64,000 nt of DNA from Tremella fuciformis (lineage: Eukaryota; Basidiomycota; Tremellomycetes; Tremellales; Tremellaceae): contig CP136490.1 of assembly GCA_032768795.1 (NCBI GenBank), positions 3,348,001 through 3,412,000 of the forward strand. The letters run 5' to 3'. The notes under the pieces are model-generated. The model was given only the letters and a program-made list of their open reading frames with translations. It had not been told where the DNA came from and searched no databases. This document shows, one piece after another, positions 1 to 64,000 of the stretch. Made by a program: the position numbers and the translations under genes. Numbering within the stretch: the stretch's first letter is position 1; the number at the start of each line of letters is the position of its first letter.

Positions 1-72
1 TATCGTAAGAGACTATACCTCTCTGCCAGCGCAAGGGAACGGCGGCTGGGACCGCCGGGGGTGGACCGGTGG

Positions 73-849
73 TCACTCCCTCTGTGACTGCTCGCTAGCA
101 CGCCATGGTTTGCCCATTTCAATCTGGGTTGCAGAAGTCAACCGATACGCCGCATTGTCCCTGACTTCGAGCGCAGACTCCCTCTTGGCTATCGCCTCTT
201 CTTTACGCAAGATCTCCCTCTCCCTATGATCGATGTCAAGCTTCTGTCGCCTCAGGCTCACCTCCAATTCGACCAGGGTAGCATACCTGGTGTCTGTAAT
301 TACGGAACTGACGAGTTTACTGGCTTGCCCAACACGAGTGCAGCCTTTGAGTGCTCGGTCAAGGGCATCATTGACGACTCGATTGGACTTCTTCACCTCT
401 CCAAGGGTTGGCTTTGGCTTGTCAGAGTCTTTTGGAGTCACGTCAAGACTAGAGGCTCCCGATGCTTCCAGAGAGCGGGCCATCTTATTGAGTGCGAACG
501 CGCTCTCCACGGAGTCGGCCAGACCACCAAACGCTTTCAAGCACGCACTTGCTTCTTCCTGAAACCATTGGCGCATGTCGTCAACGTAGTCGAAGGGAGC
601 GCCTTCGGCCTCAGTCGGCTGGAAGATCGCAGCCACGGTCGCCAGTGAGCGGAAGTGTGACAAGCGGCGATCTCTTGATAGTGTGCGCCACTGTGAGACG
701 GCTTGGCCAACAGCGCATCTGATTTCTGCATTGAGCATTGGGTCCAGCTCGAACGTCAATATGAAGTCGGTGACAGCTTCGAGCTGTGCGCGCTCATCGC
801 CGCCCTTGGGATCGAGCGTGGCCAGGAAAGCCTCGAACCTGTCTCGCAT
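73..849 (-). CDS. Unrecognised helical protein with C-terminal coiled coil
   Basis: Single open frame of 258 codons that starts at an ATG (849-847) and ends at 73. I do not recognise a family. The first 150 residues look alpha-helical. Residues about 195-240 are a charged heptad-like stretch (LRRQKLDIDHREREILRKEE), probably a coiled coil. No signal peptide or membrane segment is visible. Upstream exons are possible, because the minus strand has open, coding-looking frames at about 900-1190. The overall style (helical, polar, coiled-coil C-terminus) resembles the two unknown genes near 60-62 kb, but no direct sequence similarity was established. Confidence 0.5.
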   Translation of the reverse strand: MRDRFEAFLATLDPKGGDERAQLEAVTDFILTFELDPMLNAEIRCAVGQAVSQWRTLSRDRRLSHFRSLATVAAIFQPTEAEGAPFDYVDDMRQWFQEEASACLKAFGGLADSVESAFALNKMARSLEASGASSLDVTPKDSDKPKPTLGEVKKSNRVVNDALDRALKGCTRVGQASKLVSSVITDTRYATLVELEVSLRRQKLDIDHREREILRKEEAIAKRESALEVRDNAAYRLTSATQIEMGKPWRASEQSQRE

Positions 850-902
850 GAGCTTCTGATCTGTTCAGCTCGTGCTCTTCGATGGAATCGGGACGGAACA
901 GC

Positions 903-1486
903 TCACAATGTGTCTCTTTCTGGAAGTCTCATCTGGGCCGACTGGCTGGTATGGCCTGGGAACAGGGAACGAGACGAGCGTCTCTTCATCATCTTCGCGC
1001 CCGTCGCCCTCGTCTCCATGGCATCGAATGGGTTGGTCATGCTGCGGCTCACTTCGACTTCCAGCACCGTATATGCGCCCTGGCGCTTGTTTCGGCGTCG
1101 AAGCTGCATCATGAATGTCTGCTCGACCTTGTCCAACACCATCTCCCCTGACTTGCTGGGCCGGCTCCCGTTTACCCATGTATGACTCTACGTCGACTTG
1201 TCCGCTGGGCATCTCGACGACAAGTCGCTGCGGGACGACCAGTCGGGTCTCTCAACAGGTGTCCGAGAAATGTATGACTTCTTTTGCCGCCGGATTGTAC
1301 CAGCCGTTGCAGGGCTAATCCTCTTGAAGATGGGCGGATCGGGCTTCTATGAGAGGTCAGAACGAAGATCAGTGTCGGGTGGTCCCGACTATCGTATGGG
1401 GGCTGATACGAGTCTATATAGCATGCTGATCCGTTCTTGGTCTTCGATGAGCCTGCAGCGTCTGGACTCCTAGGGGGTGAAGTCAA
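903..1486 (-). other. Region with short overlapping open frames, possible upstream exons or relic
   Basis: No clear gene. Two minus-strand frames stay open: about 903-1190, including a coding-looking stretch EQTFMMQLRRRNKRQGAYTV, and 1172-1486. No convincing start plus splice path joins them to each other or to the 73-849 gene. They could be 5' exons of that gene, a decayed paralogue, or chance frames in GC-rich DNA. From 1487 to the end of the next gene at 1642 nothing else was seen. Confidence 0.25.
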
Positions 1487-1641
1487 AGGAAGAGATTTTG
1501 CATGTTGAGTTTGGGGGAGCTCAGCCGTGCACCACTCCGCGTAGCTCCTGCGTTTCGACGGCTATTCCAGAACTTGCCTTACACCGCATTGACATCGCAT
1601 CGGCTCTGTTCCGTCACAGCGTCAATAATTAGGCGACCACA

Positions 1642-2970
1642 TCAACGATTGCCACGAGTAATGCAAATGATCCAAAAGATAATGCACGTTTGAGACCGTT
1701 GCCAGGTCAAGCTGCAGCCGGTGGCGCCTTGAAGTTCGGCGGCGGGGAGTGAGCCCTCTTCGCCGGCTTGACGGTATACGTTGCGTCTTCTGGGCAGACC
1801 ATTCTCCCTCCCTCTCCTTTCATCTGGTAGATCAGCTACAGGCTCACCACGCAGCAACAGCCTCACGAAGTACGGCCAGTTTGTGCCCCAAAAGCGGAAT
1901 GGTGCACTATCCCCGGCTTTGGTGATCATATCCATGTGTCCCTCAGAGAGCGGAGGATAGTCATCGCCCTCCCGGAAAGGACCAGCTTGCTCCATCATTC
2001 GCTCCGCCTTCGTGGTGGTGCTAGGCATCAGCCGTTGAGGACGCCCCGCAGCGGTCGAAGCCTACTCACGTGAGCACTACGCCGCCAGTGGTCTGTTGAC
2101 TCCACATAAGCAGCACCTGGCCCTCACTCTCCCCCTTTCCCCGCTCCTTTGCGACCTGCCTGACAACCTCATCCAGAGGTCCTCCTGGGTGTCTCCAGAC
2201 AGACATGAGAGGGGCGTATGCCTCGATGAGGATCCCATGCTGTCGACAGAGGGGGAGGAGGGTTGGAAGGTACGTTGGCAGCGAGTAGGGGTGAAACTCG
2301 ATTTGATTGATGGCAGGGGGGATCTAGACGATTTGTCAGCATACGTAGTCTCATTCAAAGGACTCGCACTCCACGTAGCAGCTAATGTCCGCATACGTAC
2401 CTCGCACATGTCCAGCACCTGCTGCAGACTGTCCGTTGAAAAGTTCGAGACACCAATTGACCGAGCGAGTCCCGCCTTATGGATCTCCTCCATCTGTTTC
2501 CAAGCCTTGGTCACCGATCCGACAAGGATATCCGCATGAATCTAGCATCAGCATGACTCCGGTAAGCTTGAGCTCGCTACTCACCAGAAACAAGTCAACG
2601 TAATCGAGTCCCAACTGGTCGTCAGGTTACTGCGCCCATTATCACCGGGCCGGTGACTCACATCCCTGAGATTCTCCTTGATGTACCACCAAGCATCGAA
2701 GTCTGCGGAGTTGCCCTCGAAGCTTCCCGCTTTGGTGGTAACCCATACGTCCTCTCTCTTAAGACCGCTGGCCCTGATGGCTGCGCCGGTGTAATGTTGA
2801 TTCTTGTAGTGATGTGCGCAGTCCATGTGATTCAAGCCCAAGGACAAGGCGGTGGAGACGACTGGCGTCGTGTCTGTCCATGCCTGGGAGGTACCCGTGC
2901 CAAATCCGAGTACCGGGATGTATTTCCCATTGTTGAGCTTGACCTTGCGTAACGGCAAGGGGGACGACAT
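1642..2970 (-). CDS. Aldo-keto reductase
   Basis: NAD(P)H-dependent oxidoreductase of the AKR superfamily, predicted cytosolic, substrate unknown. Five exons can be read: 2970-2662, 2614-2585 (only 30 nt), 2541-2401, 2323-2070 and 2020-1642. They total 1,113 nt, giving 370 residues, slightly over the usual 290-340. Visible family marks are the N-terminal strand with VLGFGTGTS, the catalytic Asp/Tyr region (NHMDCAHHYKN), the catalytic-Lys region VWVTTKAG, the IGVSNFS motif, NQIEFHPY, and the cofactor-binding C-terminus TTTTKAERMMEQ. The catalytic Tyr is expected in the HHYKN segment. The last 60 residues after WPYFVR are not typical AKR sequence, so another intron may be missed there. The ATG at 2970 is preferred to an upstream ATG at 3123, whose 51-residue extension is Ser/Pro-rich. 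Confidence 0.87.
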
Positions 2971-3294
2971 CTCGAAGAGGTGAGAGGAGGACGAGCGTGA
3001 GCGTATGACGGTGGGCTTGATACTTTTAGGTGACGTGCGGCCGAGCGCTACGCTGGATCTGGGGTCGACGCGGTGAGCGGGGATCAGCACAGGCCCACCG
3101 AACGGAGGGGACCAAGAGGACAAGAGGCTGATCGATGGCGACCATCAGCAATCAGCAATCCCATCTCACCTTTGGGGGATTAGATAGGAACGAGTGATCG
3201 GGCGGATTTCGCCGAAGTCCGAAATTAGCCCGCGGAGATATGATCCGGCCCCCGAATGCGATGCAATGCATGAATGTTGTGTCAGCTCGACGAA

Positions 3295-6200
3295 TCATGC
3301 AAGAGTCGCAGGCTTCTTGGTCTTCTTCTTCCGCTTGACCTTGACAACCTCGACTGTCGGCGTGACTAACGAGACATTCTCTTCTGTGGGAAGAGTCGAC
3401 TCGGCATCCCCGTTGGTATACTCCTCGAATCGAGGGCTGGGTCGTGGAGGTCTATCGGAAGGATCCAGAATCACACTCGCCAGGCCCGTGGACGCAGTGG
3501 CTACTACATCGACAGGCGAGGAAACATCTGCAGCGCCATCTGGCATCTCTCCAGCTTGATCGATGATTGGACGAGGCTTTCTTGGCGGCGAGGCGCGGAT
3601 AGATTCGGTGTCGTGCGATTTACGTTTATCTGCATGTTAAAAAGAGACTGGTACCGAAGTGCACGACTCACCATCCAAGCCATCCTCCAAGTCCAGCTTG
3701 ACGATAGGAATGTCTTCGATATCCTCCTTCTCTCCCAGATAGTACGGGTCTTCCTTCTGACGCCGTCGCTTCTCCTCTTTGCGCCGCTGCTTGGCTTCAC
3801 GCTCCTCTGCGGTCAATTCTCCTTCTTTCGCCTTTGCCTTTCCCTTTCGCCTCTTCTTCTCCCCTTCTTGCTCGCGAAGAACCCTCCTCAATTCCTGCAT
3901 ACCCACTCCCCCTCCCTCGCCGAGATCGTAGGCCTCTTTCGAGTCTTCCTCTTCGCTGTCCAGATTCTCGGTCGCAAACGCGAATCCGCCCCCGGGTACT
4001 ATCTCGGCTTGTAAGTTGAGATTCTCCGGGATCTTCACAGCATGCTGAGCACGATATGCAACAGCGTTCATCTCGAATCCCTCAAAGAGTGGTTTGAAGA
4101 GGAACAAGCTCTTGGGGTAAATGGGTTCGTCGTCATCCACTCGAGAGCTCTCGGCAAACCCGCTGTTCACATCGATCCCCTCGAAGGAGGATGAGGTAGG
4201 CTTGGACGGCGGTCGATGATTACGAAGGTCCGCCTCGACGAAGTTGAGCAGTTGCAGAAACTCGTATGCTCTTTCCTGCACGTCCATAGTGTTGGCCGAT
4301 ACGAAGGGGACTAATCCCGTCTTGATCGAAGTAACAAGATTCTTCGTCTCCTCGTGGAGATCGGCAGACCAGGACGAAGAAACCGCTGCGGTTCGGGAGG
4401 CAAACACTTTTGCGGTAGCCTGTAAGGACAAAGTGATGATGCGCGTCGACATCTGAAGCAGAGATGGGGCAAGGAGGGCAGATATCGCGCTAAGCGGCGA
4501 GGCGAGCTCACTAGACGTTGTCAGCTATATAGGAGCTATTCCTGAACAGACCCACGATGAATACTCCCCACAAATCCATGTGGCAGCTTCGAGAAGACCA
4601 TCCTCACCGGTCTTCTGTTGGGCCCGTTCTCGGAAGTCGTCGTCCCCAAGTACCTTCTCCAGCATTTTGACGGCATATGTGCGCACGCTACGTACGCGTG
4701 CGACGACATCGAGCAACATGTCCCTAACGTCTTGTCCAATGTCGACAGCTGATACGTATGCGACGTCGATGAGTACGCTGATCACCCATTCGAAGTCGGT
4801 GACGTTGGCATATGTTTCGTGAGCAATGATGCCAATTAGACGCCGAGCCAGCAGCAGCCGGTATGCTGGCGAAAGTGACACAGATGCGGCGGTCGAGGCC
4901 GACGTTGTGTTCCCGGACGACAAAGCAGTGAGGGCGGCTGCGGCGGAGGGCAGCACAGACTGGTCAGAGGCTGGCGCGAGGTGGGCAAGAAGCTGGTCGA
5001 CAATGGACTGTATGTTGCTTTGCTGTACCTGCTTGGTCAGACAACAAAGTAATTTGGGAGAGTAGGCGTGCCATCGATGTCACGAGCTCCAACGCTCTCA
5101 TGCGGATGGACACATCCGGGTCATCCAGGGATGCCAGTATCTCTTCTTGGTACTCTGCAATCATGAATGGCTGAGTAGGGATGATTTTGACCATAGCCAG
5201 TAGAGCGATATATTTCACTGCGTCGTCAGTCTCGCGGACGTGCCTGCCAACAAAATTAATCACAGTTCTGGTCTCCTCCCTCGTCCCGTAAATAGCCCCC
5301 GAGCTTTTCTACACAGACCCGAGCAAGCGCTTCACCCTCAGCACGGTCCGGGTCCAGCATTCCGCCAACAATGCAAGTCCGAACGCATTCGTAAAGCAGC
5401 GAGATTGCCGATGTCGAAGAGATGAGGGATGTGATAGGTGGAAGCAGCTTCCTCACGAGTCGAGGCTCAAGCGGTGTCAAAATGGCAAACAGTCCGTCAG
5501 CTCTAGCTCATCCGGAAATCAGATGCTCACAAGCTTCACTACCTTGATAAGCATCCAGTTATTGCTGCTTCCCGTCAGGATGGCGAAGAGTTCGGGGGCC
5601 AGTGGCAAGTAGTTATGTCCGCCCTGTCTCCGTGCGAGCTCCATGACAACTCCTACTGTAGCTCCTACAACTCCTTGATCGTCATCCTGCAGTCTTTCCC
5701 TGAGCCGGGGGAAGCCTTCTCGAATGCCGTCTGGATAAGCTTCCCAGCAGGGTAGTAAGCACAAGACTGCGCGCTTTCTTATTCGAGGAGAAGAGTGCGA
5801 TAGAAGATGCAGTAGATCCGGATGTAATGTAATCGAAAGCGATGGCGAAAGAGAGAGCAGATGTGGCAGGGCGGTCAGGGGCAAGGGCGGCAGGGGTAGG
5901 TGGGGTGAAAGAAGGTCCTTCTTGATCCCATTCACGGTGAGGACCACCTCTTCGGTCTCGCCAGAGAAGGCCATAGGCGCTGCTAGATACCCAATCTCTA
6001 TGGAATCAGCAACTAGGCCGCGCGGCGGGGAACTCACGCTTGATATGATATCTCGGCGACGACATTACCTCCACAACATGAAAGGCAAATCCCGTCGGGG
6101 CTGGAATGGGGTAGAGCATCATGAGCTGGTGGTCAGCTTGACCAAGACCTTTTGGCAGTCCTCTTGAATCAGGCAGAGCATGAACTCACATAGCACATCT

Positions 6201-6357
6201 TCAACACGCCTTCGGCTTTCAATGCCATGTCCTTCCCCCTCAGCTCGTCCCGGATTTCAGTCATGGCCTCGGCGATGAACGCGTCTTCCGCGGCTTTGGA
6301 AGAGGCCTTGTGGGCCCGCAGGCCTCTGATGAGGTCCTGCAGTGTCCTCTCGAACAT
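3295..6357 (-). CDS. APL5: AP-3 adaptor complex delta subunit (delta-adaptin)
   Basis: Large subunit of the AP-3 adaptor, which sorts cargo from Golgi/endosomes to the vacuole. The start is the ATG at 6357, beginning MFERTLQDLIRGLRAHK, the characteristic delta-adaptin N-terminus. The adaptin helical-repeat trunk follows over several exons, for example VGRHVRETDDAVKYIALLAM at about 5.2 kb and the ARRLIGIIAHETYANVTDFE region at about 4.8 kb. A Lys/Arg/Glu-rich hinge (EKRRRQKEDPYYLG) and the delta-specific motif DIEDIPIVKLDL lie near 3.7 kb. The last exon, after a 45-nt intron at about 3.65 kb, ends with a basic KRKKKTKKP tail. No separate ear domain is apparent, as expected for fungal delta. 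Estimated length is 850-900 residues. It shares a promoter of about 260 bp with the divergent MMS19 gene. Confidence 0.9.
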
Positions 6358-6620
6358 CTTCGACCGGCCCGGACGCGTGACGCCCAATTGACGAAAGACA
6401 CAGATGAAAACGTCATCTTCGCTGTCCAGACAGATGCAGGTTAGGCATAGAGCCGATGCCACGTGGCCAGGCCTCCTTTGGCTGACAGCCTGCAAGATTT
6501 CGAGACTGTGGATGTTTCAATACGCTCTTTCAGCTTAGGATAGCTGTTCAGCCGGCGATCGAGGTCCTCGTCGAAGTCGTGCGAGAACGGGAAAGCGGCT
6601 AGAGGCCGACTGTTGTTGAG
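6358..6620. promoter_or_regulatory. Divergent promoter between AP-3 delta and MMS19
   Basis: The 263 bp between the two start codons must hold both promoters and 5' leaders. No clear TATA box was recognised. A minus-strand open frame that overlaps it looks like a shadow. Confidence 0.4.
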
Positions 6621-9600
6621 ATGGACGTGCAGCGCATCGTTCGGACGCAAGTCACAACTGGCGAGCTTGACCCTCCGACGAATTTGCTGCAGAGTGAGAG
6701 TCGATCTCCCGCAGAGACCTGCAGACGAGAATGTATGCTCATAGTTAAAGGCATAAATGATGGTCATACACCTCTTACGGAAATCGTCAGATCTCTGGGA
6801 GAATTTCTTGTTTCTGAGGAAGCCGAAGCTCGACTCAACGGTGGGTTCTTTCTAAGCCTTAGGCGAAGGCGGCTGGCATGCTCATGCTCCAGGACTCACA
6901 TTCCTGACAAATACCCTCAAATCCATCCTGCCTTCTAAAGTGAACCGGCAAGCTAGTATGTGTATCCCGCGCTGATGGGACCCGTCGCTGAGCCTTGTAG
7001 CCCAAACCTTAACCAACTTCTTCGTTGCGAAGTTGGACGATTCCGATGCCCTATCTCCAACTCTGCAAGCACTTGTGATCCTCTCGAAGCTGCCACATTT
7101 CGATGATGATGCCGCGGTCGAAGTCTATCGAGCGTGAGTGTGAACCTCATGATCAGTGTTTGGCTCATGTCTAGTGTTGTGGAGAACGTCAACATGAAGG
7201 CTCATGTGCAAGCCATCAGACACTTGGTATACCAAATCATCGATTCTCTTTTAGCCCTGCATCGACGAGGCAGGTCCTACAAATGAAGCCTATAAGCTGG
7301 AGCTGATCCTCAGCGCTGAAAGATATGGGTCTAGATTTCCTCAATAGCTATACCAAGACTATCGAAGGCGAAAAAGACCCCCGGAATCTCATGCTGCTGT
7401 TCTCGATGGATCGCATCATACTCCTCGAGTTCGACGTGCAAGAGGTCATCGAGGCGAGTTGTTAAGACACGCATCGCGAGTCTAGATTGACAATTGCAGG
7501 AGCTATTCGACGTGACCTTCTGCTATTTCCCCATCTCATTTCGACCACCGCCAAACGACCCTTATGGCATCACGGCCGACGACCTCAAACTGGCGCTGAG
7601 AAAGTGCATGGCGTCCTCACCTCATTTCGCAAAAACGGCCATTCCGCTTTTCCTGGAGAAGTTTCCGACTTCTGCAGGACCCGCCATGAAAGATCTCATG
7701 TTGACCATGGGCGAGTGTCTCCCCGTATATGGCGCAGTAGCCGTAGATGAGCGCGGCAAAGAATTATGGGAATGTGTCAAGACCGAGGTGAGTGCCAGTC
7801 GAACATGACATTGTCAAAGCTCAACCCCAGATCCTATACTCTTCGGATTCGACTATTGAAGCGTCTGCCCTTTCCGCACTAGAGTCTCTCGTACGGACCC
7901 TGTATCCCACAGCCGAGGATGTGCCATCAGGATTGGCGCAGACCATAATCAAGGAATGCTTGGAGATGATGCAGGAGCCTGAGAAAACGCAAGCTTTGGC
8001 CGCGACCAAGATGCTGGTAGCGCTTGTCCGCGCTTCGCGTAAGCCTTCGTGCACTTCTCTGTCTATCAGCTGATTTGAAAGCATCGGTTGGTCCGTATGC
8101 AATCTCGCAGGCTTTTCAACAGCTGTTCACTCAGTTCAACCGTCCCAACTTGCCATCTCACCGCACGCCAATTCTCTGGTCAATATCGTCCATTCTGATC
8201 GCCGCGAGATCGGTGTACGGAAAGGATCATGCAGTCCGATCGCAAACACAGGAGAAGAGCCTGGAACCGTTCCGGGATAGCCTGATGGATATTCTGCGTG
8301 AAGGCTTGAGAACGGATGACCTGAAGGAAGCTGCAGTCCGAGGGGCAGTGGCGCTCACCGAGATCCCTGGTTTCTGGTCAAGAGCAGACGTGGAACAAAT
8401 AGTTCGAGGCATCGACGACATTCTCATAAATGATGACTCTCCTGAGATCAAGTGAGTCTGACTCCGTCAGAGATACGACTCAGCTTAACATGCAGGCCGG
8501 TCGTTATCAAGGGCTTGACGGCTATCTCCAAGGTTCACCCAACTATCGTCGAAACCATCACACTTCCGCTGCTCTTCCACAATCTGCCCGACCAAGCACC
8601 TCTGTTGACCGAAACTGAAGCGAGGCGCAAATACCGTGGCATCTTGCATTCTCTGGCAAAGCTTTGCGTTCAGCCCGGCTTATTTGAGACCCTCGTCATT
8701 CGAGTCACGAACAAGCTTGACACGCTGGCAGGATCCCCGCTTTCTCCGCGTTCCAACCGCGATCCGGACGGGCCTCATGATCAGGATGGAACGATCGATG
8801 TCCGAGAATGCACCGTGGCATACGCTTGGGATTTGCTTGATTGTCTGTCTGCGGTGGTAGACTCGAAAATACGAGAGAAACATGCGGACGTCATCAAGCA
8901 GTTTGACCAGATCGTGCCTCGAGTTTACGGTCTGTCCGTGGCTGCTGCAGCACCACGACTAGGTAATATCGAGCCTCTGTTCAGGGACCAGAGGCTTCTG
9001 GAGGCGACTGGTCGTCTCTCGGAGACATTGGCGGGGGAGCTACCTGTCGAGTGAGTCCCTGTTCACTCCGCGTGAACTGCTCTCAACATCAAAGCAAGCA
9101 GTCCAAGCATCTCGCAAACATATACGATGCCTTTGAGCGAGGGAACATGTCATCCATCGTCCATGAGCCGACCAAGATCAAACCACTCATCACCGCTTCG
9201 CCGCTGCGAGTACGTATTGCGGCCGGCCTGTCGTTTTTGTGCTAATTGCAGTCCGGTGCTTCTGTACCCGAACAGAACCTCATCGTCCTCTACTCCTCGA
9301 TGATCCAGGGAATCAGGAAGGATGTCATACTGCCCTTTGATTCGGCTGCGGATTACTTGGGTTCCAAGGTCCATTGGACGATCAACGTCGCCCGAGATGA
9401 GCTGCAGATCCGGTGGGCTCTTGGTCTGATTACGGCTTTTGTGAACAAGCGAGACAAAGGTTCGCTCTATCTTCTGAGAGGAGTCGCGCTGATAAGGGAG
9501 ATCTGGCAGACTCTCAAGAAGCGATCCTCGAGACAATATGGTCGAAGGATATACAGGATACTTCGCTGCCTCTCGCAACCCGCACTCGAGCATTGCGGGT

Positions 9601-10463
9601 CTATTTGCACATCGTCAAAGGGCTTGCGATTCTTCGCAATTCCCTGGCCTACCCTTCCTTGGAGCGAATCATTGATATCTTGACTTTATCAAATTTGGAC
9701 CCCGAATTCGTCGATGCCGCTGCGAAAGGTCTCGGAATTCTGGTTGGAGACAAAGATAGAGCGAAAGAAAGGCAGTCCCGGCTTACCACAAAAGTGCGTC
9801 TTTGCTACCATCGAATCGCCTCGTCCTGACGGAACAGCTGTTGCACGCGCAAAAACTGTGGAATTTCGCTTTGCCCAAGCTGATCGAGGGCGACAAGGAC
9901 GCAGAAGGCAAAGGTCGGCTGGCATACCTGGTCGCATTCTCGTCACTCCTTCCTCTTGTCCCTGCTTCCTTGCTTCTGACCGACTTGCCCACCGTGCGTG
10001 GCCTTGACTGAGTTTGAAGGAAGCGCTTAAGCAGTCAGATCTTGCCTCTTGTACTCCGCTCTTTGGCCTTGTCGCCAGCGAAGCAACGCCTCAACGCCAT
10101 CATCGCCCTGACTTCCGTGCTTGAGACCCAGAATCTCTCGTCTGAAGTGGATAGCTTGCTGCACAAATCAACGTCGGCCCTAGTGGACGGGATTGGCAAA
10201 AGCATACTCCCAGACGAGACAGGCGCTCTCCAGACATCCGGCGTGAGCAGTCTTTGGCGAGACTTGTTGGCGACTGACGTCTGCAGAAAGTCAGGGCGGC
10301 TGCATTACGTTGTTTGGCACTCATACCGGATGCCATTCGGTCCGAGAATCTGCAGCCCATCAAGAGGGATGTCTTGCGTGATCTGGGGAAAGCCCTGGAC
10401 GACCCACTGAGAGCTGTTAGGCGAGAGGCGGTCGAGTGCCGAGCGAGGTGGTACAAGGTGTAG
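6621..10463 (+). CDS. MMS19: MMS19 (Met18), cytosolic iron-sulfur assembly targeting factor
   Basis: HEAT-repeat protein of the CIA targeting complex, which delivers Fe-S clusters to apoproteins such as DNA polymerases, XPD and Rad3-type helicases. Evidence: the N-terminal segment with IVRSLGEFLVSEEAEARLNG; a helix starting FVAKLDDSDALSPTLQALVI; the conserved block FDVTFCYFPISFRPPPNDPY near 7.5 kb, which is the MMS19 hallmark and is followed by GITADDLKLALR; and a C-terminal HEAT block LPLVLRSLALSPAKQRLNAI near 10.05 kb. The gene is cut by many short introns and ends in AVECRARWYKV at TAG 10463. The estimated product of about 1,000-1,050 residues matches family size. The ATG at 6621 was chosen because conserved sequence follows shortly after it. 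It converges on the RhoGAP gene with only 211 bp between them. Confidence 0.9.
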
Positions 10464-10674
10464 AAGGCAAATTGGGCAGTAGGGGGATTTTGATTTCCGT
10501 GATCTGGCGGCTTGAGTGTAGCGTTATCATCAACAAAGCATAAGATTCGGAGCTGTATCGCATCCATCTTCATCCCATGATTGCATATCCTCGGAAGGGC
10601 TCAGGGGCACAGGTTTAGATGGACATGCATGATAAGTCGTTTCGTCATTCAAACACAGAGCGTATGAAACACGT

Positions 10675-13600
10675 CTAATCCGTATGCTCAAAGCGGGCGA
10701 TGGCCTGGCTCACCGAGCCCTTGGCACCGTGTCTGATCGCCCCTGACCTTCTGGGTCCCGCTAGACCACCTTCACTCCCATGCGTCGGTGTGGGACTGCG
10801 TGTCCTGTTGAGCTCGTCTGGGTGACCGGAGTGCGACGGGGTCCTGCCAGGTGCTGGTCTGGGCCCTCTGGCCCCGCGCGGCCCGCGCAGCCGAGAGACT
10901 TCGCCCGAAGTCGCTCGCTTGACACTCGCCCCGCCGCCCGAGATGGGCTCCTCGCCTGGTCCAGCCTCCATAGACTGCAGGTACGCTGCGGTCGGAGAGT
11001 CTACATCGTCGTCCGCGGCTGGGGGCACATGTGGCTGCTCGGGAACTACCTGTTCTGCTTGGTGGGCCGGAGTAGGAGGAATGAGTTTGATGCTCTCGCT
11101 CGCCTCGTTGATGGGAGTCTTCACATCCTCGACCCCGTCGGTCGGCGCGATAGGTTCGCCAAGCCCAAGAATCGAGCTGCCAAGTTGGGGCGGACCAGCA
11201 CTCGAAGTGACGATTGTCGCTGAAGGCTTCGCGTCGGGTGTGGGTGACGATGCGCGCTTTTGGCTGGCGTATTGAGCCTCGAGCATCTCATGAGCGTCAA
11301 CGCCACCGCCACTCAAGCGGCTCCGCGAAATTCGCTGGTCCACGAGAGCAGTCCGTTTGCGCACTGGCATCGGTCGGTCGGACTCGGACTTCCGTTTCTC
11401 GATCAACGGAGGGAACACGGCCTGATACGAGTTGATCAAGTCAGCAAGGAATAGCGAAGGCGTTCGGTCTTGAATGGTAACGTCGGATTCATATTGAGGG
11501 CGCAAGACGGCTGGAAGTCGGCGCAGGCTCGCATGCATGGAAAGCTGAACTCACTGCGTCCGACAGAAAGAGCAAGTTTGGTAATGTATATCTCGTTGGC
11601 TTCGTCGGTCTTGGTCTGATCGATCAACCTGCCAATCAGTCGTAGCTCCCGAGGCACACAGAGAGCATCAACATACTCCCGGAGGTGTTTCACGACTGCG
11701 TCCAGTACAAACAAGTGCGCGCCCGGCAATCTGCCGACGACCGAGGTCAACGCACTAGTCACATCTCGCTCCTGATCGGCGCCGACTGATGGTCAGTCGA
11801 ACGAAAAACCTTGTGAAGACAATCTACCAGAGGGATATACTGCCTTAGCATCTTCCCAGCCTTCCCAGGTCATCACTGGTGGGCTCAGTTCGAGCAGATA
11901 TAGCTTGACCGTGCCGGCAGCTATGGGCACGTTGAATTTCTTGATAGTCTCGATCATCTCGGAAATGGTCATGCGCGGACTGTTGATGACATTGCGCAGC
12001 TGGTGTGTCTCATGCAGAGGCACCTCATAAATCCATGATTTCCTCTTCTCTGCGCGTCAAGTTTGAGCATGTCACGGTGATTGCACCCACCATCGTCATC
12101 CTCGAGTTCGCCGTACATCTCGTTCAAGGCGGTCAACAGGGCGGTCAAGACCTCGGGTATGGAACCCTTCGGTCTCGATGGAGCATTCAGCATTGACTTC
12201 CAACCCATATCGCCAGACCATCGTCGCAGGTCGATGCCAAAATTGACCTCGGGGATGTCAGACTCCACAGACTCGTATATGTGCGGTCTCGGGCGGAACG
12301 GTCCCGTTCGATTGCCCTCGATCAACGCTTTGATGTCTGCTTCTGGGTTGAAAGCTTCGACTGAAAGGGCTGTCGAACTGCTCAGATCTGCAAGTCGTCC
12401 TGGGAGTCGACTCAATGCTTCCTGATACTTCTGCATGACTGTGAAGTGAGCTGTCTATCCCTCGAAGCAGGCTGAGGGATATCGAGTCACCTTGACCCAG
12501 GATCCCCAATCGCTCCCGCTCCCATCTCTCCCATACTCGCAGTCCGCGCTCGATTCTCTCTTCCATCTCCAATCTCTTGTCCTCAGCTTGGCGGATCCCT
12601 TCGCGGTAGGCCTCTTCAGCTTTGACAGCGTCTCTCCTGGCGCGCACATGGGCCGGCTCGTCAGATTGACCGAGGGAAGATGGCAGGTAGTTTCTGAGCA
12701 TAGCCGGCATTTGCGCTTTGGTCGGTGACAAAGGTGATGCGAAGGACGACAGAGGTGTCTCCTGAGGATTGACTTTCAGCACGAAATAGATGTCATATGA
12801 TGCCTCAAAGCCGCGGCCTACCCCGACCCGTGAGAAGTAACCCATGCGATGCAGCTCGCCGGCGGCTTCGACGCAGCGTTCCCAGTCACCGCCAAAGCCC
12901 TCGACATTTTCGCGCAACCAGCTGACCACCTCTTCACCGGAGAAGGTCTTCTCGTATGTGCCGAGAATGGTGCTCCGCTGTCGTGTCGCAAGAGCTGCGT
13001 TGGATCGTGATGTCGTTGTCGAGGCGTCCGAATATGGTGCGGCGTGGGTGAGTATGTATGCGTCAAACTTCTGCAGGAGGTCTTTGAGGCCTTGAGGCAG
13101 AAGTGACAAGCCGGAAAGCAGGATCGGCTGTGGCGGCAGTTCTGGAGATGTAGGAATCGGGCTCTCAGTCTTCGGGGGAAGCGGGGGTGCATTGGCAGAA
13201 TGGATGATTGGCTTGCCACTAGGATCAGAGGGTGGGATGAAGGCCTCTTCCCGTGTTGGACTCGATGGGCTCGCCGAACCGTTTACGGGAGTCGAGGGTC
13301 GGAGGGGTGTGGGAGGCGCGGGCAAAATCTTGCCCTCCACGGATAGCGAAGGCTTGTGAGACGAGACACTGGCTGCTCTCAGCTTCTCGGAGATCCTATC
13401 TGCCACTGTCCCGGTGCGCTTAAGCTGAGCATGTTTAGGCTTCGGCGACGAGGTATAATTGTCGATCGTCGAATTGCGGCTCGCATGCACGGCCGCGGTA
13501 GCTGGTGCAAATTTGGCACTATGGTGTCAGCCTCGGTTCAGGAGTATAACTTGAGAGCTCACTCATCCTCGCTGTCGTCGGCAACCCTGGACTTGGTTAG

Positions 13601-14197
13601 GTAAGTTTGCTTGAGCTGCTCGTGAGACGGGGTCGGGGCTGAAAGACCTGCCTCACCGTGATCAAGCGGTGCACATCTTTCTCCCACAAGCCCACAACGC
13701 CGCTCTTGGCGAGCATTTCCTCCTTTGCAGAGGTGATGCGATCTTCATGGCGGTCCTTCCACTGCTGGAAACCGCTCAGGACACGTTGTTCGAGCTCCTT
13801 CGCCAACGCTTGATGAGCCTCGCCCCGAGCGGACGACGCTCCGCGTAATTGCAAGAGGGAGTGCTGCAGTGACGAGGATTGTGAATTGGAGGTTGATGGA
13901 AGTGGCGGGTTGAGCAGTGTCCGCGCAAGGGAGTCGTGAGCTTTGGCTTGCGACTGGGATGATCAGCTTCCCCAGTGCCGGGCGACGGAGAAAGGCAGAC
14001 ACACCTCTATGAAGGCGGCAACATCGTCGTTCTCCAAGCAGCCCTGAGACTCGTGAGCGACTGACCTTGACTAGATAGTCGATGCTTCATGCCTCGCTCA
14101 CCTGTTCGAGGTTGCTGAAGAGGACCTGGAGGCCCGAGCGGTAGTCTGGTGACCAGAACGAGTGGACGAAGGCGGGAGGTAGGGTGACTGGCGCCAT
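10675..14197 (-). CDS. F-BAR / DEP / RhoGAP protein (Rgd2-like)
   Basis: Predicted GTPase-activating protein for Rho/Cdc42-type GTPases that acts at curved membranes or the division site. The first exon (ATG 14197) encodes an FCH/F-BAR start: PPAFVHSFWSPDYRSGLQVL. Coiled-coil F-BAR sequence follows near 13.6-14.0 kb. A DEP domain lies in the long exon at 12.3-13.5 kb (TYEKTFSGEEVVSWLREN, then AAGELHRMGYFSRVG). The second half of the F-BAR follows (EEAYREGIRQAEDKRLEMEE). A RhoGAP domain covers 11.5-12.3 kb (FGIDLRRW, IPEVLTALLTALNE). The C-terminal exon (10.7-11.5 kb) is disordered, Pro/Ser-rich and basic. This order, F-BAR interrupted by DEP then RhoGAP, is that of yeast Rgd2. Several exons; length about 1,000 residues by estimate. 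Confidence 0.87.
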
Positions 14198-14490
14198 TAT
14201 TTCAGCGACGCGACCGAGTCAATCAGCCAGTCCTGCTTGATCGTCGCCGAGTTGATTGATACTCGCCGCCGTGTACTGAAGAGAGACAAGAGATGACTAC
14301 AACCCACAGGCCATCACCGCCCTCTGACCTGGCCTCGCCCCTCGAATGGTTGTGACCCCGGAACGTTACCCCGCACTGTTACAGGAGTGACGTCGGGGTA
14401 GCACTTTGTGGCATTCACCTTTCCTTTCTCTATCTCTTGTCTTTCAACCCTCTTTATAGAGCCGTTTCTTGTTCTCATGCCAACACCGGC
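14198..14490. promoter_or_regulatory. Divergent promoter between RhoGAP and SET genes
   Basis: The 293 bp between the two ATGs include pyrimidine-rich runs near 14415-14450 (cacctttcctttctctatct), typical of the initiator region of the plus-strand gene. No clear TATA box was identified. Confidence 0.35.
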
Positions 14491-16254
14491 ATGACGGGTC
14501 CTCCGACTGAGCAATCGGCAGGACCTTCAAAAGAGCCCTTGCGGCACACCTTCGTCATCGACGATGAGGATGACGAGCCCGTCGAGACGGTCGACCCTAC
14601 GGATACATCACGGTCCAAGCGCGACCATTGCCATGAGCTTGAGGAAAGTGACAACGATATCGAGCTGCTTCCCGGACCACCCAAAGCAGTATGCTTTCGC
14701 GAGCCGGACGTTGTGTTTCTTCCCGATCTCTCGACGGTCAGACCCGTCAAGAAACGGTTCATCATCCGTCGCGTCCCGAGAAACGGCTCTTTTCCGCACT
14801 TGTCGAGACCGCTCCATCGCCGTCTGCCAGTCACGATAAGTAGGCATGTTGGTCAGCCGATACAGGTTCCCACCCTCCCCGTCCAGCCCACCCTCCCGGT
14901 CCATCTTCCAACGCCGTCCCCGTCCGGAGGATCTTCAAGCTCAGTCGAACCTCTCTTTGGGGACGTCACGCCCTACTCTGAGACGCTTGTCGGATCTCCA
15001 GCTTCATCTGAATCGTCATTATTCGTGTCCCTTTCGACTACAAAGAGATCTCCATTGCGAAACCCATACGCCCCGTTGATACCGCCAAACCCGACACATG
15101 ACTTGACATCGGATATCCGCTCTTGCCCTGGTCCTTCCACCATGCCCACCCCGCCGAAGACGCCCAATGTCGAGGAAGATCCCGCGCTCGGACACACACC
15201 CCCCATAAAGTTCATCGTCGCGGACTCAAGTCCTGGCCGCGGGAAAGGCCTAATTCTCACTCAACCGGTGAAGCGAGGCGAACTCATTATAGCCGAAGCC
15301 CCTCTGGGCGTCTTCGACTATCCGCTTTACTCCCTTGAAATTCACGAGGTGATGGCAACGAGGACCCGGCGGCAGAAAGACGTCTTCAACGCTTTCGGCA
15401 CTAGCTACGGCGAGAAAGATAGGATGGTTGACATCGTCGAGACCAACGCTATACCACTCGCAAGCCAAGATGACGAAGATGTGGAAGAGGACGAGACAAG
15501 CTCCCAAATCACATCCTCGCAGTGCGCGATGTTTGAAAATATCTCTCGAGTCAACCACAGCTGTGCTCCGAATGCGCTGTGGATCTGGAAGCCGAAGGAG
15601 GGCAAGCAAGGCGTCATGCGTATGTAGTCACTCTATTGTCTGGAGCGCATCCCTAACTCAACAGACCTTCGAGCCTGGAAAGACCTGCCGGCGGGAGAGG
15701 AGCTCCTATGCTGTTATGACGAGAAGCTGAGTCTCGAACCACTACGAACCCGAAAAGATGGTCTGCGGGAAAAGTTCAACTTCTCCTGCGGTTGCGCTTT
15801 CTGCACGCTGCCTTCGGAGGCTCAGGTGAAATCCGACCGAAGACTACAATTGCTTCAGACGGTGGCGAAGAGGTGGGACGCCAAAGACCCTTTATTGTTT
15901 GCTCGCGACAACCGCAAGATTGCCATCGCATGGCTCAACCAAATGATCGGAGTGATTGAACAAGAAGAACGTTGGGCATTTCTCGAACCGGTCTTGGCGG
16001 ATCTGTTCGAGGTCTACGTTTGGTGGGGTTTGCAGGCCGAAGCCAAGGCGACGGCGCAACGCTTGAAGGACATTTGGGAGATCTTGTCGCCCGACTCCGT
16101 GGCCAATTCCGACGTAGAACGCTTCGCAAAAGACCCCAAGGCGGCAGAAGACTGGGCTTTCCTACTCCGGGGGAGCAAGACGACAAAGGTCACGAAGACG
16201 AAGATCAAGGTCGTTTCTCAGACGACTACAACGATGGCTACTTTGACCGCATGA
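14491..16254 (+). CDS. SET-domain lysine methyltransferase-like protein
   Basis: Two exons with one 46-47 nt intron near 15.62 kb. The first 250 residues are disordered and rich in Ser/Pro/Asp. A SET domain follows: start motif SSPGRGKGLILTQPVKRGEL, the NHSCAPNALW motif near 15.55 kb, and after the intron the conserved HLRAWKDLPAGEELLCCYD with the catalytic-type tyrosine. A post-SET cluster, CGCAFC, plus one further upstream Cys could bind zinc. No MYND finger is seen inside the SET domain, so it resembles the fungal Set5/Set6-like or TPR-SET group more than classical SMYD. A helical C-terminal region continues to TGA 16254. The first in-frame ATG is 14491. Substrate unknown. Confidence 0.8.
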
Positions 16255-16351
16255 CCTTGACGAATCTTTACTTATTTTTGCTGCTAGGATCGCTTCGGCG
16301 ATCATGTTGTACTCATATGCATGGTGGCCCGCTCAGCGGCCGCTCCTGTCG

Positions 16352-16875
16352 TTACCCTTCCGCATCGCTCTGTGTCTGGCCAACCGGCGGCGTTCCTTCC
16401 GCTGTGAGCTGCTGCTGTTCGTCTCTCCACTTGCGTATCTCTCCCTCTGTGGCTATGCGGCCCTGGAGGGCCAGGGCATTCCGCGCCTGCCGCCGCATAT
16501 CGTTCTCCGCAGCTCGTATGCCACTCTCATACTTGAGCAGGTAGTCGTCTGCTCCGATGACCAGTCCGAAGATCCCCGCTGACCATCAGTCACAGTCCCT
16601 GTCTCTCACGGGCGGACTCACATGAAGAGGTCAAAAAGGCTTTCAAACCCAGTGTTTGGCGTCTCGTCGTCAGCGGGGCCTGACAGGCCATGCTCGCGCT
16701 TACCTGAAAAGAGGCCAGGTGAAATGCCCAATAGCACACGCTATCGCGCCATAGCATGTCCACATAGCGAAGCCCTGCCATCAAACAAGGCTATTCAAGA
16801 CAACCTGCAGCTCACCCGAAGTCCACCGGCCAGCTGCAGCTCGTACTGCCCATCAGCTCGATTCCAAGCGAGCAT
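16352..16875 (-). CDS. Small two-helix membrane protein, Rcf2/HIG1-like (tentative)
   Basis: Found by assembling four small exons: 16875-16816, 16774-16704, 16662-16622 and 16578-16352. They total 399 nt, an exact 132-residue frame, with GT-AG ends throughout. An in-frame TGA lies just upstream of the ATG. The product starts MLAWNRADGQYELQLAGGLR. It has a hydrophobic segment (MWTCYGAIACAIGHF), a short basic link WPLFRRQTLGLKAF, a second hydrophobic segment (GIFGLVIGADDYLL), and then a charged helical tail. The layout and the RR-x-LGLKAFL-(x)n-FG-x2-x-GAD pattern recall the N-terminal half of mitochondrial Rcf2 and related respiratory supercomplex proteins. That assignment is from memory of the family pattern and is uncertain; the gene model itself is well supported. 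Confidence 0.62.
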
Positions 16876-17085
16876 CGAGTGGTCCCGTGCCAGTCAGGCG
16901 ACGGGAATATTAGCGGTCTGGAGGTCCCTAAGCCTCACCGCTCGCTGCTGATGCTCCGCTCTCCTCATTCTCTCTGCTCTTGTGTGACTCATCCCGATCG
17001 TGCGTTGATGAGCAGTCGAAAAGAAAGCAGAGGAAAGAGGTCCTGTCTATGCGGTCTACCGGTGACCGACCTGCGGATGTACCTG

Positions 17086-17135
17086 ACTTTGGCCGGTGTA
17101 CGGCGTCGAGATCGTCCCAACGACTTTTACTATTT
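17086..17135 (-). repeat. Inverted repeat copy A (promoter-proximal)
   Basis: Read on the minus strand the segment contains gggacgatctcgac followed by gccgtac, preceded by aaaagtcg. Copy B on the plus strand has the same words with single-base changes. Weaker similarity continues on the gene side as CT-rich sequence. Each copy points toward the gene on its own side. Confidence 0.6.
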
Positions 17136-17617
17136 CGCATTACAATTCCATCTGACTTTTGGCGTTTCTGCCTGTTCTTTGCATCCAAGTATCTCGCTCA
17201 AATCAGCAGCTAGAGCGCTCATACTTGGTATGCATGATATTTGACCCCTTCCAATTCATCTCGCAGATGCATGTATACCTGTGGCATACATGAGTAGTTT
17301 GAGAGTGCAACAAAGGGTGGCGACTTTTTGCTGTTGCCATGGCAGGCCCGGCATTAGCCAAAGAGCGAGCCGGATAAGAAATAACCGAGTAAGGGGATTA
17401 CCCAAAATTACCTCCGTCTGGTTGTCGGACTTCCAGTCCGTTGCAACCGGCCAAAGTCGCTCTGCTCAGAACTCAATGCATGTGTGACATGCTACGCTTC
17501 TGACAGCTGCCATAGGTTGCCTTGGGTCTCTGAAGCTCATCCGCCAAGTCTCATCCTCCCAGCTGCAGCCTGTGGCGAGATATGGGAATGTCCATTTTGA
17601 CGATTGGAGAAAGCGAA

Positions 17618-17662
17618 AAGCAAAAGTCGATGGGACGATCTCGACTCCGTACGGTGGAGGTC
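17618..17662 (+). repeat. Inverted repeat copy B (promoter-proximal)
   Basis: Plus-strand copy containing aaaagtcgatgggacgatct and ctccgtac, about 120 bp upstream of the RAD9 start. It matches copy A near the other gene in the same orientation relative to its downstream gene. Confidence 0.6.
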
Positions 17663-17779
17663 GGTCCAGTCACGCGTCGGAATGCTGCAGCATATGAATT
17701 CGCCTCTCTTTCTCTTTCAGCGACGCTCTGAGCTCCGCAAGGTCATTTGCAAAAGGGGCGGCAGGAGCGGGAGACCAAG

Positions 17780-19720
17780 ATGGAGGCTTCTATCAAGGAG
17801 CCAAACATACGGCGTGGGTCGCCCTTTCGCAAGGTAGATGTAGAGATGTAGAGGCTCATGCCAGACTTCACGCGCTTGCTGCAATGTGCTGCCAAGTTTG
17901 GCGACGAGCTGCACATGCACGCAGACAGGGATGAGGTACATACCCCTCTATGGATGATTGCAGAGGGAAGAGCTGACAAGGAGTGGGAGCTCGCCGTCAC
18001 CAACTCGTCAAAGTCTGCCTTTTGCCTGTTCAAACTTCGCCAGAGCTTCTTTTCTCGCTGGCGCCCAGCAGCAAGCAGGAGTGCCCAGCAAAGACAAGGG
18101 ATAAAGTGTCAGCTGCTCGTCAAGGTGAGTTTGCACCTTCAGCCGTTGCTCATCCAAAGTCAATGCTTGCTGTCCTGGGCAAGGCCAACTCCGTCACGAA
18201 CGTGGAACGGGTGGATTTTCGCATCCATGACCCGGACGCCCTGTATGAGAAGCGGCAGCGTACGCCACCTGAAAGAGAAGAAGAGGAGTATGAAAGATCG
18301 GATGAGGAGCATGACAGTCCCTTGCAGGCGAAACTTGTCATGAAGCTGGTCTGCAAGCACGGTGAGTGGCGAGACTCATCGATCTTCGTCGGAGCTGGCG
18401 GCCTGGACTGATCGGCAGGCGTGACAAAGAAGCATTCTTTGCACCTCGCGACCTCCGAGTTCCCGCGAGCTGCTGTTGATCCAGCTTCGACACCTTCTGG
18501 ATTCACGATCGCTGCTCGGACCCTCAAGCAATGGCTCGACCACTTCTCCATATCACTCACAACGTCATCCATCAATACCGGTCCCACCGGCACGACGGTC
18601 CGCCAGGAGAACCAGCTGAGCTGGATGTTCGACAAGCGTGAAGTCAGGGTGAAGAGCTGGGAGGGCGGGAACAAGGAGCTCTGTACCGAGATCAAGGTCG
18701 ATGTGGAGGAGTTTGAGGACTATGAGGTCGTTGGACCGAGGGTTGACCTAACTTTGCCAATGAGGGAATTCCGAGTAGGTATACCCACGGACCTCAATAT
18801 CGCGCTCACTCCAGGCCGCTTTACAGCTCGCCGAACAGCTGAGCATCCAGCTGGTCATCGCCTTCTCCGAGCCTACGCAGCCTTTGACATTGAGCAGCGA
18901 TGAAAATGATCAGTCAGAACCGTTTTCGGTCTTTTGTGCTATAGCCACCACGACCTGTGACGCCTTTGCAAGTGTGCGTTCTGCCTCCGATGCGCCGCAC
19001 ACCGCCCGCGGTGCTTCAGTCACCGCTGCGAACGGTCATGCCAATGGCGGGGAGGACCGATCGGGAAGCGGGACATCCGGGTCGAAACGTCCACCGTCGG
19101 ACGATCCGACACAGAAAGATCCCAGCGAGAGGTTCCGCTCCCGACCGCGACATGGCTCGCTGCCTTTCGGCCAGTCAAGCTCGCGATCGGTCTCAGGGTC
19201 TCAGCAGCGGAATTCGCGGCTCAACGGGGTCGCCGAAGAAGAGCTTTTCCTCGGCGGCGGATCTCAGGAGATGATGGGCACTCCGGTCCAGCGGAGTCAG
19301 CAGCAGGTCAAGGCCGACGAAGTTGTTGAAAAAGAACTAGCCATGTCCCAGGCAGACTTGGCCAGTATGCTGGACCAAATGGACGAGGAGGACCAGGCGG
19401 AGGAAGAGGAAGAGAAGGCCGCCTCGCAACGACAGGCATCCCAGCTTTGGCCGCCCTCGAATGCGCGGCCAAACGAGGTGGCTGGATCCGCCAGTCCAGC
19501 TCCGCTAATCGCCCTCGAGGTCGACGAGTCGATCTTCCCTCCCCCGCTCCGACAGAGATCGCGCACGCGAAGCAAGTCGCCCTCGAAGAAGCCTCAGAGC
19601 CAGCAAGAGGAGGCAGAGCACGAGCAAGAGGAGCCAGAGGGAGAATACGACGACGACGTCGAGTTTGATAGTACTCAAACGGGAGATCGGCGTCCCTTCT
19701 CGGCGCTCTTCGAGGATTAG
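17780..19720 (+). CDS. RAD9: RAD9, subunit of the 9-1-1 DNA damage checkpoint clamp
   Basis: PCNA-like clamp subunit that with Hus1 and Rad1 is loaded at damaged DNA and activates the ATR checkpoint kinase. A first exon of 34 nt (17780-17813) and a 51-nt intron (17814-17864) supply the missing first strand and lead into FTRLLQCAAKFGDELHM. Next come the Rad9 motif AVTNSSKSAFCLFKL, a second strand block with LGKANSVTNVERVDFRI, LVMKLVCKHG joined by an intron to VTKKHSLHLATSEF, FDKREVRVKSWEGG, and the C-terminal part of the clamp (PMREF then RAALQLAEQLSIQLVIAF). The last 250 residues form a disordered Ser/Glu-rich tail ending ALFED, as in RAD9 tails that are phosphorylated to recruit TopBP1/Dpb11. 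An alternative start at 17858 would drop the first strand and has an in-frame stop just upstream. Confidence 0.88.
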
Positions 19721-19755
19721 AATCGTCAAGGGAGGGACCCATTCGACACGGCTTG

Positions 19756-19840
19756 GCATAAATACAAGACATCATCGCATCACATCGCATCGCATCGCAG
19801 CTCATCACATCACCTCGCATCGCATTCTCATTCATGTACA
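19756..19840. repeat. Degenerate catcaca/catcgca simple repeat
   Basis: Short units of the type catcacatcg/catcgcatcg repeat imperfectly just downstream of the RAD9 stop, between the convergent RAD9 and membrane-glycoprotein genes. This is probably slippage-type low-complexity sequence in the shared 3' region. Confidence 0.65.
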
Positions 19841-19937
19841 CGATTTGTACAAGTCCATGTTATACACAGCACCCCACAGACGCCGGAGTCAATATGCATC
19901 AACAGTCCTGGTATGCTGCAAGCGTCGGAACTCGCTG

Positions 19938-22269
19938 TCAAGGCTCGGGCACAGTCGCAGTTCCGGCCAGAGTGGCGGAGTGATGCTCGACATGACCTTC
20001 CTGTCCACTGCGCGGTTCCTCCTGAAGACCGTCCTCGACCAAAGACCCGGCGTCTGCCTCTCGCTCGATCGGTGTCTGGTCTTCCACCCTATGCACACCG
20101 CCCAGCGGCGGCGTGTCCAGCCAGCTCGGAGGCGTCTGCGCCCCTGCGTCGCCCGCTTGCTCAGCGAGCTGCGGGTGGTCCTGTCTCCAGGCGGGGTCGT
20201 AAACAGGAGGGACCGTTCCCCCATGCTCCGTGGGCGGCACAAAAACCCGCCCCGCATCCGTCTCCTGCGTCCACGCCTCCCTGGCGCCGCCACTCCCAGT
20301 CAGCCTGTGGCTCGGTGTTGCCCGCGGGCGCGCCGCAGGAGGGCGAGCGAGCGTCGGTACGAGCGCGTGCATCTGGATCTGCGGCTGCGTCTGCATGGCG
20401 GAGAAAGCCGGAGACGAGAGCGGCCTGTCCATCGAGACTGGTCGGGAGGACTTGGTCGGCGAGCTTGGGACGCTGGACTCGGTCCCGGTCCCGCTGATCG
20501 TGCTGGGGTGCACCGAGAGTCGTCCGTCGGTATCGACGTCACCGTTAGTGGTGTAGAAGCTTTGCGTCTGGCTTGCGCCGATACTGCTTCGGTGCCCGGG
20601 TCGATATGACGCGCTGTCCGACTTGTCCCTGCCCCCTGCCCCGACCCCGGCCCCGCGAGCCGCCTCGACGTCCTGCACATCTGGTTGCATATGCGGATCA
20701 AGGAGCAGAGGCGTGACGTGTGATAGCGATGAGCGCTGTGTCGCTGTGCCCGAGTATCGATTGCCTCTCTCTCGTTCTGTCGAGGCGTACACGTATGTGC
20801 CCGCCGCGGCGCTCGCGTATGCCGCAGTGGGGTCGGCGGGGATGAGCGGCTCTGACGTCGAGCCGGCGCTGAAGCGCGACTCGTTGCTTTGGGCCGACTG
20901 GCCAGACTGGCCAGAGATGGCCGATCCAGAGGAGAGGTGCCGTGCGTCGACGGTGGTCTCTTCGTATGGCTCGACCTCGAATCGCTTGGGAGGGGTGTCA
21001 GTCAAGATGGGCGACTTGGCTCGTCGGCGCCGGCGCAGGAAGAACCATGCGCCGATGACCAGCAGCAAAGCGAGGAGTCCGCCGACCTGCCCGTCAGCTT
21101 CACCTTGCACTTCTCAGCCCGCTAAAACACGATACGCACCACGCCGCCGGCAATGGCACCAACGTTCGGCGACGATGACGAGGCGCTTCCACTGCTGATC
21201 AGCAAAGCGGGCGCGATGCACAGAAGGCAACTCACCCGGTGTATCCGCTCGAAGAGATGTACACTACCCGCGACATGTCCCAGTACTCGTTGTCCGTGCC
21301 AAGATGCTCGACCGTCACTTGCCATAGCACAGTCGGATCCAGCGCCGCGAAATACGTGACCTCGTCCAGCCCTATCCAGGGCGACTCGCCATGAAAGACC
21401 TGCCAGGCGGGCCCGATCCACTGCATGTCCTGATCGCCCGGGGCTGCAAGGCTGACATTGTACAGGCCGGTATGGTCGAAATTGACGCTACCGTACAGCA
21501 AGATGAACGATGTGTTCGCCGGCGGCTGGAGGGAGAGCTGTGCGCCCGTCGTGTGGGTGTCAATCCGGTCGTATTGAGCGGCAGCTGCGCTTCCTTGTGG
21601 AGCTGCGATTAGCTCGCAGCTGCTTGAGTGATGAGGGGAACTCACTGCCGCCGCCGACAATTGTGCCCACTTCCCACTGGCTGCGATTGCTGAGCTTGAA
21701 TGACGAGTCGATGCTGCTCCCGCCCCACGTCGTGTTGACTGTGGTGTAGCTGTACTTAGGACTAAAACATCAGTACCCCTCTGAAGGACCGCGAGATGGA
21801 TTCACCCCTCCCTGTCCACTGCAAGGGCGACCGTGATGCCCGTCAAGTTCAGTCCCGTCCCCGTACTATTGATTGACACCTCATGCCGGCCTCTCTCCCC
21901 CGTCCACCACCCCAACAGCCCGTCCCCTGCACCGCTCACGCCCTTTCCGTCGACCGAGACATCCGCGCTCCCTTGACCCCATACATAGACCGCCGTCCCG
22001 ACCCATCCCAGGCTCGCCGACGCAGACGAGGATGTGGTATAGTGCCACGAAGCGCCCTCTCCTATCGTCTGATTCGAGTATGTCGCCCAGTCCGACTCGG
22101 CGTACGAGACGTTCCACGTTGAGTCGGCGGGGCCGGACCGCGAGGGCAGGTAGGTGATTGCGGGCGACTGGTCGGTGAGGGTGACGTTGAAGCTGAGGAC
22201 AGTGGTAGCGCATACCAGGTAGAGGAGAGCCAAAGGAGCCTGGGAGTTGCCGCCCCGTTTCATCCTCAT
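19938..22269 (-). CDS. Single-pass membrane glycoprotein, function unknown
   Basis: Type I topology. The protein starts MRMKRGGNSQ, followed by a signal peptide (LALLYLVCATTVLSF). An extracellular part of about 330 residues is rich in N-glycosylation sequons (for example NVTLTD, SNQTIGE, NTSFIL) with beta-sandwich-like repeats (WHYTTSSSASASLGW; LYGSVNFDHTGLYNVSL). A Gly/Ser linker leads to one transmembrane helix (GGLLALLLVIGAWFFL) and a basic stop-transfer RRRRRAK. A long Pro/Ser/Thr-rich cytosolic tail of about 350 residues follows. Introns occur at about 21.1, 21.2, 21.6 and 21.75 kb. This layout is common in uncharacterised basidiomycete surface proteins, and a sensor or cell-wall role is only a guess. 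Stop at 19938. Confidence 0.75.
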
Positions 22270-23576
22270 TCCAGATCTTGAGAATCAAAGATTAGAGGGC
22301 GACGTCGACGTTATGCTGCGCAAGATTTGACGAGAAGCATCACACGATCCAAGGCAAGAAAGGATGACAAGGCCAGGCCAGACAGTCGACTCGGATGCTC
22401 GGTCTTGGTGAGGGGTCAGAAGTCAATGTAGCGTTTCAGGCCAGGTGTGCATGGTGGGAATCACAAGTCCTGCCCGATGACAGGTCCTTCGATTCGGTCT
22501 TGGCCGTGGTCATCAGAACCAACGAGCACAGGACAACGTCAAGAGGGGAGAGGAGAGGGGAAGGGAGGGAGGCGGTGACCGAGGCGAGTTGGCGTCACCG
22601 CGTGCACAGCAGACCACAGACCATCATCAGTCGGTCAGACAGTTGATCGGCGAGGCGGACACAGTCTCCGTCGAGGCACATTCCACGCCCATTGCGATCA
22701 GCTTGACACCGCATCGCCGACTGCAATCGCGATTGCTGATAGCTTGCTCGCTGTCGACCTCACCGATCACTGCCGAAGCAAGCAGGCTGGACGGTGCGGC
22801 TCCTCGTGAACGCTCCCGTGGGTCCGTAGAGCGAAAGACCTCCTTTCTGTCCAGTCTGCTCTGCCGGATACCCGAGGAGTCATAAGCGTCGCCAAGAACC
22901 GTCCTTTCCATTTCGGATCCCCCGACGCGACGCAGTCACAGCAGCGAGAGATACGGCATTGCCCGTCCCACTCTGGAGATGTTTCCAAACGAGCTCTTGC
23001 TACACTGTTACTCTTCGGAACCAGTTGACACGCTCGTCTGACCAGCTGGGCTGGGAAAGTCTCAGGCACGTTAAGCGAGGTCAGGTTGACAGTGGATTGC
23101 CGTCGGGATCCAAAGGGAGATCCAATGTCCGTGGCCCTGAAAGTGGGGTAGCTTCCACCCCCCCTATCTCGCAGGAGGAGGAGGGGTGAGACCTGTCGTC
23201 ATGGCTCCGAAGCCTTTGCCACGCAAAAAAGTCCAACAGCAAAGCTTTGGAATGACCTGTCCGACCGGTCCGACGTCGACCTCGCTTAGCACTCTCATGC
23301 ATGCTCCTCGCTAACAACGACACCACCCAGCTGGCAACTAGCGGAGCAACACTGGGGCCTCGCTCCCAGTTTTTCTGTAGGTAGGCTCACTGCCAATGGG
23401 CAGACGTGTCTAGATACGCCCCTATCTCAGCCGGCCCGCTTTTCATTCGACACTAGCCGAGCGCTTTCCTCTGTCCCCCTCTACTCCCCCTCCCCCCTCC
23501 CGTATATCTATCTAGCCCATCCCCCCCCGGTCCTCTCTTCCTCATCCTCTTCCCGACAATCGCCCTTTCACCCATC
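22270..23576. promoter_or_regulatory. Long intergenic region upstream of permease; CT-rich core promoter
   Basis: 1.3 kb without a supportable gene. The last 110 bp before the permease ATG are strongly pyrimidine-rich (23,465-23,575), with a TATA-like cgtatatctatc near 23,502. This is a typical strong fungal core promoter. The unusual length suggests additional upstream control of the transporter, which is inference. Confidence 0.5.
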
Positions 23577-25602
23577 ATGGAAGCCCAAAATGGTCAGAAC
23601 CCCAAGGAGGCCTACACCAACACCCAGGTGTATGACTCGATCCAGGCCGAGCAGCAGGGCACTGGACCGTTCAGGTCAAAGTCGCGCGTAGCGGCCGTCG
23701 TCACCGAGGGCGGCGGTACCCCCAAGCGGTCTTTCCAGATGCTCTCGCTGTGTGAGTCGCTCATTGTAGCACCACCTTGTGTCCACGCTGACGGGCAGTG
23801 GGTCTCGCCTATGCCATTCTCAACTCGTGGACCGCCATGGCGGCCAGTCTGTCCCTCGCTCTCCCTTCCGGAGGTCCCACAGCCGTCATCTGGGGTATCG
23901 TCCCCTCGGCCATTGGTAACCTTGCCATGGCTGCCTCACTCGCGGAAATGTGAGTCAAATTAATGTTACTTTTGCCGCCGAGCCGAGCTGACCCTATCAG
24001 CTGCCATGTCTATCCAACTTCGGGTGGTCAGTACCACTGGTCCGCCATCCTTGCTCCTGCCAAATGGGCACCTGTGCGTCTTCCCCTCGTTGTATGTGAA
24101 CCCTCCTGACTCTCAGGCCATCTCTTGGGTTTGCGGCTGGTTTGCCGTCTCTGGATGGATTGCGCTGGTCGCCACCGCCGGCTCGCTTGCCGGTTCCCTC
24201 ATCACCGGCGCCATTGCGCTCATGCACGACAACTACGAGGTGCAGCGATGGCAGATCTTCCTGATCTACATCGCATACATGCTCGGCGCGTGCATCCTGA
24301 ACATCTTTGGTCTCCGTCTCTTGCCCACCATCAACAAGACGGCCATCATCTGGTGAGTCACCCTCGTATCATTGACCGGGTGGCGGCTGATGGCAGGTCC
24401 CTGACCGGCGCCGTGGTGATCATCATCGTCTGCCTGTCGACCGCTTCGCCGAACTTCCAATCTGGCGACTTTGTCTTCCGCACCTTCATCAACGAGACCG
24501 GATGGCCCAACGGCGTGGCGTGGATCCTCGGACTGCTCCAGTCCTCGTTCGGTCTCACGGGCTACGACGCCGTCTCGCACATGGTCGAGGAGATGCCGAA
24601 CCCGCACATCAACGCGCCGCGCGTCATGATCGCCGCTGTCGGCATCGGCTCGGTCTCGTCGTTCATCTTCCTCGTGTGCCTCCTGTTCTGCATCTCCGAT
24701 GTTGACGTCGTCAACACCAGCGCGGCCGGCGCGCTCCTCGAGAGCATGTACCAGGCGACCAACAGCAAAGTCGGCGCCGTCTGCCTGCAGGTCTTCCCCA
24801 TCATCGCCATGGCCTTCACCGCCCAGGGCATCATGACCGCCTCGTCCCGCATGTCCTACGCCTTTGCCCGTGACCGCGGCCTGCCCTTCTCCCGCGTGTT
24901 CGCCATTATGAACCGTAACGGTGTCCCGATCCCCTCGGTCCTCCTCTCCACCGCGTGCGTCGTGGTGTTCGGCTGCATCTACCTCGGATCCAGCACCGCC
25001 CTCAACGCCATCTTGTCGAGCAGCGTCGTCTTCCTCAACGTGTCCTACTCTATCCCAAGTACGTCTCCCCCTCCCACATACAGCATCAGCTGACGGACAG
25101 TCCTACTCGTGCTCGTGCGCGGCCGACACGTCCTGCGACCCGCCCACCTGCCCAAACCCACATTCACCCTCGGCCCCATCTTCGGCCCCATCTGCAACGT
25201 CGTGCGTCTCCTCTGCTGTATGCCAGATCGCCGCTGACGCACAGATCGGCCTCGCCTTCACGGTCATCACCACCGTCTTCTTCCTCTTCCCCCCTGATCT
25301 CCCCGTCGACGGCCTCAACATGAATTACGCCGTTGCCGTGTTCGGCTTCATCGGTGCGTCCACCCTTCCACGCTTTTCGCGTGCCGCGCTGACAGCCAGT
25401 GATCGTATCTGCCATCACGTGGATCGTGGACGGGCGCAAACACTTCATTGGCCCTCGCGACCTCGGCGGCCTGCTCGAGATGGCCCGTGCGGAGATCGAC
25501 GCCAAGGACTACCGCGAGGCGATCGAGAGCGGCGACGGCCCCGCCGCTGCCATTTCTAACCTCACCACTAAAGAGCACACCAAGGAGTCTCTCCCGCAGT
25601 AA
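23577..25602 (+). CDS. APC-superfamily permease, GABA/choline-type
   Basis: Plasma-membrane amine/amino acid transporter with about 12 helices, most like the fungal Uga4/Hnm1 family. The product starts MEAQNGQNPKEAYTNTQVYD. After a hydrophilic N-terminus come LGLAYAILNSWTAMAASLSL, the GGPTAVIWG motif of helix 1, HVYPTSGGQYHW (the family motif PTAGGQYHW), WLNIFG-like sequence (CILNIFGLRLLPTINK), GLLQSSFGLTGYDAVSHMVE with EEMPNPHINAPR, and SSRMSYAFARDRGLPFS. Exons are separated by short introns at about 23.75, 23.95, 24.08, 24.36, 25.06, 25.2 and 25.36 kb. The cytosolic tail ends KESLPQ at 25602. The substrate cannot be fixed from sequence; GABA, choline and polyamine transporters share these motifs. 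Confidence 0.88.
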
Positions 25603-26098
25603 ATGGCTCCTCTCCTCCGTCAAAACGCGACGTGTCCAGCGGCATGCTTGCGTGCATTACAAATTATACTCAACATAAAAGGAATAGGGATAGGGTGTTT
25701 ATCCTTGTATGACTAGAGTCACACGTACAGAGTGGATAGAGGCAGTCTATAGACGCAAACGGTTCGAGATGCATCTTGTCGTCTGTCCCGACCCCGGCAG
25801 GATCAGACAAATGCATCTGCACGCTGCCATGCATCGTTTGTCGGCAGGATGTGCGGCCGACCCGCCGCGGCCGCCGCCTCGCCCGTGACCCTATGGAAAT
25901 GCTACCTAATGCTATGTAAATGGTTCTACAAGATGCTATCTAATGCTATGGATGTGCTACGGAAATGGATGCTTGCCGATTCGTGTGATCGTGGCTCGGT
26001 CTGACGCAGGGCAGTCGGCGAGGTGGTGTATCTGTGAAATGGGTAATCAGATCGGTCGGGTCATCAAGGTGTCATTATCGTATCGTAACAAGGGGAGA
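25603..26098. other. Convergent 3' intergenic region
   Basis: About 500 bp between the permease and transportin stops. AT-rich words suited to polyadenylation (aaattatactcaacataaaa at 25,660) follow the permease. A small direct duplication lies at 25,900-25,955. No gene was seen. Confidence 0.5.
25900..25955 (+). repeat. Short direct repeat (gctacctaatgctatg / gctatctaatgctatg)
   Basis: Two 16-bp copies with one mismatch, about 35 bp apart, in the convergent spacer. Partial further copies (gctacggaaatgg / gctatggatg) suggest a small decayed tandem array. Confidence 0.6.
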
Positions 26099-29000
26099 TT
26101 ACACGCCGTATCGCTCCTGCAGTCTCTGTCGGATCACCGGCGGGAAATTCTGCACAGTCACGTCCCAGTTGGGTCCAAGGCCTTGCTTGAAACCTTGCAA
26201 GAGCTGCCGAGTCAGCTCGGCACAAACAGTCCAAAAGCATAACTGACCGATCGGAACATGCCGTCCAGCTGAGCGGATGGATTTGCCCATTTGCACACGG
26301 CATTGCAGAAGTAGATGAAGCTCTGACACGTCAACCGATACCTCTGAGCAAGGCAGCCCTGACTCACGTTCTCGATACCGGATGGATTGGCGCTGATCAT
26401 CATGCAGAACCCTCGGAATGCAGAGTCTTTCTCGTCGTTGTCCTTGATCTCCCATAGTGCACTGCACCATGCTTGCGCAAAGGTCGGCAATTCCGGAGCC
26501 ACCAAGGCCGGGCATACCAGCCCCAATCGACCAATCGTGACAGCCGCGTTTTCGGACAGAGATTTGGGCGACTTTTGATTCAACAGCATTGGCACCAGGC
26601 GTTGAATCAGCAGCGGGACAAATGGTTGGAGTGCCGAAGGATCCTCGTTGTACTGTAGCGCGATCTCTCCCACAGCCCATGCGGCGTTATTTGAAACGCT
26701 GATGCAGTCTGCTGACGGCTCGACAACGATTTGTTCGATGACACTCGGCATGATAGTCGGCACAATAGGTTTGAGCAGGGAGAAGCATGAAATCGCCAGG
26801 TCACCCAGTAGGGCGTACGCGGATTGGCGTATTGGGGGTTCGTAATGCTGATCATCAGAAAGGTAATCATATATCGCAGCCATGACTCACCACAAGGCAC
26901 AAAGCCATCAGATGAAGCAGTGGTGGCTGACTGGTCGCAATGACTTGCTGGATCTCTGCACCGAGTCCCTGCGTTAGACCAGACAAGAGGTCCAATGCTA
27001 CTACGATATACGTGCGGTCGGGCTCATCGAAGTTGTCCGGATCTTGCTCGTACTGCTGGTATTGTTGAAGGCGGCTGTTGATGATCTGCACACATCTTTG
27101 GTATACGGGCAGGGTGTATGGGCCGAATGCGGCACCGGCAGCGATGGCAACGGAGGACAAGCACTTGATATTTAGTCACTGCGACAGAACAAAATGAGAG
27201 AGCTTACTTCTAGAAGCGGTACCAGGCCTACATCGTCGTCGGCCAACTTCATCCACATTTTGATCAACGGAGGCATGAGAATCTCGAGGTATAATGGTTG
27301 TCCGAGCGAAGAGCCAACAGCATCCGCCAGAGTGCCGAGGGCGTCGTAGAGAATAAGAAGATTCTTTTGCTGGTACTTCTCGAATGCGTTTGTAAGGTTG
27401 CGGAGAACCGGCTCAAGGAAGGGAACAATTTCGGCTCCTGCTTCCTCCTCCAAGGTCGCGAACGCGCTGCATCCGGCTTCTTGAACCCGTTTGTTACCGT
27501 CAACAACCATCTGCAGCAGCTGACAATCAGCTGGAGATTACTAGGTGTATGGGCACTGACCCCTTCCATGGTGGGAATGAAGAATTTGCTCTTGTCATCC
27601 GGCTGAGAATGTATGCACCAGCTGGAATATCGACCCAAGGTCCAGCATGTGATGCTGCGCACGAGGGACTACGCATCAGGACACGCTCCGGGTGAGGCGG
27701 GACCGTGCTCACTTTGGGATCTTTGAGCGATTGGATGAGCCAAGGTACAAGTTGAGGCAGATGAGGCTCAAGGGCATCGATGCAGCCTGTGATGAGCCAA
27801 TGCTACGACTGAGCGAGGGCACTGACCTTCTGCAATGGCGCCCAGGGCCAAAATGCCACTTTCACGTTGCGACCAGTCTTCAGAGAAGAGCCTCTCCTTA
27901 AGATATGGCAACAATATCTCCAGCAAGTCGGCGTCGAAAGAGACCGCCATGACATCCAGAGCCGCCGCAGAACATTTTCGGATGTTCCATTCGCCAGTGA
28001 GATCATCCTCGTCGTCGTCGTCGAAGTCATCGTCATAATCATCGTCGTCATCATCCTCCAGGGCCTTGTCTCCTGCTTCTCTCGACTTTCCAGCTCCGGC
28101 AGCCTGATTCGGGTCCTCATTGGATTCATGCGCCCCATGAGTCTTGCCGCCGTAAGCTCGAGGCTTGATATCGGTCTCCTTATCGGGAACAGCCTCGTCT
28201 TCATCGTCGGCATCCAGGGCAGCGAGCTCGTAGTCCGAGTAGACCATTCCTTGAAGCAGCAGAGGTGCAATTTTTGGTAGGAATGGTCGAAGCTGCTCCC
28301 GCAGAGCCGGGTCTTCCGCAAACGTCAACCAGAACTCGCATGCCTCGAGGGCCACCAGCTCGTCCTTGTCTTTCGTGCAATACGCCATGTAGTCGACGAC
28401 GTTGGACATTTCAGGGATGAGCTTGTCTGGTCGATGATTAAGGACAAGCCCAAGAGCGGTGCAAACGGCCTTCCGCACATCTGGCGACTCGTCCGATGCT
28501 CGGGCGAAGAGGGACTGAATGTAAGGATCGATATTGGCGGTGACAGCGGGCGCTCGAATAGTGCTCAAGGATTGTAGGCATTGTAGGGCATAGAGACGGA
28601 TCTTAGTTGTATTGTGTGCGGTGAACGTGATGAACTGGGGAACGAGGTGGTCCAGCAGATTTTGACCCTGTACGGTGAAGTCCAGCTTGTGTGGGCAGTC
28701 TTCGCAGATTTTCTCGAGTGCGTTGAAGGAACCCTGTCATCTCAGTATGAACAGATGGCAAGCGAATATTGTCGATGCTGACCTCAACGACGTTTGCATC
28801 CTGGGACTGCATCCCCTGAGTCAAGGCCTCGAGAGCCTGCGGCCAAGCGCCGGACTCCTCGTTGCTGAGCAAAGACACAATGACCGCGCCAACAGTTTGA
28901 CGGATCATCTGGTCCTTGTCCGATAGGCCAGAAAGGATGGTCGCCTTGACATATGCGATCGCTTGTGCGTCCCTCTCGTCCGTAGGCGGCCCGCTCCTAG

Positions 29001-29303
29001 TATTGAGGGCATTCTTCAGGAGGAGACCTGCTACTGCTCGGTGTGATTCTTCTTCCTGCGTGCAGTTGATGAGGACAAAGGTAAGGTATGCCAAGAAGTC
29101 TGGAGTGCCGCGGAGTTGATCGAGACGCTGTTTGCGGGAAGGGTACGATATAAATGAGGAAAATGGCGTTAGCTGTGCTGGAAACGCCTGTGGCGAGAAC
29201 CTACGATCGAGACGGCCTTCTGGACTTCGGATTCCCCGCTATGCGAATTTCTCAGCATAGCGAGGAACTCGTTGAGGTCCTGCTCTGAAGGAGCCCAGCT
29301 CAT
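26099..29303 (-). CDS. KAP104: Transportin / karyopherin beta-2 (Kap104)
   Basis: HEAT-repeat nuclear import receptor for PY-NLS cargo such as mRNA-binding proteins. The ATG at 29303 opens [20 protein letters not shown] and an intron follows soon after. Diagnostic parts are [20 protein letters not shown] with [10 protein letters not shown]; the acidic H8-type loop near 28.05 kb (a run of Asp/Glu with [11 protein letters not shown]); then [33 protein letters not shown], and the C-terminal block with [20 protein letters not shown] ending at 26099. The acidic loop before WN(L/I)[10 protein letters not shown] is a hallmark of transportins and absent from importin-beta. Several short introns; estimated length about 900 residues, in line with the family. 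Divergent from SMC4 across 770 bp. Confidence 0.92.
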
Positions 29304-30072
29304 CTTGGCGCGGCCTGGCGGCTAGGCCGGACAATGATGGGCAGGACAAGGGCTTGGCTGAGATCCCGGCTACGAGGTGTCGTGCCAAAGAGTCCGACAG
29401 CTTGCGCTGCTGCTCTGGGAGCTTGAAGAGGCGCTGCTGTCGTGCTGAAGGTATAGCTTGAGAGACAAGTTGTATTGATGCTATGCCCACTGGCCGGCCG
29501 CACTGACAAAGAAGCCTAGGTCACAGCCAGCCGGAGAAATTCTCAACGTGGCACTGTGGCACGCAGTCAACCGCAAATGAGAGATATACGAGAGGGACAG
29601 TTGATCAGGCGATGCTGGCTGCCTATGCCTATATACACGATTCCGGTCACTTTCTCATGCGTCGTTCATGCGAATCTCGCTGAGACACTGTCCCCTTTGT
29701 CGAGCTCGGCTTCCCGCTCGTTCCGAACAACAGCGTCGCCGCCTACAAAGGAACTGTCCCGGCCGAGGCCAATTCCACAGGGTATCCGTTCTGCAGTCCT
29801 TGGAGGTTCGCAGCTGGAGATGCTTCCTGTACAGGGGAGGGACAGCTCACAACGGCGTCTCACATTCGCCTCATGCATACCTCTGGGCTACCATCGACCG
29901 TCCGTGAAAGCTACTTCCGAGATTTGATTCCGTCTCTTTAGGACGCGTCGTTGGTACGTGCCTGACGACCACCAAGACAAAGTCAACATCTCGTTTGTGG
30001 TCTACTAAATCAGCTGTTCGAGGTCGACAGATCACAAGGGCTTCTTCAGCTGTGACAGCTCGGATCCCCGAG
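29304..30072. promoter_or_regulatory. Divergent intergenic region between KAP104 and SMC4
   Basis: 769 bp with several short open frames on both strands but no start, splice or codon pattern I would support as a gene. It presumably holds both promoters and the SMC4 leader. Confidence 0.4.
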
Positions 30073-33000
30073 ATGCCGCCCCGCAGGACGACGCGTGCAG
30101 CCTCGAGCGCATCAGCCGCTCCAGCCAAGCCGACGCGAGCTCGCAAGGCTGTGGTGCCGTCGCCTCCCCCGTCCGACCGAGGTGACGATGTCGATGCCAA
30201 TGGGGACACCATGGGCGGCTTTACGGATGAAGAGTCAGAGGAGGATATCAAACCAAGCATCAGATCGAGAGGAGGACGAAGCAGGACGGCAGCCGCCTCG
30301 AAACCCGCGCCGGCGCGACGAACGGCGCGAGCCCCTGTAGCGCCGCCGCCACGAGATGACGAGGATGATGAGCTTGGAGGAGAGGTGGAGGGGGAGGAGC
30401 CAGAAGAGGAGTCCCCACCGCGCAAAACAAGGGGAGTTAAGACAGCAAAGCAACCTACGAAAAAGGTCGCGGCGCCAGGGAAGAGGAAGGTGGTTCTATC
30501 TGAGTCGGACGAGGAAGTGTCCGTCAAACCCGAGCCACAAGAGCCGCCTGCTCCCCGCCAAAGCACGCCAGCGTCGGCGTCGACTCAGCTTCCCACACCC
30601 CCACCAGAAGAAGCAGCCGAAGAGAGCAGCGAGGAAGACATCGACTTCACCCCTTCGAAGCCTACCGCAGCACGTTCTGCTCCCCCTGTACGATCTCAAA
30701 CAGAGGAGGAGCGCTCAGCGCAAGACGTCGAGGATGCGGACGCGACCATCACTCTGGCGTCGCCTCCCAAACTTGACGGAGTCCAAGACGCTGGCGCCCC
30801 TGGTCCCCGCACGCCTGCTGCGCCCCAAGTGATCCCATTGCCGACTACGATCGCCCCGCCGCCGGCGCCCACTAGACCCAAGCCCCGGTTGACCATCCAC
30901 AAGCTCGTCCTAGTGAACTTCAAGTCATACGCCGGTCGGCAAGAAATTGGCCCCTTCCACAAATCGTTCAGCGCAATTGTTGGCCCCAACGGCTCCGGCA
31001 AGAGCAATACCATCGATGCCTTGCTCTTCGTCTTCGGATACAGAGCAAGCAAGATGCGGCAAGGGAAGTTGAGCGAACTCATTCACAATTCTGCAGGGAA
31101 GGAGGGTCTGGAATCGTGCTCGGTAGAAGTATGGTTCAGAGAGATTGTCGATCTGGTGAGCAGGCTGCGTCTATTCGATCCCCGACTGACATCGTAAGCC
31201 CGGCGTGGACAACTTCTTGCTTGTGCCCAATTCTCAGCTGGTCGTCACGCGAACAGCCTATCGCAATAACTCGTCCAGGTACACTATCAACGACAAAACC
31301 AGCTCTTTCACGGAGGTCACGACGCTCTTGAAGGGGAAAGGCATCGATCTTGACCATAACCGTTTCTTGATTCTCCAGGTAATATCGCATCTCTGGTATC
31401 GGAGACTGGCTGACTTGATAGGGAGAAGTGGAATCCATCGCCCAAATGAAGGCGAAAGCGCAGACTGAACACGAGGATGGACTCTTGGAGTACCTTGAAG
31501 ACATCATCGGAACGACACGCTACAAGCAACCGATCGAGGATGCCTCAAAAGAGGTCGAGGAACTGAATGACCAGAGAGGGGAGAAGATGAACCGCTTGCG
31601 AGTCGTCGAGCGCGAGAAGGCGGCCCTTGAGGCATGTAGCAAACCTCTTGCGATGATTCCCAACTGACATTTCAGGACAAGAAACTCGAAGCTGAAGCTT
31701 TCCTGAAAGACTCGAATGAGTTGACGCGCAAGAAGTCACTACTGTGGCAGTTCCACATGTACACCCTGCAGAACAATATCGACATCACAACAAAGGCCAT
31801 TGTGAGTCCGAATATAGACCATGAGAAGCCGCTCATATCGAAATAGCAATCATTGACAGCCGAACTCGCAGAGGAACAGGAAAGGAACGCAGGGCATTTG
31901 GCTGAGATTGACAGTCTGCAGAAGGAGTACGATGAGAAGCTCGCCACTTTCGAGGTGAGCCAGTGATGTCTCGTGCAGAACGTAGCTTACTTCCTTCCAA
32001 GCAAGTCAAAAAGTTCACGGACGAGCTCGTTAAGGAATCGAAGAAGTTCGAGAAAGAGGAAGTCGGCCTGCAAGAGAAGAAGAAGCATCTAGTCACCAAG
32101 CAGAAAAAGGTCAAAAAGTCGCTTCATGAGGTTAGCTACCTGGCTGGGCGTCCATAACTGTTGCTAACTCTCACAGGACGGCCATTCTCGCTCGGAGGCT
32201 CTGGCTACGGTTGAAAACCTGAGCCAAGAGCTGGAAATGAATCGAAAGAAGGTCGCCGATTTGGAGAAGAAATTGGTCGTTGAGGAGGCTGAGCTTGATG
32301 AAGTCCGCGAGAGCTTGAAAGGTGTGTTCACCAGGATGTTCCCAAAGTCGTGCTCATCAGTCAGACAAGACTGAGGAGTTCACGGCCAAGATCGAAGCCA
32401 AGCAGCGCGAACTTGAACCCTGGACGGCCAAGATCAGCGAAAAGCAGTCGGCTATTGACGTTGCTACTTCGGAGAGAGATCTCTTGGCCCAAAAGGCGTC
32501 CGGCGCGCAGTCCGCTCTCGAGGAGGCCAGAGCCAACCTTCAGCGGCTGAAAGACATTGATGGTAGCAAACAGGACGAATTTGCAAGTCTCAAGAAGGAC
32601 GAGGTCAAGGCCAGGAAGCAACTGGCGGAAGCCGAGCACACTGTCGCGGAGATGGCCTCTCAATTCGAGCAATTGCGCAACAAGCTTTCTTCCAATCGGC
32701 AACGGGCCCACGAGGCGAAAGCATCTTTGGCTGCGGACAAGTCGGAGAATGCCGTCTTGAGCAGTCTGAACAAACTCAAAGCCCAAGGACGGATCAAGGG
32801 CTTTCACGGTCGTCTCGGTGATCTCGGTGTCATCGACGACAAATACGATGTCGCTGTCACTACCGCCTGCAGCGCGCTCAACAATCTGGTCGTCGACACG
32901 GTCGAGCAAGGTCAAGCTTGCATCGAGCATCTCCGGAAGGGCAATGTCGGTCGGGCATCTTTCATGGTACTCGAAAAGCTGCCTCCACGGGATCTTGGAC

Positions 33001-35395
33001 CCATTGAGACCCCAGAGAACGTACCGAGGCTCTTCGACCTCATCAAGCCGAAGGAGCCCAAATTCGCCCCAGCTTTCTACAAGGGCGTTTTCAATACACT
33101 TGTCGCAAACGACCTAGCGCAGGCTCAGCGCATTGGCTACGGCAAGAAACGATGGCGAGTCGTCACTTTGGCGGGTCAGCTCATCGACCCTTCCGGTACG
33201 ATGTCTGGCGGTGGTACCAGAGTATCGAGAGGAGGCATGAGCTCCAAGTTTGCCGCAGACAGAGTTGCTCCGGAGGTCGTGGCGCAGTACGAGAAAGACA
33301 CGACCAAAGCAGAAGAAGACTTGATGGTATTCCAGTCCGAGAAAAAGAGGGCGGACGCCGAAGTGGCTTCTCTCAGGAAAAGGATACCGGAGATCGAGAT
33401 CGCCTTGGAGAAAGTCGAACTCGATGTCTCCACTGCGGCGAAACGGATAGCAGAGGGCGAGAAGCGGCTTGCGGAGTTGAAGTCAGTACTTCGCCTTGCT
33501 GCTTGCCGCTGAGCTGACTTCAAGGTCACAAAGCAAGCCAGATGCGGATGATGAGCGTCGCATAAAGACTCTAGACTCTGAGATTGCTGCTTTGACCAGG
33601 GAGGCTGACAAGCTGCGTGAGAAGTCCTCAGTCATTTCCGAACAGATCAAGGAGCTTCAGAACAAGATCCTCGAAGTCGGTGGTGTGCGTCTTCGCGCCA
33701 TTCAGTCCAAATACACGACTACCAAGGGACTCCTCGACATGGCCAGTGAGAGCATTACAAAGGCGGAAGTCAACCAAGCCAAATCTCAACGCGATGCCGA
33801 CAAATTTGCCAAGTCGATCGCGAGCAATCAGGAGAAGCTCGTTGAAGTCGAAGCCGAGCTGGAGGTCGTCGAAGGGGATTTGCAAGCCGTGTCCGGGGAT
33901 CTTGCCGTCATTCGCGAGAAAGTCCAGGAAGCACAAGACAGCTCGACGGACGTTCAAGAGGCTCTTGCGAGCAGCAAGGCCGAGCTTGACGAGAAAAGTG
34001 CCGACATCAACGCTTTCCGTGCTCTGGAGGTCAGTCATCCATCGCGCGTCCGTGATATGTGTGTCTAATACCTAGATGGACATCAAGCAGAAAATTGAGG
34101 ACAACGGTCGAATCCAGAAGGACAGCAAAGACAAGATGAAGCACTGGAAGAAGCGACACGACGAGCTTGAGCTGGCCTACATCGAGTGAGCATTCTTTGG
34201 CTGGCTTCTACAACTTGGCTGACTGAAAAGCGAGGAAGAAGAGGATGAAGAAGAGCCCGAGGTCGTTGAGACCCCTGCCCACACGGAGGACCGAGCGGGC
34301 GAGGAGGATGCGACTGCTGCGCCTAAACCCGCCAAGAAGAAAGCCGAATCATTCGAGCTCGTTGAATACTCTCCGGATGAGCTGCAGAGCGTCGACAAGG
34401 AGATGCTCACGGCCGAGATCACGGCACTTGAAGGTGAGACGAATGGGTGGTCCTCATAAGGCATTTGGCTGACTTTCTGCAGAAGATGTTGGAAAGGCAA
34501 AGCCTAATTTGAATGTCTTGAACGAGTACCGCAAACGAGAGGCGGAATTCCTTGATCGCGCGAAAGATATGGAGATTGTCACCAGTGCCAGAGACGCCGC
34601 GAAGAAGCGCTATGACGATTTGCGCAAAGTTCGCTTGGACGAGTTCATGGCCGGCTTCACAGCTATCAGTGCCAAACTCAAGGAAATGTACCAGGTGAGC
34701 TCCTTTGTTGATGCCAATGCGACGCTGACGAGGCAGATGATTACCATGGGCGGCAATGCCGAGATTGAGTTGATCGACTCCATGGACCCATTTTCCGAAG
34801 GTCAGTCAAGCTCTTCCCACGGCAGACACAGAATTGACTCTCAGGTGTGGTGCTCTCCATCATGCCGCCGAAAAAATCATGGCGTGCCATTGCCAACCTG
34901 TCCGGCGGAGAAAAGACCCTCGCCTCCCTCGCACTCGTCTTTGCTCTGCACGTCTTCAAACCTACGCCTCTCTACTTCATGGACGAGATTGACGCCGCTC
35001 TGGACTTCAAGAATGTGTCGATCGTCGCAAACTACATCCAGTCCAAGACACAAGCTGCTCAATTGTGCGTGGTCTTGCCGCCAGCATACACCGTCAGAGC
35101 TTACTCTGCAGTATCGTCATTTCGTTGAGGAATGACATGTTCGAGCTTGCGCACCGATTGGTCGGCATCTACAAAACTTCCAATGTGAGTTATAGCGGAT
35201 GACACCGGGGTCCCCGCTTACAGGCAGTGCACCAAGAGTGTTGCTATCGACAACAAGGATCTGCGGACTCAGGCGGTCCCCAAGATCCGTAGACCACTCG
35301 GAAGCGAAGAGGCGAGACGGCAAGATACACAATCGATAGCGCCTACTCCGGCAAAGGGCATGATCACACCTGCGCCCCAGAGGGTGATGGCCTAA
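30073..35395 (+). CDS. SMC4: SMC4, condensin core ATPase
   Basis: Structural maintenance of chromosomes subunit that pairs with SMC2 in condensin for mitotic chromosome compaction. The N-terminal 270 residues are disordered, Pro/Glu-rich and basic. The head domain follows: LVLVNFKSYAGRQEIGPFHK, Walker A GPNGSGKSNTIDALLFVFGY, and the SMC4-type block KMRQGKLSELIHNS. After small introns comes the Q-loop region (HNRFLILQ then GEVESIAQMK). Long coiled coils flank a hinge near 32.8-33.2 kb (GFHGRLGDLGVIDDKYDVAV; DPSGTMSGGG). The C-terminal head has the signature LSGGEKTLASLALVFALHVF and Walker B PLYFMDEIDAALD, and the last exon ends PAPQRVMA. About a dozen short introns; estimated 1,500 residues. 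RQEIGPFH and KMRQGKLSELIHNS point to SMC4 rather than SMC1-3. Confidence 0.94.
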
Positions 35396-35576
35396 TCGCA
35401 GCGAGACACTCATCTAGATACAACAGTCGTCATTAGGACATTGAAGAATCATCATAGTCATCCGTCAACTTTGTGTTGTACCATAGCGATTGGATTCGGG
35501 GGACGATGCAGGGTCTTTGCGCATGCAATGCATTATGGTTGGTACAGTATCGTACACGTTGATCGGTGTCGAGCGT

Positions 35577-36993
35577 CTACGCCCATTCTTTTGGATTCTT
35601 CAGCACTTCCAGCAACTCGCCCTCCTTGGTTCCTTCCGCGCCCATGTCCGACATGTATTCCCACCGTGCGATCTCTGGCAGGCTCATCAAGATGCTCTCA
35701 ATCCGTGCTCCGGGCGTGGCCAAGCCGAACTTTGTCCCTCGGTCATACACGAGGTTGAACTCGACGTAGCGGCCTCTGCGGAGCAGCTGCCACCTTCGCT
35801 CCTCCTCGGTCCACTCTTTGTCCTTATTCTTGAGGACAATCGGCACATAGGCAGGCAAAAAAGCACCACTGGCGCTCTTAACGAAATCAAAGATCTCCTC
35901 TTTGCTCTTATTGCCGCCGCGTATCTCTGAACCGGATGTGAGGTCGTCGAAGAAGATACCGCCTACGCCGCGAGACTCTTTGCGATGCGGTATGTAGAAG
36001 TACTTGTCGCACCATGGCTTGTATTTCTGCCAGTACGCCGGGTGATGGGCGTCGCAAGCGTCTTTGAGAGTCTGGTGAAAGTGCTCAACGTCCTCGGGGA
36101 CGAGGTAAGACGGTGTGAGGTCCGAGCCGCCGCCGAACCACCACGAGAGTGGCTTATTGGGATCTTCGGGATTTTCAATCTCAAAGTACCGGTAGTTGAG
36201 GTGGACAGTGGGGACGTGGGGATTGCGCGGGTGGATGACGATGCTGAGACCTGTCGCGAAGAACGGGACCGACTCGCCCGTGTCGGGTATCGACGGGTGT
36301 TCGGAGCGCATGGCCTTCTGCCCAGCAGGCGGCAGCATCCCATGCACGACGCTGACGTTGACGCCGGCCTTCTCGAATACTCTCCCGCCCGCGAGTACGC
36401 ACGACGAGCCCTCGCCGCCCTCGGGCCGGATCCACGCATCACGGATGAACGTTCCCGCCGGCGGGAGAGGGGAATGCTCCGGGTCGGGCAGGTGTGATGG
36501 TGACTGGCCCCCTGGCAGTGGCTGCCTCTCGATCGATTCGAGCGTATTGACGATGTGGTCTTGGAGGTTCTTTACCCACGCGGCCATGCGCACGCGCATA
36601 GGGTTCTGAGGGGAGGGTCAGCTCGGACGAACGGCCAGGGGAAGGCGCGCACGAACTCGGGGATCGTCAGCCTCGATGGCGTTGGCGGGCGTCCATGGGT
36701 ATCCGCCCGTCTCCGCTACGCGTGGCAGAACGGCGCTATCGCACATGAGCTGGTTGGTGCCCTGCAACTCGTCAACGGGCTGCGCACCTGTCAGGCAAGG
36801 CATGACTGACGGCTTTGTATTTCTCGTAGGCCGAGGCGGACATGGCGCCGAGGACAGAGAATGCCCCGAGCACAAGCAGATTCTTCCCGAGGGAAGCACC
36901 AGCCTCAGCAGGGTGTGCGCTGCTGCTGTACGCTGCGCGCGACGATGATGCAAGGGCATTGGAATGTGCTGCACGCGATAAGCTTGGCTGCAT
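35577..36993 (-). CDS. HEM13: Coproporphyrinogen III oxidase, oxygen-dependent
   Basis: Converts coproporphyrinogen III to protoporphyrinogen IX in haem synthesis. The main exon encodes GGVFEKAG-type sequence ([18 protein letters not shown]), [20 protein letters not shown], the signature [50 protein letters not shown] and PPGARIES-type [12 protein letters not shown], ending NPKEWA. The first exon (ATG 36993) gives a Ser/Ala/Arg-rich presequence and a hydrophobic segment [18 protein letters not shown], so targeting to the mitochondrial intermembrane space is likely, unlike cytosolic yeast Hem13. Either the first exon joins the large exon directly, or a middle exon near 36.7 kb (containing [17 protein letters not shown]) lies between them; I slightly favour including it. 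Confidence 0.92.
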
Positions 36994-37321
36994 AGATCAC
37001 TGGTACGGCTGCTCACGGGTACAAGTCCGGGTGCTCACTCGCGGGCGTAGGGCGTTGCAGCATTGTCTGCCTGACCGGCCAAGCACCCTGGCCGACATGT
37101 TGCGTGTGACTATAAGAGGGGCGATGTGGGATGTGTTCAGTATTGTGCGAGGAATGATGCTCTTGTTCCCCGAGTCCAATCGTACGGCGCATTTATAACT
37201 GTTTCCGGTTCGTCAGAGTATTCCGGTGAATGCGGGGTCCCACTCCGATGCAGCCACGCCAACCCCATGGCCTCCCACTGGTCAACCACATCGAACACCT
37301 CTGCGGCGTCGAGCACGGGAT
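36994..37321. promoter_or_regulatory. Shared promoter of HEM13 and COQ8
   Basis: The 328 bp between the two start codons serve two mitochondrial cofactor genes (haem and ubiquinone). No specific binding site was recognised with confidence. Confidence 0.4.
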
Positions 37322-39566
37322 ATGCTCTCGGCCGCGCTGAGGGTCATCGCGAGGGCCGCGGCTATCCAGGTAGAGGAGGCTGCCGCGGCATCGGCAAGAC
37401 CTGTCGTGGGGTCGAAAGGCAAACAGCGTGCACCATGGGTGGAGGACAGCCTGCCGGCAAACTCGACCGCCTCTTCGGCGAGCCAGGGGAGGCGAAGAGC
37501 GGTTGCAGAGACTCGACATCGAGATGGGCATGCATTGCACGAAGCGACCGATCCTAATGCGGCTGGACCTTCGTCCAGGCTGTATGTCAGCTCGACATCT
37601 GAATCGAGCACGATCATCGAGGATGCGGTCTCAAAAGACGGGCTGCTTTCCGTTCACGAAGCACCAACTCGTAGTGTGAGTCCCGACGTTAGTCCTCGGA
37701 CAGAACGATCAAACGACGAGCAGACGGTTCCAACGACTGCGGCACGGCATGTGGAAGCCTTAGCACCGGAATCTAAGCTCGATACTCCTGATCCTTCACC
37801 CAACTTGATCGAAGACCTGCGGTCGAGGCCTGCCACCGTGGCATCGGATACCGGAGCCTCTAGAGCAACATCAATCCTTCCGCCTGAGGCTCCCAGCTCT
37901 AGATCATCCGCAGCGTCCGGCATTACCCACGCAGGCGAACGACCGACCGACCATGTGACTGAGACAGAAGAGGAAGAAGTAAGCTGCCACGATGGTCATG
38001 CTGTCCCTGACTGATCCATAGTCACCAGTGCTTCTGAGAGCCTCCAAAGTGCCATCATCCAGGCTCGGTCGCTTGTTTCACTATGGCTGTGAGTTTTGTC
38101 ACGCTAAGTACGATGATGTCTGACCGACCAGCTCTTGCTGCTTCGCTTTCTCTTGGCGCGGCGTCCGAGTCCTTTCGGCGGACCACAGGCGGTGCCTCCT
38201 CTGGCAGCGTCTTCATGAGCGATGCCAACGTCCGGCGTTTGGTGGCCAGTCTTAGTCGAATGCGAGGAGCCGCTCTCAAGCTCGGACAATTCATGAGCAT
38301 ACAGGATAACCACATGCTCCCGCCCGAAATAGAGCGAGTATTGCAGCAAGTGCAGGCTCACGCAGACTACATGCCAGACTGGCAAATGGAGGTGAGCTCA
38401 GACTGCCTACTGTTTCAACACTGACAGCTGAATGGCCAGAAAGTCATGCGAGCCGAACTGGGAAATGATTGGCAGACCTTGTTCTCGTCTTTTGACCGTA
38501 CACCGGTAGCATCCGCTTCGATCGGTCAGGTGCATCGCGCCGTGCTAGCTTCAACAAACACTCCTGTGGCCGTCAAAGTACAGTTCCCGGGTATAGCCGA
38601 TTCGATCTCATCCGACTTGGGTAATCTAGCCATGCTTCTACGCTCCTCGGCACTGCTACCGAAGGGAATGTTTCTGCAAAACACCATCGCGGTCATGCGT
38701 GGCGAGCTCGCCGACGAGTGTGACTATGTTCTGGAAGCTGCAGCCGCCCGGCGCTTCAGAGACTACTTGGCCGAAGACGCCTTTTTCGTCGTTCCCAAGG
38801 CGATGGATGAGGCATCTACTGGGAAGGTCTTGACTTTGGAATGGATCCCGGGGAAGCCTTTGAGCAGGATGAAGAATATGTCGCAGGCCACGAGGGACAA
38901 GGTGAGTGTCAGATGTAGCATCAGGTCAACCAGACGACAGCTTACGGAGCAGATCGGAACCAACATTCTCCGTCTCTGTCTACAGGAGCTCTTCCATTTC
39001 CGATTCATGCAGACCGATCCAAACTGGGCAAACTTCCTGTACGATGCTTCGCGGGAAAAGCTCGGTCTGATCGATTTCGGCGCTTCAAGGGAGTATTCAA
39101 AGGGATTCATGGACGGATGGTATCGACTGCTGTCGGCCGCTATTCGAGGCGACAAGGAGCCGATGACGGAGGAGAGTCTGCACCTAGGATATCTGACGGG
39201 GGAGGAGAACGATATGATGCTGGAAGCGCACCTGGAGTCGATGCGCATCATTGGCAGTAAGTCAATCTACCGCAAGAGCCAACAAAGTGCTCATACCTAG
39301 GTCCCTTCCGACACCAGGGTCCCTATCCGTTTGCCAACCAGACCATCACAGAGGGCGTCCGATCACTGATACCGGTCATGCTCCAACACCGCTTGACACC
39401 ACCGCCGAAGGAGACGTATAGCCTGAACAGAAAGCTCAGCGGTGCCTTCCTCATGTGTGCCAAACTGGGGGCGAACGTGGACTGCCAGAAGCTATGGGAA
39501 GACTACGTCGGGGATTACGAAACGAGAACTGCAAATACATCACACGAACAATCAACGTTAGCATAG
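37322..39566 (+). CDS. COQ8: COQ8/ADCK-type atypical kinase for ubiquinone synthesis
   Basis: Mitochondrial UbiB-family ATPase/kinase-like protein that supports the coenzyme Q synthesis complex. The ATG at 37322 gives MLSAALRVIARAAAIQVEEA, a plausible mitochondrial presequence. A disordered region of about 220 residues follows. The kinase-like core begins after an intron with VLLRASKVPSSRLGRLFHYG. Family marks are the KxGQ motif ALKLGQFMSIQDN, the Ala-rich loop ASASIGQVHRAV, the ATP-binding lysine in VAVKVQFPGI, ADECDYVLEAAAA, the COQ8-type catalytic loop QTDPNWANFLYD, and DFG in LGLIDFGASREYSKG. The last exon ends HEQSTLA. Introns are at about 37.98, 38.09, 38.39, 38.9 and 39.26 kb. The long disordered N-terminal insertion is larger than in yeast Coq8. 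Confidence 0.9.
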
Positions 39567-39845
39567 CATAGCATTCATTACATACACACCATCCACTCTT
39601 GCATAGCATTTACAGGAATGCCACAACACATCTGCCACACTCGGTCTCGGTGGCGAGCGGGAATTTCGGTGAAATGCTTGTGGCGCCCATTCTCATACTT
39701 TCTTTGGAACTCGCGTATTGTCCAAGTCTGCATCCCTTTCGAGTTCAACCCCAAAACTTGCCTTGTGGTCAAGCCAGAGCTCCTTCTCGACGGATCGAGG
39801 GCTCGCGCATCACCAGCAAAGCAAGCAAACGACCTCGATCGAAGC

Positions 39846-42746
39846 ATGTCGTTCTTCGCCAAGCTCGGCGGGTCGGGTTCCGACACCGACTCTGACTCTG
39901 GATCCGAGTCTGAAGAGTCCCTTCGTTCTGGTGATGAGGGGGAGGAGCAGGACCGTCAGATCGCCGCCCAAAAGACAGCTGCTGCCAAAAAGAAGGCGCC
40001 TGCGACGGGGGCAAGCCGCTTCCTGCGGAGCGACAACGAGGACAGCAGCGACGAGGATGAAAGCGAGAGTGAGGAGGAGTTGAGCGAGGATGATGAAGAT
40101 GAGGAGGACGAGGAGGATGATGACCGAGCAGTCAGCTAGACTCTTCTCAGAGGCGAGCAAGCTGATCGTGTAGAACTTGGCGAACCGGTTCTTGAAGGGC
40201 GCGGCCAGCAGCGATGACGAGTCCGAGGAGGAGGACAAGACCATCGTCCTTTCCGCCAAAGACAAGAGGTCGGTTAGCTGGACCCAGAGCCCCGTGAAAA
40301 GCTGACAACTACAGGTTTGCCGAGATGGAAACGGCCATCCACAATATCCAGAACGCGACCAAGAATGCCGATGGTGCTAGGAATGACTGGGTATACGCCT
40401 CGTCCGAGCTTGACAAGCTCGTGCGTTTCATCGCCCGACACCAGACTTCCATGATCGCCTCGCCTATCCCGCCTGCCGGCCACTTCCCTCCGGCTTTCCT
40501 TGGCTGCCTGACCGAGTTGGAGCAGACTGTCAATGATACTGTGGCTTCGGAGAAGTCGGCATCGAAGAAGATGGCGCCGGTCAAGGCGAAAGCCTTGTCA
40601 GCGATGAGGCAAGCGCTTAAGAAAAAGCTCAAGGAGTACGAGGGAGTGGTCAAGCAGTACCAGGCCGTGAGTCGTGCTGTTGGCAGTTCAGGCAGGAACT
40701 GATCTGAAGGACCCGGCCGCGTACACTGCTGCCTACGAGACAGCCAACGCGGCGCCTGCTGTGCCTAAAGCCCCCAAGCGTACTCCAGGGGCGGCTGCCG
40801 TGGACGGTCAGGTTGACGACGACTTCACTACTATCGGCAAAGGTGGAAAGGCTCTCAACCTGACAGCTGAGGGAGTTTTCAAGACTCTTCGGGAGCTGTC
40901 GGAGCAACGAGGTCGAAAGGTCAGTATCTGCCGAATGAGCCGGGATCAGTGGCTCACATTGCAGGGTACCGATCGGGCGGAGAACATCAAAATCCTCACC
41001 AAGCTGCTCGAGGTCTCCGTGACAACGTACCAGAAGATCCGTGTATACATTGCTCTCGTCAACACCCGTCTCGACTACTCGCAAAATCTCACCTCGATGC
41101 CTCACGACTCCTGGGTCTCCTGCCTGCACGAGTTCGACGCCTTGCTCACCCTGCTTCTGAAAGACAGGGATTACTTGGTTACCGAGACCGTTCAGGAGTA
41201 CGACGAGCTGGCCGAGCGGGAACCCGAAGTCGTCAACGGCCAAAAGCAGAGGGTTGAGGTCGCTGGCAGCTTGGCGGGCATTCTCGAGAACATCGACAAC
41301 GAGTTGATGAAAACACTGCAGAACACCGACCCGCATGAGAAAGGCAGCGATTACATCGAGCGTCTGCGCGAGGAGACACCGTTGTACGTGACGATCACCA
41401 AAGCTCAGGTTCTCTTCGAGCGAGAAAACATGTCAGACCAGCTTGCCCGAGCGGTGATGAAGCGTCTCGAGCGGATCTACGCCAAACCGGACGTCGTTAT
41501 CGACCACTTCGAGACAGCCGCTGCCAAGGCGCTGCATGAGATTCCTACCGCTTCCTCGAAACTCACCTCCTTCACCACCCGAGTACCTCCTCGAATCCTC
41601 ATTCACTCCCTGTGCGTGTACATTTACGGGCGGGACAGCGCACTCTACCGTGCTCGCGCGGTACTCTTCCACATTTTCAACCACGCCGTCCACGGCCGCT
41701 TCCAGGAAGCCCGTGATCTGCTCCTTATGTCGCACCTCCAGGACCTCATCTCCAACATGGACGTCGTCACTCAAATCCTATACAACCGAGCAGTCATGCA
41801 AGTGGGTCTGGCTGCCTTCCGCCGTGGCTTCATTGCCGAGTGCCAAACGATTCTTGCCGAGATGTTCTCTACACAACGACAAAAGGAGCTCCTTGCGCAG
41901 GCAATCAACCGGTACAACAACCTCTTGACCCCTGAGCAAGAACTCATCGAGAAACGTCGACTTCTTCCCTTCCACCTGCACTTGAATATCGAGCTGCTCG
42001 AGGCCGCCTATCTCACCAGCTGTATGTTGATCGAGATCCCATTGTTGGCGAGCGCCGAGACCGAGGAGCAGAGGCGGAGAATAGCGAGCAAGACCTTCAA
42101 GCGGCACTTGGACCTCGCCGACCGCCAAGCATTCATGGGCCCGCCCGAGCACACCCGCGACCATGTCATCAAGGCGTCCAAAGCTCTGCAGGCTGGTGAC
42201 TGGGAACGGGCAAAGGAGCTCATTCTTTCGATCAAAGTCTGGAGTCTGCTCGACAACGCTGACGAGGTCCGCTCGATGCTCTCTACCAAGATTCAGGAGG
42301 AGGCATTGCGGACGTACCTCTTCACCTACGCCCCGCATTACGCTTCGCTCTCGCTCTCTTCCCTTGCCACCAGTTTCGACCTTCCCTTGTCTCGCGTGAC
42401 CACCATCATCTCCCGCATGATCTACTCGGACGAGCTTGCCGCCTCGCTCGACGCGATCGACCAAGTCGTTGTCTTCCAGCGCGTGGAGACGACCGAGGTA
42501 CAGAAGCTCGCACAGCAGCTGGCCGACCGCGCCGTCATGATGGTCGAGAACAACGAGAAGATCCTGGATCAGAAGCTCGGCCAGGCCGGCCAGGGACAAG
42601 CAGGCGACGCACGGACAGGCGGTGGAGAAGGCAAGACGGGCGAGCGAAGACAAGGACAACGAGGGACATATCGTGGACGAGGCAGAGGAAGGGGATTCCA
42701 GAGCGGTCTGGGTGGCGCGATGGGTCAACGCAGAGTGCCTGCTTAA
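39846..42746 (+). CDS. NIP1: eIF3c translation initiation factor subunit
   Basis: Core scaffold subunit of eIF3 that binds the 40S ribosome, eIF1 and eIF5. It starts [20 protein letters not shown], the typical eIF3c N-terminus, followed by a highly acidic Ser/Asp/Glu region. [20 protein letters not shown] and the core [20 protein letters not shown] come next, then a long exon with the helical solenoid (YLRGT-type region; [20 protein letters not shown]), a PCI domain ([24 protein letters not shown]; [20 protein letters not shown] with [12 protein letters not shown]), and a Gly/Arg-rich tail ending [11 protein letters not shown]. Three short introns lie at 40.13, 40.27 and 40.67 kb. Estimated about 900 residues, as expected. 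Confidence 0.93.
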
Positions 42747-42926
42747 ACTGGAGGTGGGAGCCCTTTCTTGTATGTTTGTCCGCCCGAGAGGAGAGCATTT
42801 TGTGCATGCATCGACCGATGGCATCTTCGCAGTAATATACATGGAAGGTACAACTTCAAGTATACGCACGCCAGCGTGCGTCAAGTCTGATCAGAACTCC
42901 CAAGACAGGTTCAGATCACCGTCTAC

Positions 42927-45900
42927 CTACATCAACTTGCCAAAGACGCCGGTCACAGCTGCCTTGGCCGACTGTTTGACCTATCATCAGTCAGCCAATA
43001 CAATGTAGCGCAGCATAGCACTCACCGCTGCATTCCGCGCCTGCGTCAGGTAATTGGAGGCCGAAATTGAAGCCTGATTCATCGTTTCGCCCAGGTCGTC
43101 GAGGTAGCTACCGCGCTCATTGGCCGCATCGACCATTTCCGAGTACGCATCGTTCCTTTCACGCGCATCACGCGTTGGGGCACTCTGCTTGCGCACGGCC
43201 GTGCGCTTGGGTGGCGCCGTGGTCGTGGCGGGCGTGACGACCTTGATTGGCTCTTCCGGCACCTCGCCCCACGTGATGAGCGGTTTCTTTGGTGCCGGCG
43301 GCGGTTTGGGCGGTGGTGCACGATTGGGACCGGCGACGATCGCGTCGAGCGCCGCGCCCGTGAGCGGTCCCGCGCCCCACATCCATGCTGCCCAAGTGGA
43401 GTTAAGAGGTTGCGGCTGAGGAGGTACGGGTCGTTTTAGCGTGCATGGATCCAGACGCGGTGGAAGCGGTTTACGGAAGAGGAAGAGCGTGCGGAGAGAG
43501 ACATCCGACGGCGACCGGTATTCGACAAAGTCTCCCGAGCGGTCGTCGATGCTGATTTGCCCAGATGGTGATCTGAGGTCAGCTCGGATCCTCTCGGCTT
43601 CGACCAGGCAGATGAAGTCATTGGATGCTCACCCTTGCGCCCCTGCGCCAAAGGACAAGTCCATGGCAGTGATGAACTCCAAGAAGGGCACTGTGTAAAA
43701 CATTGCCGTGCCGCCGGCCGTGATAGCCACGAGTACCTTTTGACCTGCACGTTCAGTGAGCTACCAGATGTGGGACAAGAACTTACCATGCCGCGTGATG
43801 TAGAACACGCTGGACAGCTCCTCTTCGCCCATCTCAACCTTTGCGACCCGTTCACCGCTGAAGTTTATGGCGCATCGGATACTCTTCTTGCTGGCCGCGA
43901 TCCAAAGGCAGTGAGGAGGCGCGTTCTTCTCCTTCTCTGGCGAGCCAGCTTGCATGCTTGCCGAAAGACTCGATGAAGACGCAGACAGCTCGTTGCCGGT
44001 GCTGGGATCAAGCACAAAAGACGCCAACGGTCCGGCAAGCGAGTCGTTGGTGAAGGTGGGTGGTTTAGACTCTACCATCCACTCGCCAAGGGAATTTACC
44101 AGGGTATAGATCTTGGTCATCCTCTTCATCAGCCCGACTTGCGTGCGGTGACCAGACAGAATGCGCACCCTTTGACGTAAGAGACAATGAGACGCGGGCG
44201 GGGGATGGGATCGGGGCCCAAACCCGACACCACCCATTTCATTGCACCAACCACTGACGACTCGGCAGGTACATTTTGCACATTGCCCTTCTTTTTCCGC
44301 CTCTTGAGAGACTCGCCCTCCTGATCGAAGCCTTCTCGAAGAATGACGTCCGGACCGCGCATATCGATGATGGCCAGCGACTTCTGAGCGAATCCCACCG
44401 CGATGAAGCCTGATCGTTAGTAAGTTGCCGTTCATTCAGTGGTGCAACTCACCGATATCGGAGACCGCGCAGGCTAGTGGCTCGCCGCGCTTCAAGGTAA
44501 AGATGGCGACTGGCTTGAAACCGTCCTCGGTCCACTTCGCCAGATGACCAATCTCGCATACCTCCTCGTGCCACTCGTCCCTCGAGGTTGATGCCACCGG
44601 CGTCTGTGGCGGGAAATAGCTGTCCCTGACAGAGTCGCCGTCCTCCAGTTCTTCCACATCGTCGTCCTCCCTCGCTCCTGTTTTGGCCTGACCGAATTTC
44701 GTCACGATGATCTCGCCAGTCATCATGGTGATAGTGCATTCGAGCGATTCGCGTGCCAAGGTGACGCTCTTGATCCGCACTTGACTTTTGTCTGTTTCCC
44801 AGAGTTTGGCCAGAGAGAGATGAGCGACGTCTGGATGTTTTAGATATGCGCCCAGCGAGATCGTCAAATGGGGGAGGGCACCAGGGTACTCGAAACGGAG
44901 TGGCGTTGGGAGCAGGAGTAAATGGGGAGATGCGTCCCAAAACCGCACGCTAGCATCGGGGTGCCAAGTAACGAATATCCGGTAACTCTCCATTTTCGCC
45001 ACCTTGACGTCCGGCGCACCGTGCGATTGCAGGTCTGGGACTGCCATCCCTCCTTGAAGTGGGAGTCGTGGTTGTTTCTCGTTCCCGGCATTCTCGATAG
45101 AGAAACTGATGAGCTTCTTGAATGTCGGTGTCGGGAGCGAACAGATCTCGCAGCCAAGGACAGCATTTTGGCCGGACCAGATAGGAGCGGGTAGGCGATA
45201 CTGCCGACGGTGACCAATCCGACGGCGACCAGAGCCTGAAGCAATCGACATCACCGAGTCCGGCGTCGGAACTCTGAGGCTAGGTGATCCTTTCGGACTC
45301 GGTGTTGTTGCGCTCCAAGGCAGTTTCCAACCTCCGGACGCCGAGCGTGGTGTCCCGCCGGGGGGAGAAAGGACCGGTGCGGGTGTCACTGCCACCATCT
45401 TCTCATCTTCTCCAGGCTGTATGAACCTTTTCCGCCCTGGTGAAGGCGGTACTATATTGGAGCGCGGTGGTGGGAATGCCCAAGCTTCAACTGCTCGGGC
45501 AGGTTCGGCATTAGAGGAAAGTGTCGGATCAGGCGTCATGGATATGAGTATTGCTATTGGGTCAAACGCCATGTTGAAGTACGGGTTGTTGCGGGGCATG
45601 AGGATGAAGTCTTCTGGCGGTGTCTTCGTGGGGTAATACGACTTGCCGGTCGGCATGAGCGAGTCGCGAAAAGCATACCGGTCGGGCAGAGCCATACTCT
45701 CTGACGGAGGGGCTGCGCCGGTTCCCTTCCGCTGCATGACTGGGGGTGGGGGTTGATATTGCGGGAACTGCAGAATGTTGATACCCGGCCGTTCACCTTC
45801 ACTCTGCCCACCCAGCACCAACAGCAATGTCTCCCCTCTGTCGGCGTAATCGACAGTGGCATTTGACGGTGGCTCCAAGGTCGGGTCAGTCGCCTGGGCT

Positions 45901-47088
45901 GTAATGATCGCCTTGATACCTGCCTGGTCCGGGAACGCGACCCAAGTGAGCTTGAAGATGGGCTCTCGATTTGCTCTGACCGCTTCTTCGGCTCGCTGCC
46001 GGCGGAGTTGGCTGTCCAATGCTCCGGCTGAGAAGAGGGACTCCGCATCGGTCACGTTGACGTCTTCGTGAGTGACGGTCCGGACCATCAGGGGCTTGTC
46101 GGACTCGCTGTACGCCCAAAACGTCATGCACCCATCCGAATGACCGACGACAAAGACCAGGCCGTCCGGACGCCAGGCAATGCAGCTCACCGAGGGCGTG
46201 CGCTCTGTCCATAGAGACTGTTTCCATGAGCATCCGACCATATGACATGCAGGCCAAGCTCACCCCGTCTGCATCTTCGTAGGATCCTCCGCCAGGCGCT
46301 CCAGGAGGTAAAATCATCTCAAAGGTTTTGACCACCGCATTCTTCTGGAAGTCCCACGCAACTACACCTCCCTCATAGCCGATGAGCATGATGTTGATGT
46401 CTCGCGGGTTGATGGCGAGACAAGTCGCTTGCGGTCTGGTATGAGCATACCTGAACTTAGGGAAAGCTAGCGGGGTAACGCACCCTCCTATGGTCTTGTG
46501 ACGTCCAGGCAACCCGCTACGCACCATCTTCTCCTCGAACTCGCCCCAGCAGTTGCCCGTCTTCCAACTCCCCATCAGCCGCCGGCTCAGATCCCAGCAT
46601 ATGGTTTGGCCATCTTGCATAGTCAAGAACATATGTGTGAAGCTTGGTAGCGGCTGCTCAATGGCGGTGATCTGGCCAAACAGCATCTGGGTTCCCTCCT
46701 TCGTTGGTAGCGGCGGGTGATTCAGCGGCTGCGCGTGATCCGTCATATGGGCTAGAGAGTACGAGTGCAGAGTGTTGTTGGCGTCTACAGCCACCAGGCG
46801 GCTGTGTCCCGGGTGATATGCAAGGAAACGAATGGCGCTGGCAACTCCAGCTGCGGAGCTGGCGGCAACTGGCAGTGTGAACTGGAATGGAGCCTGTCCA
46901 TAGACGTGCACCATGCCGGATGACGTCCCCACGGCGAGCAGAGACAGCAATGGATCGACCGCCAGCGACGTGACCTCGCCCGTGAGGCCGAGAGAGCGTA
47001 GGTTCCCATAGCGGTAGAAGGAGGTCTCGCGCAGGTTCTTGGTGAAGTCGGTGTCGGGCGACAAGGCAGGGCCTTTCGACTTGAACAT
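42927..47088 (-). CDS. Sro7/Lgl/tomosyn-like exocytosis regulator
   Basis: Double beta-propeller WD40 protein that binds plasma-membrane SNAREs and Rab/exocyst components in polarised secretion. The N-terminus MFKSKGPALSPDTDF is followed by SFYRYGNLRSLGLTGEVTSL, VDPLLSLLAVGTSSGMVHVY and IRFLAYHPGHSRLVAVDANN. CIAWRPDGLVFVVGHSDGCM and FVTWHPDASVRFWDASPHLL mark propeller repeats in the 44.4-46.2 kb exon. The C-terminal exons encode a SNARE-like helix (YSEMVDAANERGSYLDDLGE, NQASISASNYLTQA), and a last small exon ends TGVFGKLM at 42927. A tomosyn-type R-SNARE-like tail is therefore retained. The start is taken at the ATG 47088; the 12 codons upstream are in frame but begin with GTG. Several introns; roughly 1,200 residues. 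Confidence 0.85.
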
Positions 47089-47514
47089 GGTGGAAGAGCC
47101 CAGCAGGGCGGCAGAGTCGGACACCAGATCCTCCTATACGTTCTGCGGTCTGGAAGAGAACAATGGCTAGTGATGCGTCTTCCCATCGGCGTCGCTGCCT
47201 CGCGGTCGCTGACTGCTGCTGCTGTGCGGTCGCGTCCCGCGGCAACTCTGTTACGCGATCAGGCACGCATTGAGTATTCCGGTCCCCGCGCGCCTATCTA
47301 TCTTCACGCATTCGCAACTGCGATGGTTCCAAACGCGAGTGCATGGTCTTTTCAAAAAACCACAGCACCCAGGATTCGCGCGTGGTCCCCCACCGTGCTA
47401 CTGACTGGGCGACACTCAATTTAGCTGCCCAGAGTTAGATGCATGTCATAGGGGCTAAATTGTCCTTCGGCTCGATCGTCTCTTTTGGCCTCTGGGCTTG
47501 GGGAGGACGTTCGC
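47089..47514. other. Sro7-like promoter and 3' end of the non-LTR element
   Basis: 426 bp without a supportable gene. It must contain the promoter of the Sro7-like gene and the 3' untranslated end of the minus-strand non-LTR element. A T/A run (tcttttcaaaaaaccacag, 47,345-47,363) may mark the element's 3' terminus, but no target duplication could be placed. Confidence 0.35.
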
Positions 47515-49259
47515 TCAACCAGTGACGAACGTTCTTCCCCTTGCCCGCGCCAACGCCACCGACAAACTCGTCATCATCCACTCAAACGCGCTCTTCGTCA
47601 CTCCCCACGACTTCCACGACAGCAACTTTGCCTTCGTCTCACTCTCTAGGACCCCACCGGACGAGAAGATCAAGGGGAGGAAGGGCGTGTCGACAGCGTC
47701 CGCCGGGCGTGTCGGGAGAGCGTTGACCTTCCGCTTTGCCGCATGGGCCAAAACCCCCTGAATCCTGGCACGGGTCTCCGTCATGTGCGAGGGGTCGGGC
47801 CGGCGGGAGGCGTGCAGCTCCCGTTGGTGCGTGGGCGCCGCAAGGACGATGACCTTGACATCGTACTCCTCCGCCGCAAAGTCCGGGGAGCTGTCGCCCG
47901 TGTTGTCGACCCGGATGTCGTTGCGGCGGCGCGGTCCATTGAAGATGAAGGGCTCGATTGAGACGGAGAGGAAGGGGCCCGAGCGGAGCCCATCCGCAAG
48001 CCTGTGCTTGACAGACTCGTGTCGGGGGACGCGGAAATCGCTCCGGGCTGGGCAACACTCGTCGTGGCCGACGACGTTGGGTTGGGTGCAGGACTTGCAG
48101 GGCCCAGCCCGGCCTGGCATGAGCGTGCGGTAGGCCAAGTTGGCCTGGACGACTCGGTCGGTGAGCTGGAACCTCGCCGATGAGGGCAGAGTCTCCAGCC
48201 ACCGTCTCCCCAGCATGCTTGCCGCCTCGGCCAGTGCCACTCGCTCGTGCGTCTGCAGGGAGGTCATGAGGTCTTGCTGTTGTTGTTGGAAGACCTCCCT
48301 ACATAGCTCGCGCTGTGACGGGGCCGGGGCATCGGACATGAGTGCCGGGAAGAGTGGAGAGAGGACCTTGTCGGCCAGAGCGTCGGAGGCCTTGGCGGCG
48401 TGGGGCGAGCAGGTGAGGTGCGAGAGCAGACCAACGCCTCCGAGCGATGGGGGCAACGAGATGATAGCTCGGTCACGATCGCGGTCTGCGGATGGAAGAG
48501 GGCCGCGGATGCTGTCAAAAGCCTCCCACAGAAGGTCGTCGAGACGCCGCCAGTCGTCCTGGAGATCGCCGTTATCGTCTAGCGTGCGGATGAGATGGCG
48601 GAGCTTGTGCTGCGACGATCGGCGGAGGATGAGGAGGGCGTGCTGCTTTGGGAGGTGCTGCAGGTTGGCGAGCTGCGGCGCGAGGTCGGAGATGTGCTCG
48701 CGGAGGAAAGAGCTACGGGCCTCCTTGGAGCCAATACGGGTGCCCAGGATGTCGATGGGCTGGGTTTCGGTCGCCGCCTGCAGGCAGTGGACTCGGCACT
48801 TGGATGCGTTCAGGGTGAGGGGCGAGTCCTCGTCCTTGAAGAAGTCCAGAGACTTCTGCAAGTCCTTCGGGTCAGATGTGAGGATGAAGATGTCGTCGAG
48901 GTAGGCCAATACGAGGCACTGGGCACCGAGGAGGTCTTGAAGTCTCTCGACTAGGGGCCGGATGCCGATGGAGAAGAGGAGTGGACCCATTGGATCTCCC
49001 TGCCGGATCCCCTTGGCGGACGGAATCGTGACTGTTGTGCCGGCTGAGTGGACGTAGAGCAGTGACGGGTCGTTGTAGGACCATGAGGCGAGGCGGAGCA
49101 ATGAGAGGGCGTGGGCTTGTAGGGATGAGGCAAGGGCGGAGCGGGTGATGTCGTTGAATGCGTTGTTGGAGTCTAGGCTGATGAGGTGGGTGAAGTGGTG
49201 GAAGCCTGGGAGCTTGCGAACTGCCAATTTGACTGCGCGCGTGATCGGCTCTATACCCC
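47515..49259 (-). pseudogene. Non-LTR retrotransposon ORF2, C-terminal part
   Basis: Continuation of ORF2 after the insertion. It carries RT palm motifs (FTHLISLDSNNAFNDI; KGIRQGDPMGPLLFSIGI; catalytic CLVLAYLDDIFILTSD), thumb sequence, and a C-terminal Cys/His cluster CKSCTQPNVVGHDECC, followed by RRNDIRVDNTGD and EEYDVKVIVLAAP, which resemble the catalytic part of a restriction-like endonuclease. No internal stop interrupts this part. Counting from 58540 to 57115 plus 49259 to 47515 gives 3,171 nt, divisible by three (1,056 residues), so the only visible lesion in ORF2 is the insertion. The gene is inactivated by that insertion. Confidence 0.85.
49255..49259. repeat. Target-site duplication ACCCC, left copy
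   Basis: Five bases immediately before the TGTCAC end of the composite element. They are identical to 57110-57114 after its other end. Five-bp duplications are usual for Ty3-type integrases. Confidence 0.85.
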
Positions 49260-49978
49260 TGTCACGAATGACACCAAAGCAGCACCAAGACCGAGCAAGA
49301 CCGAGCCAAAGGAACGTGAGTCGAGCCCTCGTCAGCACTCGCCGAAGCTCGCCGTGACTCGTCAAAACCGGCCCACGTGAAATTACCGCATTCGTCGGAC
49401 AAAAGGATGCATCTCTCGCACAGCTAAGTCCCGTCGTCACCACAGCTCTCGTCGACAGCAAGGAACTCTTCGAGGCTCGCCGTGCTCGCCATGCTCGCCG
49501 CCGAAGAACAATAGGCCTCCTCGATGCTTACTCAGCGAGCTCGCCGGATGCGGCGAACTCGCCTAAGGGAAACGAGAGAACAATGAGCTCGACGTACATT
49601 GGGCAAAACCTTGTCGAGCTCGCAGAGACAGAGACGCAGAATCGACGGACGGGCTGTAGGATACATAAGGCTCGCAGAGCCCTTGTAGAACTCCAGTACT
49701 CTCGCAATTGAGTTGCATGGGACTACTCCCTCACTTACTCTCTCTCGCTCCGTCCCGCCGACAGCTGCTAAGGTCTAGCACTTGTCGGTCCGCCTTGTCG
49801 TGTCTCGCCTTGCCTAGCCAACCTCGGCTACCCTCGTCGACACTCGTTGAGACTCTACGAGCCCTCCGAGCCCTTGCCCTCGCCCTTCTCTCCTAGTCTC
49901 GCCCAGCCTCGCCGAAGTCGAAGAGTCTCGGTCACCCAGTGACGGGCCTTTGGACAGAGACAGAGAGGTAGCGTGACA
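49260..49978 (+). repeat. Complete 719-bp LTR (left)
   Basis: Starts TGTCACG and ends CGTGACA, perfect short inverted ends. The first 14 bases can fold (TGTCA-CGAA-TGACA). TATA-like tacataag lies at 49,662-49,669. The inferred transcript start (R) is at 49,695, 33 bp downstream, because that segment pairs with the primer site beyond the LTR. U3 is therefore about 435 bp and R-U5 about 284 bp. A long open frame crosses U3 but no protein was recognised. No second direct copy exists in the window. Confidence 0.85.
49662..49669 (+). promoter_or_regulatory. TATA-like box of the large LTR
   Basis: tacataag, 33 bp upstream of the inferred R start at 49,695. The solo LTR at 55.2-55.6 kb has a matching layout (catatagg, then 35 bp to a similar start). 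Confidence 0.6.
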
Positions 49979-49980
49979 GT

Positions 49981-49994
49981 ATTGCGAGAGTACT
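49981..49994 (+). promoter_or_regulatory. Self-priming primer-binding site
   Basis: attgcgagagtact is the exact reverse complement of 49,695-49,708 inside the LTR. It lies 2 nt after the LTR end and shows no TGG tRNA-type start. This is the arrangement known from Tf1/sushi-type elements, where the 5' end of the RNA folds back as the primer for reverse transcription. Confidence 0.8.
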
Positions 49995-50506
49995 CATACC
50001 GTCACTACCCGCCTAGCCTCTTCGAACCCTAGCCGTTCCCTCGCCTTATCCGCCATGTCTGGAATCGCTGGGCGACAGCTTCGTTCCGGTACTTGCCAAC
50101 CTGAGCGACAGCTCGGCGAGATCGACGAGCAGGGAGCGAATTCGCCTCCCCCTCCTCTCGAAGAAAACGAGCTCGAGATCAGCCTTGAGAATGCGCCGGA
50201 GCCTCCGGACGACCCTGCCGAAGACCCCGAGGCCTACGAGCGCTTCAAGGCCCGCTTCGCCCAGTGGAAGCTCCTTCGTCGAGCCTTCGAGGCCGGCCAG
50301 CGAGCGCAAGCTAGGGATCAGCCCGCGGTCTCGCCAAGCCCCGCCGCGTCTCACCTAGGCTCGACGAAAGAGCCAAAGATCAAGGAGCCAGACACCTTCT
50401 CTGGCACAAACCCGGCTGCATTGAAGAGCTTCCTTCTCCAATGCCGACTCATGTTTGAGCTCAACAGCTCTCGCTACTCTAGCGAGGACACCAAGGTTTT
50501 AGCCAT

Positions 50507-50511
50507 GGTGG
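50507..50511. repeat. Target-site duplication GGTGG, left copy
   Basis: Directly precedes the miniature LTR. The second copy is at 51,074-51,078. Confidence 0.85.
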
Positions 50512-50645
50512 TGTCAGGAAACTGACACGAGTCTAATATAAGCGGTGCGGATTCCTTAGAGTAAGGATCCGTTAACATACCTTTTGGTACAGTGTGAATG
50601 CACTGCAGGCTCTCTTATGACCGCTTACATAAGTCTGTTCTGACA
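50512..50645 (+). repeat. Left LTR of the miniature element
   Basis: TGTCAG...CTGACA ends. The first 16 bases form a perfect hairpin (TGTCAG-GAAA-CTGACA). TATA-like taatataa is at 50,534-50,541; the inferred R start at 50,562 is 28 bp downstream and sits in an imperfect palindrome (ggattcctta-gag-taaggatcc). Confidence 0.92.
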
Positions 50646-50647
50646 GA

Positions 50648-50660
50648 TAACGGATCCTTA
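50648..50660 (+). promoter_or_regulatory. Self-priming site of the miniature element
   Basis: taacggatcctta is the exact reverse complement of LTR positions 50,562-50,574 and starts 3 nt after the LTR end. It has the same geometry as in the large element. Confidence 0.82.
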
Positions 50661-50939
50661 ACGGGTTGTGTGTTCAAATACCGGTGTGGGCCGGGCATCA
50701 GCTATTTGCACCAACTTGGAAATGCCACGTCATGCGGGCAGGGTCCCAGGGGGACTATCAGGGTTCAATTGTGCCTGTTATGGACAATTTGAAATGAGTC
50801 GATGCAATCGGAGATTGATCGATACAATTCGTTACAATTAGTAACGAATAGTGAGAAATAGAACCCAAATGACGTCAAGTGTTTCGGTGTGGTTGGACTC
50901 GATAAGTTCAGAGACTGAACTTGCCCAAGGAGGGTCGAG

Positions 50940-51073
50940 TGTCAGGAAACTGACACGAGTCTAATATAAGCGGTGCGGATTCCTTAGAGTAAGGATCCGT
51001 TAACATACCTTTTGGTACAGTGTGAATGCACTGCAGGCTCTCTTATGACCGCTTACATAAGTCTGTTCTGACA
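50940..51073 (+). repeat. Right LTR of the miniature element
   Basis: Identical over all 134 bp to the left LTR by eye. Followed directly by GGTGG (51,074-51,078) and the resumed gag frame. Confidence 0.92.
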
Positions 51074-51763
51074 GGTGGCCTACCTTCGGGGACCCGCCTT
51101 GGCTTGCGTCCAACCGCTCTTGTCGCAGGAGCCGAGAGCCGCCGAGCTCTCGTCGGTCGGGGCATTTACTGCCTACCTGCGAGCTAGCTTCGGCGACCCC
51201 GACGAGCGTGGCACAGCCAAACGCCAGCTCCGCGAACTTCGCCAGGACAAGGACGCTGCGTCTTACTTCGCCCGCATCCGAGAGCTCGCCACGATCGCCG
51301 GGTATACCGACCAGGTAGCTATCGTCGACATTGCCGTCGCCGGCCTGCGGGGCAACCTCAAGGACGAACTCGCCAAACGCGGCGACTTCGACACGCTCGC
51401 CGAACTCGTCGGGTTCGTCGTTCCTCTCGATAACCGTCTCCGACGCAGGTCCGAAGAACGCAAGAAGGAAGAGACCCACTCTCCTCCTCCGCAGACCTAC
51501 GCCGGGACTCTCGCCAAGCCTCGCCAAGAAGGTCGGCTCGACCCAAAACAGCCTGAGCACCGGCCTTCTCTTCTACCTCCTCGCCCGCAGCCTGCCTTCG
51601 TTGCAACTCGCCAAGATCTTCGTCGCGACTCGCCGCGTTCCACCGAGCCCTCGCCTCAAGAGGGCCGGCGGCCTTACGGACCGCTGTCCGAGGCCGAGAA
51701 AGATCGACGTCGCCGAGCCGGAACTTGTATTATTTGCGACAAGCCAGGCCACTTCGCCTCTGA

Positions 51764-54700
51764 CTGCCCCTCTCGATCCAACAAGCCGTGAGAGCCAGTC
51801 ATCGCCAAGCCCGAGGCCCCAAAAGCCTAGGGGACGCTTCTCGCGGCGAAGCCTCTCCCCCTATCCCCGTCCTCGCCGCAACTCGCCAAGTCTCGCCGAT
51901 CCCTGTTGATGTTAGCCAGCCAGAAAGTGAGCATGCATTGAGTGCTGCTTACTCTGGCCTGCCGGCACCAACTAACCTTGAAACTAACCAACCTCTCGCC
52001 GAAGGACGAGTAGGTGGTTACCCTGCCAAAATCCTCGTCGATTCTGGCGCCTCCCACAACTACATCTCCCGTCCCTTCGCCGAGAGCCACCGACTCTTGG
52101 CAATCCCTCGCCAAACCCCGTCGGATCTTCAGCTCTTCGACGGAACCCTCGCTCAAGATGGCCCGCTCACGCATTACGTCCGAGAGGATGTAGAGCTGGG
52201 CCCCCTCTCTGGAACCACTCGCCTCGAGATCACCAAGCTCGAGGGAGCGGACGTCGTGCTCGGCTATTCCTGGCTATGCAGTCGCCGAGCCAAAATCGAC
52301 TTCGGCAAAAGAACGATAGTCGATCCTCGATCCAAAGGTTGGGCAGCGAAGCCTAGCCAACCTCAAGGTTGGGCAGAAGAGCCCGCCTTCCTTGCCGAAC
52401 CCAGTCCCGAACCGGATGAGCTCCACGCCAGAGCCTCCGTCCTGCCCATTGTGGCCGAGCCGTCGCAGAGCTTGCCGAGTGTCGGCGAGGCTGAAGGTCA
52501 GCAAGACCTTGCTCCAGCCCTTCCTAGTGCCGCGAGCGACTCGCCTATGCCGCCGAAGGTCGCCGCGCCCTCGCCCACGTCCCAGTCCTCGCCCAAGCCC
52601 AAGCCCCCTCGGTCCCAGGCCAATTTGGTCGCCCGGCGGGCTTCCCTCGCCCCGTCTCGTTCGAAGTCGTCGAGATCCGGCGATTCCTCGACGAAACGAT
52701 CCAGAAGAGCCAAGCTAGCTAAGCTTCGCAAAGAAATCGGGGAGCACATTGGACGGGTGTCTAAGCCCAACTCGATCGCGCTCCCACCTGTTTTGAAATG
52801 GCCGGGGCTCGTCGAAGAGGAACCGATGCGCCTGTGCGCTGTATCCGACGCTCGAGCAGTGTCGGAGAGGTTCGACGACTTCGACGAGCTCGCCACCCTG
52901 CCTTCGTTTACCTCGGCGTACGAGTTCACGCCGGAAGAGAAGGATCTTGTGATGAGCTGCGTTCCGCCGCAGTATCACGAGTTCCTCGAGATCTTCCATC
53001 CTCGCCAAGGTACGGAGACCCTCGCTCCCCACCGCCCATACGACATGCGCATCGATCTGCGACCGGATCATGCGCTGCGAGTCGCCCCGTTGTATGAGGT
53101 GTCACAGGAGCAAAAGTCGGCGATGCGAGCCATTATCGACCGAGAGCTCGCCGCAGGTCGGATAAGAGATAGCAACTCGCCGTACGGCTCGCCGACGTTC
53201 TGCGTGAAGAAGCAAGACCTTGTGAATTGGCGAATGGTCGTCGACTATCGCCATCTCAACGCAGCAACGATCCCCGACGCCTACCCTGTTCCGCTGATCT
53301 CTCAGGTCACGGCGAGCCTCGCCGGGTCTGAGTGGTTTAGCTCATTTGACCTAGTCTCGGCGTATCAGTTGCTAAGGATTGCCGAGGGTTTCGAGAAGTA
53401 TACTGCCTTCCGAACTCCCTTCGGCATGTTCGAGTCATTGGTGGTGAGAGATGGCTTGCGGAACGCACCCGCTGTCTTTCAACATTTCCTGAACGAGTTA
53501 TTCGCCGACCTCGCCGAGTGGGTATGTGTCTACATCGATGACATCATCATCCACGCCAAAACACTCGACGAGCTTCGCCGAGTCACAAGGATTGTCATGG
53601 AGAGGATCCGTGGCACCTCGCTCTTCTGCAAGGCCTCGAAATGCCACTTCGAGCAACGCTCAGTCAAGTTCCTTGGGTTCATCGTTTCCGGCAAGGGCGT
53701 CGAGGCCGACGCGTCCTACGTGCAGGGCGTCGTTGACTATCCCCCTCCCCGCGATGTTCGCCAAGTTCGACGATTCCTCGGCATGGCTAGCTACTATCGG
53801 CGATTTGTACCGAACTTCGCCAAAGTAGCTGGGCCTCTTCACAGCCTCACCAGGAAGGACGTCAAGTTCACGTGGGGCGAAGGCCAGCAAGCAGCCTTCA
53901 ACGAGCTCAAGTCGAGGTTGCAGCGTTCGCCGATCCTCGCCTTCTTCGATCCAACTCGGGATGCGATCCTACAGACCGACGCATCCGCCTATGGATGGGG
54001 CTTCGTTGTCTCGCAGAAGGACGCCGAGGACAACGAGCACCCCGTCGCTATCGAGTCAGGCGCGTTCACCGAGGCCGAGTTGAACTACACCACCACGGAA
54101 AAGGAGTTCCTCGCCGTGGTGCACGCGTTTCGCCGAAGGCGACATCTTCTCGCCCAAGTTCATACGACGGTGATCACTGATCATTTGAACCTCACCTACT
54201 GGATGGAACCTCAGCAACTCAATCCAAGGCAAGCTAGATGGGTTGAGATCCTCGCCGCTTTTGACTTCAAAATCGTCTACAGGCCCGGCAAGCTCGCCGA
54301 GCTCCCCGACGCTCTCTCCCGCAATCCTTCCTACTCCCCAGGCTCGCTCGTCGAGCAACCTCAGAACTTCCTCCAAGCCCTTCCCTCACTCGACGAGTCC
54401 GCTGAGGTCTCGTCGAATCTCGCCTACCTCCTCCGCGCCGTCCGAGTACGCGCGCCTGCTTCGCCTGGAGCAACGACGCTCGCCGAGCGTCTCCTCGAGG
54501 ACCCAGACATTCGGCCAATCCTAGGCCATCTCGCCCAAGGGTCTCAGACCCTTTCTAGCACTCATCCAGAGCTGGAAGCTCTGCGGAAGCGATTGGGGTT
54601 GTCGAGGCTCGAAGAGTCTCGGCGAGCGGTGCGGCCTGACGACGGTCGTCAGGGAGACGGTGGCCAAATTGTCGCTGTTGTAAAATTCCTTGACGACGGG

Positions 54701-54835
54701 GTGACAACGACTGTGTATAAGAGAGTGAGTGAGTTGGCCGAAGATCCCCATGATTCCTTGAATCATTCTCTACTCTCCTTCTCTCACCCTCACTTCACCC
54801 TCAACTCGCCGAACAACAACCAGCATCGCCGATAA
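51764..54835 (+). CDS. Retrotransposon Pol fragment: protease, reverse transcriptase, RNase H
   Basis: Open frame in -1 relative to gag. It opens at 51,764 after a stop at 51,761, overlaps gag by 28 nt and has no early ATG, so it needs a -1 frameshift or similar event. Domains: aspartic protease (ILVDSGASHNYISRPFA) near 52.05 kb; RT with FSSFDLVSAYQLL and the catalytic CVYIDDIIIHAKT near 53.53 kb; RNase H with ILQTDASAYGWGFVVSQKD, TEKEFLAVVHAF and ITDHLNLTYW near 54.0-54.2 kb; tether to PGKLAELPDALSR. The integrase zinc finger and DDE core that should follow are absent. From about 54.6 kb the frame runs through unrelated sequence and ends at TAA 54835. Confidence 0.88.
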   Translation: MPLSIQQAVRASHRQARGPKSLGDASRGEASPPIPVLAATRQVSPIPVDVSQPESEHALSAAYSGLPAPTNLETNQPLAEGRVGGYPAKILVDSGASHNYISRPFAESHRLLAIPRQTPSDLQLFDGTLAQDGPLTHYVREDVELGPLSGTTRLEITKLEGADVVLGYSWLCSRRAKIDFGKRTIVDPRSKGWAAKPSQPQGWAEEPAFLAEPSPEPDELHARASVLPIVAEPSQSLPSVGEAEGQQDLAPALPSAASDSPMPPKVAAPSPTSQSSPKPKPPRSQANLVARRASLAPSRSKSSRSGDSSTKRSRRAKLAKLRKEIGEHIGRVSKPNSIALPPVLKWPGLVEEEPMRLCAVSDARAVSERFDDFDELATLPSFTSAYEFTPEEKDLVMSCVPPQYHEFLEIFHPRQGTETLAPHRPYDMRIDLRPDHALRVAPLYEVSQEQKSAMRAIIDRELAAGRIRDSNSPYGSPTFCVKKQDLVNWRMVVDYRHLNAATIPDAYPVPLISQVTASLAGSEWFSSFDLVSAYQLLRIAEGFEKYTAFRTPFGMFESLVVRDGLRNAPAVFQHFLNELFADLAEWVCVYIDDIIIHAKTLDELRRVTRIVMERIRGTSLFCKASKCHFEQRSVKFLGFIVSGKGVEADASYVQGVVDYPPPRDVRQVRRFLGMASYYRRFVPNFAKVAGPLHSLTRKDVKFTWGEGQQAAFNELKSRLQRSPILAFFDPTRDAILQTDASAYGWGFVVSQKDAEDNEHPVAIESGAFTEAELNYTTTEKEFLAVVHAFRRRRHLLAQVHTTVITDHLNLTYWMEPQQLNPRQARWVEILAAFDFKIVYRPGKLAELPDALSRNPSYSPGSLVEQPQNFLQALPSLDESAEVSSNLAYLLRAVRVRAPASPGATTLAERLLEDPDIRPILGHLAQGSQTLSSTHPELEALRKRLGLSRLEESRRAVRPDDGRQGDGGQIVAVVKFLDDGVTTTVYKRVSELAEDPHDSLNHSLLSFSHPHFTLNSPNNNQHRR
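54713..54834 (+). promoter_or_regulatory. Putative own promoter of the accessory gene
   Basis: gtgtataagaga at 54,713-54,724, a pyrimidine-rich stretch (ctctccttctctcaccctca) about 50 bp later, and a caacaaccagcatc leader before the ATG form a canonical fungal core promoter. It lies within the end of the pol frame, suggesting that the gene arrived with its upstream region. Confidence 0.5.
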
Positions 54836-55197
54836 TGGTCCGGACTCGAGACGACAGTGAGTGTTATCGACGAAGTTCGGCGAGGCTCGTCGAGCGGTGG
54901 CTGACGTTGCAGTTGCTCGCGAGGCCGCAGCACGGGCCGCAGCGGGCTCGAACAACTCGGCAGGTGTCGAGGCGGCCGCGGACGCCGGCGCTGGCGTCAG
55001 CGAGGCGACTGCCGCGATCGTTGCCGCGTCGGACGAGGCGGCGAGGCTCGGCGAGGCCGACGTCGAGAACGACGAGGAGGGCGGCGACGCTGACGAGGCA
55101 GGGCGAGTCGACGCTCAGGTCGACGAGGGGGGGGAGGAGGATGAGGAGGACGACGAGGAGGGTGACGAGGAGGGTGCCGATGACAAGGCCACCATTG

Positions 55198-55202
55198 CGG
55201 AG
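55198..55202. repeat. Target-site duplication CGGAG, left copy
   Basis: Directly precedes the solo LTR start TGTCACG. The second copy is at 55,638-55,642. Confidence 0.82.
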
Positions 55203-55637
55203 TGTCACGACGGCCACGCCCTCGACGACCTACGCACGTGACCGACACCTCTCACGTGGCCGACACGTGACCTACCTCGGGCTGGAGAACCTCGACGAGG
55301 GAGTAGACGTTGGATGAACGCGCGACGACGGGAAGCAGGCGCAGAGTCATATAGGATGCCCCGGGCGCCCGTCGTAGTTCTTCAGCACTCTCTGATTGAG
55401 TCTCATGGATCACCATTGACGATCTCACTCTCTCCGTGGCACGCAGCGTGGCTGAGTCGCACTCACGCTGTATCCTCGACGACCTTGTTACCTCGACGAC
55501 CTTGTAACCTCGACGAGGATCCAACCTCGACGAGGATCCTACCTCGACATCCTCGTTTCTACCCCTTTATCCTTTATTCTTGACTCTGATATTGTGCGAG
55601 AGGGCCTCTGCCAACGGGAGAGCGCAGCATCGTGACA
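55203..55637 (+). repeat. 435-bp solo LTR of a related family
   Basis: Begins TGTCACG and ends CGTGACA, flanked by CGGAG on both sides. The TATA-to-R region resembles the large LTR: catatagg, then tagttcttcagcactctctg and attgagt...catgg, against acataagg, tagaactccagtactctcg and attgagt...catgg. No internal domain remains, so the parent element was probably lost by LTR-LTR recombination. Removing it with one CGGAG restores the accessory reading frame. Confidence 0.85.
55474..55555 (+). repeat. About 17-bp tandem repeat inside the solo LTR
   Basis: Four to five degenerate units of acctcgacgaccttgt / acctcgacgaggatcc type in the U5-side half. They have diverged into two sub-types arranged in pairs. 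Confidence 0.75.
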
Positions 55638-55642
55638 CGGAG
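55638..55642. repeat. Target-site duplication CGGAG, right copy
   Basis: Directly follows the solo LTR end CGTGACA. Confidence 0.82.
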
Positions 55643-56259
55643 CTTTGTGAGCAGGTGGCGGCGCTCGAGGAGGCGGCGCGTCGTAGGAGTCGCTCTCGTC
55701 AGGAGGAGGAGGATGGTGAGCTTGTCTCGTTGGGCTCGGCGAGCCTAGCTGATCAGCAGACTATGATGAAGTGGCGTCCCCTCGTCGGAAGAGGAACGAG
55801 ACTCGAAGAGAGTCTTTCATCCGGGTGAGTAATCTTTGGCGAGTCTCGGCGAGCTTGGCTGACGTCGCTAGTCTCGGTATCCCGACGTCGAGCAGCCAGC
55901 GGAGCCCTGCGAGAGATGCCACAAGGATGGCTTTACATGCTTGGTGTTGCCAGGCCTTGTAAAGTGTCGCACGTGCACTTCGGGCCCCTGCAGCTTCAAA
56001 TCCGAGCGTGAGCGAGGATCGGCGAGGGCTAACGAGGGCGGCGGGCTTGCCGAGCTCGCGCCGAGTGAGCTCCCGGCGATTTTTGCTCTGGTTGGCTACA
56101 TTCGTGAAGCAACCGAGCCGGGTCTCCGCTCGTTCCTGATTGGCGAGCTTCGGCGTCGGACTGGGCTGGGCCCAGAGGCTTTTGGTCTGCCGGCAGACAC
56201 CAACCCGGAGGCAGGTCCTTCAGGCTCGTCGTAGTCCTTGTATGTAGCCTAGTTGTAGG

Positions 56260-56749
56260 TCATGCAGCTCTCTGCCTTGCCGAGACTCGACGATTCTCGG
56301 CGAGCCTCGGCTTTCCGGGGTTCTTCTCGTGAAATTCCTTCATGAGCTCTTGACATCCGTCCAAGTTCCCTGCAGTCTCCCAAGTTGTCGACCCGTCCGT
56401 GTGTTCATAGCCTTCCCAGGCGACAAGGTACTCAACTCGGCGACCTCGACGACGCGCGTCGAGGATCGCCGCGACTTCGTAAGAGTCGCCGCGGTCTGGG
56501 TCAGACTCGACAGGCGGCGGCGGGTCGTAGCTCTGACCTTCGAACGTCGGCGGGTGGAACGGCTTGATGAGCTTGACGTTGAACGTGTCGTGGACGTTCA
56601 GCGAGTCTGGCAAGGCGAGCCGAAAGGCTTGGGGACCTGCAGTCCCAACGATCTGATAGGGTCCTCCATGGCGTACGTCGAGTTTCTTCGAGGGTCGGCG
56701 AGTCTTGATGTTTCTCAGCGAAAGCATAACGAGGTCTCCGATCTTGAAT
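56260..56749 (-). pseudogene. Integrase C-terminus with chromodomain (inverted fragment)
   Basis: Minus-strand fragment that begins at the junction with the inverted LTR piece: FKIGDLVMLSLRNIKTRRPS, KKLDVRHGGPYQIVG (GPY/F module), FNVKLIKPFHPP, then a chromodomain (SYEVAAILDARRRGRRVEYL, VAWEGYEHTDGSTTWETAGN) and stop at 56260. This is the 3' end of a chromovirus pol, the part missing from the plus-strand pol, but in the opposite orientation and without the catalytic core. A stop (TAA) lies 18 codons upstream inside the LTR piece, so it is not expressed as a normal protein. It is tail-to-tail with the accessory gene, 25 bp apart. Confidence 0.87.
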
Positions 56750-57109
56750 GCTCGACAAGGTTTTGCCCAATGTACGTCGAGCTCATTGTTCTCTCGTTTC
56801 CCTTAGGCGAGTTCGCCGCATCCGGCGAGCTCGCTGAGTAAGCATCGAGGAGGCCTATTGTTCTTCGGCGGCGAGCATGGCGAGCACGGCGAGCCTCGAA
56901 GAGTTCCTTGCTGTCGACGAGAGCTGTGGTGACGACGGGACTTAGCTGTGCGAGAGATGCATCCTTTTGTCCGACAAATGCGGTAATTTCACGTGGGCCG
57001 GTTTTGACGAGTCGCGGCGAGCTTCGGCGAGTGCCGACGAGGGCTCGACTCACGTTCCTTTGGCTCGGTCTTGCTCGGTCTTGGTGCTGCTTTGGTGTCA
57101 TTCGTGACA
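56750..57109 (-). repeat. Inverted 360-bp copy of the LTR U3 (right terminus)
   Basis: Reverse complement of 49,260-49,619, ending TTCGTGACA. By eye three single-base differences are seen, all transitions (about 99% identity). Identity stops abruptly at gagc, after which the integrase fragment begins. It forms the right end of the composite. Confidence 0.9.
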
Positions 57110-57114
57110 ACCCC
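57110..57114. repeat. Target-site duplication ACCCC, right copy
   Basis: Follows GTGACA at 57,109 and matches 49,255-49,259. Confidence 0.85.
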
Positions 57115-58540
57115 CTTGGGTGCCGACGCCAAACTGGTTGGGGGAGAGGAAGTCTGACTTGAAGTTGGCGATGAAGAGAGATTTCATGGCTAGGCGGTAG
57201 AAGATCTCCCCCACCGCGATTGGGCGGATGCCAGGGACTGCGTCTGGCGGAGCATCGGGGGCCAGGGGCTTGAGGAGAGGTGTGAGGCGTGCGGCGCACA
57301 GGAGGTCTCGTCCCGGAGCTGTGCCGGAGCCCATTTCTGCGGTGAGGTTGGTGAGAAAGGCGACGAACCCAGGGGCGGTGGTGGCCTGGGCGAGGAGCTT
57401 GACTGTCCAGCCTGAAGGGCCGGGAGACGTGCCGTTGTCCATGGAGCGGAGGGCGGAGAGGATGTCGCTGGACTCGGGCAATTCGGGAAATGGGGTGGAC
57501 GCGTGTAGGGGCATCGAGAAGGGATTGTCCTCGCCTGGCGGGTGCTTCAGGCGAAGGGTATCGATCGTGGCGGGGTTAAGATCGGCGATGCCGGTGGCGT
57601 CGTTGAGCGCGCGTTCTGCCTTGCTGATGAAGCCCTCCTCAACCAGCGCCTTGGCGCGGCGGACTTTGCTGCCGGGCTCGGTCCCCTGCAACGGCAGCTC
57701 GGGTATGCTGACATCCGGGTAGGCCTTGAGCCTAGCAAAGACTGCGTCGTGCCCCTGCTGGATAGCGGGCACCAGGCCCACCTTAATGACGGCTAGGATG
57801 TGGAAGAGGGCGCGTCTTGAGGGGCAGTTGGCGTAGGCGATCGCGAGTCGGTCGACACAGGCTGCGAGTGGCGCGACGAGCTTGGGGTGGAGGTGCTTGT
57901 TGATACCTGGGAGAGGGAGGAGGTCTGCCAGGGTCAGGTGATCCGCGTAGAAGTCATTATGGACCGGACCGTGAGCGGTCTCGGAAGGTGGCGGCATGAG
58001 CGTGGCGGGAGGTACTGGCTGCGAGGACGAGGGGCGGGCAGGAGACGCGCTTGCGGTGTGGGACGACGCTCTGAGGGGCGAGGAGAATGCTGGCGCGGAG
58101 GAGGTCTTGCGCAAGGGCGAGGAGGCGGGCGATTGGGACGTGACTGTCCCAGGAAGGCCACGGCCCTTCCTGTCGCGAACAGTGATGCCTGCAAGACGTG
58201 TCCGCATTTCCTCGGACTGGCCCCGACAGAAGGTTGACTTGTGGACTGACATGGCCTGGCCGCCCGGCCTGGTAACGGCGCCACAGAGATGACAAACATC
58301 GACCGTGCCAGGGGCAAAGTCGGACTGGAGAAAGGGGAATGCGGCGTGAGCTTTCCGAAGGTGGCCGTAGATCTCGCCTCGTTGGCTGGGGCAAATTGGG
58401 CAGGAGGCGGACTGAGAACTGGTTTCCGGGCTGGGCGAGGGCGAGGGAGGGGGCGGCGGGCGGTCCGGAGTGGCCTGGGCATTCTCAGGCGCGTTGCGAC
58501 TGCCGGAATGCGGCTCGCTGGTCTGGAAGGGGTCGTCCAT
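57110..58540 (-). pseudogene. Non-LTR retrotransposon ORF2, N-terminal part
   Basis: ATG at 58540 (MDDPFQTSEPHSGSRNAPEN). Contains two Cys/His fingers (CPICPSQRGEIYGHLRKAH and CHLCGAVTRPGGQAMSVHKS), a Ser/Pro-rich linker, a helical domain, and the first RT motifs (LRSMDNGTSPGPSGWTVKLL; GIRPIAVGEIFYRLAMKSLF; NQFGVGTQGG), where it is cut at 57,110 by the composite element. It overlaps the end of ORF1 by 56 bp. Confidence 0.85.
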
Positions 58541-59288
58541 GGCGGGGATGAAGGAAGAAAGGCGCGCGGGAAGGGTGGATCGGGCCGAGGAAGGCGCGCG
58601 GGGCCTGGGGAACCCGGTAGGCACCAACACGGTATCCGGCAGGCACGGGCTGAGTTGTGCGGGGCACCGCAGCCAAAGGACGTAGATGCAGAACCAACTC
58701 TTCGATGGCCTGTAGACGATCAATCAACTGTTTATGCGCCGGGCAGAGGCAACACGCGTTGTTTGGGGCCTGGGCGGCGCGGCGAACCACAGAGGAGTAG
58801 GTGGGGCGGTAGCAGTCGGCCAGGCGGGTGATGAGGGGCCGTCGTCGAGGCAGAGAAGGGAACTCCTCCCGGATGGGGCGGGCGGTGAGCGGGACTCGAG
58901 AGGTGGGCGGCGGGGCGGTAGTCGGGCGCGCTGGGAGGTTTGCGCTCCGCAACGGGATGGTCCTTGAGATTGACCGGGCGAGGTTCTGTACCCTGTTGGC
59001 GAGGGCTGAGAGGTCGGCGGAGCCGTCGCGGGAAGGTTGCGATGGGGGGCTCGGCGAGGGGGGGAGGATGCCGGGTTGGTGCGCTAGGCCAGGAGGGGCT
59101 GATAGGCGAAGGCGAGGTGCGCGGGGGTGGTCCCCCAGGGGGGCCCCGGCGGTGATTGAACGGCGTCGAGCAGGGGTAGGACGACGAGCAAAGAGTTTGG
59201 GGTATTTGGAGGGGTTCCCGGGCGTTACGGGCGTGCCGAGAGGGGCTTGGAGAGGTGCTGAAGACGATCTTAAACAATATGGGCTCAT
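58485..59288 (-). CDS. Non-LTR retrotransposon ORF1 (putative)
   Basis: Open frame from ATG 59288 (MSPYCLRSSSAPLQAPLGTP) to 58485, 267 residues, Pro/Arg/Ser-rich with a short predicted coiled coil (HKQLIDRLQAIEELVLHL) preceded by CCLCPAHK. Basic and low-complexity, as many LINE ORF1 products are, but without a recognised RNA-binding domain. Its 56-bp overlap with ORF2 and shared strand support its place in the element. Confidence 0.6.
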   Translation of the reverse strand: MSPYCLRSSSAPLQAPLGTPVTPGNPSKYPKLFARRPTPARRRSITAGAPLGDHPRAPRLRLSAPPGLAHQPGILPPSPSPPSQPSRDGSADLSALANRVQNLARSISRTIPLRSANLPARPTTAPPPTSRVPLTARPIREEFPSLPRRRPLITRLADCYRPTYSSVVRRAAQAPNNACCLCPAHKQLIDRLQAIEELVLHLRPLAAVPRTTQPVPAGYRVGAYRVPQAPRAFLGPIHPSRAPFFLHPRHGRPLPDQRAAFRQSQRA

Positions 59289-59686
59289 TTGCTGTAGAAA
59301 GCTGCCCAGAGCGGACGGGATGGGGCGTTTTTCGAGTTCTATGGCCGTGGATGATTGTCTGGCCAACAATTTCGATCAAGACGGTTCGCCAATTGTCTCG
59401 CCTGGAGCGACGTGGATCGCTTAGCAGTAAGTGGATTGATGTTTCACACCAGCGTACCTTTGTGCGATCTGGATTCTCAAAGTCTGACAAGTGAGCTCTG
59501 AATCCGCAAGCTGCAAGCGACCGTTGCCGGCCAGAAGACATTGTTTACGTTGATGCGGTGCTTCCCTTGAAGAGCTGGGCCTCGTCTTGTCTGTTCAACG
59601 TCTGCCTCTTCGTTCAACTTGGCATCCTCACACGACCCGCAAGATCCGAAGACCATTCCGGCAAGCGACAAGCAATCTGGGTTCAG
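59289..59686. other. 5' end of the non-LTR element and promoter of the next gene
   Basis: 398 bp with no supportable gene. It should include the 5' untranslated region of the minus-strand element and the leader of the plus-strand gene at 59,687. The element boundary could not be fixed. Confidence 0.35.
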
Positions 59687-60593
59687 ATGTCTGCAAATGT
59701 TGACCAATCCCGCGCTCGGTCGACTCCTTCAGGCTCGATGACCTCGGGCTCAAAGACTGATACTCAGGGCCGATCTGCCCTTGCAGCAGGAGACAATCTC
59801 CCATCGCATGCTGACCTTGGAAGCACGGGCACGAACATGTCGAACACTGACCCAACTCCCACGTTCACCCGATTCCGCCATCGAGTGCAACAGGCTATAA
59901 GCACGGGTGGGTCCGGTGATGCGGTGCAGGCATTGGATGTCGTCTCTCAATCCGCGACGGAGGTCTTCGAGTGTATGACGCGCCTCATTGACGATCATTG
60001 CTCCCCAGTTGCGATTCTATTTGACATTGATGGGACAACAATATCCGTGGCTCAACTGGCTGGCGGAAGAAACCGTGCAGGCATACTGCAGTGCGGCGCT
60101 GGACGCGATGATTAAGGATGAGGATGTGACGCTCATCTCGGCAACTCAGGTGCTAGAATCGCTGCGAACCGGATCTTCCGACGGCCTGTGTGGACGTTCA
60201 GTGCGATTGGGGGTGGAGCTTCTGGGGGACATTAGGTCACTTTACCTGAAGCTGCCGCCTGATCAGGACGCCTTTGCTCTCGCCGAAGAGAGGCTTCGCT
60301 CAGCCGTTGCAGGTGAAGCCGTGTCAAGGGCGGCATCGCACCCGCAGACAGTCTCGGCAGCCAAGACTTGGGAAGCCTCCAGAAAATCTGTCAGGTGAAG
60401 GATAGCAGAGTCGACATCCGATCCTAGTGAACTCGACCTGGGGTATCAGGAGCCAGCCAAAACACTTTCTGATGACAACGCTGGTCGGAGTGTTGACCAC
60501 GTCGACCAATTGCGAATGATATTTGAGCGAGTTGCGATCGCCCTCGATTCTGGCAGGAGCCCCTCAAACCATGATGCTACTCCGGATCCTTAG
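59687..60593 (+). CDS. Unrecognised protein, probably lineage-specific
   Basis: Proposed exons 59687-59962, 60009-60394 and 60428-60593 give 828 nt (275 residues). The N-terminus is Ser/Thr/Gly-rich (MSANVDQSRARSTPSGSMTS), then helical: FTRFRHRVQQAISTGGSGDA, joined to LRFYLTLMGQQYPWLNWLAE and DEDVTLISATQVLESLRTG. The first intron (46 nt, donor gtcttc) is needed to link two long frames. The second (33 nt) is very short, and without it the protein ends at 60398. No known domain, signal peptide or membrane helix was recognised. It lies just outside the transposon island. Confidence 0.45.
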
Positions 60594-61059
60594 TACTATT
60601 CGCACCTTGACCGACTGTGCTTCTTTGGGAGCCTGTCTTGGGCTCGCACTGATTCTCCTCGTACTGCCTTCATGCCGCTCTCACTGATCCTTATAATACT
60701 GTACATGCCAACATATTATGTATTCAGATTCGTATACAGGCGACTGCCTCTCGATGGGGAGCCATCTTGGTGGTCAGTCCATGCGCGTCTGGAGTCTATC
60801 TGAAGCGCACCCTCTTTTGTCGTCTTTCCCACGCCCAATCGTTGTCTACTCGCTTTGCAACAGCGATGAGGCTTAACAGCGTCCTTTCACCTTGACTGGG
60901 TTTAACGTAACCTTTCACCTATTGTTTCACTACCAAGAGCAAGGGCTTGTAAACCTCGACCACCATCCCCAAGAGTCGAGTATTTGCCGCACACCCCTAC
61001 ACTTTCTTGCCCACGACACACAGGGCCAGCACTCACGCAACTTTCCACAGCTCGGTCGC
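60594..61059. other. Intergenic region
   Basis: 466 bp between the two unknown genes. AT-richer words near 60,690-60,735 (tataatactgtacatgccaacatattatg) may contain the terminator of one gene and part of the promoter of the other. No gene was seen. Confidence 0.35.
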
Positions 61060-61797
61060 ATGTCATCGTCAAGTGCAAGGTCAATTGCCGGCACTGGTGG
61101 GGAGGCAAACCCTTCAGCTGAATGGACGGAGGGATCTCCCGAGCGAAGGAGCTGGCTGGCAGACAAGCTCAGGGCTATCATTCATACCGTGTCCAGGGTG
61201 GAGGAGAAGGACATCAACTACGAACTACTTCTCGGAACACTGCTGACCATTGCGGTAGAGTCTGACAGCGTACTAGGACAAATGGCCGGCACTGCGGCGT
61301 CCGCAATGCTTATCGGGGAGACTATCCGGCCGGAGCTCAATATGCCGCCCGCCCATCTTTCAGTCGCAGCGGGGATCGGTCACCTCGGTATCATGTCTCT
61401 TCGCGACAGTTTCAAGCACCCCGTGAGTGCCACGATGGCGGAGCTCTTTCTGGAAGAGGCTCTGAGTGTTGCGTACCCAGAAGTGTTGTCCGAGTTCCTG
61501 GCCGAATTGGTTTCTGACGAAAGCGAAGGATCAGACCAAAGCGGAGAGCCACGCGCAGGACTCGGGACCTCCCAGTCTCCAGTGAGTCTGTCGCCCGACG
61601 CAATGGTTCGCTGGAGGTACAGGCGGCGTCGAGAAGAGACAACGCGGCTGCATACCGGTTCTGTGACCACTCTCGCCCGGCTGCAGGCTCAGTCTGCCGA
61701 GCTTGCCGAGATTGAGAGGCTGAGAGGGAGTCAGGAGCAGTCCAAAACAGGTGCTCATCGGAAGCGAAAACTGAATAACGGCCATAAATTGCACTAG
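61060..61797 (+). CDS. Unrecognised helical protein
   Basis: Single open frame, 245 residues, ATG at 61060 (MSSSSARSIAGTGGEANPSA). The middle is alpha-helical (NYELLLGTLLTIAVESDSVL; MAELFLEEALSVAYPEVLSE). Then an acidic Ser-rich linker, and a C-terminal basic coiled-coil-like stretch (RWRYRRRREETTRL; LQAQSAELAEIERLRGSQEQ) ending in a basic NLS-like HRKRKLNNGHKLH. Similar in general design to the neighbour at 59.7 kb and the gene at 73-849. Function unknown. Confidence 0.5.
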   Translation: MSSSSARSIAGTGGEANPSAEWTEGSPERRSWLADKLRAIIHTVSRVEEKDINYELLLGTLLTIAVESDSVLGQMAGTAASAMLIGETIRPELNMPPAHLSVAAGIGHLGIMSLRDSFKHPVSATMAELFLEEALSVAYPEVLSEFLAELVSDESEGSDQSGEPRAGLGTSQSPVSLSPDAMVRWRYRRRREETTRLHTGSVTTLARLQAQSAELAEIERLRGSQEQSKTGAHRKRKLNNGHKLH

Positions 61798-62611
61798 ACT
61801 TGAGCGATCTTGATTTGCGCCGGGCATTAATCCAGTCTTCATGCATCGCCCTTTGATCCAAGAGCTTCCCCTTCGTACTGATACGCAGCTCCGGATTATG
61901 GAGCACAAGGGCTCGAAGCAGTAGGAGATATTGATCTCGCGCTCGCTCAACCAGTCCACCTTCTTGCGTCGGCGCCCGTAGAATTCGAAGGTTGCACAGG
62001 GCCTTGAAGTGTCTTCATCGTCCTGTCAGTCGGGCCCCAGAGTTGCTTCGAACCCTTCTTTCGCAAAGGCCACTCCTGATCCATATATTGAGTCGCCCTT
62101 GTCATCAGTTTGCTTTGCCACCCTCTTTCCATGCTTCAAAAAGTCAAAAGATGATCGACAATGTATGACGACGTTCATCCGCAGTCCAGCCATCTGAAAC
62201 GCGACCCCACCCCTTTGAAAGATGATTTACCCTGCAGGCACGGCACCAAAAGGGGAAAGATGAGGTGGGGGAACAGGGAGAGACGCGCCTAAGCTCGGCG
62301 ATGTGTGTGGACCATTTTGCCTCTTTTCGGTCCCTTGTCTTCATTGTCTCTCTTACTCTTCGACTCTTTCTCATCTCCTCATCCGCATTCTCACCTTTCC
62401 GACCTACCCTACACTATCTCTGTCCATTCCTGTATTCGACTGTTTGAGCTCCAGCCGCAGTCACTTGTCGTTCTTTACACTACCGAACAAGCCTCTTGAC
62501 CTCCCTTGGCGGCGACCGGATCGATCCTGGCGATTCATTCCGGCCAAACCGCATCCACCTCGAATCCTCGACAATCATTTGAATCGTTGAATCACCGGGA
62601 GTGAAGCGATC
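61798..62611. promoter_or_regulatory. Long upstream region of the PL14 gene, CT-rich leader
   Basis: 814 bp without a supportable gene. From about 62,320 to 62,500 the plus strand is strongly pyrimidine-rich (repeated ctctt/cttc), typical of a strong fungal promoter and leader. Short open frames there are low-complexity shadows. Confidence 0.45.
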
Positions 62612-63887
62612 ATGCACGCCCTCTTCTACCTGCTCCCTCTCTTGCCCTTTGCCTACCCAAAGTCGCACATCAACCCTCATACCGCACGCCACTTGCTCAA
62701 GTCGAATTCGCCGAGAGAAGTCGCGGCCGCTGCAGAGCTGATTTCGCGCGAGGACGTGCAAAGGCATGTCCGACGGTCCCCTTCTGGGCACTCTGAGCGC
62801 CTTGTGCGGAGGCGCAAGAGGTCGTGTGCAGCCAAGACCTCTTCCGTCACCGCCACTGTCTCATCGACTTCCGCCGCACAGGCCTCCTCCTCGGCAGCCT
62901 CTTCGATCTCGGCTGAGGCTTACACGTCATCTTCTGTCGCAGCGACAACATCGACAACAAGTGCGAATGCGACATCCGCTTCGAGTGCTGCGGCCAGCTC
63001 GAGCAGCGCAAGCCTGTCGGGTCTGTCGGGTCTTCTGGCTTACCTCCTGCCCAGTAGTACCTCGGACGAGTGGACCACTGCAACCGACGCTTCGGCTGCT
63101 CTGTCCTTTGACGCAGCCCTGAAGCCCCTTTACGCGGGCAAACTTCCATCAACTGCCACTGCGCCAGATGGTACCACAGCCCACGTTGCCGACTACCCTG
63201 CCGGCATCTACGGCCTGTCTGGCTCTGGGTTCAACTTCTACACGGAAGGCATTCACAATGGAGTCGACGTGAGCAATGCGAGTGAAGTCATGTTCTCGTA
63301 CTCGGTCTACTTCGAGTCCGATTTCGCCTTCAACAAGGGCGGTAAGATGCCGGGTCTGTTTGGCGGTACCGACTTGTCCTCGGCCAAGACGTGCTCAGGT
63401 GGCCGTCAGGACGACCGCGATGCGTGCTTCTCTGCCCGGCTCATGTTCCGCACAGACGGCGCTGGCGAGCTGTACAACTACTACCCCGTATCGCAGTACG
63501 ACGGCTACTGCTCGACCCCGCCATACTCTACTTGCAACCCGGACTACGGAGACTCGATCGCTCGAGGCTCGTTCACTTGGTCCACGGGCTCATGGACGAC
63601 TGTCGCACAGCGGCTCAAGCTGAACGACATCGGACAGGCCAATGCCGAACAGGAGCTCTTCGTCAATGGACAATCTGTGATCTCGCTGAGCGGGCTCAAG
63701 ATTGTGCCCGACGACTCCACAGGCACTCACATCTTCGGTATCATGGCTCAAACCTTCTTCGTATGTCCCATATGTATGTCAAAGGAGGAACGTTGCTGAT
63801 CTCCAGGGTGGCTCTGGCTCTGACTGGGCTTCGCCGCAGGACCAGAAGGCCTACTTCAAGGATTGGACCCTGGCGGTCATGTCGTGA
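62612..63887 (+). CDS. Secreted polysaccharide lyase, family PL14-like
   Basis: Predicted extracellular lyase acting on uronate-containing polysaccharide. Starts MHALFYLLPLLPFAYPKSHI, a signal peptide. A basic propeptide-like segment (VRRSPSGHSERLVRRRKR) and a Ser/Thr/Ala linker likely to be O-glycosylated follow, then the catalytic domain: MFSYSVYFESDFAFNKGGKM with PGLFGGTD, CSGGRQDDRDACFSARLMFR, GELYNYYPVSQYDGYC, then a small intron near 63.78 kb and the last exon GGSGSDWASPQDQKAYFKDW ending at 63887. KGGKxPGL(F/Y)GG and C-SGG-(x)n-CFS-(T/A)RLM are PL14 marks. Related basidiomycete proteins are common, with substrates mostly untested (alginate or glucuronan). Confidence 0.85.
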
Positions 63888-64000
63888 AGCGCGACTCGCG
63901 GTCTATACGCTTGATGCGGCAGGTGCACGACCGGGAGCTTGCTGCTCCGATGACGAATCGCTTAACGAACGGTGGGTCTTGCAGATCGCCATGACGAGTA

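Follow-up and report, generated by a model that had tools for sequence, protein, structure and literature searches.

Complex LTR retrotransposons attributed to template switching were described by Sabot and Schulman in 2007 (PMC1950507) from the Triticeae, rice, and maize, as a rare type represented by four cases. Their two complete cores are separated by a third, internal LTR, and a switch from R to R was proposed for their formation; inverted ends are not mentioned in that paper. Among other relevant systems, the self-priming Ty3/gypsy elements of the Tf1/Tj1 type (PMC4600332) have a primer-binding site (PBS) that can pair with the start of their own mRNA, the DIRS elements (PMC5633606) combine inverted LTRs with a tyrosine recombinase, and autointegration (PMC2644782), in which the ends are turned inward, gives deletion and inversion circles.

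The locus described here is a composite of 7,850 bp (positions 49260–57109) within a 64,000-nucleotide stretch of the Tremella fuciformis genome, termed the window, and its two ends are formed by the same 360-bp stretch of LTR, placed in opposite orientations. It shares with the elements of Sabot and Schulman a pre-integration origin, flanking 5-bp duplications, near-identical outer LTRs, and an abnormal template switching as the proposed cause, but differs from them in its two partial halves arranged head to head, its inverted U3 ends, its deleted integrase core, the absence of an internal LTR of its own family, and joins formed almost without homology. The predicted PBS of the composite resembles that of the Tf1/Tj1-like elements in matching the predicted start of its mRNA, and the Tf2-1-like SH3 domain and chromodomain match the integrase C-terminus of the composite; unlike those elements, the composite is itself defective, and its family bears an extra antisense ORF. 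As in DIRS elements, the LTRs lie in opposite orientation around a coding part, whereas the composite is of the integrase type and bounded by a 5-bp duplication, and direct LTRs are present in the family's ordinary copy. Autointegration circles are likewise aberrant retroelement DNA able to carry inverted LTRs, whereas the composite had both ends free and was integrated with a duplication.

Insertion site and ends of the composite

The inverted, near-identical LTR ends described in an earlier note on this DNA, made from the sequence only, are confirmed: the left arm (49260–49619) and the right arm, of 360 nt each, are identical at 357 of 360 positions. The same holds for the ACCCC noted at both sides, as the junctions read ...ACCCC|TGTCACG and CGTGACA|ACCCC..., and for the restoration of the host ORF, since excision of 49260–57109 together with one ACCCC yields an ORF of 3,171 nt including the stop codon, which is not rejoined when both ACCCC copies stay. 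The rejoined site aligns without gaps to a LINE copy that carries no insertion (C5:1486044), with 748 of 945 columns identical. A more distant LINE copy (C7:1040812) is also uninterrupted at the site, with 71% identity and 9 gaps over 828 columns, none of them within the 41 columns around the insertion site. The restored ORF and the gapless match to the empty site indicate a single integration event with the usual 5-bp duplication.

Table 1. Features of the composite and of its host site (window positions unless stated otherwise)
Feature	Position	Strand	Basis or remark
Host non-LTR retrotransposon (LINE-type) ORF2, 3′ part	47515..49259	-	RVT_1 (Pfam)
Target-site duplication, left copy	49255..49259		ACCCC
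Complete 5′ LTR, 719 bp	49260..49978	+	TGTCAC...GTGACA; full-length copies elsewhere
Predicted U3 and R	LTR ~1-435 (U3); R from ~436		PBS complement and upstream TATA-like stretch
Predicted self-priming PBS, 14 nt	49981..49994	+	Reverse complement of LTR 436-449
gag region	50055..51788	+	Retrotrans_gag, zinc knuckle (Pfam); interrupted by small LTR element
TRIM-like element, 562 bp	50512..51073		Two identical 134-bp LTRs; duplication GGTGG; not in ordinary copy
pol part: aspartyl protease, reverse transcriptase, RNase H	51764..54597	+	Pfam; alignment up to C1:5392993
Join J1	54597		Tail to tail; 1 bp shared
Inverted 3′ part of element	54597..56749	-	C1:5390320-5392053 of ordinary copy
Solo LTR of sister family, 435 bp	55203..55637	+	Duplication CGGAG; not in ordinary copy
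Integrase C-terminal SH3 (Tf2-1-like) and chromodomain	56263..56748	-	PF24626, 7.3e-18; PF00385, 4e-13
Join J2	56749..56750		Integrase C-terminal region to U3 position 360; 0 bp shared
Inverted U3 1-360, second U3-type end	56750..57109	-	
Target-site duplication, right copy	57110..57114		ACCCC
Host ORF2, 5′ part	57110..58540	-	From first ATG of open frame; no Pfam match

Organization of the composite and its parent family

The anatomy of the composite was read off an ordinary copy with direct LTRs (C1:5389511-5405184), in a comparison covering the composite outside window positions 52046–54067. From left to right, the 5′ LTR, gag, protease, reverse transcriptase, and RNase H are followed by the inverted region of the integrase C-terminus and chromodomain and then by the inverted U3 1–360 (Table 1). 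The left half stops at 54597, ahead of the integrase zinc-binding domain, and the inverted 3′ part extends to 90 bp short of the 3′ LTR. The zinc-binding and core domains of the integrase are absent, as Integrase_H2C2 and rve sit in the missing 939 bp; the Pfam matches on the composite pieces comprise gag, zf-CCHC, RVP_2, RVT_1, RNase H, SH3_Tf2-1, and Chromo. No tyrosine recombinase was detected in the five composite pieces scanned, which did not extend to the N-terminal portion of the family's antisense ORF. The right arm represents only the first half of the 719-bp LTR and lies wholly inside the predicted U3.

Two clean later insertions, a TRIM-like element and a solo LTR of a sister family, are absent from the ordinary copy and indicate that the composite has been in place for some time. 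The solo LTR is nested in the inverted 3′ part.

The parent is a Ty3/gypsy chromovirus of the Tf1/Tf2 type, to which the domain order and the direct LTRs and short duplications of the ordinary copies fit. The LTRs of the ordinary copy differ at 4 of 719 sites, and it has both a PBS, identical to that of the composite, and a polypurine tract; its flanks, TCGAC and TCGAG, agree with one mismatch. Exact 5-bp duplications flank 17 of the 22 solo LTRs of the family (17 of 23 if C5:186476, with flanks TTGAG/TTATG, is counted as solo and not as a 3′ LTR, its exclusion having rested on a loose polypurine motif not adjacent to the LTR). These are 17 different sequences with no common target, and among 462 non-self pairs of flanks none agreed exactly and 9 agreed with at most one mismatch. 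The family is predicted to be self-priming from the 14-nt PBS and the predicted transcription start: the longest complementary match is 14 nt, a length reached in 0 of 2000 shuffles, one of which reached 13.

Origin of the composite

The earlier note proposed that the composite entered as one molecule with two U3-type ends, possibly derived from an aberrant cDNA. The empty site, the 5-bp duplication, the exact LTR termini at both edges, and the order of the segments bear out the former and speak for the latter. We propose, with a probability of roughly 0.57, that an aberrant two-U3 cDNA, from a Ty3/gypsy chromovirus predicted to be self-priming, arose by strand or template switching and entered the LINE ORF2 in one integrase reaction. 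The plus strand would have been primed at the polypurine tract, hence starting exactly at U3 position 1, would have copied U3 up to position 360, and would then have switched to the integrase C-terminal region, copying on to 90 bp ahead of the 3′ LTR. At about the border of RNase H and integrase, the growing strand would have made a strand switch onto genomic RNA (or a plus strand); its completion in the manner of an ordinary minus strand, across gag and the 5′ LTR, would leave a natural U3 end at both termini. The switching would have taken place inside the particle, and the resulting cDNA would then have been integrated in one ordinary integrase reaction. Since the composite is devoid of the zinc-binding and core domains, the integrase would have been the product of an RNA whose pol was intact, and this may have been the template RNA itself. 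The right arm consists of predicted U3 only, from position 1, as expected of a polypurine-primed plus strand. Two counterpoints to template switching are that joins with 0–1 bp of homology fit just as well with pieces of cDNA linked by end joining and that no second two-U3 insertion was found among 19 inverted U3 pairs in this genome.

The main rival, possible but with clearly the lesser chance, is that end joining by the host linked two or three linear cDNA fragments head to head before integration (one 3′-truncated cDNA together with a fragment of the 3′ part and one of U3) and that the integrase used both U3 ends. The homology of 0 bp at J2 and 1 bp at J1 would suit such joining, whose product and integration would look as they do after template switching, but two joins of three pieces are required, including a 360-bp U3 fragment that begins exactly at position 1. 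The two arms also have in common an A at U3 position 107, absent from every close copy, which suggests a single source copy for both U3 pieces. In an alignment of 55 LTR rows restricted to matches spanning LTR 60–150, with the two arms present twice (4 rows), this position is G in 50 of the 51 other rows, the exception being a copy only 66% identical. A search with a degenerate 20-mer, allowing at most one mismatch, gave 11 places, of which only the arms of the composite carry A; the degenerate letter lay one base off the variant, and the matches listed include copies with G, which score one mismatch, and leave out copies with a further mismatch. The three differences between the arms each lie on a single arm, and the arm-differing letters also occur outside the window (75A in 2, 96T in 1, and 134T in 11 of 51 rows); as they are not all private, two slightly different parents may have contributed.

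LTR elements commonly undergo later rearrangement, and an ordinary insertion could have been rearranged in place by microhomology-mediated replication or repair, the 7-bp inverted repeat of the LTR ends (TGTCACG/CGTGACA) mediating a switch exactly at the terminus. We consider this improbable, as three junctions are needed, one of them precisely at the LTR/ACCCC border, and 359 bp of LTR must be lost without touching the duplication. A simple later inversion of the 3′ part is ruled out by the segment order relative to the ordinary copy, for it predicts the inverted LTR before the inverted integrase C-terminal region and the reverse order is found. Repeats are involved in the locus, as they might be in an assembly error, yet a false join would not account for the exact termini, the 5-bp duplication, and the empty site that aligns without gaps, and such an error appears very unlikely. 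A second element landing reversed exactly in the ACCCC duplication of the first, with a deletion then fusing both, would also give outer ACCCC and U3 at both edges, but is the least credible reading, given that the 17 exact family duplications all differ, that both arms have the position-107 variant, and that J2 would need a separate internal deletion.

Two further candidates were rejected. Autointegration consumes the ends, whereas both ends here stayed free, and a DIRS-like element does not agree with the integrase C-terminus of the composite or with the direct LTRs, H2C2, and rve of the ordinary copy.

Recurrence in the genome

The suggestion that the composite might be a recurring mobile design found no support. 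Queries of 601 bases over J2 and J1 found, in this one genome, no match across either join except in the window; for J2 the best 40 of 116 candidates were scored, among which a full-length match would rank top. Inverted U3 pairs lying no more than 30 kb apart number 19 in this genome; 18 are without matching flanks, and the exception is the window pair. One apparent pair (C4:440685 and C4:452312) consists of solo LTRs, each with its own duplication. At C4:694265-695504 an LTR sits directly against an inverted one (547-1); the left end is cut by another repeat, which leaves no flank in which to look for a duplication, and a nested insertion explains the arrangement. Three sister-family pairs less than 10 kb apart, chosen by eye among 100 of 256 termini (C4:94188/97661, C5:1007538/1011151, and C11:333489/341566), have no matching flanks. 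A literature search with a limited set of wordings, judged by title or the start of the abstract, found no inverted-LTR or two-U3 insertions. The composite is a variant of the known template-switch insertions, found once in this genome and not in the multiple copies of a mobile inverted-end family; it looks like a one-off fossil of faulty copying and not like a new kind of mobile element.

Significance

The composite, a single defective copy, shows no sign of serving a function in itself. Tentatively, and with rather low expectation, self-priming chromoviruses may have a reproducible side pathway in which the plus-strand primer product primes a second minus strand, giving two-U3 cDNAs that the integrase accepts in vivo; if so, head-to-head fossils would be findable elsewhere through inverted U3 pairs with matching duplications. 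The locus, whose empty site aligns without gaps, is evidence from nature that an integrase can complete concerted integration with a U3 at each end, and that a head-to-head cDNA can result from reverse transcription (or from the joining of cDNAs). It also offers a simple search rule: looking for an inverted U3 pair with a matching duplication would allow one to measure how often these errors occur.

Insertion of the composite into a LINE

The composite, an LTR retrotransposon insertion of 7,850 bp (window 49260–57109), lies within a LINE-type ORF2 and carries the same LTR end, 360 nt long, in inverted orientation at its two edges. The earlier note had put the identity of these arms at about 99%, which agrees with the measured 357/360, and its reading that ACCCC stands on both sides and that removal restores the host ORF2 is borne out: the flanks joined with one ACCCC give an ORF of 3,171 nt, which is not restored when both copies are left in. 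In the genome searched (28.1 Mb, 11 contigs, designated C), the joined site aligns without gaps to a LINE copy at C5:1486044, with 748 identical residues in 945 columns. A third, more distant LINE copy (C7:1040812; 71%, 9 gaps in 828 columns) also crosses the site without insertion, with no gap in the 41 columns around it. Since these uninserted copies represent the empty site, the composite arrived by one integration.

LTR family and anatomy of the composite

Features of the composite, its host and the ordinary copy of its family
Feature	Position	Strand or orientation	Description
Host ORF2, LINE-type	contains composite	minus	RVT_1 domain (Pfam)
Left half	49260 to 54597–54600		5' LTR through end of RNase H region
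TRIM-like element	50512–51073 (562 bp)		duplication GGTGG; not in ordinary copy
Inverted 3' part	54597–56749	opposite	C1:5390320–5392053
Solo LTR, sister family	55203–55637 (435 bp)		duplication CGGAG; not in ordinary copy
Right end	56750–57109	inverted	U3 360 to 1
Full LTR of the family	719 bp		TGTCAC...GTGACA
Ordinary element, direct LTRs	C1:5389511–5405184	minus	LTRs differ at 4/719 sites
Ordinary copy flanks			TCGAC/TCGAG
Ordinary copy PBS	after 5' LTR
Ordinary copy putative PPT	before 3' LTR		TTGGGCAGAG

Both edges were read for 29 full-length LTR copies, of which 22 have no PPT or PBS next to them and are counted as solo LTRs. Exact 5-bp duplications, in 17 different sequences, flank 17 of the 22; the flanks show a single mismatch in two others and at least two mismatches in the remaining three. 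Non-self flank pairs match exactly in 0/462 cases, and 9/462 agree when one mismatch is allowed. The predicted PBS can pair over 14 nt with LTR 436–449, a segment that follows a TATA-like stretch (none of 2,000 shuffles gave 14), a layout like that of the self-priming elements Tf1 and Tj1, as described in PMC4600332. At several sites (U3 positions 134, 212 and 237), LTR copies differ from one another by C-to-T changes in a TCG context, possibly a mark of repeat-induced mutation or methylation damage.

The left half is 98.3–99.8% identical to the ordinary copy over the parts compared, on either side of 52046–54067; across that stretch, by spacing, the ordinary copy is longer by about 7.4 kb. 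The inverted 3' part shows 95.5% and 99.55% identity on the two sides of the later solo LTR. Pfam domains are gag, zinc knuckle, protease, RT and RNase H on the plus strand, and a Tf2-1-like SH3 domain and a chromodomain on the minus strand. The composite lacks 939 bp with the integrase zinc-binding and core domains, the last 90 bp upstream of the 3' LTR, PPT included, and LTR 361–719. The partners overlap by 1 bp at the tail-to-tail join at 54597 (J1) and not at all at the join 56749/56750 (J2), where the integrase C-terminal region meets U3 position 360.

An antisense ORF (54834–56234, plus strand), split by the solo LTR, occupies the interval from integrase to the 3' LTR and runs towards pol; visual inspection predicts an intron in it. 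In the ordinary copy and in two C11 copies, its reading frame stays open over the C-terminal 120 aa, for which Pfam gives no match.

The TRIM-like element has two identical 134-bp LTRs with about 294 bp in between; copies of about 99% identity (C2:2210206–2210768, C4:2239659–2240221 and C4:427868–428404, the last of 537 bp) suggest recent activity. Both this element and the solo LTR could have entered after integration or, less simply, could have been inherited from the parent copy. A solo LTR requires insertion followed by LTR recombination, and the composite is therefore unlikely to be very recent.

The sister family, whose LTR starts with TGTCACGACGGCC, has 256 genome-wide termini at ≤3 mismatches (3 for a reversed control pattern), several exact ones forming direct pairs about 7.6 kb apart; it is perhaps a young, active relative. 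One of its LTR termini adjoins telomere-like repeats inside a contig (C4:94168–94187, AGGGGGTTAGGGGGTTACAG).

Recurrence and known systems

The suggestion of a recurrent mobile unit found no support. With 601-base queries over J1 and J2, either side was matched elsewhere, and only the window matched across the joins (10/10 and 40/116 candidates scored, respectively). Among 88 U3 termini, with outer flanks read for 72 and for both members of all pairs, 19 plus/minus pairs lie within 30 kb, and flanks match only in the window pair. The absence of further cases is incomplete, because the census covers a single genome and those termini that differ from a 21-mer at no more than 3 positions. In the sister family, the three pairs checked within 10 kb, drawn from the 100 of 256 termini listed, have mismatched flanks. 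At C4:694265–695504, an LTR copy abuts an inverted LTR (547–1), its left end lost to another repeat; this is the nearest thing to a second head-to-head case, though probably a nested insertion.

For grasses, complex elements made by template switching before integration have been published, marked by duplications at the flanks and outer LTRs that resemble each other (PMC1950507); the four cases described there have three LTRs each without mention of inverted ends, in contrast to the composite. DIRS elements, whose enzyme is a tyrosine recombinase, ordinarily carry inverted LTRs (PMC5633606), and autointegration products are deletion or inversion circles (PMC2644782). A literature search, mostly outside subscription journals, found no published case of the head-to-head insertion form.

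Origin of the two U3 ends

Most likely, the molecule that integrated was aberrant and bore U3 at both ends. The empty site shows a single integration, in keeping with this part of the earlier proposal; template and strand switching is the likelier route to such a molecule. It would yield a two-U3 cDNA with a left half complete from U3 inward. Plus-strand synthesis begins at U3 position 1, which would also account for a right arm that starts exactly there and holds predicted U3 alone. Integrase was supplied by an RNA with intact pol, possibly the template itself. In vitro, integrase can join identical ends. The main rival, the linking of cDNA fragments by end joining, is expected to leave an identical product. 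A later simple inversion is ruled out by segment order, because the inverted LTR would then precede the inverted 3' region, and here it follows.

Both arms have A at U3 position 107, where 50 of 51 other aligned LTR rows have G and the single row with A is only 66% identical; the 20-mer around this position occurs at 11 places with at most one mismatch, with A only in the two window arms. The arm differences fall each on one arm, 75A and 96T on the left and 134T on the right. Later mutation is the simpler reading of them but not the only one, since they occur in other rows (2/51, 1/51 and 11/51, respectively). On balance, both ends derive from the same parental copy, as would be expected of a single cDNA or of two RNAs transcribed from one locus.
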